Below, one piece after another: positions 1-41,521 of a DNA stretch of 41,521 nucleotides (positions within the stretch are counted from its first letter, which is position 1; every line of letters starts with the position of its first letter). The notes beneath the pieces are model-generated. The model had not been told where the DNA came from and did not search any database. It worked only from the letters and a program-made list of their open reading frames with translations. The position numbers were made by a program, and so were the translations under genes. This stretch comes from Thermomonas sp. (GTDB lineage: Bacteria > Pseudomonadota > Gammaproteobacteria > Xanthomonadales > Xanthomonadaceae), in assembly GCF_020850895.1 (NCBI RefSeq), contig NZ_JADZDS010000041.1:1-41521 (forward strand), given 5' to 3'.

Positions 1-170
1 CCGAGTTGGCGGGCCAGCCGACGGTAGACGGAAGGCACGTCGATGTCGGCCAAGCCACGCCAATGGATGTCGCCACGCGCCTTGCGCGGATGCGCAGCGC
101 GGACATCCAGCCAGCGTTCGAATTCGGCCCACTCCTGCTGGTGGCGGGCGATGAACTGTTCCTGTCGCAT
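1..170 (-). CDS. SpoIIM family membrane protein, N-terminal part (cut by window edge)
   Basis: Reading leftward from an ATG at 168-170, the frame stays open to the window edge and gives about 56 residues beginning MRQEQFIARHQQEWAEFERW, followed by a short basic stretch and a VYRRLARQL helix. This opening resembles the N terminus of stage II sporulation protein M-like proteins, which in xanthomonads commonly sit directly after an RDD gene. Only 7 bases separate it from the RDD stop codon, so it is very probably the third gene of the same operon. The membrane segments expected of the family lie outside the window. In non-sporulating proteobacteria the function is unknown; the family is only presumed to act with neighbouring MoxR/DUF58/DUF4129 genes, none of which is visible here. 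Confidence 0.7.
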   Translation of the reverse strand, partial: MRQEQFIARHQQEWAEFERWLDVRAAHPRKARGDIHWRGLADIDVPSVYRRLARQL

Positions 171-177
171 CCCGGCC

Positions 178-858
178 TCAGCCCCTGCCCAACAGCCAAC
201 GCGCGATGCCTGAAAGCCGAACCACCCCGGTCTCCCGACTGCCCCCGGACACCGGCGCGACCAGGTCGGCCAGCTCCATCTGGCGCTCCAGGGTGAGGTA
301 GGGCGCACGTTCTGCAAACGCCAGCACGGCAACCTGTTCCTCCGGCCGCAGCGGCATCAACGGTGCCTGCACGTCGCCGATGCTGGGCACCGGCAGCGGC
401 TGCACCGGACGCACATGCACCACCAAGGTCCCGGCCACCAAGTCACCCAGCCGTCGTCCCCAGGGATCGGCAAGACAAGACACCAGTCCGCAGGCATAGC
501 CGAACGGCAGCATGTCCACCGTGCGCAGCAGGTTGCGCACGATCGCCGCCAGCCAACCAACCGGAGAACCGTCGCCGGACACCACCCGCAGGTCGAGCAC
601 GCGTTTGCCGGGCGTCTGTCCGTTCCATAATCCCTCACAGACAATCGGATAACCCCAGAACACCAAGAACAGCATCACCAGGTACACGCCCTGGCCGGCG
701 TTGCCGAGCAGGCCCAACACCATCGAACACACCGACAACAGCGCCATCCGGATCACCAGGTCGATGCACCACGCCAGCGCACGTGGCACCGGCCCCGCCG
801 CCGGCAGGCGCAGGGCGATTCCCTCGGGGGTTTCGAGGACACGGACGGTATCCAACAT
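178..858 (-). CDS. RDD family membrane protein (second of a pair)
   Basis: 226-residue protein with the RDD pattern: an Arg in PRALAWCID followed by Asp in the first membrane helix, then hydrophobic helices near residues 30-55 and 58-75, and the typical QTPGKRVLDLRVV loop near residue 80. After the RDD core (to about residue 150) it carries a soluble tail of about 75 residues rich in Pro and Glu. RDD proteins are small polytopic inner-membrane proteins of mostly unknown role; some are linked to ion or solute transport. The start codon shares one base with the stop codon of the upstream RDD gene (TGATG), so translation is coupled. It forms an operon with the other RDD gene and the SpoIIM-like gene. 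Confidence 0.85.
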   Translation of the reverse strand: MLDTVRVLETPEGIALRLPAAGPVPRALAWCIDLVIRMALLSVCSMVLGLLGNAGQGVYLVMLFLVFWGYPIVCEGLWNGQTPGKRVLDLRVVSGDGSPVGWLAAIVRNLLRTVDMLPFGYACGLVSCLADPWGRRLGDLVAGTLVVHVRPVQPLPVPSIGDVQAPLMPLRPEEQVAVLAFAERAPYLTLERQMELADLVAPVSGGSRETGVVRLSGIARWLLGRG

Positions 859-1409
859 CAGACGTTCACGACGATGGTGTCGGCAAGCAGGTCGTGAAGG
901 CAGCGCTTCTCATCGCCGAAGATGAACAACGGATCGGCCAGGCTGAACAGCCCGCCGACGAAAGGCACCGCCCCAGCCAGCATGGGCACCAGGTAACGCA
1001 GCACCAGCAACCGCCACAGTTCCGCGGGGGCACCATCGCTGCGGACGATGCGGACCTTCATCAGTTTCTTGCCCAAGGTCTGGCCGGTCTTCCATAGCCA
1101 GTAGATCTGGTAGGCGGTGAATCCAAGCACATAGAGGACGAATGCCACGACCACGCCAATCAGCAGCGGCGACTGGAAGGACTCCTGGGTGAGATTCCCC
1201 TGCGATCCCATGTACACGGCCATTCCGATGGCCAAGCCGAACGCCGGCACGCTGACGACCAAGCCGTCGATGAACACCGCAAGCAGGCGCGTCAATCGGT
1301 CCGCCTTGCGCAATCCATCGGGTGGCGCCAGCTCGCCCACTGCGGCGGTCGGCGCCGCATACGGATTGCTTTGGGTGCCATGGAAATCATCGCCTTCCCC
1401 CATCCCCAT
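858..1409 (-). CDS. RDD family membrane protein (first of a pair)
   Basis: 183-residue RDD protein. After a Pro/Ala-rich leader of about 35 residues come RLLAVFIDGLVV (the Arg/Asp signature), further hydrophobic helices, and the hallmark QTLGKKLMKVRIV loop. It shares the fold and GK loop with the downstream RDD protein but lacks that protein's long C-terminal tail. The two adjacent, divergent copies suggest an old duplication or a heteromeric complex. Two in-frame ATGs open the gene (MGMG); the first was taken. It is the first gene of the minus-strand operon RDD-RDD-SpoIIM. No convincing promoter was found in the 76 bases before it. Confidence 0.83.
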   Translation of the reverse strand: MGMGEGDDFHGTQSNPYAAPTAAVGELAPPDGLRKADRLTRLLAVFIDGLVVSVPAFGLAIGMAVYMGSQGNLTQESFQSPLLIGVVVAFVLYVLGFTAYQIYWLWKTGQTLGKKLMKVRIVRSDGAPAELWRLLVLRYLVPMLAGAVPFVGGLFSLADPLFIFGDEKRCLHDLLADTIVVNV

Positions 1410-1485
1410 GCCCCTTACACCCTCCTCGCCCGAGTCGTGGCTACTTTAACCGCTGTGTGCTGCACCGCGAAACATCGACATCGGT

Positions 1486-2028
1486 TCAGCCGCCAGGTTC
1501 GGCGAGATAGGCGTCCTTGAGCCGCACGTAGTGGCTGGCGCTGTAATACAGGGCCTCAATCTCGGCCTCGGACAACTGCCGCACCTTCTTGGCCGGATTG
1601 CCCAGCCACAGTTCGCCTTCACCCACCACCTTGCTCGGCGAGACCAGCGCGCCGGCACCGACGAACGCGTGCTTTTTCACCACCGCGCCGTCGAGCACGA
1701 TCGCACCCATCCCGATCAATGCGGCATCTTCGATCGTGCAGGCATGGATGATCGCCTTGTGGCCGATGGTGACGTCACTGCCGATGCGGGTGGCGAAACC
1801 GCCGCGCCGCAAGTGCGGGCCATCGTGGCTGACATGGATGACGGTGCCGTCCTGGACATTGGTGCGGTCACCGATGCGGATGAAATTGACATCGCCACGA
1901 ACCACGGTGAACGGCCAGATCGACACGTCATCACCCAGTTCCACGTCGCCGGAAACGACCGACAACGGGTCCAGGTAGACGCGCTGGCCAAGGCGGGGCG
2001 CTTGCCCGAGATAAGATCGGATCGGCAT
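1486..2028 (-). CDS. Gamma-carbonic anhydrase family protein (left-handed beta-helix)
   Basis: 180 residues, the usual length for the YrdA/PaaY/CaiE group. Hexapeptide repeats run from about residue 25 to 150 (for example VVSGDVELGDDVSIWPF, IGSDVTIGHKAIIHACTI, LIGMGAIVLDGAVV), giving a left-handed parallel beta-helix. Metal-ligand histidines of the family can be recognised in VIHVSHDG and in IGHKAIIHAC. Members form trimers that bind Zn, Fe or Co at subunit interfaces; some are real carbonic anhydrases, others thioesterases or of unknown function, so activity is not assigned. A TAGAAT box ends 6 bases before the start codon, suggesting a leaderless mRNA. It is transcribed divergently from the aldehyde dehydrogenase at 2067. 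Confidence 0.9.
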   Translation of the reverse strand: MPIRSYLGQAPRLGQRVYLDPLSVVSGDVELGDDVSIWPFTVVRGDVNFIRIGDRTNVQDGTVIHVSHDGPHLRRGGFATRIGSDVTIGHKAIIHACTIEDAALIGMGAIVLDGAVVKKHAFVGAGALVSPSKVVGEGELWLGNPAKKVRQLSEAEIEALYYSASHYVRLKDAYLAEPGG

Positions 2029-2034
2029 GGCTGG

Positions 2035-2059
2035 ATTCTATCCCGGAGCGCACTACACT
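2035..2059. promoter_or_regulatory. Back-to-back -10 elements, divergent gamma-CA / calB promoters
   Basis: On the minus strand TAGAAT (2040-2035) ends 6 bases before the gamma-CA start codon. On the plus strand TACACT (2054-2059) ends 7 bases before the calB ATG at 2067. Transcription from either would begin at or next to the start codon. The -35 regions are weak on both strands, so the call rests on the -10 boxes and their placement. Confidence 0.5.
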
Positions 2060-2066
2060 TCCCGCC

Positions 2067-3479
2067 ATGGATCCCATCCCAAGCACACCCGTCAACACCC
2101 TGCAGCCCACCCTGGAGCGGCTGCGCACGGCGTGGCAGGCGCGCAAGCCGGACTATCGGCAGCGCCACGACGACCTGTCGCGCCTGCGCGCCAACCTCAA
2201 GCGCCGGCTCGACGAGATGGCGCGAATCATCGCCAGCGACTACGGCCACCGCTCGCCGGACGAAACCCGAATCGCCGACGGCATGACCGCGCTGAACGAG
2301 ATCGACCACCTGCTCAAGCACTTGCGGTCGTGGATGCGCCCTCAGCGGGTCGGCGTCGGTTGGCGGTTCTGGCCCGGCAGCGCGCAGGTGCGCACCGTTC
2401 CCTTGGGCGTGGTCGGGGTCATTGCCCCGTGGAACTACCCGGTCAACCTCGCCCTGATCCCGCTCGCCACTGCAATTGCCGCCGGCAACCACGTCTTCCT
2501 CAAGCCCTCCGAACACACACCGCGCACCAGCGCCTTCCTGCGCGACTTGCTCAACAGCACCTTCCCGGAAGACCGGGTGGCCATCGCACTGGGTGGTCCA
2601 GAGGTGGGCGCAGCGTTCTCGGCCCTGCCGTTCGATCACCTGGTGTTCACCGGTTCCACCGCGGTCGGTCGCAAGGTGATGGCCGCCGCCGCCCCCAACC
2701 TCACCCCGGTGACGCTGGAACTGGGTGGCAAGTCGCCGGCGCTGGTCTGCGACGACTACCCGATCGAGAAAGCCGCGGCCCGCATCGCCACCGGCAAATG
2801 GTTCAACTGCGGCCAGACCTGCATCGCCCCCGACTACGTGCTGGTGCCCAAATCCAAGCGCGACGCACTGGTGGCCGCGCTGCGCAAGGAAGTCCACCAG
2901 CGCTACGGCGAGAAGTTCGAGAACCTCGACGACTACACCCGGATCATCAACGCAGGCCAGTACGCGAGACTGCGTGGCTATCTGGACGACGCCCGCGTAC
3001 GCAAGGTCGAACGCGTCACCCTGGCTGGCCACTCCGATCCCGACCAGCGCGTCATGCCACCCACCCTGCTGCTGGATCCACCGGACGATTCCCTGGTCAT
3101 GCAGGACGAGATCTTCGGCCCGCTGCTGCCGATCAAGGGCTACCGCACGCTTGATGAAGCGATCGCCTACATCAACGCACGGGAGCGGCCGTTGGCGCTG
3201 TATCCCTTCAGCAACGACCGCGCCACCGTCGAACGCATCCTCAAGGACATCCTGGCAGGCGGGGTATCGGTCAACGACACCCTGTTCCATTTCGCCATCA
3301 CCACCCTTCCGTTCGGCGGCGTCGGCGCCAGTGGCATGGGTGCCTACCACGCCCGCGCCGGCTTCGATGCCCTGAGCAAGCAGTTGCCGGTGTTCCGACA
3401 GGCCGGCTTCACCGGCGGCGACCGTCTCAAGCCGCCCTACGCGAAAGCACAGTGGCTGATCGACTTGATCGTCCGCTGA
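2067..3479 (+). CDS. calB: Coniferyl-aldehyde-dehydrogenase-like NAD(P)+ aldehyde dehydrogenase
   Basis: 470-residue soluble aldehyde dehydrogenase of the short class lacking the usual long N terminus, as in CalB and other class 3-like enzymes. Visible signatures: the cofactor-binding APWNYPVNLAL near 120, FTGSTAVGRKV near 194, the general base Glu218 in LELGGKSP, the catalytic Cys252 in NCGQTCIAPDY, and EIFGPLLPI. The C terminus FGGVGASGMGAYH is typical. The expected reaction is oxidation of an aldehyde to its acid; coniferyl aldehyde is the named substrate of the family, but medium-chain aldehydes are also likely, and the substrate cannot be read from sequence. No aromatic catabolic genes are nearby. 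The start is close to a TACACT box, consistent with a leaderless transcript. Confidence 0.88.
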   Translation: MDPIPSTPVNTLQPTLERLRTAWQARKPDYRQRHDDLSRLRANLKRRLDEMARIIASDYGHRSPDETRIADGMTALNEIDHLLKHLRSWMRPQRVGVGWRFWPGSAQVRTVPLGVVGVIAPWNYPVNLALIPLATAIAAGNHVFLKPSEHTPRTSAFLRDLLNSTFPEDRVAIALGGPEVGAAFSALPFDHLVFTGSTAVGRKVMAAAAPNLTPVTLELGGKSPALVCDDYPIEKAAARIATGKWFNCGQTCIAPDYVLVPKSKRDALVAALRKEVHQRYGEKFENLDDYTRIINAGQYARLRGYLDDARVRKVERVTLAGHSDPDQRVMPPTLLLDPPDDSLVMQDEIFGPLLPIKGYRTLDEAIAYINARERPLALYPFSNDRATVERILKDILAGGVSVNDTLFHFAITTLPFGGVGASGMGAYHARAGFDALSKQLPVFRQAGFTGGDRLKPPYAKAQWLIDLIVR

Positions 3480-3573
3480 CTGCGTTCCACGGGGGACTCG
3501 TTCCCCGCGCACCCGAGCAGCAACGACAGGTTCCGTAGACAACGCGACCGTGGTCGCACACGACACTGAGTTC

Positions 3574-4671
3574 ATGTCCCTGCCAGCGGCCCCGATCGAC
3601 TACGCGAAACTCGCCGCCAACATCAAGCGCTGGGCGCGCGAGTTCGGCTTTGCCGACGCCGGCATCACCGACATCGACCTGGGTGACGCCGCCGAGGGAT
3701 TGCGGGCATTCCTCGCCGCCGGCCACCACGGCGACATGCACTGGCTGGACGAACGCGCGCACCTGCGCACGCATCCGGATGAACTGCATCCGGGCACGCT
3801 GCGGGTGATCAGCCTGCGCATGGATTACGCGCCACCCGACATCAAGAATGCGTGGGATGTGCTCCGCGACGACGGTCGCGCCTACATCTCACGCTATTCG
3901 CTGGGCCGTGACTACCACCGAATGATCCGCAGGCGACTGCAGAGATTCGCAGACCACATCCAGTCCAGCATCGGGCACTTCGGCTATCGGGTGTTCTGCG
4001 ATTCCGCGCCAATCATGGAAAAACCGCTGGCGCAGAAAGCCGGCCTCGGCTGGCGCGGCAAGCACACGCTCACCCTGTCGCGCAGTGGCGGCTCGTATTT
4101 CTTTCTCGGCGAAATCCTCACCGACCTGCCGTTGCCCATCGATGCGCCGGTGCCCAACCACTGCGGCAGCTGCACCCGCTGCATCGACATCTGCCCCACC
4201 GCCGCCATCATCGCACCGTACAAACTCGATGCCCGCCGCTGCATCACCTACCTCAACATCGAGCACAAGGGTTCGATCGACCCAGAATTGCGACCGCTGA
4301 TGGGCAACCGCATCTTCGGCTGCGACGACTGTCAGCTCATTTGCCCGTGGAACAAGTACGCCAAGGTCACCGTCGAGCCCGATTTCGCATCCCGCCACGG
4401 CCTCGACCATGCCCGCCTGATCGACCTGTTCGGCTGGAATGAGGCCACCTACCTCGACAAGACCGAAGGCATGGCCCTGCGCCGCGCCGGCCATGAAAGC
4501 TGGCTGCGCAACATCGCCATTGCCCTGGGCAACGCCGCCTACGCACAAGCGGTCGTGGACGCCCTCAACACCCGCCTCGACCATCCTTCCGAGGTGGTGC
4601 GCGAACATGTGCAGTGGGCGCTGGCCCAACAGGAAGAAAAGCGCCGGAAAGCCAATGGAATCCTCCCATGA
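3574..4671 (+). CDS. queG: Epoxyqueuosine reductase
   Basis: Performs the last step of queuosine synthesis on tRNA: reduction of epoxyqueuosine at the wobble base, using cobalamin and two [4Fe-4S] clusters. From the chosen ATG the protein has 365 residues. Features in order: an N-terminal cobalamin-binding region, the family's catalytic Asp at about 143 in FCDSAPIMEKPLA, the ferredoxin-like cluster motif C197-C200-C203-C207 (CGSCTRCIDICPT) with the partner cysteines C223 and C250/C253/C257 (CDDCQLICPWN), and C-terminal HEAT-like helices. An in-frame GTG at 3550 would add 8 residues; the ATG is preferred because the protein then begins MSLPAAPIDY, as I recall for relatives. It overlaps xth by ATGA. 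Confidence 0.93.
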   Translation: MSLPAAPIDYAKLAANIKRWAREFGFADAGITDIDLGDAAEGLRAFLAAGHHGDMHWLDERAHLRTHPDELHPGTLRVISLRMDYAPPDIKNAWDVLRDDGRAYISRYSLGRDYHRMIRRRLQRFADHIQSSIGHFGYRVFCDSAPIMEKPLAQKAGLGWRGKHTLTLSRSGGSYFFLGEILTDLPLPIDAPVPNHCGSCTRCIDICPTAAIIAPYKLDARRCITYLNIEHKGSIDPELRPLMGNRIFGCDDCQLICPWNKYAKVTVEPDFASRHGLDHARLIDLFGWNEATYLDKTEGMALRRAGHESWLRNIAIALGNAAYAQAVVDALNTRLDHPSEVVREHVQWALAQQEEKRRKANGILP

Positions 4672-5441
4672 AAATCGCCAGCTGGAACGTCAATTCCCTC
4701 AACGTGCGGCTCCCGCAATTGCTGGATTGGCTGCGTGAGTTCCAGCCGGATGTGGTGGGGCTGCAGGAAACGAAGCTGGAGGATCACCGCTTCCCGGAGG
4801 ATGCACTGTTGGAGGCCGGCTACCGCAGCGTGTTCCATGGGCAGAAGACCTACAACGGCGTGGCGATCCTGGCGCGGTATCCGATGGCAGACGCGCAGAT
4901 TGCGATTCCCGGTTTCGACGATGTGCAGGCGCGGGCGATCGCAGCGACGGTCAACGGCGTGCGCATCATCAACCTGTACGTGGTCAACGGTCAGGACGTC
5001 GGTACCGACAAGTACGACTACAAGCTGCGCTGGCTGGACGCGGTGCACGGCTGGTTGGCCGATGAATTGAACGCGCATCCGCAGTTGGTGGTGCTGGGTG
5101 ATTTCAATATCGCCCCGGACGATCGCGACGTGCCGGATGCACAGGTTTGGAACGACGAGCACATCCTCACCTCGACAGCGGAACGCGCTGCGCTGCAACG
5201 CCTGCTCGCGCTGGGCCTGCACGACGGGCTGCGCCTGTTGCATGACGATGCTGCGCTGTTCAGCTGGTGGGACTACCGGCAGGCCGCGTTCCGTCGCAAC
5301 CTCGGCCTGCGCATCGATCTCACGCTCGTCTCGGATGCGCTGAAAGATCGCATCGAAGCCGTGGGCATCGACAAGACCCCGCGCAGCTGGGAGCGTCCCA
5401 GCGACCATGCCCCAGCGTGGGTGCAGCTCACTCTGGGGTAA
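4668..5441 (+). CDS. xth: Exodeoxyribonuclease III
   Basis: 257-residue member of the exonuclease/endonuclease/phosphatase superfamily, a Mg-dependent AP endonuclease and 3'-5' exonuclease of base excision repair. Motifs: MKIASWNVNSLNVR at the start, metal-binding Glu34 in LQETKLED, YNGVAIL, VVNGQDVGTDKYDYKLRW, the active-site LGDFNIAPDDRD, and the closing SDHAPAWVQL with the catalytic His. The start was placed at the ATG overlapping the queG stop (ATGA), because an in-frame extension to 4614 would only read through queG in another frame and add residues without family likeness. It is translationally coupled to queG; the pairing is probably housekeeping rather than functional. Confidence 0.93.
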   Translation: MKIASWNVNSLNVRLPQLLDWLREFQPDVVGLQETKLEDHRFPEDALLEAGYRSVFHGQKTYNGVAILARYPMADAQIAIPGFDDVQARAIAATVNGVRIINLYVVNGQDVGTDKYDYKLRWLDAVHGWLADELNAHPQLVVLGDFNIAPDDRDVPDAQVWNDEHILTSTAERAALQRLLALGLHDGLRLLHDDAALFSWWDYRQAAFRRNLGLRIDLTLVSDALKDRIEAVGIDKTPRSWERPSDHAPAWVQLTLG

Positions 5442-5450
5442 TCATTTCTC

Positions 5451-5473
5451 GTCGTTCCCGCGAAAGCGGGAAC
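5451..5473 (+). repeat. REP-like palindrome, single unit
   Basis: GTCGTTCCCGCGAAAGCGGG followed by AAC, a short hairpin (TTCCCGC/GCGGGAA) immediately after xth. The same core recurs at 5517, 11764, 11808, 11964 and 33056. Confidence 0.8.
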
Positions 5474-5516
5474 CGAATGGCCCTCCGCTTCAAATCTGCG
5501 TGCGTCATGCTTTCTT

Positions 5517-5611
5517 GTCGTTCCCGCGAAAGCGGGAACCCATGGACGTTGTCTTTGAGCCGTGATGATCGCGGGTACGTCCATGGATGCCCGCCTTCGC
5601 GGGCATGACGA
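5517..5611. repeat. Inverted pair of REP-like units (BIME-like)
   Basis: One unit (5517-5539) is followed by CCATGGACGT. After a 28-base spacer come the mirror ACGTCCATGG and a second, inverted unit (ATGCCCGCCTTCGCGGGCAT, 5587-5606, then GACGA). The whole block can fold as a large stem with two hairpin heads. It lies between xth and rsmG, where it could stop transcription or protect the upstream mRNA end. No REP-associated transposase gene is in the window. Confidence 0.75.
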
Positions 5612-5675
5612 AGAACAAAGAGTTCTGCGCAAGAACAGGCCCTGATGGCCAAATCTTCCCTGCCCGCATCACTTC

Positions 5676-5681
5676 TACAAT
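5676..5681 (+). promoter_or_regulatory. -10 element TACAAT directly before rsmG
   Basis: TACAAT ends 6 bases before the rsmG ATG at 5688, so the mRNA would begin at the start codon. No good -35 hexamer is seen 16-18 bases upstream, and no Shine-Dalgarno sequence precedes the ATG, which supports leaderless translation. Confidence 0.5.
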
Positions 5682-5687
5682 ACCGGC

Positions 5688-6326
5688 ATGCACGATGCAC
5701 TTCGCCCCGAATTGGAAGCCGGCCTGCGTCGCTTCGGGCTGGATCCCGCGCTGGCCACGCCGCTGCTGGATTACCTGGCGCTGCTGGCGCGCTGGAACGC
5801 CGCCTACAACCTGACCGCGATCCGCAACCCGCGCCAGATGCTGACCAAGCACCTGCTCGATTCGCTGGCGATGCAGCCGTTCGTGGCCGATCTGAACACA
5901 TTGGCCGACCTCGGTACCGGCCCCGGCCTACCCGGGATTCCGCTGGCCATCGCCACGCCGACGCTTGCCGTCACCCTGGTCGAAAGCAATGGCAAGAAGG
6001 CGCGGTTCCTGCGCGAGGCAGTGCGCAAGCTGGCATTGACGAACGTGACCGTGGCCGAGTCGCGGATCGAAGCCTTCCAGCCCGGCACGACCTTCGATGC
6101 GATCACCGCACGCGCACTCGCCACTTTGCCGCTGATCCTGCAACTGGGTGGCCACCTGCTCGGCGTCGACGGCCATTTGCTGGCGATGAAGGCCGCCGAC
6201 TTCGAGGCCGAACTCGCCACCCTGCCGGCCGGTTGGTGCGTGCAGGCCATCCATCCACTGCAGGTGCCCGGACTGGACGGCCAGCGCCATCTGGTGGACA
6301 TCGCCCGCGCCCCGGTTGCGGCATAA
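5688..6326 (+). CDS. rsmG: 16S rRNA (guanine527-N7)-methyltransferase RsmG
   Basis: 212-residue class I SAM methyltransferase (formerly GidB) that makes m7G527 in 16S rRNA; loss of the family enzyme gives low-level streptomycin resistance. Signatures: the N-terminal helix bundle ending in [13 protein letters not shown], the TKHLLDSLA segment, the SAM loop [17 protein letters not shown] near residue 75, [15 protein letters not shown], and the late motif [13 protein letters not shown]. The length matches the family. It is followed after 55 bases by parA, the conserved gidB-parA-parB arrangement seen in many bacteria. A -10 box abuts its start codon. Confidence 0.95.
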
Positions 6327-6381
6327 TCAGCGGTTCCCGCACCGTTCCGGCCGCGGCAATCCCCCAGGAAGCGCACGCCGC

Positions 6382-7176
6382 ATGGCCCGCATCATCGCCA
6401 TCGCCAATCAGAAGGGCGGGGTCGGCAAGACCACCACCGCCGTCAACCTCGCCGCCGCGCTGGCGCGCACGCCGCAGCGCGTGCTGCTGGTCGATCTCGA
6501 CCCGCAGGGCAATGCCACCATGGGCAGCGGGATCGACAAGCGCGAACTCGACACCTCGGTCACCAATGTCCTGCTGGGCGAGGCCGCGATCGGCAAGACC
6601 ATCTTGCAGACTGAGGAAGTCTACGACCTGCTGCCCGGCAATATCGACCTGACCGCCGCCGAGATCCAGCTGATGGATCTCGACAAGCGCGAATTGCGCC
6701 TGAAACACGCGCTGGAAATCTCGCGCAGCAAGTACGACTTCATCCTGATCGATTGTCCGCCGGCACTCTCGCTGCTGACCCTCAACGCACTCACCGCGTC
6801 CGATTCGGTGCTGGTGCCGATGCAGTGCGAGTACTACGCGCTGGAAGGCCTGACCGCACTGCTGCAGACCATCGACGCGCTGAAAGCGAAGCTCAACCCC
6901 AACCTCGAAATCGAGGGCGTGCTGCGCACCATGTTCGACGTGCGCAACAACCTCGCCAATGCGGTCTCGACGGAACTGACCAACCATTTCGGCGAACTGG
7001 TGTTCCGCACCATCATCCCGCGTAATGTGCGACTGGCGGAAGCGCCCAGCCACGGCCGCAGCATCGTCGGTTACGACAAGGCCAGCCGCGGCGGAATCGC
7101 GTATCTTGGGCTGGCGGGGGAAGTGCTGCGCCGCCAGCGCGAGCGCATGCAGAAGGCGAAGGAGAGAGCGGAATGA
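6382..7176 (+). CDS. parA: Chromosome partitioning ATPase ParA (Soj-like)
   Basis: 264 residues, the length of chromosomal (short, HTH-less) ParA. Deviant Walker A NQKGGVGKTTTAVNLAAAL with the signature lysine at the N terminus, LVDLDPQGNATMG (Walker A'), FILIDCPPALSLLTLNAL (Walker B), and the late NVRLAEAPSHG motif. It is an ATP-dependent dimer that binds DNA non-specifically and, with ParB-parS, moves replication origins. The ATG at 6382 is preferred over an in-frame start at 6316 because MARIIAIANQKGG is the standard family opening and AGGAAG lies about 10 bases upstream. The parB start overlaps its stop by ATGA. No full parS site was found in the window. Confidence 0.95.
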   Translation: MARIIAIANQKGGVGKTTTAVNLAAALARTPQRVLLVDLDPQGNATMGSGIDKRELDTSVTNVLLGEAAIGKTILQTEEVYDLLPGNIDLTAAEIQLMDLDKRELRLKHALEISRSKYDFILIDCPPALSLLTLNALTASDSVLVPMQCEYYALEGLTALLQTIDALKAKLNPNLEIEGVLRTMFDVRNNLANAVSTELTNHFGELVFRTIIPRNVRLAEAPSHGRSIVGYDKASRGGIAYLGLAGEVLRRQRERMQKAKERAE

Positions 7177-8114
7177 TGGCCAGCCGGAAGCCCGAGAAAA
7201 GCTCGACGAAGAAGCCGGTGCTTGGCCGGGGGCTCAATGCACTGCTCGGAAACATGGAGACCGCTGCCTCAGGGGTGCTGGAAGCGCAACCCGACGATGC
7301 GCTGCTGACGCTGCCGGTGGACGCGATGGTGCCGGGCAAGTACCAGCCTCGTCGCACCATCGACGATGCCAAGCTGGACGAGTTGACCGCTTCGATCAAG
7401 GTCCAGGGCGTGATCCAGCCGATCGTGGTGCGCGAGCGCAAGGGCGCCGACGGCAAAGGCAAGCGCACTTACGAAATCATCGCCGGTGAGCGCCGCTGGC
7501 GCGCAAGCCAGCGCGCTGGGCTGCGCGAAATCCCGGCGGTGGTGCGCGAGGTCGATGACCGCACCGTGGTCGCCATCGCGCTGATCGAGAACATCCAGCG
7601 CGAGGATCTCAACCCGCTGGAAGAAGCACAGGCGCTGCAACGGCTGATCGATGAATTCGACCTCACCCACGCCGCAGCCGCCGAAACGGTGGGACGCTCC
7701 CGCGCTGCGGTGAGCAATCTACTGCGCCTACTGGAGCTCCCGGAGGCGGTACGCCTGCTTGTGCGCGACGGTTCCATCGAAATGGGCCATGCCCGCGCGC
7801 TGCTGCCGCTGGCCGAGCCGATGGCGATTTCCCTTGCCCGGCAAGCCGCAACGGAAGGTTGGTCGGTGCGACAGGTGGAATACCGGGTGCAGGAGCTGGG
7901 CGCCGGCAAGCTGCCGGCAAACGGCAAGCGCAAGCCGCCCAAGGCGCGCACCCCACAGGCCGACATCGCCGCGCTGGAACGCGAACTGTCGGACACGCTG
8001 GGCAGCAAGGTCAACGTGCTCAACGGCCGCGGCAACAAGGGCAAACTGGTGATCCACTACGCCGGTCTCGACGCCCTCGACGGCGTGCTGGAGCGGCTGC
8101 GCCGCAAGCCGTGA
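7173..8114 (+). CDS. parB: Chromosome partitioning protein ParB (CTPase/clamp, parS-binding)
   Basis: 313 residues. After a basic tail with the conserved LGRGLNALLG (the ParA-stimulating end) comes the ParB/Srx CTPase domain with YQPRR, the GERRWRASQRAGL box and ENIQREDLNPLEEAQAL. A helix-turn-helix centre (HAAAAETVGRSRAAVSNLLRLLELP) recognises parS, and the C-terminal dimerisation segment follows a basic linker near residue 245. ParB loads at parS, slides as a CTP-dependent clamp and organises the origin region. Translation is coupled to parA (ATGA). Thirteen bases separate it from the next gene, so co-transcription with the glycosyltransferase is likely although the functions differ. Confidence 0.95.
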   Translation: MMASRKPEKSSTKKPVLGRGLNALLGNMETAASGVLEAQPDDALLTLPVDAMVPGKYQPRRTIDDAKLDELTASIKVQGVIQPIVVRERKGADGKGKRTYEIIAGERRWRASQRAGLREIPAVVREVDDRTVVAIALIENIQREDLNPLEEAQALQRLIDEFDLTHAAAAETVGRSRAAVSNLLRLLELPEAVRLLVRDGSIEMGHARALLPLAEPMAISLARQAATEGWSVRQVEYRVQELGAGKLPANGKRKPPKARTPQADIAALERELSDTLGSKVNVLNGRGNKGKLVIHYAGLDALDGVLERLRRKP

Positions 8115-8127
8115 GCCAGCGCGCGCC

Positions 8128-8859
8128 GTGAGCACGGATCCGCAACTGGCCATCGTCGTCCCCGTCTGCAACGAGGAAGACAACATCGGGCCGCTGGTGA
8201 GGGAAATCGTCGCCGCCCTGCGCGACCGGATCGCCTTCGAGATCGTCTACGTCGATGACGCTTCGCGTGATGCCACCCTCGCACGACTGCTCGCAATGCA
8301 AGCGTCAACGCCCGAGCTGCGGGTGATCCGCCACCGCGCCAACGCCGGCCAGAGCACCGCCGTGCGCAATGGCGTGAAGGCCGCGCGCGCACCGTGGATC
8401 GCCACCCTCGACGGCGACGGCCAGAACGACCCGGCCGACATCCCCAAACTGTTGGACCAGCGCGACGCCGCGGCATCAAACGTGAAGCTGTTCGCCGGCT
8501 GGCGGGTGCAGCGCAAGGATTCCGGCAGCAAGCGCTGGGCCTCGAAATTCGCCAACGGCCTGCGCGCCCGCCTGCTGCGCGACGCCACCCCCGACACCGG
8601 CTGCGGGATCAAGCTGTTCGAGCGCGACGCCTTCCTCGACCTGCCCTATTTCGACCACATGCACCGCTACCTGCCGGCGCTGATGCAGCGCGCCGGCTGG
8701 CAGACCGTCAGCGTGCCGGTCAACCATCGCCACCGCACTGCAGGCGTGTCCAAATACAACAATCTCGGCAGGGCAATCGTCGGCATCCGCGACCTGTTCG
8801 GCGTGCGCTGGCTGATCGCACGCAGCCGCCGCACCGACGTCGAGGAGCAGCAGCCTTGA
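8128..8859 (+). CDS. Family 2 glycosyltransferase (DPM/ArnC-like)
   Basis: 243-residue single-domain GT-A glycosyltransferase starting with GTG. LAIVVPVCNEEDNIGPLV at the N terminus binds the nucleotide, FEIVYVDDASRD carries the first Asp, and LDGDGQNDPADIP the metal-binding DxD-type motif; TPDTGCGIKLFERDAF and HRHRTAGVSKYN match the dolichyl/undecaprenyl-phosphate sugar transferase group. It lacks C-terminal membrane helices, as in DPM1-type enzymes. The next gene, 20 bases on, is a LAB_N protein, a pairing seen in lipid A/polyprenyl-phosphate sugar modification loci. A role in making a lipid-linked sugar at the inner membrane is inferred; donor and acceptor are unknown. No GT39/ArnT-type partner follows here. 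Confidence 0.85.
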   Translation: MSTDPQLAIVVPVCNEEDNIGPLVREIVAALRDRIAFEIVYVDDASRDATLARLLAMQASTPELRVIRHRANAGQSTAVRNGVKAARAPWIATLDGDGQNDPADIPKLLDQRDAAASNVKLFAGWRVQRKDSGSKRWASKFANGLRARLLRDATPDTGCGIKLFERDAFLDLPYFDHMHRYLPALMQRAGWQTVSVPVNHRHRTAGVSKYNNLGRAIVGIRDLFGVRWLIARSRRTDVEEQQP

Positions 8860-8879
8860 TCCTCGGGCCGACCGGCTTG

Positions 8880-9203
8880 ATGGACACGCCGATCGCCGCG
8901 CTGGCGTGGACCGGCATCCACATGACGCCGTGGAAACTGATCGGCTTGACCGGCGCATTGATGTTCGGTGGTCGCTGGGTGGTGCAGTTCATCGCCAGTC
9001 GCCGCTACGGCAAGCCCGTCATCCCGCGGCTGTTCTGGTACATGAGCATCCTGGGCAGCCTGATGACACTGAGCTACTTCGTGTTCGGCAAGAACGATTC
9101 GGTCGGCATCCTGCAGAACCTGTTCCCCACCTTCACCGCCTGCTACAGCCTGTATCTCGACATCCGCCACCGCGGCTGGCATCGCGATCGCGCGGATCAT
9201 TGA
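8880..9203 (+). CDS. LAB_N (lipid A biosynthesis N-terminal) small membrane protein
   Basis: 107 residues with about three hydrophobic helices. TPWKLIGLTGALMFGGRWVVQF, RLFWYMSILGSLMTLSYF and LQNLFPTFTACYSLYLDIR match the LAB_N domain, found alone next to GT2 genes or fused to other lipid A enzymes. A TTG start at 8856 overlapping the glycosyltransferase stop would add 8 residues; the ATG at 8880 is preferred because family members begin just before this point. It probably works with the preceding glycosyltransferase in the inner membrane, perhaps as a flippase-like or scaffold subunit; this is inference from the pairing only. Confidence 0.85.
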   Translation: MDTPIAALAWTGIHMTPWKLIGLTGALMFGGRWVVQFIASRRYGKPVIPRLFWYMSILGSLMTLSYFVFGKNDSVGILQNLFPTFTACYSLYLDIRHRGWHRDRADH

Positions 9204-9284
9204 ACGCATCGGGCGTTCGGTCACTTTCGCCGTGCGCTGGCAGCGGGCTACGATCCGGATTCCCATCCGCTGGATCTTCGCAAC

Positions 9285-11081
9285 GTGAACAAGCTTCTGC
9301 TTGCCCTGTGCCTGCTGCCCGCATTTGCGAGTGCACAAACCGCTCCCGTCGCAAGCCCGCCGCCACAGGCCACGTCGTCCAATCCTGCCGATGCCGCCTT
9401 CCGTTCGATCTACGAGGCCGAGTGGACGTGGCGCATGGCGCAGGGCAGCGGCGGTGACGAGGACAGCGACAACAGCACGATTGCGAATGCCCGCTTGCCC
9501 GACGTCAGCCCGCAGGCGCAGGCGCGCCGGCTGGCCTACCTCGATGACGTGCTCAAGCGGCTCGACCGGGTGGACGTGGCGGCGCTGTCGCCGGCGGAAG
9601 CGGTGAACTTCGCGGTCTATCGTCCGCAGATCGAGCACAAGGCCGCGTCGATCCGTTTCCGTGACTACGAGATGCCGTTCAATTCCGACAGCTCGTTCTG
9701 GTCGAACCTCGATTTCATGGCCGGTGCCGAATTGCGCGATGCCGCCGCCTACCGTGCCTACGCCGCGCGCCTGCGCGATGTGCCGCGCTACTTCGACCAG
9801 CAGATCATGAACATGCGCGCCGGCCTTGCGCGCGGATTCTCGGTGCCACAGGCGGTGCTGGCCGGGCGCGACGGCTCGATCGCAATGACCGCCGAGCTCA
9901 AGGACCCGGAGCAGTCCTCGCTGTGGGCACCCTACAAGCAGATGCCTTCGACCATTCCCGCGGCCGAGCAGGACGCGCTTCGGGCCGAAGGCCGCGCCGC
10001 GATCCGCGAGGCGGTGATTCCCGCCTTCGGCAAGTTGCTCCCCTTCTTCCGCAACGAATACATGCCCAAGGCGCGCCAGACGCTGGCCGCAGAAGCAATG
10101 CCGGACGGTGTGCAGTGGTATCGCGAACAGATCCGCGCCTACACCACGCTGGATCTTTCACCGGACGAGATCCACGCCATCGGCCTGAAGGAAGTGGCCT
10201 CGATCCACGCCGAGATGGACGCGATCATCGACCAGGTCGGCTTCACCGGCCAATCGCCGCAAACCCGCTTCGCCGATTTCCTGCAGTTCCTGCGCACCGA
10301 TCCGCAGTTCTACGCCAAGACCCCGCAGGAATTGCTCAATGAGGCGGCGTGGATCAGCAAGCGCGTCGACGGACAGGTCGGCCGGATCATCGGCACCTTG
10401 CCGCGCGGCCGCTTCACCATCGTGCCGGTGCCGGCATCGATCGCACCCTTCTGGACCGCGGGCCGCGGCGGCGCCGATACCTATTTCGTCAACACCTACG
10501 ACCTGCCCTCACGCCCCCTCTACAATCTGCCCGCGCTGACCCTGCACGAATCAGTGCCGGGACATTCGCTGCAGCAGCAACTGGTGCGCGAACAGGGCGC
10601 GCTGCCGGGCTTCCGCAAGGAATACATCAGCGCCTACGGCGAGGGCTGGGGCCTGTACAGCGAATGGCTGGGCAAGGAAATGGGCATCTACCAGACGCCC
10701 TACGAAAACTTTGGTCGCCTGACCTATGCAATGTGGCGCGCCTGCCGGCTGGTGATCGACACCGGCATCCACCACATGGGCTGGACCCGCGCCCAGGCCA
10801 TCGCCTACCTGAAGGACAACACTGCCCTGTCTGAGCACGAAGTCGAGACCGAAGTGGACCGCTACATCAGCTGGCCGGGCCAGGCGCTGTCCTACAAGCT
10901 CGGCGAGCTGACGATCCTGCGCCTGCGCCGCGAAGCGGAGGCCGCACTCGGCGCGAAGTTCGACGAACGCGCCTTCCACGACGTGATCCTCTCGCAAGGA
11001 TCCGTGCCATTGCCGGTGCTGGAGTCGCAGGTGCAGGCGTGGGTGGCATCCGTTCAAGCAGCGCCGCCAGCAGCCCCGTAA
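9285..11081 (+). CDS. Secreted DUF885 family protein (putative metallopeptidase)
   Basis: 598 residues beginning at a GTG with a Sec signal peptide (MNKLLLALCLLPAFASAQ, cleavage after ASA). The rest is the DUF885 fold: a helical N-terminal half, then the conserved LHESVPGH (His421, Glu422, His427) near the middle, SAYGEGWGLYSEWLG about 30 residues later, and TALSEHEVETEVDRYISWPGQ, all hallmark positions of this family. HE...H plus a downstream Glu suggest a zinc peptidase fold, but no activity is established by sequence. A TACGAT box at 9249-9254 could serve as -10. A GC-rich hairpin without a U-tract follows the stop (11083-11101). No partner genes are evident. Confidence 0.85.
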   Translation: MNKLLLALCLLPAFASAQTAPVASPPPQATSSNPADAAFRSIYEAEWTWRMAQGSGGDEDSDNSTIANARLPDVSPQAQARRLAYLDDVLKRLDRVDVAALSPAEAVNFAVYRPQIEHKAASIRFRDYEMPFNSDSSFWSNLDFMAGAELRDAAAYRAYAARLRDVPRYFDQQIMNMRAGLARGFSVPQAVLAGRDGSIAMTAELKDPEQSSLWAPYKQMPSTIPAAEQDALRAEGRAAIREAVIPAFGKLLPFFRNEYMPKARQTLAAEAMPDGVQWYREQIRAYTTLDLSPDEIHAIGLKEVASIHAEMDAIIDQVGFTGQSPQTRFADFLQFLRTDPQFYAKTPQELLNEAAWISKRVDGQVGRIIGTLPRGRFTIVPVPASIAPFWTAGRGGADTYFVNTYDLPSRPLYNLPALTLHESVPGHSLQQQLVREQGALPGFRKEYISAYGEGWGLYSEWLGKEMGIYQTPYENFGRLTYAMWRACRLVIDTGIHHMGWTRAQAIAYLKDNTALSEHEVETEVDRYISWPGQALSYKLGELTILRLRREAEAALGAKFDERAFHDVILSQGSVPLPVLESQVQAWVASVQAAPPAAP

Positions 11082-11082
11082 G

Positions 11083-11101
11083 TGCGCACCGCAGGTGCGC
11101 G
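11083..11101 (+). other. GC-rich hairpin after the DUF885 gene
   Basis: GCGCACC (11084-11090), loop GCA, GGTGCGC (11094-11100). No run of T follows, so it is not a classical intrinsic terminator; it may stabilise the mRNA end or be chance. Confidence 0.4.
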
Positions 11102-11178
11102 ATGGCTTTCGCAGGAATACCGCAAGCAACATCGCGGCCCTGCGATGCACTCCTACCGGCGTACTTGGCGGTAAGTGC

Positions 11179-11207
11179 TTGCGCGGAAAGGAAAACTCCT
11201 GCATAAT
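11179..11207 (+). promoter_or_regulatory. Sigma70-type promoter of rpmB-rpmG
   Basis: TTGCGC (11179-11184), a 17-base spacer and CATAAT (11202-11207). This gives a leader of about 90 bases before the rpmB GTG, long enough for regulation by a ribosomal protein, though no specific structure was identified. Confidence 0.65.
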
Positions 11208-11305
11208 GCGCGGCTCGCTGCCTGTTGCAGCGACTCCCGGCGATCGCGTCGGGGCCGCCGTCACCCGGGCTACGGGCGACATCCACACACCAATCGAGGT
11301 GCCCA

Positions 11306-11542
11306 GTGTCCAAAGTCTGCCAACTCACCGGCAAGCGCACGACGACCGGCAACAACGTCTCGCACTCCAATCGCAAGACGCGTCGTCGCTTCCAGCCCAA
11401 CCTCCACGAGCGCCGTTTCTGGGTCGCCTCGGAGAACCGTTGGGTCAAGCTCCGTGTTTCCAATGCCGCGCTGCGCACCATCGACAAGAACGGCATCGAC
11501 GCCGTCCTCGCCGACCTGCGCAAGCAGGGCGAGAAGGTCTGA
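11306..11542 (+). CDS. rpmB: 50S ribosomal protein L28
   Basis: 78 residues, the normal length. It starts [22 protein letters not shown] from a GTG codon preceded by a GAGG ribosome binding site, and continues with the [14 protein letters not shown] core that binds 23S rRNA. L28 is part of the large subunit. It is followed after 13 bases by rpmG, the standard rpmB-rpmG operon, and preceded by a good promoter at 11179-11207. The cysteine in VCQLTGK is single, so this is not the zinc-ribbon form. Confidence 0.97.
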
Positions 11543-11555
11543 GGAGAACTGAATC

Positions 11556-11720
11556 ATGGCTTCCAAGCGCGACAAGATCCGCCTGATCTCTTCGGCCGGC
11601 ACCGGTCATTTCTACACGACCGACAAGAACAAGAAGAACACCCCGAACAAGATGGAGGTCAGCAAGTACGACCCCGTCGTTCGCAAGCACGTGATGTACA
11701 AGGAAGGCAAGATCAAGTGA
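11556..11720 (+). CDS. rpmG: 50S ribosomal protein L33
   Basis: 54 residues ([20 protein letters not shown]...). The usual C+ form carries paired cysteines; here the positions are occupied by other residues ([11 protein letters not shown] and a C-terminal [14 protein letters not shown] without Cys), so this is the zinc-independent C- form, as in E. coli. GAGGAG lies 8 bases before the ATG. It is the second gene of the rpmB-rpmG operon and is too short for many ORF filters. Confidence 0.97.
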
Positions 11721-11765
11721 CGTCGTGGCGCGTTTTCGCTACGCGAAAACGCCTTTGCCACGACG
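11721..11765 (+). terminator. Nested palindrome directly after rpmG
   Basis: An outer stem CGTCGTGGC/GCCACGACG encloses an inner stem GCGTTTTCG/CGAAAACGC, beginning on the base after the rpmG stop. No T-run follows. It probably ends or protects the ribosomal-protein mRNA. It runs straight into the REP units at 11764. Confidence 0.5.
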
Positions 11766-11834
11766 TCATCCCCGCGAATGCGGGGATCCATGCCATATCC
11801 GGATTCACGTCATCCCCGCGAAAGCGGGGATCCA
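11764..11834 (+). repeat. Two direct REP-like units
   Basis: CGTCATCCCCGCGAATGCGG (from 11764) and CGTCATCCCCGCGAAAGCGG (from 11808), each continuing GGATCCA, in the same orientation 44 bases apart. The core is a CCCCGC/GCGGGG hairpin, a variant of the TTCCCGC form elsewhere in the window. Confidence 0.8.
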
Positions 11835-11846
11835 CCTTTGTCAGTA

Positions 11847-11990
11847 CATCATCCCGGACGCCGCACTGCGGCGATCCGGGATCCAGCCTCCAGCAGGAGC
11901 CCGCAGCAATGCGGGCTTCTGCGTTTCTGTCGGGCTGGATCGAACGAAAGAAAGCCCCAAAATGGATTCCCGCTTTCGCGGGAATGACGA
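11847..11990. repeat. Hairpins and inverted REP-like unit in the rpmG-uppP gap
   Basis: Three structures: an ATCCCGGACGCCGC/GCGGCGATCCGGGAT palindrome with one unpaired base per arm (about 11850-11882); a terminator-like AGCCCGCA-GCAA-TGCGGGCT at 11898-11917, similar to the one after glnA; and an inverted REP-like unit, GGATTCCCGCTTTCGCGGGA then ATGACGA (11964-11990). The stretch 11991-12113 shows no gene or clear signal. The whole 11721-12168 region carries no credible coding sequence. Confidence 0.65.
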
Positions 11991-12113
11991 GCAATACCCC
12001 GGTTTTTCGAGGCCGCCGAAAGCTTTTGATGCGGATCAGGACGGAGAACCACATCAGATCAATCCGCGTTCATCCGCGTCAATATCCATCAGCAAGCGTG
12101 GATCCTGCCGCGC

Positions 12114-12143
12114 AAAAAACCCGCCAACCGGCGGGTTTTTTTT
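12114..12143. terminator. Bidirectional intrinsic terminator
   Basis: AAAAAA-CCCGCC-AA-GGCGGG-TTTTTTT-like hairpin: A-run, the stem CCCGCCAACCGGCGGG, then a run of T. It works in both directions: for uppP from the right and for any read-through from rpmG on the left. Confidence 0.9.
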
Positions 12144-12168
12144 GCCAAAGCGAGTCCACGCGAAGCGA

Positions 12169-13029
12169 TCAGCTGCCCGTCGGCAACCACAGCAACAGCG
12201 CCACGCCCAGCGCGACGCGGTAGATCGCAAACGGCGTGAAGCGATGACTCTGGATGTAGCGCAGCAGCCATTTCACCGCCACAAAGGCCGTCACCAGCGC
12301 GGCCACGAAAGCGACGCCGAGGGCGGTCCAGTCTTCATTGCCGATCTGGCCATGCCGCACCAACGACAACAACGCGTAACCGGTGGCGGCGAACATGGTC
12401 GGGATGCCGACCAGGAAGGCGAACTCGGTTGCTGCCACCCGGCTGGTGGTGCCGGCCAGCAAGGCGATGAAGATGGTGGTGGCGCTGCGCGATGTGCCCG
12501 GGAACACGCCGGCCACGATCTGCGCGACGCCCACCAGCACCGCCGTGCCCCACGCGATGTCCCGGCGCTCCCCCAGTTTGGCGGCGCGGGCGGCCGCAAG
12601 GTGCTCGGCCACCACCATCCAGACCGCGCCAATCACCAAGGCCCAGGCAATCGGGCGCACCGCGTCGGGCAGTTCCCAGCCCAACTTCTTGACCAGCAAC
12701 CCGCCCACGGCGGTGACCCCGAACGCGACCAGCAGCTTGAGCGCGTAATTGCGCGCCTGCGTGGGTGAGGCCAGTCCGGCGGGCGTGCCTGCGGCCAGCG
12801 CGGGTGATGCCCCACGACCGAGGAAGGCCAGCAGCATTTCCCACAGGCGCTGACGGTAGATCAGGGTCACCGCGAGGATGGCGCCGGCCTGGATCGCAAT
12901 GTTGAACAACTCACTGCGATGCCCCAGCCAACGTTCGGCGATCAACAGGTGGCCGGTGCTGGAAATGGGCAGGAATTCGGTGATGCCTTCGATGATGCCG
13001 AGCAAGAGCGCGGCGAGCAGGTCATTCAT
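12169..13029 (-). CDS. uppP: Undecaprenyl-diphosphatase (BacA/UppP)
   Basis: 286-residue polytopic inner-membrane phosphatase that recycles undecaprenyl pyrophosphate to the monophosphate carrier for peptidoglycan and O-antigen synthesis; over-production gives bacitracin resistance. Both signature motifs are present: GIIEGITEFLPISSTGHLLI at residues 11-30, with the catalytic Glu pair region, and GVFPGTSRSATTI near 185 with the catalytic Ser and Arg. About eight hydrophobic helices alternate with short loops. The length is slightly above the 265-275 typical, because of a loop (LGRGASPALAAGTPAGLASP) near residue 70. It stands alone, ends at a strong terminator, and is divergent from glnA. Confidence 0.96.
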   Translation of the reverse strand: MNDLLAALLLGIIEGITEFLPISSTGHLLIAERWLGHRSELFNIAIQAGAILAVTLIYRQRLWEMLLAFLGRGASPALAAGTPAGLASPTQARNYALKLLVAFGVTAVGGLLVKKLGWELPDAVRPIAWALVIGAVWMVVAEHLAAARAAKLGERRDIAWGTAVLVGVAQIVAGVFPGTSRSATTIFIALLAGTTSRVAATEFAFLVGIPTMFAATGYALLSLVRHGQIGNEDWTALGVAFVAALVTAFVAVKWLLRYIQSHRFTPFAIYRVALGVALLLWLPTGS

Positions 13030-13095
13030 GTGGGGATTCGGGATTCAGAGAAGTGGGATGCCGCAGGATGGCGTGCAGGATAACGGAAGCAGATA

Positions 13096-13112
13096 TGCGC
13101 TGTTTTTATGCA
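13096..13112. promoter_or_regulatory. Weak upstream NtrC-like site (glnA enhancer, distal)
   Basis: TGCGCTGTTTTTATGCA partly matches the NtrC palindrome TGCACN5-7GTGCA. Its centre is 31 bp from that of the stronger site at 13127-13143, about three helical turns, as in the E. coli glnA enhancer pair. Confidence 0.45.
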
Positions 13113-13126
13113 TTTGTCGCGCGTGC

Positions 13127-13143
13127 CGCACTATTTTGGTGCA
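13127..13143. promoter_or_regulatory. NtrC-like enhancer site upstream of glnA
   Basis: CGCACTATTTTGGTGCA is close to the enterobacterial NtrC consensus (TGCACTATATTGGTGCA type). It lies about 95 bp before the start site predicted from the sigma54 element, a normal enhancer distance. Confidence 0.75.
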
Positions 13144-13204
13144 TTCCTGATTCTTTCCAATAAACAAGTCCATAGAAATCAATACCTTGTGAAACATGTG
13201 CCGT

Positions 13205-13219
13205 TGGCACGATCCCTGC
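13205..13219 (+). promoter_or_regulatory. Sigma54 (RpoN) -24/-12 promoter of glnA
   Basis: TGGCACGATCCCTGC matches TGGCACG-N4-TTGC with one change (C for T in the -12 block) and correct GG-GC spacing. It lies about 75 bases before the glnA ATG and downstream of two NtrC-like sites. Confidence 0.85.
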
Positions 13220-13293
13220 GTTAGCAGGTGCGTCGGCCGCATCGTGCCGAACGGCCAATTCCGTTTCCGTCCCTCCAAACCCAGGTGCCCCGC

Positions 13294-14703
13294 ATGTCCA
13301 TCGAACACGTAGAAGCCCTCATCAAGACCCACAAGATCGAATTCGTTGACCTGCGCTTTGCTGACATGCGCGGCGTCCAGCACCACGTGACCTTCCCGGC
13401 TTCGATCGTCGATGCCGGTCTGTTCGAGGACGGGCGCATGTTCGACGGCAGTTCGATCAATGGCTGGCGCGGCATCCAGAACTCGGACATGGTGCTGCTG
13501 CCCGATGCCGCCACCGCCTTCATCGATCCGTTCACCGCCGATCCGACCCTGGTGCTGAGCTGCGACATCCTCGATCCCACCACCATGCAGGCCTACACCC
13601 GTGATCCACGTGGCGTGGCCCGTCGCGCCGAAGCCTTCCTCAAGGCCAGCGGGATCGCCGACCAGGCCTTCTTCGGTCCCGAGCCCGAGTTCTTCATCTT
13701 CGACTCGGTGCGCTTCGCCAATGAGATGGGCCACACCTTCTACCAGGTCGATTCCGAAGAAGCGCACTGGAACTCCGCGCGCGACTACGCCGGCGGCAAC
13801 AGCGGTTACCGGCCGATGGTGAAGGGCGGCTATTTCCCGGTCGCGCCGCTGGATTCGCTGCACGACCTGCGTGCGGAAATGTGCAAGACCTTGGAAGCCG
13901 TCGGCATCGAAACCGAAGTGCACCACCACGAAGTGGCCAACGCCGGCCAGTGCGAGATCGGCACCCGCTTCAACACCCTGGTGAAGAAGGGTGACGACCT
14001 GCTGGCGATGAAGTACATCATCAAGAACGTCGCCCACCGCAGCGGCAAGACCGCCACCTTCATGCCCAAACCGATCGTGGGTGACAACGGCAGCGGCATG
14101 CATGTCCACATGTCGCTGGCCAAGGGCGGCGTGAACCTGTTCTCCGGCGACGGCTACGGCGGCCTTTCGCAGATCGCGCTGTGGTACATCGGCGGCATCT
14201 TCAAGCACGCCCGCGCGATCAACGCCTTCGCCAACTCCACCACCAACAGCTACAAGCGCTTGGTGCCGGGCTTCGAAGCGCCGGTGATGCTGGCCTATTC
14301 GGCCTCCAATCGTTCGGCCTCCTGCCGCATCCCGTATGTGTCGAACCCGAAGGCACGACGCATCGAAATCCGCTTCCCGGATCCGATGAACAGCGGCTAC
14401 CTGACCTTCGCCGCCCTGCTGATGGCCGGCCTCGACGGCATCAAAAACCAGATCGATCCGGGCGCACCCAGCGACAAGGATCTGTACGACCTGCCGCCGG
14501 AGGAAGAGAAGAACATCCCGACCGTCTGCCATTCGCTGGATCAGGCGCTGGAAGCGTTGGATGCCGACCGCGACTTCCTCAAGGCCGGCGGCGTGTTCAC
14601 CGACGATTTCATCGATGCCTACATCGGCCTGAAGATGAAGGAAGTCACCGCATTCCGCGCCGCCACGCATCCGCTGGAATACCAGCTGTATTACACGATC
14701 TGA
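13294..14703 (+). CDS. glnA: Glutamine synthetase type I (adenylylation-regulated)
   Basis: 469 residues, the normal GSI length. It forms the cytoplasmic dodecamer that joins ammonia and glutamate with ATP. Visible: [11 protein letters not shown] and [10 protein letters not shown] (beta-grasp, residues 17-58), [11 protein letters not shown] (metal site, 127-137), [11 protein letters not shown] (216-226), [18 protein letters not shown] (257-274, ATP/metal), NRSASCRIP (339-347), RIEIRFPDP (356-364). [11 protein letters not shown] contains Tyr398, the adenylylation target of GlnE, so this is the GSI-beta form. In-frame codons upstream to 13228 were rejected because [15 protein letters not shown] is the usual start. 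It is driven by a sigma54 promoter with NtrC sites; its regulators glnL-glnG lie 2.2 kb downstream. Confidence 0.98.
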
Positions 14704-14750
14704 CCGCTGCTGGCGCAGGGAACCTATCCCTCTCAACCAGGCAAGACGCC

Positions 14751-14774
14751 AAGGCCCGCAGCGATGCGGGCCTT
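14751..14774 (+). terminator. Terminator hairpin of glnA
   Basis: AAGGCCCGCA, loop GCGA, TGCGGGCCTT, followed by GTGCGTTT. It closely resembles the hairpin at 11898-11917 (which also has TGCGTTT after it), a recurrent terminator type in this genome. Confidence 0.75.
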
Positions 14775-14871
14775 GTGCGTTTGGCGGCATGACACCCCGT
14801 GAGCGCCGAAACCAATCCGCACGATGTCTTGCGCTTGAAAAGTCCGATTGACGTGGGAGCCTGCGGTCCCG

Positions 14872-16815
14872 TCAGAGTACCTTGGTCCTGACCAGTGTCA
14901 CGAAATCGACCTCGGGGACGGCCGGCGACCAGTAGTAGCCCTGCCCGAATTCGCAGCCCAGCTCCCGCAATCGCTGCAGTGCCGCGGCGTCTTCGACGCC
15001 TTCAGCAACCACGCTCAGATTCAGGCAATGCGCCATTTCCACGATCGCGCGCACCAGTGCTTCGTCGTTGGCATCGGCGCAGATCCGGTCCACGAACGAG
15101 CGGTCGATCTTCAGCCGGTGAACGGAGAGCCGGCGCAGATAGCCCAGGTTGGAATAGCCGGTGCCGAAATCATCGATGGCGATGCGCACGCCATGGCGCC
15201 GCACGCGCTGCAACATATCGACGAGGTCGCGGGTATCGAGGACCAGCGAGGATTCCGTCAACTCCAGCTCCAGCGCATCGCCCGGCAAGCCGGAGGCGGC
15301 CAGCGCGGTCGCCACCACGACATCGAAATCCTCGCGTCGCAGTTGCAGCGGCGACACGTTGACCGCCACGGTCAAATCGCCCAGGCCCTGTTCGCGCCAC
15401 GACTGCGCGTCCAGGCAGGCTTGCCGCAACACCCAATCGCCGATCTCGTGGATCAGGCCACAACGCTCGGCCACCGGGATGAAGGTCGCGGGCGGAATGA
15501 AGCCACGTTCCGGATGCTGCCAGCGCAGCAGTGCCTCGGCACCAACGATCCGGCCAGCCTCGAAATCGATCTGCGGCTGATAGTGCAGGCACAGTTCACC
15601 ATTGCCCAACGCAGTGCGCAGGCCGGCGGCGAGGTGCAACTGCTCGGCCACGCTGTCGTTCATGCCGGTGTTGAAGAAGCGGAAGGTGTTGCGACCGGAT
15701 TCCTTGGCGTCGTACATCGCAAGGTCGGCATTCTTGAGCAAGCGGTCGACGTCTTCGCCATCGCGCGGGGATACGGTGATGCCCATCGAGGCAGTCACCA
15801 GCACGTCCATGCCATTGACGTTGAACGCCTCGCGGAACACCCGGGTGAGCTTGGTGATCACGGTCGCGATTCCGTGTTCGCTCTTCAGGTTGCCCAGCAG
15901 GATCACGAATTCATCGCCGGAGATGCGGGCGACGGTATCGGTGTCACGCAGGACGCTGCGCAGCTTGACCGCGACCTGCAGCAACAGCGCATCGCCGGCA
16001 GCATGCCCCAGCGAATCGTTGATGGTCTTGAAATTGTCGAGATCGAGGAACACCACGGCGACGATGCGGCCATCCTCGACACGCTGGACCAGCAACTGTT
16101 CCAGCCGGTCGCGTCCCAGCAATCGGTTGGGCAGCCCGGTCAAGGCATCGCTGTGCACCAGCCGTTCGATTTCCTGCCGAGACACCAGCAACGCCCGCTT
16201 CTCGCTCTCCAACTGGGCGATGGCCTGGGTCAGATCGTTGGAAATCATCTGCACCAACATCCAGGTCACGAGCAGGATCAAGGCCAACTCGGCCAGCCGA
16301 ATCCACGGCGGCGAATCCTGGATGCTGGGCAGGATGCCGTTCTGGTCCAGCACGAACACCAGCACCAGCGAGGCCAGCAGGAACAGCACCAGCGCCCGGG
16401 TCAGCCTACGCGCCCCCAGCATCGCGGCCAAGACCACGAGGGTGGGGTAGGCCATCGGCGCTTCGTCATAGAGTCCCTGGCCGGCAAACATCAAGGCAGC
16501 CAAGCCGAGCGCCAGCGACAGCACCATCAGCTGGATCGCCTGGGTCGACTGGCCCCGCGCGTTGCGCCACAGGGTCAGCAGCAACAGGGCGACGACGCCG
16601 GCGTCGAACACCGCCGACATCCAGCGCTCGCGGAACACATTCACCAAGGCCAGCGCGCCGAACACGCTCAGCACCACCCAGGCGATCTGGCGCACGCGCA
16701 ATGCGTCGAGGGCCAAAGGCCGCCACGAAACGCCCCCGTCCACCGGCATTGGATCCGGTCGTGCCATGGTTTCCGCATGGGTGTGCACGTCTGCCGTGCA
16801 CGGGGAGACTACCAT
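14872..16815 (-). CDS. Membrane GGDEF-EAL protein (likely c-di-GMP phosphodiesterase)
   Basis: 647 residues: about five or six N-terminal membrane helices (roughly 45-190), a short coil, a GGDEF domain (about 220-380) and an EAL domain (about 395-640). The GGDEF signature reads SGDEF (299-303), the first Gly being changed, so cyclase activity is doubtful though some SGDEF proteins are active. The EAL domain keeps its catalytic set: EALLRW (427-432), NVSP, ELTES, DDFGTGYS (548-555) and the KIDRSF lysine and EGVE (605-608). It should therefore hydrolyse c-di-GMP. The start is uncertain: ATG at residue 17 (16767) is an alternative. It sits reversed between glnA and glnLG. Confidence 0.92.
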   Translation of the reverse strand: MVVSPCTADVHTHAETMARPDPMPVDGGVSWRPLALDALRVRQIAWVVLSVFGALALVNVFRERWMSAVFDAGVVALLLLTLWRNARGQSTQAIQLMVLSLALGLAALMFAGQGLYDEAPMAYPTLVVLAAMLGARRLTRALVLFLLASLVLVFVLDQNGILPSIQDSPPWIRLAELALILLVTWMLVQMISNDLTQAIAQLESEKRALLVSRQEIERLVHSDALTGLPNRLLGRDRLEQLLVQRVEDGRIVAVVFLDLDNFKTINDSLGHAAGDALLLQVAVKLRSVLRDTDTVARISGDEFVILLGNLKSEHGIATVITKLTRVFREAFNVNGMDVLVTASMGITVSPRDGEDVDRLLKNADLAMYDAKESGRNTFRFFNTGMNDSVAEQLHLAAGLRTALGNGELCLHYQPQIDFEAGRIVGAEALLRWQHPERGFIPPATFIPVAERCGLIHEIGDWVLRQACLDAQSWREQGLGDLTVAVNVSPLQLRREDFDVVVATALAASGLPGDALELELTESSLVLDTRDLVDMLQRVRRHGVRIAIDDFGTGYSNLGYLRRLSVHRLKIDRSFVDRICADANDEALVRAIVEMAHCLNLSVVAEGVEDAAALQRLRELGCEFGQGYYWSPAVPEVDFVTLVRTKVL

Positions 16816-16870
16816 TCATTGTCTGCTCTCACGACCACCCGTGAGCATGACGACATGCGGCACGGGGCTG

Positions 16871-16898
16871 TTGCGTCGCTGGCTGTTTGCACTAAATT
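16871..16898 (+). promoter_or_regulatory. Putative glnL promoter
   Basis: TTGCGT (16871-16876), 16-base spacer, TAAATT (16893-16898), which ends 7 bases before the glnL ATG. The -10 box lies inside the NtrC-like palindrome, so NtrC binding would block it. Confidence 0.5.
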
Positions 16899-16906
16899 AG
16901 TGCAAA
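16886..16906. promoter_or_regulatory. Perfect 21-bp NtrC-like palindrome over the glnL start
   Basis: The core TTGCACTAAATTAGTGCAA is flanked by one more matching T/A pair, making a perfect 21-bp palindrome that ends on the first base of the glnL ATG. It fits the NtrC operator TGCAC-N7-GTGCA. In E. coli NtrC represses glnLp through such a site; the same autoregulation is inferred here. Confidence 0.8.
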
Positions 16907-17932
16907 TGAAAGCACCCGCTGTCGACGAAGCCACCTGGGATGCGCTGAGCACACCCCTGCTGCGGCTGGATGCGGCCGGACGGATCGTCCTCGCCAACGC
17001 TGCCTGTGCGCGCTGGCTTGGGGTCAGCCGCCGGCGCTTGCCTGGCCTGCAGGCGGGCGCGCTGGAACCTGAGGGCCAACAATTGGCCGGACAACTGGCC
17101 AGCGCCCCGCAATCTCCGGTTCGCCTGCGCGGCATCGGACTTGCAGTTCCCGGCAGTGAGGCCACCCGCTTCGCCGATCTTTGGCTCACCCCGACCGATG
17201 CCGGCTACTGGCTGGAACTGCATCCGGTCGATGAATTCCCCGGCGCCGATCCGGCGCAGTTGCTGCCGGCGGCGTTGACCGCCTCGCTGCAGGGCCTGGC
17301 GCATGAACTGCGCAACCCCTTGGCCGGCATCAAGGGTGCGGCGCAGCTGCTGGCACGACGGGTCGACCCCGAGGCACGCGAGCTCACCACCATCATCGAG
17401 GGCGAGGCGCAACGCTTGGCATCGCTGGTCGAACGCCTGCTCAACCCGGCGCCAGCGCGTGCGCTGTCGGCCGTCAACGTACACGCCGTGCTGGAACGGG
17501 TGGTGCGCCTCGCCGAAAGCGATGCCGGCTGGGCGGTGCGCCTGCAGCGCGATTACGACCCGTCGCTGCCCGAGCTGCCGGGCGATCCCGACGCACTCAC
17601 CCAGTCGGTCTGGAACCTGGTCCGCAACGCGATCGAGGCCGGCGCCGGCAGTGTCACCCTGCGCACCCGCGCCGAACACGGCGTGCGCATCGGCGAGGTG
17701 TTGCAGCCGCTTGCATTGCGACTGGACATCATCGATGACGGTCGCGGCGTGCCGCCGGAGCTGGCCGAGCACCTGCTGCTGCCCTTGGTCAGTGGTCGCG
17801 CCGACGGCACCGGGCTCGGGCTGGCACAGGCGCAGCAAGTGGCGCGTGCGCATCGTGGCGTGCTGGTGTGGCGCTCGCGCCCGGGCCACACCGTGTTCAC
17901 CCTGCTGCTGCCACTGACCGCGGAGGACGCCG

Positions 17933-17940
<8 letters not shown>
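16906..17940 (+). CDS. glnL: Nitrogen regulation sensor kinase NtrB
   Basis: 344-residue soluble histidine kinase/phosphatase of the nitrogen two-component system. An N-terminal PAS domain (about 10-115; LLRLDAAGRIVLANAACARWLG) is followed by the H-box HELRNPLAGIKGAAQLL with phospho-acceptor His133, the N-box WNLVRNAIEAGAGSV, and the ATP-lid boxes IIDDGRGVPPE and GTGLGLAQAQ. No membrane segment, as expected. It relays nitrogen status, sensed via PII, to NtrC. The ATG at 16906 was chosen as the first before the PAS domain; the longer open frame upstream is antisense to the GGDEF-EAL gene. It overlaps glnG by 8 bases. An NtrC-like palindrome and a -10 box overlap its start. Confidence 0.95.
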
Positions 17941-19354
<1,414 letters not shown>

Positions 19355-19382
19355 GGTTGCACCTCGCACCATCAACGCCGGC

Positions 19383-19412
19383 TTGTCGGCAAAACTCCGG
19401 CACAGGCATAGT
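19383..19412 (+). promoter_or_regulatory. Putative sodC promoter
   Basis: TTGTCG (19383-19388), 18-base spacer, CATAGT (19407-19412), about 30 bases before the ATG. AAGGAG forms the ribosome binding site at about 19430. No operator-like repeat seen. Confidence 0.5.
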
Positions 19413-19443
19413 GTGTCCATCTGCGCACGAAAGGAGTCCTTGC

Positions 19444-20013
19444 ATGCAGCCTGCCTTCCGCATCGCTCTCCCCGTTCTGCTGACTGCGGGCCTTTCCGCC
19501 TGCGCCAGCGCACCCACACCCCGTCCGCACACATCGGCAACCCCAACCCCGACCGGGCCGGTTCGCCATGCCGTGGCCAACCTCGCCGCGGCCTCCGGCA
19601 CCCTGGTCAGTGGACGCCTCCTGCTGGCCACGGAATCGGGTGGCGTGCGCATCCGTGGCGACATCGGTGGCCTGCAGCCTGGCAGCAGCCACGGCTTCCA
19701 CATCCACGAAAAAGGCGACTGCAGCGCGGTGGATGCCAGCACGGCTGGCGGCCACTTCAACCCGGACAGCAAACCGCACGGCCGCGCCGGGATGGGCACG
19801 CACCACAGTGGCGATGCCGACAACCTCGTGGCCGATGCCCATGGCGTGGCCCATGTCGATGCTTTTCTCCGCGGTGTCGATCTGGGCGCTGGCAGCCACG
19901 ACATCCTCGGCCGCGCAATCATCGTCCACGCCGCGCCTGACGACTACAGCAGCCAGCCCTCCGGCAACGCCGGAGCGCGGGTGGCCTGCGGGGTGATCCG
20001 ACTGGTGCCGTGA
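19444..20013 (+). CDS. sodC: Cu/Zn superoxide dismutase, periplasmic lipoprotein
   Basis: 189 residues. The signal peptide ends with the lipobox LSAC (Cys20), so the enzyme is membrane-anchored in the periplasmic space. A Pro/Thr-rich linker of about 20 residues precedes the SodC fold. Metal ligands are recognisable in HGFHIHEKGDC (His86, His88), GGHFNP (His104), PHG (His112), THHSGDADN and VHAAPDD (His162); Cys93 and Cys182 form the conserved disulfide, and Arg179 in GARVACGVI is the active-site arginine. It dismutates superoxide outside the cytoplasm. A strong AAGGAG precedes the start. The four-lipoprotein operon starts 75 bases downstream, so shared transcription is possible. Confidence 0.94.
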   Translation: MQPAFRIALPVLLTAGLSACASAPTPRPHTSATPTPTGPVRHAVANLAAASGTLVSGRLLLATESGGVRIRGDIGGLQPGSSHGFHIHEKGDCSAVDASTAGGHFNPDSKPHGRAGMGTHHSGDADNLVADAHGVAHVDAFLRGVDLGAGSHDILGRAIIVHAAPDDYSSQPSGNAGARVACGVIRLVP

Positions 20014-20087
20014 TGGGCCATCGGCTGGATGTCCGGTTCCGGCGGGAATTTCCGCTACTCGTTCCAAACCCGAAACGGACCGCTGCC

Positions 20088-20684
20088 ATGCCCATCCCGA
20101 TCCGCGCCTGCCTGCCTTTCGCCCTGTTGGCCTTGGTCGCGTGTTCGCCGAAGCAGCCGGATGCCGCAGCCGCGCCCTCTCCGGCCATGACGCCCGCCGC
20201 GCCGTCTGCATCCATGGCCATTGCGTCCGCGGACGACAAGAAATGCACCACCGAGCCGCGCACCGACCCCAACGACAAGCGCCCGCGCTGCGGCGGCATG
20301 GGTGGTGCCACGGTGCCTGCAACGCGCGCCTACAGCATCGGCGTTGCCGGGATGGGCACGACCACCTCGGGCGACGATTGCGTGGCCAAGCCATACGACG
20401 TCTGCGACATCGACAAACCCTTCAGCACCGAATTCTGCGGCCTCACGCTCACCCATACGCCCGCCAGCCGCACCGGCGGCACGTTCGAGGTGCAGCTCAC
20501 GGCCGCCGGCGTTGACTACAAACAATCAGGCACCTACACGCTGAGCGGTCCCGAGAACAGGCTGACGGCGACCTATGCCACCGCCGAGATGTGCGCGCAT
20601 ACGGGAGGCCAGGCGCTCTGCGTGCCGCAGCCGGCCCGCACCACCACCTGGACCAGGATCAGCGATTGCAAGGCGGCGCCATGA
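20088..20684 (+). CDS. Cys-containing lipoprotein, family member 1 of 4
   Basis: 198 residues; family not recognised. The signal peptide carries the lipobox LVAC (Cys19) followed by Ser, so outer-membrane sorting is expected. An Ala/Pro linker (20-50) leads to the signature CTTEPRTDPNDKRPRCGGM (53-71), a Cx14C pair. The C-terminal domain has VCDIDKPF, a FEV...SGTYTLSG beta-rich stretch and TTWTRISDC near the end. The mature chain holds eight cysteines besides the lipid one. The ATG at 20088 was chosen because it gives a complete signal peptide; an in-frame start at 20010 would not. It is the first of four paralogues joined by ATGA overlaps, 75 bases after sodC. Function unknown. Confidence 0.85.
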   Translation: MPIPIRACLPFALLALVACSPKQPDAAAAPSPAMTPAAPSASMAIASADDKKCTTEPRTDPNDKRPRCGGMGGATVPATRAYSIGVAGMGTTTSGDDCVAKPYDVCDIDKPFSTEFCGLTLTHTPASRTGGTFEVQLTAAGVDYKQSGTYTLSGPENRLTATYATAEMCAHTGGQALCVPQPARTTTWTRISDCKAAP

Positions 20685-21268
20685 ACCAGCGCCACCTCCC
20701 TGCCTTCGGTTTCACCACGCTGGCGTTGCTGACGCTGGCCGCCTGTTCGCCGCAATCCAGGAGCCCGCCGTCGACTGCGACGCCCGCGCCCGCTGCATCG
20801 ACGCCGGTCACTCCTGCGGCCGCACCGAAACCGGACGAGCACTGCACCAACGAGCCCAAGACCGATCCCAACGACAAGCGCCCGCGCTGCGGTGGGATGG
20901 GTGCGCCTCCTGCAAGTGCGGCTGCACACGCGTACCGGATCGACAGCGTGACCTGTCCGGGTGGCGGCCACGAGAGCATCCAAGTCTGTGACATCACCAA
21001 GCCGTTCACCAACACCGTCTGCGGCGGCATGGCAGACATTACCCACACGCCCACCAGTGATCGTGGCGGCACGTGGTCATTTGTGTTTCGAGGCGCGGGC
21101 GGCACTGCCGACAGCAATGGCACCTACACCCTCAGTGGATCGGAAGCATCGCTGACCGAACACGTCGTCGGCAACAAGATCTGCGTCCACGCAGGCGGTC
21201 GAACCATCTGCACCACACCGCGCCCGAGCACCTCCACCTGGACAAAAATCGCGAGCTGCAAACAATGA
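20681..21268 (+). CDS. Cys-containing lipoprotein, family member 2 of 4
   Basis: 195 residues, start overlapping the stop of member 1 (ATGA). Lipobox LAAC with Cys22, then Ser. After a Pro/Ala/Thr-rich linker the signature CTNEPKTDPNDKRPRCGGM spans 55-73. The domain continues with VCDITKPF, a THTPTSDRGGTWSF beta stretch, GTYTLSG and STWTKIASC. It is the closest relative of member 1: the eight mature cysteines fall in equivalent places, including the pair IC...IC (KICVHAGGRTIC). Predicted periplasm-facing, all-beta, disulfide-bonded. Function unknown; no enzyme motif was seen. Confidence 0.85.
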   Translation: MNQRHLPAFGFTTLALLTLAACSPQSRSPPSTATPAPAASTPVTPAAAPKPDEHCTNEPKTDPNDKRPRCGGMGAPPASAAAHAYRIDSVTCPGGGHESIQVCDITKPFTNTVCGGMADITHTPTSDRGGTWSFVFRGAGGTADSNGTYTLSGSEASLTEHVVGNKICVHAGGRTICTTPRPSTSTWTKIASCKQ

Positions 21269-21855
21269 GTCTCTTTCACACATCCGTGTTCGCACCTCTG
21301 TCCATCGGGGCTTTCGCCCTGCTGCTGGTCGCCTGCGCACCCAAGCAGGAGCAGCCGGCACCATCTGCCACACCCCAGGCATCAACAACGACGCCGCCTG
21401 CGACCGCGGCCGGCACCCAGCCGGAAGAAAAATGCACCAACGAACCGCGCACGGATGAAAACGACCAGCGCCCGCGCTGTGGCGGCATGGGCGCGCCCCA
21501 GGTGGCATCGCATGCGTATCGGATCACCCTCGATAACGGTGAGTCCTTCACCGCCTGCGATATCACCCAGCCGTTCAACGGCAAGATCGGTCGCGACATG
21601 ATCAGCATGGACTTCACGCCCAGCAGCGCCAGCGGCGGCACGGTGAAGTGGCATTTCGCCGGTGCCGGCGGCACGGTGGACATGGCCTACGACTACCGCC
21701 TGAGCGGCCCGGAAGAACGCATGACCGGCACCTTCCAGGCCAGCTCCGCAGTCTGCGGCAAGGCCTCGGGCCTGACTGCCTGCGCGGCGGCAAAGCAGCA
21801 ATCGTTCACTTCCACCTGGACCCGCATTCCCGCCTGTACGGACAGCCCGAAATGA
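21265..21855 (+). CDS. Cys-containing lipoprotein, family member 3 of 4
   Basis: 196 residues, ATGA overlap with member 2. Lipobox LVAC (Cys24), next residue Ala. The signature CTNEPRTDENDQRPRCGGM spans 57-75. The domain keeps ACDITQPF, the SSASGGTVKWHF stretch, DYRLSG and TSTWTRIPAC, but has six mature cysteines: the positions matching the third and fifth of members 1 and 2 are both missing (LDNGESFTAC and KIGRDMISM instead). Joint loss of the two suggests they pair with each other in the other members. Function unknown. Confidence 0.85.
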   Translation: MSLFHTSVFAPLSIGAFALLLVACAPKQEQPAPSATPQASTTTPPATAAGTQPEEKCTNEPRTDENDQRPRCGGMGAPQVASHAYRITLDNGESFTACDITQPFNGKIGRDMISMDFTPSSASGGTVKWHFAGAGGTVDMAYDYRLSGPEERMTGTFQASSAVCGKASGLTACAAAKQQSFTSTWTRIPACTDSPK

Positions 21856-22415
21856 ACCGGCGCGTTCTAGTTCCACTCTGCTGCATTGGCATCTTGCTGG
21901 CCGCCTGCAGCCCGAAATCCGCGCCTTCAACCAAAGCGCCACACGCCGCCGCGCCGGCAACCGCACCTGCGGCGATCGCCAGCGCAACGCCCGAAGATAA
22001 ATGCACCAACGAACCGCGCAGGGATGAAAACGACAAGCGACCGCGCTGTGGCGGCATGGCTGCGGCTATCCCTGCTTCGCGTGCGTTCCACATCGTTGGC
22101 GGCAGCGGCGATCCGGTGGATCAAGTCGTCTGCAATATCGACGAAAAATTCGTCTTGAACGGAAAAATGTTCGGCGTCGAATTCAGCGGCGGCATGGACG
22201 GCACCTACAAGTTCGTGCGCACGCCGAACATTCCGGGCCTGAGCTGGAATGCCGGCGGCCGCTATCACATCGAATTCCCGGACGGCGCGGACAAGCCCGG
22301 CACGATGACCACCGAGGGCGGTGGCACGATTCATGCCGGCGCGCAGGCGCGCACCACCAGCGGCGGCGAGCGTTTCACCCTGACGCCGGCATCGGCAGGC
22401 ACCTGCACTCCGTGA
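21852..22415 (+). CDS. Cys-containing lipoprotein, family member 4 of 4 (divergent)
   Basis: 187 residues, ATGA overlap with member 3. Lipobox LAAC (Cys19), then Ser. The signature CTNEPRRDENDKRPRCGGM (51-69) is as well conserved as in the others, but the rest has diverged: VCNIDEKF stands for CDI.KPF, the TYTLSG and W(T)RI motifs are lost, and a Gly/Thr-rich tail ends in AGTC. Only four mature cysteines remain. It may have a different partner or be the oldest branch. Its stop lies 24 bases from the stop of the kinase gene on the opposite strand, with no terminator seen between. Confidence 0.83.
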   Translation: MNRRVLVPLCCIGILLAACSPKSAPSTKAPHAAAPATAPAAIASATPEDKCTNEPRRDENDKRPRCGGMAAAIPASRAFHIVGGSGDPVDQVVCNIDEKFVLNGKMFGVEFSGGMDGTYKFVRTPNIPGLSWNAGGRYHIEFPDGADKPGTMTTEGGGTIHAGAQARTTSGGERFTLTPASAGTCTP

Positions 22416-22439
22416 TTCCGCCACAGCGATGTCGCCGCC

Positions 22440-25346
22440 TCAGCTCACGCCGAGCTTGTGCGCCAGCACCTCGGCGGCGGCGCGATTGACTTCCTGCGGC
22501 AGCACCGCCGCGCGCAGCACCGGCAAGGCCTGCGCAAGCAAGCGCCGCGCTTCGGCTGCGTCGCCGCGTTCCGAACGGATCGCCGCAAGCTCTGCGCGCG
22601 CGATGGCCAAATCAACGGGCTGGGTGCCGGCGGTCAGCTGTGCGATGGCCTTGCGCTGCGCCTGCTCGGCCGCGGCAAGGTCGCCTTGCTGCCGCGACAG
22701 TGCCGCATGCATGCGTTGAATGCTGGCGAAGATCGGGTGCGTGGGCGGTGCGGCCTTGGCCCAGAGCGCTTCCGCCTCCGTAAGCAGCGCCGCCGCTTGC
22801 GTAAAGTCACCCATCAGTTTCGCTGCCACCGACTGTTGCAGGACGACATAGGCGTAATCCTGCGAGGCTTCGCCATCTTCCTTGCGCATGGGTTCGCGCA
22901 AGGCACTCAGCTCTGCATAGGCCCAGCTGGCCCTGCCGGCTTTGGCAGCAATGCGTGCCTGCCGAACCCGCAGCTTGCGCACCACGCCAGGGGCATTGCC
23001 ATCCTGAATGCCGGCCAATCCGGCAATCGCCTCTGCGTACATCCGCAGCGCTTGCGGATAGTCGCCTAGGCTGTCGTACACGCTGCCAAGATGCTCACGA
23101 CGGATGGCGATTTCCAGCGGCACGGCGTCGGATGTCGCGCCCAGGCTGTCAGCATGGCGCATCGCGGTCAACGCTTCAGGAAAACGTCCTTGATCCTTCA
23201 GCACCAGTCCAAGACTGCCGTACAGCTTGCTGATGTCGGCTCCCCCTTCGAAATACTTTTCGCTCAGGGCGATGGCCTGGCGAATGCTGCGTTCCGCGCC
23301 GCGTTGGTCGCCGGAGACGGCTTGCGCATCCGAGAGCGCGCGCAGCAAGCCGGGGCGTTCTGGCGATTCCTGCGGGATCCTTGCCCTGTCTGCAAACGAC
23401 AGGCCTTGTTGCGCCGTATCCATGGCTTTTTTTGCGTCGCCGGTCCAGCTGTAGAGCGAGGCGAGGTAGGAATAGACGGTGATCGCTGCCGGCGGTGGCT
23501 CAGGCATGGCATTGACCACCGCAATCGCCTGTTTCCAGGAGGACTCCGCAGCGGCGGCATCCCCATTGCGGAACTGGGCGTAGCCAAGATCAAACAGGGA
23601 ATTGAGGCGCGCCTGCTGATCGTCGGGGGCGTAGTCCTCGCGCAAGCGCATCGAACGCTGCGCTTGCTGGAGTGCTTCCTTGCCGCGTTCCAGCGAGCCG
23701 AGTGCGTTCGAATAGTAAGAAATGTCGTCGGCCAACTGCAGTGCCTCGCTGCGCCCGCGGGGTTGCACGCCCTTGAGCCCGGCTTCCAGTAGACCGGCTG
23801 CAATTCTCGGCTCACCAAGGTTGAGATACATGTGTCCCAGCTTGCGCTGCACGGTCTGGCGCACCGCTGCAGGCATCTGTTTATCTTCGCCCAGCTTGCG
23901 GGTTGCCGCCTCAAGCAATTGTCGCGCAGTGATCTTGGTGTCCAGCGCCTGATCCGGCAAAGCCGCCAACATCGTGTTGCCAAGAAAGTCCAACGCCGCC
24001 TGCGCGGTGGCCCCTTGTCGCTGCGCTTCGCTGCGTTGCTGCTCGGCAAGCTGCGCCTGCATCCGCGCCTCACGCGCCTGCCACAGCGCCACGCCGGTAC
24101 CTGCCAGCAGAGCCAATGCCACCGCACCGATGGCTGCCGCCAGTCCACGATTGCGGCGCAGCCACAGCCGCGCACGTTGGCCGCGCGACAGCGGCACGGC
24201 GGCGATCGGGCGATTGTCCAGCCAGGCGCGCAGGTCATTGGCCAGCGCATCGGCCGAGGCATAGCGCTGTTCGGGGTCGCGGCGCAGGCAGGTCTGCACG
24301 ATGGCGGCCAGATTGCCGCGCAGTGCGCGTGCCAGCGCCGTCGGACTGAGGCCGCCGCGCTTGGCCGCCTGCTCTGCCGAAATACTGGCGGCAGCGCGAG
24401 TCAGCGGCTCCGGCTCGCGTTCGAGCTGCTGCAGCTGGCTGGCCACCGGGGTATCGCGGGTCAGCCCGAACGGGTGCGCACCCGACAGCAACCGATGCAG
24501 GATGACGCCCAGCTGCCAGAGGTCGGTGGCGGTGGTGATCGGGGCGTCGTGCAGTTGTTCGGGGCTGGCGTATTCGAAGGTCAGGGCGCGGTCGAGGGTG
24601 GCGGTGGCGTCGGCAGCGGCCAGCTGTTTGGCGATGCCAAAATCCAGCAGCTTCACCCGCCCTTCGGCATCGACCAGCAGGTTCGACGGCTTGAGGTCGC
24701 GGTGCACCACCAGGTTGCGATGCGCGTAGCGCACTGCGTCGAGGACGTGCAGGAACAGGGTGACGCGTTCATGCAGGCCGAGATTGCGGGCATCACACCA
24801 GCGGTCGATGGGTTCCCCGTGGATGTACTCCATCACGAAGTACGGTTCACCCTCGGCGCTGATGCCGCCGTCCAGCAAGGTGGCGATATTGGGATGCTGC
24901 AGGCCGGCCAGGATTTGCCGCTCGCGCAGGAAACGTTCACGCGCTGCCTGCGAGTCGGCGCTGGCGCGAATCAGCTTGAGCGCGGCCTGTTGCGCGTAGG
25001 CGCCATCGCTGCGCTGCACCGCATACACCGCGCCCATGCCGCCACGGCCGATCACCTCCACCACCTGCCAGGCGCCGATGCTGCGGCCGATCATCGGATC
25101 CGACCCGGCCTCCTCCGCACCCAGCGCATTGCCCCAGCTGCGCACGCCGGCAAACGGTTCGGTGGCGGCATCGGCATCGGCATCCGCGGCCAGCAAGGCC
25201 TCGACCTGCGCCAACAAGGCGGCATCACCCACGCACAGTTCCTGCAGCCGCGTCGCCCGCGCCGCCGAATCCAGTTCGGCGACAGCATCGAAAATCGCGA
25301 GGGCACGCCGCCGCAGTGCCTGGCTCGCCTCGTCCATCCCGCTCAT
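22440..25346 (-). CDS. Transmembrane Ser/Thr protein kinase with periplasmic TPR-like sensor
   Basis: 968 residues. A helical N-terminal region of about 90 residues precedes a Hanks-type kinase: Gly loop GRGGMGAVYAV (100-110), Lys124 in AALKLI, HRDLKPSN (215-222, catalytic Asp217), DFG (235-237) and YASPEQL. A basic segment and one membrane helix (about 402-422) follow, then some 540 residues of helical, TPR-like repeats placing a sensor outside the cytoplasm. It overlaps the ECF sigma gene by ATGA. In Xanthomonas (PknS-EcfK) and Vibrio (PknT-EcfP), kinases of this kind phosphorylate the partner sigma factor to activate it. The same is inferred here. The signal is unknown. It is convergent with the four-lipoprotein operon. 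Confidence 0.93.
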   Translation of the reverse strand: MSGMDEASQALRRRALAIFDAVAELDSAARATRLQELCVGDAALLAQVEALLAADADADAATEPFAGVRSWGNALGAEEAGSDPMIGRSIGAWQVVEVIGRGGMGAVYAVQRSDGAYAQQAALKLIRASADSQAARERFLRERQILAGLQHPNIATLLDGGISAEGEPYFVMEYIHGEPIDRWCDARNLGLHERVTLFLHVLDAVRYAHRNLVVHRDLKPSNLLVDAEGRVKLLDFGIAKQLAAADATATLDRALTFEYASPEQLHDAPITTATDLWQLGVILHRLLSGAHPFGLTRDTPVASQLQQLEREPEPLTRAAASISAEQAAKRGGLSPTALARALRGNLAAIVQTCLRRDPEQRYASADALANDLRAWLDNRPIAAVPLSRGQRARLWLRRNRGLAAAIGAVALALLAGTGVALWQAREARMQAQLAEQQRSEAQRQGATAQAALDFLGNTMLAALPDQALDTKITARQLLEAATRKLGEDKQMPAAVRQTVQRKLGHMYLNLGEPRIAAGLLEAGLKGVQPRGRSEALQLADDISYYSNALGSLERGKEALQQAQRSMRLREDYAPDDQQARLNSLFDLGYAQFRNGDAAAAESSWKQAIAVVNAMPEPPPAAITVYSYLASLYSWTGDAKKAMDTAQQGLSFADRARIPQESPERPGLLRALSDAQAVSGDQRGAERSIRQAIALSEKYFEGGADISKLYGSLGLVLKDQGRFPEALTAMRHADSLGATSDAVPLEIAIRREHLGSVYDSLGDYPQALRMYAEAIAGLAGIQDGNAPGVVRKLRVRQARIAAKAGRASWAYAELSALREPMRKEDGEASQDYAYVVLQQSVAAKLMGDFTQAAALLTEAEALWAKAAPPTHPIFASIQRMHAALSRQQGDLAAAEQAQRKAIAQLTAGTQPVDLAIARAELAAIRSERGDAAEARRLLAQALPVLRAAVLPQEVNRAAAEVLAHKLGVS

Positions 25347-25942
25347 CCGAGTTCGGCCAGCAGGAAAGCGCGCGCCTTGCGCCAGTCGCGGCGCACCGTG
25401 CGATCGGTGACGCCCAGCATCTGCGCGATCTCGATCTCTTCATAACCGCCGAAATAACGCAACTCGACCACCTGGGCAGCGCGTTCATCCAGCGCGTGCA
25501 GGCGTTGCAGCAGATCGTCAAGCTCCAGCACTTCCACCGCCGCCCGCTCGCCCGCATCCAGCCGTGCGGTCAGGGTCAGCGCTTCTTGCCCACCGCCTCG
25601 CTTGTCGGCCTTGCGCGCACGCGCATCGTCGACCAGCACCTGACGCATGGCCCGCGCCGACAGCGCCAGCAGATGGTTGCGATCCACCGCCGCCAGTTGC
25701 GCACCGCCTGCCAGTTTCATGTAGGCCTCGTGGACCAACGCCGTGGTCTGGAAGTCGTCGCGCATGCGGCGCAATTGCTGCCGCGCAGCGCGCTTGAGCT
25801 CGTCGTAGATGGCCGAATACGCCGCACCCAGCGCTGCGTTATCGCCCGCGCGGGCGCGGGCGAGCAGCACGGTGACTTCGATGCCGGGGTTGGATTCCAT
25901 GGACGCTGCAACCGTGTCCGGTGTGACGCTGGAGTTTCGCAT
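25343..25942 (-). CDS. ECF-type RNA polymerase sigma factor (ECF43-like)
   Basis: 199 residues. Sigma region 2 spans about 25-95 and region 4 about 135-195, the latter with ELRYFGGYEEIEIAQMLGVTDRTVRRDW as helix-turn-helix. In region 2.2 the usual acidic DAED stretch is replaced by QTTA (residues 65-68, DDFQTTALVHEAYMKL). This is the hallmark of ECF43-type factors, whose kinase partner supplies negative charge by phosphorylating a Thr there; Thr66 and Thr67 are the candidates. No anti-sigma gene is present. The kinase gene follows with an ATGA overlap. A second ATG (residue 15, 25900) is an alternative start. It is divergent from the adhesin gene, 50 bases away. Confidence 0.9.
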   Translation of the reverse strand: MRNSSVTPDTVAASMESNPGIEVTVLLARARAGDNAALGAAYSAIYDELKRAARQQLRRMRDDFQTTALVHEAYMKLAGGAQLAAVDRNHLLALSARAMRQVLVDDARARKADKRGGGQEALTLTARLDAGERAAVEVLELDDLLQRLHALDERAAQVVELRYFGGYEEIEIAQMLGVTDRTVRRDWRKARAFLLAELG

Positions 25943-25992
25943 ACCTCAAACACGCCGGCAGTCCCGCCGGACTGACCTGAGGACACGCGACC

Positions 25993-27744
25993 ATGCAAGC
26001 CCGTACCCATCTTCCGCGCCGCTTGGCGCTCTCCGCCCTGAGCCTTGCCCTGTTGGGCGCGCTGTCGATGCCGGCGTTTGCGGCAGACTCTCCGTGCAAG
26101 AATCCTGACGGCACCGATGTCTCGCCGGCCCCATCCACCGACCAAGGCAGCGAGGCAGGTTCCGACAACACCACCTGCAGGGCCAGCGCGAGCGCAGTCG
26201 GCATCGGCAACAACGCCAGCGCGGAGGTGAGTTCCGCGTTCGGTAACCAGAACTTCGCCTATGCCGATGGCAGCAGCGCCTTCGGCTACTGGAACAAGGC
26301 CTGGGCCATCGGCAGCAGCGCATTCGGCAGCGGGAACACCGCCTCTGGCTACAACAGCAGTGCGTTCGGCGTCGTCAATACGTCTGCTGGAAGGTACAGC
26401 AGCGCCTTCGGCCACTGGAACTACGCCATTGGCGACAACAGCAGCGCCTTCGGCGAAAACAATTGGGCCAATGGCAATGGCAGCAGCGCGTTCGGCCAAG
26501 ACAACCGGGCCAATGGCAGTGCCAGCAGCGCGTTCGGCTATCAGTCGCAAGCCTTGCAAGCCAACAGCACCGCGCTGGGCTATCAAGCCGTGGCCAATGT
26601 CGCCGGGGTGGTGTCGTTCGGGCATTCCGCAACGGACCTGAATCTCGGCGGCGTGGCCTACGGCAGCGAGCTCAACGCGCGCCTGATCCACGTGGCCGCC
26701 GGCATCGACGCCACCGATGCGGTGAACCTGGGCCAGATGAATGCCGCCATCAGCGGGATCACCAGCTTCAGCGGCTGGAACCTGAGCGCCGCGGGTGGCG
26801 CGGCGCAGCTGATCGGCGATGGCGACACGGTGGACTTCGAGACCGACGATCCAAACGGCAACCTGACCGTGTCCCGCAGCGGCAACACGATGACTTATGG
26901 CTTCAACAGCCTCAATGCGGTGTTCGGCGGTGGCGGCGGCAGCTTCACCATCATCAACAACACCACGATCAATATGGGCAACAACGTGGTCGGTGGTGTT
27001 GCCAACGGCGTAGCCGCAACCGACGCGGTGAATGTCGGCCAGTTGAACACGGTGGCGACCGCCGCCAGCAACGCCCAGACCTCGGCTGACAACGCACAGA
27101 ACACGGCTGATTCGGCGATGACCGCCGCCAACAACGCCCAGGCCACCGCCGACTCGGCGATGACCGCCGCCAACAACGCCCAGGCCACCGCGGATACCGC
27201 GCTGACTGCTGCCAACAATGCACAGGCCAGTGCCGATCATGCGCAGGACACCGCCGACCACGCCCAGCAGAGTGCCGATGCCGCACAAGCGACCGCGGAT
27301 ACCGCGTTGACCACGGCCAACAATGCGGTCGGGATCGCCAATGCGTACACCGACACCCGAGAAACCGCGATCCGCGCCGACATGAGCGCCGGTGACGCCG
27401 CCACGCTGGCGTCTTCCAAGGCCTACACCGACCAGCGCTTTGCGGCCTGGAACGACACTTTCACCCAGTACCAGCATCAGGTCGATGCCCGCTTTGCCCA
27501 GACCGACACCCGCATCAACCGGATCGGTGCGATGGGCACGGCGATGACCCAGATGGCGGTCAACGCGGCGATCAGTACCAGCCCGAATGGCCGGCTTGCA
27601 GTGGGCTTGGGCACGCAGGGTGGCCAGGGTGCGATTTCGATTGGTTACGGCCGCCGCGTGGGCAGCACCGGTTCGTTCTCGATCGGCGCCAGCTTCGCCA
27701 GCGGTGAATCGTCGGTGGGCGCAGGTTTCGGCATCGACCTGTAA
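25993..27744 (+). CDS. Trimeric autotransporter adhesin (YadA-like)
   Basis: 583 residues, short for the family. Signal peptide to AFA (about 30), then a head with eight 14-residue repeats whose SSAFG or close variant begins exactly at 80, 94, 108, 122, 136, 150, 164 and 178 (YadA-like left-handed beta-roll). Neck motifs ATDAVNLGQMN (240-250) and ATDAVNVGQLN (342-352) bracket a small globular part. The stalk (about 352-450) is an Ala/Asn/Thr-rich coiled coil coded by 42-bp repeats. The C-terminal anchor, starting near 495 (VDARFAQTDTRINRIGAMG), forms the 12-stranded trimer barrel and ends FGIDL. It should mediate surface attachment or autoaggregation. TGAGGA precedes the start. It is divergent from the ECF sigma gene, a possible regulator. 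Confidence 0.95.
   Translation: MQARTHLPRRLALSALSLALLGALSMPAFAADSPCKNPDGTDVSPAPSTDQGSEAGSDNTTCRASASAVGIGNNASAEVSSAFGNQNFAYADGSSAFGYWNKAWAIGSSAFGSGNTASGYNSSAFGVVNTSAGRYSSAFGHWNYAIGDNSSAFGENNWANGNGSSAFGQDNRANGSASSAFGYQSQALQANSTALGYQAVANVAGVVSFGHSATDLNLGGVAYGSELNARLIHVAAGIDATDAVNLGQMNAAISGITSFSGWNLSAAGGAAQLIGDGDTVDFETDDPNGNLTVSRSGNTMTYGFNSLNAVFGGGGGSFTIINNTTINMGNNVVGGVANGVAATDAVNVGQLNTVATAASNAQTSADNAQNTADSAMTAANNAQATADSAMTAANNAQATADTALTAANNAQASADHAQDTADHAQQSADAAQATADTALTTANNAVGIANAYTDTRETAIRADMSAGDAATLASSKAYTDQRFAAWNDTFTQYQHQVDARFAQTDTRINRIGAMGTAMTQMAVNAAISTSPNGRLAVGLGTQGGQGAISIGYGRRVGSTGSFSIGASFASGESSVGAGFGIDL
27109..27234 (+). repeat. Tandem 42-bp repeats in the adhesin stalk
   Basis: Three units of 42 bp (27109-27150, 27151-27192, 27193-27234). 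The first two are almost identical; the third has drifted. Each codes 14 residues of stalk (DSAMTAANNAQATA). Such repeats can expand or shrink by slippage or recombination while keeping the frame and the heptad-compatible length. Confidence 0.8.
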
Positions 27745-27765
27745 TCCGACAGCCGCGGCTGTTCG

Positions 27766-27798
27766 CAACGGGGTGGCGCGAGCCGCCCCGTTGTTGTT
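27766..27798 (+). terminator. Terminator of the adhesin gene
   Basis: CAACGGGGTGGC, loop GCGA, then GCCGCCCCGTTG (one mismatch) followed by TTGTTCC. It lies 22 bases after the adhesin stop and before the stop of the opposite gene. Confidence 0.75.
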
Positions 27799-27827
27799 CC
27801 TGATCGACCAAGCCTTGTCGCAGCGCC

Positions 27828-28700
27828 TCAGCGCAAGTGGCGCGGATCGGCCTCCGGGCAATGCACGAATTGCACCGGCACGCCGTGCGCACGCAGCACC
27901 GCAGCGAACTGCCGCTGGCGCATCTCGAACATGGCGAACCCCTGCGCCAGCTGCGCGCGATCACTGACACCCGCAGCATTGCGCTGTTGCCACGCTGCGG
28001 CGTCGAGCAGGCCGATCCGTACTTCGCCCTCGGCATAACAGGCCAAGGGCTCCGGTGGTTGATCGATCACGCAGTCGGACTGCGGTGCCAGCAGCGCTGC
28101 ATCCAGCAGCGTCCACAGCGGTTCAAGACCCGCGTGCTGGTATTGCATTGCGGTCATCGCCAGCAGGTCATGCAGGCTCTGGTAGCGCATGTGTTCGACC
28201 CGCACGCCGATGCCCGCCTGCAGCGCGAGTGCAAAATCCGCCTCGGCCATGCCACGATCAAACAAGTCCGCTTCCAGCGCCTCGGTCACCTCCGCCACCG
28301 CCGCGCCGCGCAGGATGAAGGGGATGACCCGCAGCACGCCGCCTGCGCAGTCCGGATCGGCACGCAGTGGTTCCGGCACGTTGCCCTCGGCATCGGCACC
28401 AAAGCCGATCATGCGCGCGCCCAAGCCATCGTTCGGGAGTCGCTGCAGCAGGTCCTCCAGCACCGCGTGGACCGGCCACCCCGGACGCAGCACTTCGGCC
28501 GGGTCGTAATGGACCGCCAGCAAGCCAAGATCGCAGTTGGCGACCTGCGGTGCCAATTTGGCCAAATCGCGACCCAGCATCGCGGCGACATCGCCTGCGG
28601 ATACGCTGGACAGTGCCGGGTTCGCCGCCTGCCCGGCCTCGCGCAGCTCGATCGCCACCAGCCCCCGGAACACGGGCATCACGTTTCTGCGGGAGTTCAT
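27828..28700 (-). CDS. Protein of unknown function, 290 aa
   Basis: I do not recognise the family. No signal peptide or membrane helix is evident. The protein is acidic and Ala/Leu-rich. It contains VFRGLVAIELREAG near the start, a central GGVLRVIPFILRG segment around residue 125 reminiscent of DUF2863-type proteins, and a closing VPVQFVHCPEADPRHLR. Codon and base use match the neighbours, and the open frame is long and clean, so it is probably a real gene. Residue 8 is also Met (28679), an alternative start. It is convergent with the adhesin and divergent from the thiolase. Nothing in the context assigns a role. Confidence 0.6.
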   Translation of the reverse strand: MNSRRNVMPVFRGLVAIELREAGQAANPALSSVSAGDVAAMLGRDLAKLAPQVANCDLGLLAVHYDPAEVLRPGWPVHAVLEDLLQRLPNDGLGARMIGFGADAEGNVPEPLRADPDCAGGVLRVIPFILRGAAVAEVTEALEADLFDRGMAEADFALALQAGIGVRVEHMRYQSLHDLLAMTAMQYQHAGLEPLWTLLDAALLAPQSDCVIDQPPEPLACYAEGEVRIGLLDAAAWQQRNAAGVSDRAQLAQGFAMFEMRQRQFAAVLRAHGVPVQFVHCPEADPRHLR

Positions 28701-28776
28701 CTGGAGCTTCGACTCGATATCGTCACACTACACTGACTACATTATGCGCGCGGCCTCCTGCCGCCGAGGGCCTGCC

Positions 28777-30054
28777 ATGCAATTCGGTCGTCCAGTCGCC
28801 GTGCTCGGCGGCGTCCGCATCCCGTTCTGCCGTCGCAACACAGCCTATGCCGATGTCGGCAACATCGGCTTGTCGGTGCGCACGCTCGGCGCGCTGGTGG
28901 AAAAATTCGGACTCAGTGGCAAGCAACTCGGTGAAGTCGCGATGGGTGCGGTGATCAAGCACTCCTCCGACTGGAACCTCGGCCGCGAGGCCACGCTCTC
29001 GTCCGGGCTGTCTCCGTTGACCCCCGGCATCACCATGCAACGCGCCTGCGGCACCTCGCTGGACACGATCCTCGGCATCGCCGGCAAGATCGCGACCGGC
29101 CAGATCGAGGCCGGCATCGGCGGCGGCTCGGACACCACATCGGACGTGCCGATCGTCTACGGCCAGCAATTGCGCCGCCGCCTGCTCAATGTCGAGTCAG
29201 CGCGTTCCACCGGGCAGAAGCTGTCGGCGCTCAAGGGGTTCAGCCTCGGCGAACTCAAGCCCGATTTCCCCGGCGTGGCCGAGCCGCGCACCGGCAAGTC
29301 GATGGGCGATCACTGCGAAGACATGGCCAAGGAATGGGGCATCAGCCGCGAAGCGCAGGATGCGCTTGCGGTGACTTCGCATCAGAAACTCGCTGCCGCC
29401 TACGGGCGCGGGTTCTTCGACGATCTCGTGGTCGGTTTCCGTGGTGAAACCCGCGACAACATCCTGCGGCCCGATTCCAGCCTCGAAAAACTCGCCTCGC
29501 TGAAGCCGGCGTTCGACAAGACTTCCGGCAAGGGCACCCTGACCGCCGGAAATTCCACCCCGCTCACCGACGGTGCCGCTGCCTGCCTGTTGGCCAGCGA
29601 CGCGTGGGCCGCCCAGCATGGGTACGACGTGCTCTGCCATGTGCGCGACGCGCAGGTGGCGGCGGTCGATTTCGTCCACGGCGAAGGCCTGCTGATGGCG
29701 CCGACGGTGGCCGTGGCCGAACTGCTGGCGCGCAACAACCTGCGCCTGCAGGATTTCGACCTGTACGAGATCCACGAAGCCTTCGCCGCGCAGGTGCTGT
29801 GCACGCTGAAGGCGTGGGAGAGCGCCGACTATTGCCATGATCGGCTCGGGCTGTCCGCGCCGCTGGGCGCGATCGATCCGGAGCGGATCAATGTCAACGG
29901 CTCCTCACTGGCCACCGGCCATCCGTTCGCCGCCACCGGCGCGCGCATCGTCGCCACCGCCGCCAAGGAGCTGCGCCAGCGTGCCGGCCGTCGTTGCCTG
30001 ATCAGCATCTGCACCGCAGGCGGAATGGGCGTGACCGCAATCCTGGAGCGCTGA
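28777..30054 (+). CDS. Acetyl-CoA C-acyltransferase (thiolase, FadI-like)
   Basis: 425-residue thiolase. Nucleophile Cys91 in MQRACGTSLDTI, the His of NVNGSSLATGHPFAATGARI, the second catalytic Cys of CTAGGMGV, and YEIHEAFAAQVL are all present, so the enzyme should be active. The length and the internal DHCEDMAKEWGISREAQDALAV resemble the FadI/trifunctional beta-subunit branch, which cleaves long-chain 3-ketoacyl-CoA. No fadJ/fadB partner is adjacent, so a stand-alone degradative or biosynthetic thiolase is possible. The chosen ATG follows GCCTGCC; an in-frame ATG at 28744 would add 11 residues. TACACT at 28729-28734 may be the -10 box. Confidence 0.9.
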   Translation: MQFGRPVAVLGGVRIPFCRRNTAYADVGNIGLSVRTLGALVEKFGLSGKQLGEVAMGAVIKHSSDWNLGREATLSSGLSPLTPGITMQRACGTSLDTILGIAGKIATGQIEAGIGGGSDTTSDVPIVYGQQLRRRLLNVESARSTGQKLSALKGFSLGELKPDFPGVAEPRTGKSMGDHCEDMAKEWGISREAQDALAVTSHQKLAAAYGRGFFDDLVVGFRGETRDNILRPDSSLEKLASLKPAFDKTSGKGTLTAGNSTPLTDGAAACLLASDAWAAQHGYDVLCHVRDAQVAAVDFVHGEGLLMAPTVAVAELLARNNLRLQDFDLYEIHEAFAAQVLCTLKAWESADYCHDRLGLSAPLGAIDPERINVNGSSLATGHPFAATGARIVATAAKELRQRAGRRCLISICTAGGMGVTAILER

Positions 30055-30086
30055 ATCGCGGGGCCGCGCATCGGCGGCCGACAGCT

Positions 30087-31010
30087 TCAGCGCCGCCGCC
30101 GGATCGGGATGCTGTCTGCCGGGATCGAGACCAGATCGACACCACCTTCACGGATCGGTGCACCGTATTCAGGTGCCCAGGCCATTGCGCTGATGATTTC
30201 CCAGGTTGCCGGCAAGCCGGCGTCGGTGCGATGCATGTCGTAGGCATCGGCGGCGGCGGCGAAACGACCGCGGCCGGTGAGCGTGTGGCGGCGACGGGTC
30301 AGTGCATTGGTCGCACCGAGCGCACGCAGTTCGTGCATCAGGGCCGACAGGTCGGGATAACGCGTCACCTCTTCGTCGCGATCCACCACCGGCTGGAAGA
30401 AACCGGCATTGATGAGCGCATCACCGATGCCTGCGGTATCGACGAATGGACTGACATGCGGTACGCGGTCGGCCTGCGCGAAGGCATCGCGCAATTCCCA
30501 CAGGGTTTCCGGGCCGAAGGTGGAAAACAGCAGCAGGCCTTGCGGCCTCAGCACGCGACGGAAGCCGTTGAGCACCGCCCCGAGGTCTTCCACCCATTGC
30601 AGGCACAGGTTGGAGAAGATCACGTCGATGCTGGCATTGGCCAGCGGTAGCTGCCGCGCATCCGCGCACACTTGCAGCGGCGTCCGTGCAAACGGGTTGC
30701 TGAGCCAACGGCCTGCTGGCTTCGCCGCGTGGCGCGCCTGCCGCAGCATCGGCAGGGCAAGATCGAATGACAGGATCTCCGCCTTCGGCCAGCGCTGTTG
30801 CAGCAGCATGCTGGCGTGGCCGGTGCCGCAACCAAGGTCGAGTACCCGCTGCGGCGGCTTGCGTGCCAAGGCCGGGTCGTCGAGATACTCCAGTGATTCA
30901 AGCAGGCGCGATTCGACCAGCCGCTGCAAGCCCGCCACCACGTCGTAGCCTGCCGCCGAGCGCGAAAATGCGCGACGGACTTGGCGGGTATCGAACATCG
31001 GCTTGGTCAT
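30087..31010 (-). CDS. bioC: Malonyl-ACP O-methyltransferase
   Basis: 307-residue SAM methyltransferase that begins biotin synthesis by methylating malonyl-ACP, disguising it so that fatty acid synthase can extend it to pimeloyl-ACP methyl ester. Signatures: DTRQVRRAFSRSAAGYD at the N terminus, SAM motif VLDLGCGTGHASMLL, DVIFSNLCLQWVEDL, LLFSTFGPETLWELRDAF and a late YPDLSALMHELRALGATN block, all typical of BioC. It overlaps bioH by ATGA and is the last gene of a minus-strand unit CoA-transferase-bioH-bioC. Confidence 0.95.
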   Translation of the reverse strand: MTKPMFDTRQVRRAFSRSAAGYDVVAGLQRLVESRLLESLEYLDDPALARKPPQRVLDLGCGTGHASMLLQQRWPKAEILSFDLALPMLRQARHAAKPAGRWLSNPFARTPLQVCADARQLPLANASIDVIFSNLCLQWVEDLGAVLNGFRRVLRPQGLLLFSTFGPETLWELRDAFAQADRVPHVSPFVDTAGIGDALINAGFFQPVVDRDEEVTRYPDLSALMHELRALGATNALTRRRHTLTGRGRFAAAADAYDMHRTDAGLPATWEIISAMAWAPEYGAPIREGGVDLVSIPADSIPIRRRR

Positions 31011-31780
31011 GCCTGCGTATTCTCGAGAAAATCCGACAGTACCGATGCCACGGCATCGACATGGGTCAAGAACGGCGCGTGGCCGGCACCGGCAATCTGC
31101 ACGAACTGTGCAGCGGGCGCCAATGCTGCAGCCGCCTGCATCGCCTGTGGCGACACCACACGATCACGACGCCCGGCCATCCACAGGCTCGACATCGGCA
31201 TGGCCGACAGCGCGGGCCTCAGATCGGTGGTCTCCAGCAAGCGCAAACCTTCCGCCAGCACGCGCGGTGAGGGCGCGCCCCGTTCCATCGCCAACGTGCG
31301 CAACTGCCGCATCCGCTCGCGCGCGTCTTCAAGACCGAAGGCCTCCAGTGCAAGGAAGCGATCCACGGTACCGCGCCAATCCGATGCCAGCCCGGTTTCG
31401 AACTTCGCGAACGCGTCCACCGGCATACCGTCGGACCAGTCTTCTGTCGCCACGAAGCGCGGGGTTGCCGCGATCATGGCCAATGCGGGAATCCGCTGCG
31501 GTGCGAGATGGGCAGCATGCAGCGCAATCGCACCGCCCATCGACCAACCACACCACGGCGCCGCGGGCACCGCATCGAGTACGGCGCGTGCGCAGGCATC
31601 CAGTTCCAACAGCACCGCGCTGTCACGGCTGTGGCCATGGCCAGGCAAATCGACCAAATACAGTGTGCGCTGCCCGCCCATCGCATCCGCAAGCAGCTTG
31701 AACACGCCACCGTGCATCGCCCAGCCGTGCAGCATGACCAAGGGTGGCCCGTTGCCGATGACCTCGACATGCAGGCTCAT
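31007..31780 (-). CDS. bioH: Pimeloyl-ACP methyl ester esterase
   Basis: 257-residue alpha/beta hydrolase that removes the methyl group from pimeloyl-ACP methyl ester, ending the disguise started by BioC. LVMLHGWAMHG forms the oxyanion region, the nucleophile Ser lies in CGWSMGGAIAL, the acid in GRRDRVVS, and the catalytic His in GAGHAPFLTH. The ATG at 31780 is chosen: it overlaps the stop of the upstream CoA-transferase (TCAT on the plus strand), and MSLHVEVIGNGPPLVMLHGW is a good family start; an in-frame GTG at 31804 is less likely. Translation is coupled at both ends, so it belongs to a three-gene operon. Confidence 0.93.
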   Translation of the reverse strand: MSLHVEVIGNGPPLVMLHGWAMHGGVFKLLADAMGGQRTLYLVDLPGHGHSRDSAVLLELDACARAVLDAVPAAPWCGWSMGGAIALHAAHLAPQRIPALAMIAATPRFVATEDWSDGMPVDAFAKFETGLASDWRGTVDRFLALEAFGLEDARERMRQLRTLAMERGAPSPRVLAEGLRLLETTDLRPALSAMPMSSLWMAGRRDRVVSPQAMQAAAALAPAAQFVQIAGAGHAPFLTHVDAVASVLSDFLENTQA

Positions 31781-33015
31781 GCGGCATCCCCGCGCGCGGG
31801 CCACGCTGAAGCTGCAGCCAGCGCAGCGTTGACCGCTGCCGTGTGTTCACCCAGCCGTGGTGATCGTCGCGCCAATGCCATCGGGCTGTCGGAGAACAAC
31901 ATCGGCGTGCGCACGCCCGGCAGCGTACCGCCGTCCGCATCGGCATCAGGCAGAGACAGCCGCAGCCCGCGATGGATCACCTGCGGATCATCGAACACTT
32001 CATCGACGCGATTGATCGGCCCGGCCGGAATGCCTTGCCGTTCCAGCGCCGCAAGCAGCTCGGCACGCGGCCGCCGCGCGAAGGCATCCGCAAGCAGCGG
32101 CACCAGATCCTCGCGATGCTGCACGCGCTGTGCATTGGTGGCGAAGCGTGGATCTTCCGCCAATTGCGGCAGGTCCAGCACCACGCACAGCCGCGCGAAC
32201 TGCGTATCGTTGCCCACCGCCAGCATCAACTCGCCATCGCAGGTGGCGAACGGCTGGTAGGGCACGATGTTCGGATGCGCGCTGCCCATGCGCATCGGCA
32301 CGCTGCCGGAGACGAGATAATTCATCGCCTGATTGGCCAGCATCCCGACCATCGAGTCCAGCAAGGCGATATCGATGTGCTGACCGCAACCACTGCGCTG
32401 CCGTTGCAGCAACGCCGCCTGAATCGCGATGGTGCCGTGCTGGGCGGCGAACAGGTCGGCAAAGGCGACACCGATCTTCTGCGGCGGCCCATCGGCCTCG
32501 CCGGTCAGGCTCATGATCCCGCCCATGGCCTGGATCATCGCGTCGTACCCGGCGCGCTGTGCATACGGGCCGTCCTGGCCAAAGCCCGTGACCGAGCAGT
32601 AGACCAATCGAGGATTGAGCGCATGCAGGCTGGGATAGTCCAAGCCGTATTTCGCCAGACCACCGACCTTGAAATTTTCGATGAACACATCGGCCTGCGC
32701 GATCAGGGCGCGCAGGCGATCCACCTCCGCGGCAACGCGCAGGTCCACCACCACCGAACGCTTGCCGCGATTGCAAGCGTGGTAGTACGCGGCATCGCCA
32801 ATGCTGCCATCGGCATGGCGCACGAATGGCGGCCCCCAGCGACGGGTGTCATCACCGTCCGGCGCCTCGATCTTGATCACGTCGGCACCGAGGTCGGCCA
32901 AGGTCTGGCCGATCCACGGTCCGGCCAGGATCCGCGCCAGCTCGATGACCTTCAAACCCGTCAATGGGGCGTCGCTGCTGCTGCTCAAAACCTGAACCTT
33001 GCACGATGAGGGCAT
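31777..33015 (-). CDS. CaiB/BaiF family class III CoA-transferase
   Basis: 412 residues. Opening LTGLKVIELARILAGPWIGQ, DLGADVIKIE, CNRGKRSVVVDL, the catalytic Asp187 in GVAFADLFAAQHG, and RQRSGCGQHIDIALLDSMV are family hallmarks. It should move CoA between carboxylic acids through an Asp-CoA anhydride. Closest remembered relatives include succinate-hydroxymethylglutarate (glutarate) CoA-transferases, but substrate cannot be read with confidence. The N-terminal 15 or so residues are loose; a TTG at residue 10 could be the start. It is coupled to bioH by ATGA, an unexpected place, and divergent from a semialdehyde dehydrogenase with which it could form a dicarboxylate pathway. Confidence 0.87.
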   Translation of the reverse strand: MPSSCKVQVLSSSSDAPLTGLKVIELARILAGPWIGQTLADLGADVIKIEAPDGDDTRRWGPPFVRHADGSIGDAAYYHACNRGKRSVVVDLRVAAEVDRLRALIAQADVFIENFKVGGLAKYGLDYPSLHALNPRLVYCSVTGFGQDGPYAQRAGYDAMIQAMGGIMSLTGEADGPPQKIGVAFADLFAAQHGTIAIQAALLQRQRSGCGQHIDIALLDSMVGMLANQAMNYLVSGSVPMRMGSAHPNIVPYQPFATCDGELMLAVGNDTQFARLCVVLDLPQLAEDPRFATNAQRVQHREDLVPLLADAFARRPRAELLAALERQGIPAGPINRVDEVFDDPQVIHRGLRLSLPDADADGGTLPGVRTPMLFSDSPMALARRSPRLGEHTAAVNAALAAASAWPARGDAA

Positions 33016-33055
33016 CCGGCACGCGTCCAGGGGAGGTTGCAGCGCTCCTTCTGCT

Positions 33056-33140
33056 CGTCATTCCCGCGAAAGCGGGACTCCATGGCTTTTGCAATTCAAG
33101 CAATCAACGTCCATGGATCCGCGCTTTCGTGGGGATGACG
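33056..33140. repeat. Inverted pair of REP-like units
   Basis: CGTCATTCCCGCGAAAGCGG and GACTCCATGG on the left (33056-33083) face ACGTCCATGGATCC and GCGCTTTCGTGGGGATGACG on the right (about 33108-33140). The right arm is degenerate. The layout is the same as at 5517-5611, including the CCATGG boxes. It lies between the divergent CoA-transferase and semialdehyde dehydrogenase genes. Confidence 0.75.
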
Positions 33141-33209
33141 GCTGTTGGGGTCTTCCCGAGAGATGTCTTGCCGACTCAATAGTCTGGAACGCCTTGGCTG
33201 AGCTGTCGA

Positions 33210-33250
33210 GACAAGGGCCATCACGCCACGGTGGTCATACTGGCCTTGTC
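33210..33250. promoter_or_regulatory. Inverted repeat before the semialdehyde dehydrogenase
   Basis: GACAAGGGCCA (33210-33220) and TGGCCTTGTC (33241-33250) are inverted copies with one extra G in the left arm, separated by 20 bases. It ends 33 bases before the ATG and surrounds a CATACT (33236-33241). It may be an operator, or an mRNA hairpin; no regulator gene is nearby. Confidence 0.35.
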
Positions 33251-33283
33251 CGCCTTCCGCATCGACCGCAAGGACCTTTCGCC

Positions 33284-34741
33284 ATGAGTCTTTCGTTGTC
33301 CCGCCCCGCCTTGCTGCGTACTCAGGCTTATCTCGACGGCCACTGGCGTGATGCCGATGCGGGCGGTCACTGCGAGGTACGCAACCCCGCCAGCGGCGAC
33401 CTCCTGGGCCGCGTGCCGGACATGGGTGCAGGGGAAACCCGGTGCGCGATCGACGCCGCGCATGCGGCATTCCCGGCGTGGGCCGCGACGACCGCCAAGG
33501 AACGCGCTCGCGTGCTGCGCCGGATGGCCGACCTGATGCTGGAACATCAGCAGGATCTGGCGACACTGATGACCGCCGAGCAGGGCAAGCCGCTGGCCGA
33601 ATCCAGCGGCGAGATTGCCTATGCCGCGAGTTTCCTCGAATGGTTCGGCGAGGAAGCCAAGCGCATGGATGGCGACACCATTCCCGGCCATGCCGTCGAC
33701 AGGCGCATCCACACCCTGCGCCAGCCGGTTGGCGTGGTCGCCGCGATCACGCCGTGGAATTTCCCCTCGGCCATGCTCACACGCAAGCTCGGGCCGGCGC
33801 TGGCGGCGGGATGCACGGTGGTCTGCAAGCCGGCGATCCAGACGCCGTTCTCGGCGTTGGCGCTGGGCGTGCTGGCCGAGCAGGCCGGCGTGCCGGCGGG
33901 CGTGCTCAACATCGTCACCGGGCAGGATGCACCTGCCATCGGCATGGAGATGACGTCGAATCCGAAGGTCCGCAAGCTCAGCTTCACCGGTTCCACCGCA
34001 GTCGGCAAGCGCTTGATGGCGCAATGCGCCGACGGCATGAAACGGCTATCGCTGGAGCTGGGCGGCAATGCGCCCTTCATCGTGTTCGAGGATGCCGATC
34101 TGGATGCTGCGGTCACCGGCGCCATCGCCAGCAAATACCGCAACACCGGCCAGACCTGCGTCTGCGCCAACCGCCTGTTCGTGCATGACAGTGTGTACGA
34201 CGCATTCTCCGAGAAACTCGTCGCGGCGGTGGCGGCGCTGCGGGTCGGCGATGGCCTGCTGGGCGCCACCGACCAAGGCCCGCTGATCGACGTGAAGGCG
34301 TTGGCCAAGGTCGAAGAACACGTCGCTGATGCGCTAGCCAAGGGTGCGCGGCTCGCCATCGGCGGTAAGCCGCACGCGCTCGGCGGCACCTTTTTCGAAC
34401 CCACCGTCCTGCTCGATGTCGATGCCGATATGCGCATCGCCCACGAGGAAACCTTCGGCCCGGTCGCGCCGCTGTTCCGCTTCACGACCGAAGCCGAGGT
34501 GATTGCACAGGCCAATGCCACCGAATTCGGTCTCGCGGCGTATTTCTATACCCGCGATCTCGCCCGCAGTATCCGCGTGTCGGAAGCGCTGGAGGCCGGC
34601 ATCGTCGGCATCAACACGGGATTGATCTCGACCGAAGTCGCGCCGTTCGGTGGCGTCAAGCAATCCGGCGTGGGCCGTGAAGGCTCGAGGTACGGTATCC
34701 ACGATTACACCGAACTGAAATACGTCTGCATCAGCGTCTGA
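33284..34741 (+). CDS. gabD: NAD(P)+-dependent succinate/glutarate semialdehyde dehydrogenase
   Basis: 485 residues, typical for the GabD/DavD branch of aldehyde dehydrogenases. ITPWNFPSAMLTRK (155-168), KPA (182-184), FTGSTAVGKRL (234-244), general base Glu258 in LELGGNAPFIVFEDAD, catalytic Cys292 in NTGQTCVCANRLFV, and EETFGPVAPLFRF are all present; the end is FGGVKQSGVGREGSRYGIHDYTELKY. The second Cys (CVC) is the regulatory position of the family. Succinate semialdehyde (GABA route) or glutarate semialdehyde (lysine route) are the likely substrates; the adjacent, divergent class III CoA-transferase makes a glutarate route worth considering. AAGGA precedes the ATG. It ends 17 bases from the bioF stop on the other strand. 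Confidence 0.9.
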   Translation: MSLSLSRPALLRTQAYLDGHWRDADAGGHCEVRNPASGDLLGRVPDMGAGETRCAIDAAHAAFPAWAATTAKERARVLRRMADLMLEHQQDLATLMTAEQGKPLAESSGEIAYAASFLEWFGEEAKRMDGDTIPGHAVDRRIHTLRQPVGVVAAITPWNFPSAMLTRKLGPALAAGCTVVCKPAIQTPFSALALGVLAEQAGVPAGVLNIVTGQDAPAIGMEMTSNPKVRKLSFTGSTAVGKRLMAQCADGMKRLSLELGGNAPFIVFEDADLDAAVTGAIASKYRNTGQTCVCANRLFVHDSVYDAFSEKLVAAVAALRVGDGLLGATDQGPLIDVKALAKVEEHVADALAKGARLAIGGKPHALGGTFFEPTVLLDVDADMRIAHEETFGPVAPLFRFTTEAEVIAQANATEFGLAAYFYTRDLARSIRVSEALEAGIVGINTGLISTEVAPFGGVKQSGVGREGSRYGIHDYTELKYVCISV

Positions 34742-34758
34742 GTCAATACCGACTTCCG

Positions 34759-35940
34759 TCAGCGAACCGCATTGGCCTCCGTCAGCGCATCCAACACGCC
34801 ATCGATCTGTTCCGATGCATGCGCCGCCGACACGGTGATGCGCAACCGCGCGCTGTGTTCCGGCACCGTCGGCGGGCGGATCGCAGCCACCCAGTAACCG
34901 CGTTGCTCCAGCGCAGCGGACAGCGCGATGGCCTCGGCATCTGCGCCCACCAGAAGTGGCTGGATCGCGGTCTGCGATGACCGCAACGACAGGCCACGCG
35001 CCTCCGCGCCAACGCGGAAGCGGGTGATGTTGTCCCGCAAGCGGTGGCGCAATGCATCGCCTTCCTCGCTACGTACAATCATCAGTGCCGCCAGCGTCGC
35101 CGCCGCTTGCGCGGGTGGCAATGCGGTGGTGTAAATGCCGGGCCGCGCGGTTTGCAGCAGGTGTTCGATCAAGTCCGCATCGCCCACCAACGCGGCTCCC
35201 GCACCGCCCAGTGCCTTGCCGAAGGTCACCAAGCGCAGCGGCACGTCGTCCACGGTCAGTCCGGCGGCGTCAACGCTGCCACGCCCAAACGCGCCCATCA
35301 CACCGATGCCATGGGCATCGTCGACGTACAGCAACGCCTCGTGACGCTTCGCCTCCGCCGCCAATGCAGGCAGCGGCGCAACATCGCCATCCATCGAAAA
35401 CACGCCATCGCTGGCCAACACCGCCACACCTTCCGGATGCGCCACCAGCTGCCGGCCCGCCGCGGCTGCGTCGGCGTGTGGATAACGCTTGAAGGTGCAT
35501 CCCGCCAGCCGCGCGCCGTCGATCAGGCTGGCGTGGTTGAGTTTGTCCTGTACGCACAGATCGCCCGTGCCGAGCAGCGCCTGCAAGACCGCGAGGTTCG
35601 CCATGTAGCCGCTACCGAACAGCAGCGCGCGCGGCAGCTGCAGCCAATCGGCCAGCGCCTCTTCCAGCGCCGCATGCTGCGCGTCATGACCACAGACCAG
35701 ATGGGAGGCCGTGCTGCCCGCGCTGTCCGCCTTGCGCAGCGCGGCCAGCACCCGCGGATGCTGCGACAGGCCCAGATAATCGTTACTGCAGAAATTCAGC
35801 AGCCAGCGGGATTGGCTGCCATCGAGGACTTCGCAACGCACACCTTCGCGGCGCAGAACCGTGCGCCGGAATCGTTGTCGATGAGCCGATTCGCGCTGCG
35901 CATGCAGCGCGGCGATGCGCTCGCTCAGGCGGCTTCGCAT
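34759..35940 (-). CDS. bioF: 8-amino-7-oxononanoate synthase
   Basis: 393-residue PLP enzyme joining pimeloyl-ACP and alanine to form KAPA. Present: [14 protein letters not shown], the substrate-pocket [41 protein letters not shown], the PLP lysine in [15 protein letters not shown] and [13 protein letters not shown]. The start ATG at 35940 lies inside the 3' end of bioB (16-base overlap); the longer open frame to 36138 is only the bioB tail read in another frame and has no family likeness. It is co-transcribed and coupled with bioB, but separated from bioH and bioC by two other genes. Confidence 0.95.
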
Positions 35941-37178
35941 CCGCAGCCGCAGCCGCAGCCGTCCTCCGGCGCGCATGCAGCCGGGGCGGCCTCGAGCACC
36001 GGCATGGCAAGGCCCGCCGGTGCCGCCTCGGCCTTGCTGTCCTTGCAGCCGCACTTGCTGCCGCCGGTGCCGCAACCACCACCACCCGCACTGCACGAGC
36101 AGTTGTTGCCTTCGGTGCAGCAGCCGCCACCGCAGCACCCGCCACTGCTGCCGACGATGGTCAGGCCGGGAATGTCGCTGCTGCTGGATTTCACTTGATC
36201 GATGGCCATGGGACGCAAACCGAGACGCTGGAACAGGGCGTTATCGTACTCCGTATCCGGGTTACCGGTGGTTAACAGCTTGTCGCCGTGGAAAATCGAG
36301 TTGGCGCCAGCGGCAAAGCACAAGGCCTGCAGTTCGTCGCTCATCTCGGCGCGGCCGGCGGACAGCCGCACCATCGACGCCGGCATCACGATGCGCGCCA
36401 CCGCAATCGTGCGCACGAATTCGAACGGATCCAGCGGCTCAGCGTTGGCCAGCGGCGTCCCCGGCACCGGCACCAATTGGTTGATCGGCACCGAATCCGG
36501 GTGCGCCGGCAGGTTCGCCAGCGTCACCAGCAAGCCGGCACGCTGACGGCGGGTCTCACCCATGCCGACGATGCCGCCGCAGCAGGTTTTCATGCCGACA
36601 TCGCGGACGTGCCCAAGGGTGTCGAAGCGGTCCTGCACGGTGCGAGTGCCGATGATCTCGCCGTAAAACTCGGGATCGGTGTCGAGGTTGTGGTTGTAGT
36701 AATCCAGCCCGGCGTCCTTCAGCGCCCGCGCCTGCCCCGCGTCCAGCATGCCCAGCGTCGCGCAGGTTTCCAGCCCCAGCGCCTTCACCGCACGCACCAT
36801 GGCGGTCACCTTGGGCATGTCGCGCGGCTTCGGTGAGCGCCAGGCCGCGCCCATGCAGAAGCGCGAAGCGCCGGCGGCCTTGGCCTGCCGCGCCTGTTCG
36901 ACCACCGCATCGACGTCCATCAATTTGCTGGCCACAAGCCCGGTGCCGTGCGATGCCGACTGCGGGCAGTAGGCGCAATCCTCGGGGCAACCACCGGTCT
37001 TGACCGACAACAGGGTCGAGACCTGGACCTCGCAGGGATCGAACTGCTGACGATGCGCGCGGGCGGCCTGATAGAGCAATTCCGTGAACGGCAGATCGAA
37101 CAGGGCCTCGACCTCGGCGCGGGTCCAGTCATGGCGAATCGGGAAGTCGACAACGGGCAACGATCTGACGGCGGACAC
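35925..37178 (-). CDS. bioB: Biotin synthase with a 14-cysteine C-terminal tail
   Basis: Radical SAM enzyme inserting sulfur into dethiobiotin. From the GTG at 37178 it has 417 residues. The [4Fe-4S] motif is Cys64-Cys68-Cys71 ([10 protein letters not shown]); [2Fe-2S] ligands are Cys108, Cys139, Cys199 and Arg271. Each is offset by exactly 11 from the E. coli residue, which supports this start. An ATG at 37247 would overlap comF on the other strand. The core ends near 340. A tail follows, with Cys at 348, 349, 353, 354, 360, 362, 369, 376, 378, 402, 408, 410, 412 and 414, in Gly/Ser-rich sequence such as [11 protein letters not shown] and [13 protein letters not shown]. coli BioB (346 aa) lacks this. 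The tail looks like a metallothionein and may hold metal or Fe-S precursors (inference). Confidence 0.95.
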
Positions 37179-37226
37179 GGGGTTTTTCCGAAGACGCGGA
37201 ACGCGAATGCGCGCAGTCTGGGATGC

Positions 37227-37952
37227 ATGGACAGTCACGTCAACCAATCAACACCATCGGAAGTTGACGCAACGCTGCGCGCGCCCTTGCGCTGGTTGTT
37301 TGCGCCGCGCTGCGTGGCCTGCGGCGATCCCGGCCTGCCCGAGCGCGATCTTTGCTCCGCCTGCCGTGATGCGCTGCCCTGGCAAGGCTCCGCCTGCGCC
37401 CGCTGCGCACTGCCGCTGTCCAACGCCGGCACCTGCGGCCATTGCCATCAACATCCGCCGCCGCTGGATGGCGTCGTCGCTGCATTCGTCTACGCCTTCC
37501 CGGTCGATGGCCTGCTGCCGCGATTGAAATTCCACTCCGATTTCGCGGCTGGGCGGGTGATCAGCCAATGCTTGGTTCAGCGATTTTTCGACTGTCCGCG
37601 CCCTAGCGCGATCGTGCCCTTGCCATTGCATCCGGGCCGATTGCGACGCCGCGGCTACGATCAGGCGCTGGAACTGGCGAAACCACTCGCCCGTGCATTG
37701 CGGGTGCCATTGCGGGATGACCTGTTGTTGCGCACCCGCGCCACCGCGGCGCAATCGACACTCGATGCGGCGGCGCGAAAACGCAACCTGCGCGGTGCCT
37801 TTCGCGTGGCCGAAGGGGTGGCCCTGCCCGAACACGTCACCCTGTTCGACGACGTGATGACCACCGGCGCCACCCTGCACGCGGCGGCGGCGGCATTGCG
37901 CAAGGCCGGGGCACGACGGGTCGATGCGTGGGTCTGTGCGCGGGTGGCGTGA
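37227..37952 (+). CDS. comF: ComF family phosphoribosyltransferase-like protein
   Basis: 241 residues. The N-terminal zinc-ribbon-like part has paired cysteines (CVACG, LCSAC, CARC, CGHC, about residues 30-80). The phosphoribosyltransferase-type domain follows, with [28 protein letters not shown] and the PRPP loop [15 protein letters not shown] near the end. ComF (GntX) proteins aid DNA uptake or use of DNA as nutrient in naturally competent bacteria; the biochemical role is not settled. In many gammaproteobacteria it sits divergent from bioB, as here, 48 bases apart. The ATG at 37227 is preferred; in-frame sequence further upstream is antisense to bioB. Confidence 0.9.
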
Positions 37953-38015
37953 GCAAGCTGCGAACGCGCGGCTTTCAAGGTGCGACGGTGGTTCAAGAAG
38001 CGCAAATCCGTATGC

Positions 38016-39452
38016 CTACGGCATCACCGGTGGCAGGTAGGCCAAGGTTTCACCAAGCAGCCACAGCAGACCCAGCACCAGCGGCACATGCACCAGCAGT
38101 TGCACGAAGGTGAAGCCGACCAGATCACGCGCGCGCAGCCCGAGGATGCCCAGTAACGGCAGCATCCAGAACGGGTTGATCAGGTTCGGCAGGGCCTCAG
38201 CAGCGTTGTAGACCTGCACCGTCCAGCCGAGGTGGAAGTGCAGTTCATTCGCCGCTTGCATCACATAGGGTGCCTCGATGATCCACTTGCCGCCGCCGGA
38301 AGGAACGAAGAAGCCAAGCACCGCCGAATACACGCCCATGACCACGGCAAAGCTGTCGTGACTGGCGATCTGCACGAACAGCTGCGACAGCCGGTGCGAC
38401 AGGGTGATGCCATCGGCACCCGCGGCCTTGGTCAGGATCAGCGCCATCCCGCCGTAGAGCGGAAACTGGATCAGCACGCCGGCGGTAGACGGCACTGCCC
38501 GCGCCACCGCATCAAGGAAACTGCGCAGCCGCCAATGCAGCAGCAGGCCTAGAGACAGGAACAGGAAGTTGTAGGTATTGAGGTTGGCGATCGCCGACAC
38601 CACGGGCTTGGCGGAAAATTCGAGGAACAGCCAGCCAAAGCCCAGCAGCGAGAGCAAGATCACCAGCAGCGGGCTGTGTTCCAGCCAGTCGCCGGGTCGT
38701 TTGGCCGCGGCGGGCACTGCAGCCTGCGCATCGGCAGCTTCGGCCAACGATGCGTCGAACTCGTACGCCCGTCGCGCCGCATCGCCGGTCGGTGCAGTCA
38801 GCCAGCACACCAGCAACGACACGCCGATCAACGCTGCCGTCAACACGATCGATTGCCAGAGGAAAATCGTCTGGGTGAACGGCAACACCCCGGTGACCTG
38901 AAGCAGCCCCGGCGGCATGCTGGCGGGATTGGCCTGCAATTGTGCTGCCGAGGACGACAGCCCCATCGCCCACACCGCGCCGAGACCGAGATACGCCGCC
39001 GCACCTGCAGCGCGGTAATCCATGTCCAACTCGCGACGACGCGCCAAGGCCCGAACAAGCAAGCCCGCGAACACCAGCGAAAATCCCCAACTCAGCAGCG
39101 AGCTGAGCATCGACGCCAGCGCCACGAAACACACCGCACCGCGACCGCTGCGTGGCACCCGTGCCAAGCGCTCGATCCCGTGCGCCACCACCGGTGCGGT
39201 CGCCACCACGTAGCCACCAACGACCACGAAAATCATCTGCAGGGTGAACGGCACAAGGCTCCAATACCCTTCTCCGAAGCGGGTCGCGGTCTCACTGGGG
39301 CTGGCTCCAAATCCCACCGCACAGGCAGCGATCAGAACCACGCCCAGCGCGGCGAACACATAGGCATCGGGAAACCAACGCTCCGCGAATGCGGAGCAGC
39401 GCAACGCCAGCCGCACCGACCAAGCCAACTGCACGGCATTCCGAGCATTCAC
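38016..39452 (-). CDS. atoE: AtoE-type short-chain fatty acid transporter
   Basis: 478-residue polytopic membrane protein with about 12 helices. YWSLVPFTLQMIFVVVGGYVVA, LSWGFSLVFAGLLVRALARR, GLSSSAAQLQANPASMPP, FPLYGGMALIL, FVPSGGGKWIIEAPYVM and AAEALPNLINPFWMLPLLGILGLRARDLVG are characteristic of the AtoE/short-chain fatty acid transporter family, which takes up acetoacetate, butyrate or similar acids. No ato CoA-transferase genes are nearby. It overlaps the upstream UbiA-like gene by ATGA, so both are translated from one message; a link between the two functions is not known. It is convergent with comF. Confidence 0.9.
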   Translation of the reverse strand: MNARNAVQLAWSVRLALRCSAFAERWFPDAYVFAALGVVLIAACAVGFGASPSETATRFGEGYWSLVPFTLQMIFVVVGGYVVATAPVVAHGIERLARVPRSGRGAVCFVALASMLSSLLSWGFSLVFAGLLVRALARRRELDMDYRAAGAAAYLGLGAVWAMGLSSSAAQLQANPASMPPGLLQVTGVLPFTQTIFLWQSIVLTAALIGVSLLVCWLTAPTGDAARRAYEFDASLAEAADAQAAVPAAAKRPGDWLEHSPLLVILLSLLGFGWLFLEFSAKPVVSAIANLNTYNFLFLSLGLLLHWRLRSFLDAVARAVPSTAGVLIQFPLYGGMALILTKAAGADGITLSHRLSQLFVQIASHDSFAVVMGVYSAVLGFFVPSGGGKWIIEAPYVMQAANELHFHLGWTVQVYNAAEALPNLINPFWMLPLLGILGLRARDLVGFTFVQLLVHVPLVLGLLWLLGETLAYLPPVMP

Positions 39453-40369
39453 GCCTCAATCACCCGGGCGCGCAATGCGTAGTCGAGGACAATACCGAAA
39501 TACACCGCCGCCACCATCCACCCACTGAAGTCCAGTGCATGCAGGCAGCCGGCAGGGTCGCACCGCCGAGCCGCACGCACGCCCAAGCCTGCCAAGAGCG
39601 TCGCAACCAGCAAGCCCAGCCAGTACCACGATCCAAGACCGACGGTTCGACCAAACAGCACCAGTGCAACCATGGCGCAGCCATACAGCACGCCTTGGGC
39701 GACCCTCTCGACCCCGCCCAGCAAGAGCGCAATCGACTTGACGCCTGTGAGCAGATCCTCGTCCCGTTCGGCCATCGCTCGCCAGGTGGCACTGGCGGTG
39801 ACCAAGAGCACGCTGGCGATGAACAACGTCCACCCGGCATGCGAAACCTCGCCCGTCACCGCCGCAAACGCCAGTGGCACACCCCAACTCGCCAACACCC
39901 CAACATACGCCTGCACGAGATACAGGTGACGCTTGACCAGCAGATAGCCCAGCGCCAACAGCAACCACGACGCCCCCAGCCAAGCCGTCAGCGGATTGAG
40001 GGCAAGGATGAGCGATGCCACAACCACCAGCAGCACCACGCACAGAAGCGCCGCCAAGCGCGGATCAACGCGATCGGCATCCGGGGGAAACCGGGCAATC
40101 CGCCCGGCTCGCGCGTCCTGCAGGGCCCCGAAATACCCGTCGATCATGCAGCAAGCCGCACGCAACAGAATCCCGCCCGCAACGAAGGCCACGGCCAAAC
40201 CCACGGGTGGATGTCCTGCAGAAGCCACCCACAATGCCCATCCGACCGGGCCCAGCACCATCACCCAGCCAAGTGGCCGATCGCCACCCACCGCGGCGCG
40301 ATAGCCCCGCAACCGCTCGCTCCAATGCGAGGCATCGCCATCGGTTGCCGTCAGATCGTGTCGCGTCAT
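39449..40369 (-). CDS. UbiA-like membrane protein with eroded active-site motifs
   Basis: 306-residue polytopic protein clearly homologous to 4-hydroxybenzoate polyprenyltransferase over its length: RPLGWVMVLGPVGWALWVA, FVAGGILLRAACCMID, YLLVKRHLYLVQAYVG, WGVPLAFAA and RDEDLLTGVKSIALLLG. Both Asp-rich motifs are damaged. The first, NDxxDxxxD in UbiA, reads DGYFGALQD (77-85), losing the Asn and two acids. In the second, YDTxYAMxDRDDD is replaced by a stretch ending WRAMAERDED (196-205). Canonical Mg-diphosphate chemistry is unlikely. It may be a non-catalytic or re-purposed paralogue; a normal ubiA would be expected elsewhere in the genome. A TTGCAG/TAGGCT promoter ends 6 bases before the ATG. 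It is coupled to the AtoE gene. Confidence 0.85.
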   Translation of the reverse strand: MTRHDLTATDGDASHWSERLRGYRAAVGGDRPLGWVMVLGPVGWALWVASAGHPPVGLAVAFVAGGILLRAACCMIDGYFGALQDARAGRIARFPPDADRVDPRLAALLCVVLLVVVASLILALNPLTAWLGASWLLLALGYLLVKRHLYLVQAYVGVLASWGVPLAFAAVTGEVSHAGWTLFIASVLLVTASATWRAMAERDEDLLTGVKSIALLLGGVERVAQGVLYGCAMVALVLFGRTVGLGSWYWLGLLVATLLAGLGVRAARRCDPAGCLHALDFSGWMVAAVYFGIVLDYALRARVIEA

Positions 40370-40375
40370 CCCGCT

Positions 40376-40403
40376 AGCCTAGCAGCCGCAACTCGCACTG
40401 CAA
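40376..40403 (-). promoter_or_regulatory. Putative promoter of the UbiA-like/AtoE operon
   Basis: On the minus strand TTGCAG (40403-40398), a 16-base spacer, then TAGGCT (40381-40376), ending 6 bases before the start codon. The transcript would be leaderless. Confidence 0.5.
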
Positions 40404-40447
40404 TCATGCGAGAATAGCCGCCCGCGATGCACCGTCATCGCGAGCAA

Positions 40448-40524
40448 CGCGCCTGTAGCTCAGCCGGATAGAGTAGTGGCTTCCGAAGCCATTGGTCGGG
40501 GGTTCGAATCCCTCCAGGCGCGCC
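40448..40524 (+). tRNA. tRNA-Arg (CCG)
   Basis: 77 bases including an encoded CCA. Acceptor GCGCCTG/CAGGCGC, D arm GCTC...GAGT, anticodon arm GTGGC-TTCCGAA-GCCAT with anticodon CCG (40482-40484), T arm GGGGG-TTCGAAT-CCCTC. It reads CGG codons. It stands alone between the UbiA-like gene and a pRiA4b ORF-3-like gene; no integrase or duplicated 3' end was seen downstream. Confidence 0.96.
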
Positions 40525-40603
40525 ATCTCCCCTGTGTCAGAGTTGTGCCAATCCTGTGCCCATACCCTTACGCAGGCGTGGTCAGTTTGAGCAAAGGCCC
40601 GCT

Positions 40604-41224
40604 GTGACACAGACCGTCCTGCAACTCCACGTCGAACTCGAACACATCCAGCCGTCGATCTGGCGTCGTCTGCAGATTCCAAGCGATTTCACGTTCTGGG
40701 ACCTGCACGTCGCCATCCAGAGCGCCTTCGGCTGGAACGACAGCCACCTGCACGAATTCCGCGCCGGTGACGGTCGGGAAGACAATCCGCGTTTCGGCAT
40801 GCCGCTGGACGAGTTCGACGATGCGCCCCCGCTTCCGGACTGGGAGCATCGCGTGGCCGACCACCTCACCCTTGCCAATCCACTGCTGGAGTACGAGTAC
40901 GACTTCGGCGATGGCTGGCTGCACCGAATCACCCTCGAAGACATCCAGACCTCGGCCCCCGGCAAACGCTATCCGCGCTGTACGGATGGCGCACGTTCCG
41001 CCCCGCCGGATGACTGCGGTGGCCCGCCCGGTTATGAAGACCTGCTGGCGACCCTGGCCAATCCCAGCGACCCGGAATACGCATCCTCCCACGTCTGGGC
41101 AAGTGGCCAGAAGGGGCAGCGAGGCAGGTTCGATCCGGAGGCCTTCGACGAACAGCAGGTCAGGTTCGCCAACCCCAAGCCACGACTGAAGCGGTTGCTG
41201 GCATTTCTGGCTTCGCAGGGATAG
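40604..41224 (+). CDS. Plasmid pRiA4b ORF-3 family protein
   Basis: 206 residues from a GTG. LQLHVELEHIQPSIWRRLQIP, FWDLHVAIQSAFGWNDSHLHEF, YEYDFGDGWLHRITLED, YPRCTDGARSAPPDDCGGPPGY and FDPEAFDEQQV match the pRiA4b ORF-3 domain almost end to end. The function is unknown; the family is widespread on plasmids and chromosomes. A GTG at 40556 is in frame and would add 16 residues (MPIPLRRRGQFEQRPA), which do not look conserved, so 40604 is preferred. It lies 79 bases after tRNA-Arg, a common landing place for acquired genes, but base use is like the neighbours. Confidence 0.85.
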   Translation: MTQTVLQLHVELEHIQPSIWRRLQIPSDFTFWDLHVAIQSAFGWNDSHLHEFRAGDGREDNPRFGMPLDEFDDAPPLPDWEHRVADHLTLANPLLEYEYDFGDGWLHRITLEDIQTSAPGKRYPRCTDGARSAPPDDCGGPPGYEDLLATLANPSDPEYASSHVWASGQKGQRGRFDPEAFDEQQVRFANPKPRLKRLLAFLASQG

Positions 41225-41351
41225 GCACGGCAACAACCGCATCAGCGGCTGTCGTCATTTTCCGTGTTGATGCGTACGATGCGCGTCCCCGCATTTCTGG
41301 CGATGCGTGTCTTCGCTTTCCTGTCCGCTTTCCACATTTCCGACACAAACA

Positions 41352-41378
41352 GAAGGGCCCGGCAATGCCGGGCCCTTC
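41352..41378 (-). terminator. Terminator of the barrel protein at the window end
   Basis: GAAGGGCCCGGCAATGCCGG then GCCCTTC, a perfect stem, 20 bases beyond the stop codon at 41399. On the minus strand it is followed by TGTTTGTG, a weak U-tract. The rest of 41225-41398 shows no gene. Confidence 0.75.
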
Positions 41379-41398
41379 CTTGATCCAATTGCCTTGCC

Positions 41399-41521
41399 TT
41401 ACCAGGAATAGCGGAAGGTGGCCTGTCCGCCCAGCACGCTGTCGTACTTGCCACCATCGGTCCAGTTGCCTCCGATCGTGAACCCGAACCCGCCGCGCTC
41501 CACGCCCACGCCGAACTCCGC
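41399..41521 (-). CDS. C-terminal strands of an autotransporter-type outer membrane barrel (cut by window edge)
   Basis: The last 40 residues of a protein entering from the right edge, read on the minus strand to TAA at 41399. The sequence alternates small and hydrophobic residues (GVGVERGGFGFTIGGNW, GGQATFRYSW) and ends in an aromatic residue preceded by FRYS, the BAM-recognition signature of outer membrane beta-barrels. It resembles the final strands of autotransporter barrel domains. The passenger and identity lie outside the window. Confidence 0.7.
   Translation of the reverse strand, partial: AEFGVGVERGGFGFTIGGNWTDGGKYDSVLGGQATFRYSW

What the first reader, a model, noticed from the sequence alone, without database searches (positions are those of the whole stretch)
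35925..36150. Biotin synthase fused to a metallothionein-like 14-Cys tail
BioB here is about 70 residues longer than E. coli BioB, and the extra C terminus carries 14 cysteines in Gly/Ser-rich sequence, ending DGCGCGCGC. BioB consumes its own [2Fe-2S] cluster as sulfur donor, so a Cys-rich tail could store iron or sulfur or help cluster rebuilding. The frame continues without break from the intact catalytic core, and bioF starts inside it.
Basis: partly seen in the sequence, partly recalled or inferred. Interest (0 to 1): 0.75.

Follow-up and report, generated by a model that had tools for sequence, protein, structure and literature searches.

The report
Biotin synthase with cysteine-rich tail
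In a small group of Thermomonas-like bacteria the vitamin-making enzyme biotin synthase carries a flexible tail packed with cysteines that evolution has kept intact, and several of these species have also lost a helper protein that handles iron-sulfur clusters, so the tail may help the enzyme reload the cluster that it uses up in each reaction.

Summary
The window's BioB (likely GTG start, 417 aa) has a canonical core with every iron-sulfur ligand, followed in frame by 96 residues with 14 Cys. It is not an assembly error: 9 of 23 BioB-bearing genomes of the genus, one the isolate Thermomonas beijingensis, have homologous tails (7-14 Cys); 13 end in a 28-residue one-Cys tail and one has 4 Cys. 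None of 163 distinct tails read outside the genus has more than 3. The central Cys block is kept as protein (dN/dS 0.015-0.07; core 0.10-0.14; linker 0.44-0.75), matches no known domain and is predicted disordered. bioF overlaps only the last 16 nt. Six tailed genomes, the window's included, lack the A-type carrier IscA that 19 of 25 genus genomes have beside asnS, and in the same six the end of ErpA is changed (usual in 18 of 18 others read). Best reading: a disordered thiol tail that helps BioB reload iron, sulfur or a cluster in cis, partly standing in for an A-type carrier. Nothing here shows metal binding; three tailed species keep IscA and four IscA-less genomes have ordinary tails, so the link may be coincidence.

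The parts
36216..37178 (-). BioB catalytic core (likely GTG start at 37178); radical SAM and BATS domains with all [4Fe-4S] and [2Fe-2S] ligands
   Evidence: start inferred by comparison with relatives
35928..36215 (-). C-terminal tail, 96 residues, 14 Cys, predicted disordered
   Evidence: pLDDT below 50 over residues 353-440
36150..36176 (-). DIPGLTIVG motif at the base of the tail, present with small changes in all 9 tailed species
   Evidence: alignment
36033..36143 (-). central Cys block [37 protein letters not shown] (9 Cys)
   Evidence: dN/dS 0.015-0.071 against core 0.105-0.138
35934..35972 (-). terminal [13 protein letters not shown] block; PEDGCGCGC is present in all 9 tailed species
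   Evidence: few synonymous changes too, as expected where the bioF start region overlaps
34759..35940 (-). bioF, whose ATG lies inside the GGATGC of the last Gly-Cys codons of bioB (16-nt overlap)

Best explanation
The tail is an intrinsically disordered, multi-thiol arm fused to an otherwise ordinary biotin synthase. The step thought most likely (inferred): its CGC and CxC thiols bind iron, persulfide or a labile cluster and pass it to the [2Fe-2S] site that BioB destroys at each turnover. It would thus work like a tethered A-type carrier, whose own functional end is a flexible C-terminal Cys-Gly-Cys. In the window's group this would have relieved BioB of its need for IscA, which was then lost while ErpA changed. 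Shown: the tail exists, is homologous across 9 species and is conserved as protein; IscA is absent and ErpA changed in six of the nine. Inferred: metal or cluster binding, transfer to BioB, and the causal link to the IscA loss.
For: Protein-level selection on the Cys block. Predicted disorder. CGC motifs: 4 CGC and 5 CxC, overlaps counted, in the window tail. An IscA gene lies beside asnS in 19 of 25 genus genomes (rpsF found on its other side in 17) and is absent in exactly six, G000, G006, G020, G017, G011 and G014, where asnS and rpsF are neighbours; IscA is present in 284 of 297 family genomes. ErpA ends CGCGSSFT(V/M) in 18 of 18 IscA-bearing genomes read and is altered in 6 of 6 without IscA. 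The genus has no match to IscU/NifU_N (0 of 25). [quoted passage not shown] LipA, which also consumes a cluster, has no Cys-rich end in the 24 of 25 loci read, so among these two the feature is specific to BioB.
Against: No binding data. Three tailed species (G005, G018, G021) keep IscA and the usual ErpA end, so the tail does not require IscA loss. Nine family genomes outside the group also give no IscA hit; the BioB tails of 4 of these 9 were read (G152, G217, G226, G258: 1, 0, 2 and 1 Cys) and none is Cys-rich, though G226 and G258 are 81-82% complete. Nine family species with a short CX3CXC end all keep IscA. The IscA loss is one or two events (two changes on the linked-gene tree; one clade not rejected with gyrB), so the association is hardly replicated. 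A review says that mitochondrial IscA homologues are needed for [4Fe-4S] but not for [2Fe-2S] assembly (PMC12683245, passage seen), whereas BioB's sacrificed cluster is [2Fe-2S]. LipA has the same reloading need and no tail.
Confidence: 0.4

Rival explanations
1. A soft-metal guard: the tail binds zinc or copper (or acts as a thiol buffer) and so protects BioB's cluster sites from wrong metals, like a built-in metallothionein, without delivering iron or sulfur.
For: CC and CxC thiol patterns with 14 Cys and no His. Zinc overload lowers the cluster content of BioB in E. coli and targets IscU, IscA and ferredoxin (PMC6495748, passages seen).
Against: Does not by itself explain the IscA loss and ErpA change; LipA carries no such tail. 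No Pfam or NCBIfam match for the tail.
Confidence: 0.25
2. The tail houses an additional defined Fe-S cluster, for example for electron transfer, as in radical SAM enzymes with auxiliary clusters in C-terminal extensions.
For: Auxiliary clusters do sit in C-terminal extensions of many radical SAM enzymes (PMC10470005, passages seen).
Against: Only Radical_SAM and BATS matched, no SPASM or Twitch family; disordered model; the number of Cys varies from 7 to 14 between species.
Confidence: 0.1
3. A regulatory tail: oxidation or metal loading of the thiols controls oligomerisation or proteolysis of BioB.
For: Disordered C-terminus; strong conservation of the Cys block.
Against: No direct evidence from any call.
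Confidence: 0.12
4. A by-product: GC-rich hexamer expansion (GGCTGC) and overlap with the bioF start, tolerated without function.
For: The terminal GCGCGC run lies over the bioF start region and shows few synonymous changes; tail length varies; another frame of the same DNA is Cys-rich too.
Against: The central block, outside the overlap, has high synonymous and almost no amino acid change (p 1e-8). Short CX3CXC ends also occur in L045 and L054, where the overlapping ATG seen in the tailed species is absent from the 36 bases printed before the stop.
Confidence: 0.08
5. Coincidence: IscA loss and ErpA change reflect another shift in iron-sulfur metabolism or niche of these six species, unrelated to the BioB tail, whatever the tail does. 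(This concerns the link alone, so it overlaps with the other readings.)
For: Three tailed species keep IscA; four other genomes without an IscA hit have ordinary BioB tails; one or two events only.
Against: Among good-quality family genomes only G152 and G217 outside the window's group give no IscA hit, and in the genus the loss falls wholly on tailed species.
Confidence: 0.45

Closest known systems
BsaP and the BioB-BsaP fusion of Pseudonocardia (PMC11099021)
   Same: A cysteine-bearing module at or beside biotin synthase, proposed to serve the sulfur-donating cluster; can be fused to BioB.
   Different: BsaP is predicted as a folded domain with three conserved Cys and serves BioBs in which Cys128 is Ala; here the core keeps that Cys (C162) and the Arg ligand (R294), and the tail is disordered, Gly/Cys-rich and gives no family match.
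A-type carriers IscA/SufA/ErpA
   Same: Flexible C-terminal Cys-Gly-Cys; reported cluster transfer from SufA to biotin synthase (PMC6006206, passages seen).
   Different: No A-type domain match in the tail; more CxC units.
SlyD-type metallochaperone tails (recalled; only paper listings seen)
   Same: C-terminal metal-binding tail rich in Gly and Cys (recalled).
   Different: SlyD tails are rich in His (recalled); the window tail has none and sits on an enzyme of another family.
Metallothioneins
   Same: High Cys content with CC and CxC patterns.
   Different: Not a separate small protein; no family match; metal binding not tested.
Short CX3CXC ends of other BioBs of the order
   Same: Cys cluster in the C-terminal tail of BioB.
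   Different: Only 3 Cys, tails of 33-40 residues, 11 of 12 with TVHAD; 12 of 163 distinct tails read, a sample enriched by my choice of genera.

Membership tests
Biotin synthase BioB (TIGR00433) | Match above the curated cut-off | tested here: met
   403.3 bits against 225
Biotin synthase BioB (TIGR00433) | CxxxCxxC, three [2Fe-2S] Cys and the Arg ligand | tested here: met
   C87, C91, C94, C131, C162, C222 and R294 invariant in 37 aligned BioBs, and aligned to 1r30
BsaP-dependent BioB | Cys128 replaced by Ala | tested here: not met
   Cys retained; feature from PMC11099021 section 11
BsaP-dependent BioB | BsaP domain, fused or adjacent | tested here: inconclusive
   The tail matches no NCBIfam or Pfam model at E up to 1; whether a BsaP model is in those libraries was not checked
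A-type carrier (PF01521) | Fe-S_biosyn domain | tested here: not met
   No match in BioB or its tail
A-type carrier (PF01521) | C-terminal Cys-Gly-Cys in a flexible segment | tested here: met
   4 CGC motifs, pLDDT below 50
Metallothionein | Family profile match | tested here: not met
   No Pfam or NCBIfam hit for the tail; low-complexity Cys-rich families may be missed
Metallothionein | Thiolate metal clusters | not testable with these tools
   Needs protein chemistry
SPASM/Twitch radical SAM auxiliary-cluster domain | Profile match in the C-terminal extension | tested here: not met
   Only Radical_SAM and BATS found

The most novel reading that the evidence does not exclude
BioB carries its own cluster-reloading arm, which makes it largely independent of A-type carriers and allowed six species to lose IscA and to reshape ErpA: a self-regenerating sacrificial-cluster enzyme that arose in steps, from a 4-Cys end as in G019 to 14 Cys in the window.
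Probability: 0.15. Interest if true: 0.85.

Novelty: new variant of a known kind. Interest (0 to 1): 0.6.

Why it matters
How biotin synthase regains its sacrificed cluster in the cell is an open question, and most BioBs turn over few times in vitro (both recalled). A natural BioB with a conserved thiol arm, beside close relatives without it and with or without IscA, is a ready comparative set for testing cluster reloading, and might suggest how to make better biotin-producing strains.

Tried and rejected
Frameshift or assembly error: rejected, as 9 genomes share homologous tails, one of them a named isolate. Pure repeat expansion or overlap by-product: rejected for the central block. A donor gene for the tail elsewhere: a tail search of 25 genomes gave hits at E 1e-6 or lower only in BioB; weaker hits (E 6.9e-5 to 1) are many, and the three inspected (L201, L202, L203) lie inside much longer ORFs in other frames, as chance matches would; the rest were not inspected. 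PDB search with the tail at E up to 10 gave 9 sequences, all antibody fragments, matched mainly at Gly-Ser-rich stretches (three alignments seen). LipA as a second tailed enzyme: no. IscU loss as the cause: the whole genus lacks a match. NfuA loss: no, 25 of 25 have it.

Trees: the BioB core splits the tailed rows 6+3 (one clade not rejected, p 0.274). Five linked genes reject one tailed clade (p 0.027; G018 and G021 fill only 36% of columns, and G023 is partial too) and put G014 with G021 (96/92), which would make IscA loss two changes. gyrB rejects one tailed clade strongly (p 4e-5, 23 rows, without G000 and G019) but not the five IscA-less rows present as one clade (p 0.415). bioF makes the 9 one clade (96/93, 23 rows, two of them with extra sequence that was trimmed by column; 100/99 with 15 rows). 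So the tail travels with bioF, and species history is mixed by transfer or loss. rpoB was tried and had no match in 6 of 25 genomes, so no tree was made. Structure-library searches were not run, because the tail has no confident structure.

Full report
What is there. The frame at 35925-37247(-) encodes biotin synthase. Relatives suggest a GTG start at 37178, giving 417 aa. The core is canonical: Radical_SAM and BATS domains, TIGR00433 at 403 bits, and the ligands of the E. coli enzyme (1r30) conserved (ligand numbering from PMC11099021). After RLGL follow 96 residues with 14 Cys and 21 Gly. AlphaFold with 37 sequences gives pLDDT below 50 for residues 353-440, so the tail is predicted to be flexible. 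Only one other row of that alignment (L031) has a long Cys-rich tail, so the alignment says little about the tail itself.

Distribution. Of 25 genomes of the genus (the window's own included), 23 have a BioB match; the two without are 80% and 86% complete. Nine have long Cys-rich tails (14, 14, 13, 7, 7, 10, 9, 9, 9 Cys), thirteen a 28-residue tail with one Cys ending in a TVHAGITEAA-like motif, and one (G019) a 26-residue tail with 4 Cys. One tailed genome, G021, is Thermomonas beijingensis (L031 and L009 encode the same frame on contigs of the same length). Outside the genus I read 166 loci, 163 of them distinct: 79 from public genome and metagenome-assembled records, 7 of the 11 order-level matches, and 80 chosen from the 286 family genomes with a match. 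L031 and two weak non-BioB hits were left out. The largest Cys count is 3 and the longest tail 61 residues. The motif TVHA is present in 100 of the 163, in 13 of the 14 genus members without a long tail (TAHA counted), and in none of the 9. Twelve of the 163 have CX3CXC; this share is inflated, because I fetched more members of two genera that showed it.

Selection. Among three closely related tails (L001, L002, L003) the Cys block has dN/dS 0.015, 0.071 and 0.039; the core 0.105, 0.134 and 0.138; the linker 0.44, 0.75 and 0.69; the proximal part 0.50-0.53. Between L001 and L002 the block has 12 synonymous and 1 nonsynonymous differences (p 1e-8 against equal rates; p 0.013 against the linker; not different from the core, p 0.18). 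The block is therefore kept as protein. The terminal PEDGCGCGC shows neither amino acid nor many silent changes, as expected where the bioF start lies in the same DNA. The high Cys count alone would not prove function, since one antisense frame of the same DNA also reads 15 Cys.

Junction with bioF. In all nine tailed species and in G019 an ATG inside bioB's last Cys codons (GGATGC, or GCATGC in G019) opens the bioF frame, 16 nt before the end of bioB. In short-tailed species such as G002 the likely bioF start (MARES...) follows the bioB stop, although an in-frame ATG also lies 26 nt before bioB's end. The bioF tree joins the nine tailed rows (96/93) with G019 as sister (100/99). This fits a stepwise origin: a short Cys end with overlapping bioF, then insertion of GGCGxGCGC modules, then enlargement in G000, G006 and G020 (inferred). 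BioB core, gyrB and linked-gene trees disagree with it, so transfer or loss within the genus is likely. G018 has 4% contamination by the listing, so its placement is uncertain.

Iron-sulfur context. No genome of the genus matches IscU/NifU_N (0 of 25); all have NfuA (25 of 25). An IscA-type carrier gene lies beside asnS in 19 of 25, with rpsF found on the other side in 17; in exactly six (G000, G006, G020, G017, G011, G014) asnS and rpsF are neighbours without it. All six have long BioB tails. In the family, 284 of 297 genomes have IscA at E up to 1e-20, and 263 of 269 good-quality ones; the six good-quality ones without a hit are four of the window's group (the other two were not in this sample) plus G152 and G217, whose BioB tails have 1 and 0 Cys. 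In the same six genus genomes ErpA has lost the SSFTV end after CGCG (now SIE, GAE, TIE, SIED, TIE, SSG), and in five of them GGGCSGF has become GGGC(T/A)GF; 18 of 18 IscA-bearing genomes read keep SSFT(V/M) (ErpA of G015 was not read). The A-type carriers were therefore remodelled in these six.

Mechanism. [quoted passage not shown] IscA is discussed as an iron chaperone for cluster assembly (PMC12683245, passages seen); the same review says that the mitochondrial homologues serve [4Fe-4S] and not [2Fe-2S] assembly, which speaks against my reading, as BioB sacrifices a [2Fe-2S] cluster. The tail multiplies Cys-Gly-Cys motifs and is tied to an enzyme that destroys its own cluster. I therefore favour iron, sulfur or cluster reloading in cis (0.4). 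Soft-metal protection (0.25) is the main rival, and coincidence of the tail with IscA loss (0.45, a statement about the link alone) cannot be excluded: three tailed species keep IscA, and the loss is one or two events.

Known relatives. BsaP of actinobacteria and its fusion to BioB in Pseudonocardia are the nearest precedent (PMC11099021: abstract, passages and section 11 seen), but there Cys128 of the BioB core is replaced by Ala, while it is present here. Literature searches for biotin synthase with cysteine-rich C-terminal, A-type carrier, Thermomonas, C-terminal extension, and IscA/SufA cluster transfer listed no paper whose title or shown start of abstract describes such a tail; searches did not list every hit, and most full texts were not opened, so absence from print is not shown.

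Noticed in passing
L205-L210 (asnS-rpsF locus of G000, G006, G020, G017, G011, G014): IscA-type A-type carrier gene missing in exactly six tailed genomes, the window's included, while 19 of 25 genus genomes have it beside asnS.
   Followed up: yes
L216, L217, L222, L219, L310, L311 (ErpA): The ErpA ending CGCGSSFT(V/M), seen in 18 of 18 others read, is changed in the same six genomes, and the first Cys motif in five of them.
   Followed up: partly
window 35925-35940: bioB and bioF overlap by 16 nt, with the bioF ATG formed inside the Gly-Cys codons; shared by all nine tailed species and G019.
   Followed up: yes
L116, L120, L134, L153, L155, L156, L158, L159, L165, L045, L052, L054: Short CX3CXC motifs in the BioB tails of several other genera; in L165 the motif sits internally, which suggests repeated origin.
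   Followed up: partly
BioB tails of the order, e.g. L032, L039, L116: A short conserved motif TVHA (often TVHADI) in 100 of 163 distinct BioB tails outside the genus, of unknown role, absent from the nine long-tailed species.
   Followed up: no
L237-L260 (LipA): Two clearly different LipA types in the genus, by score and by C-terminal sequence, with a distribution that does not follow the BioB tails.
   Followed up: no
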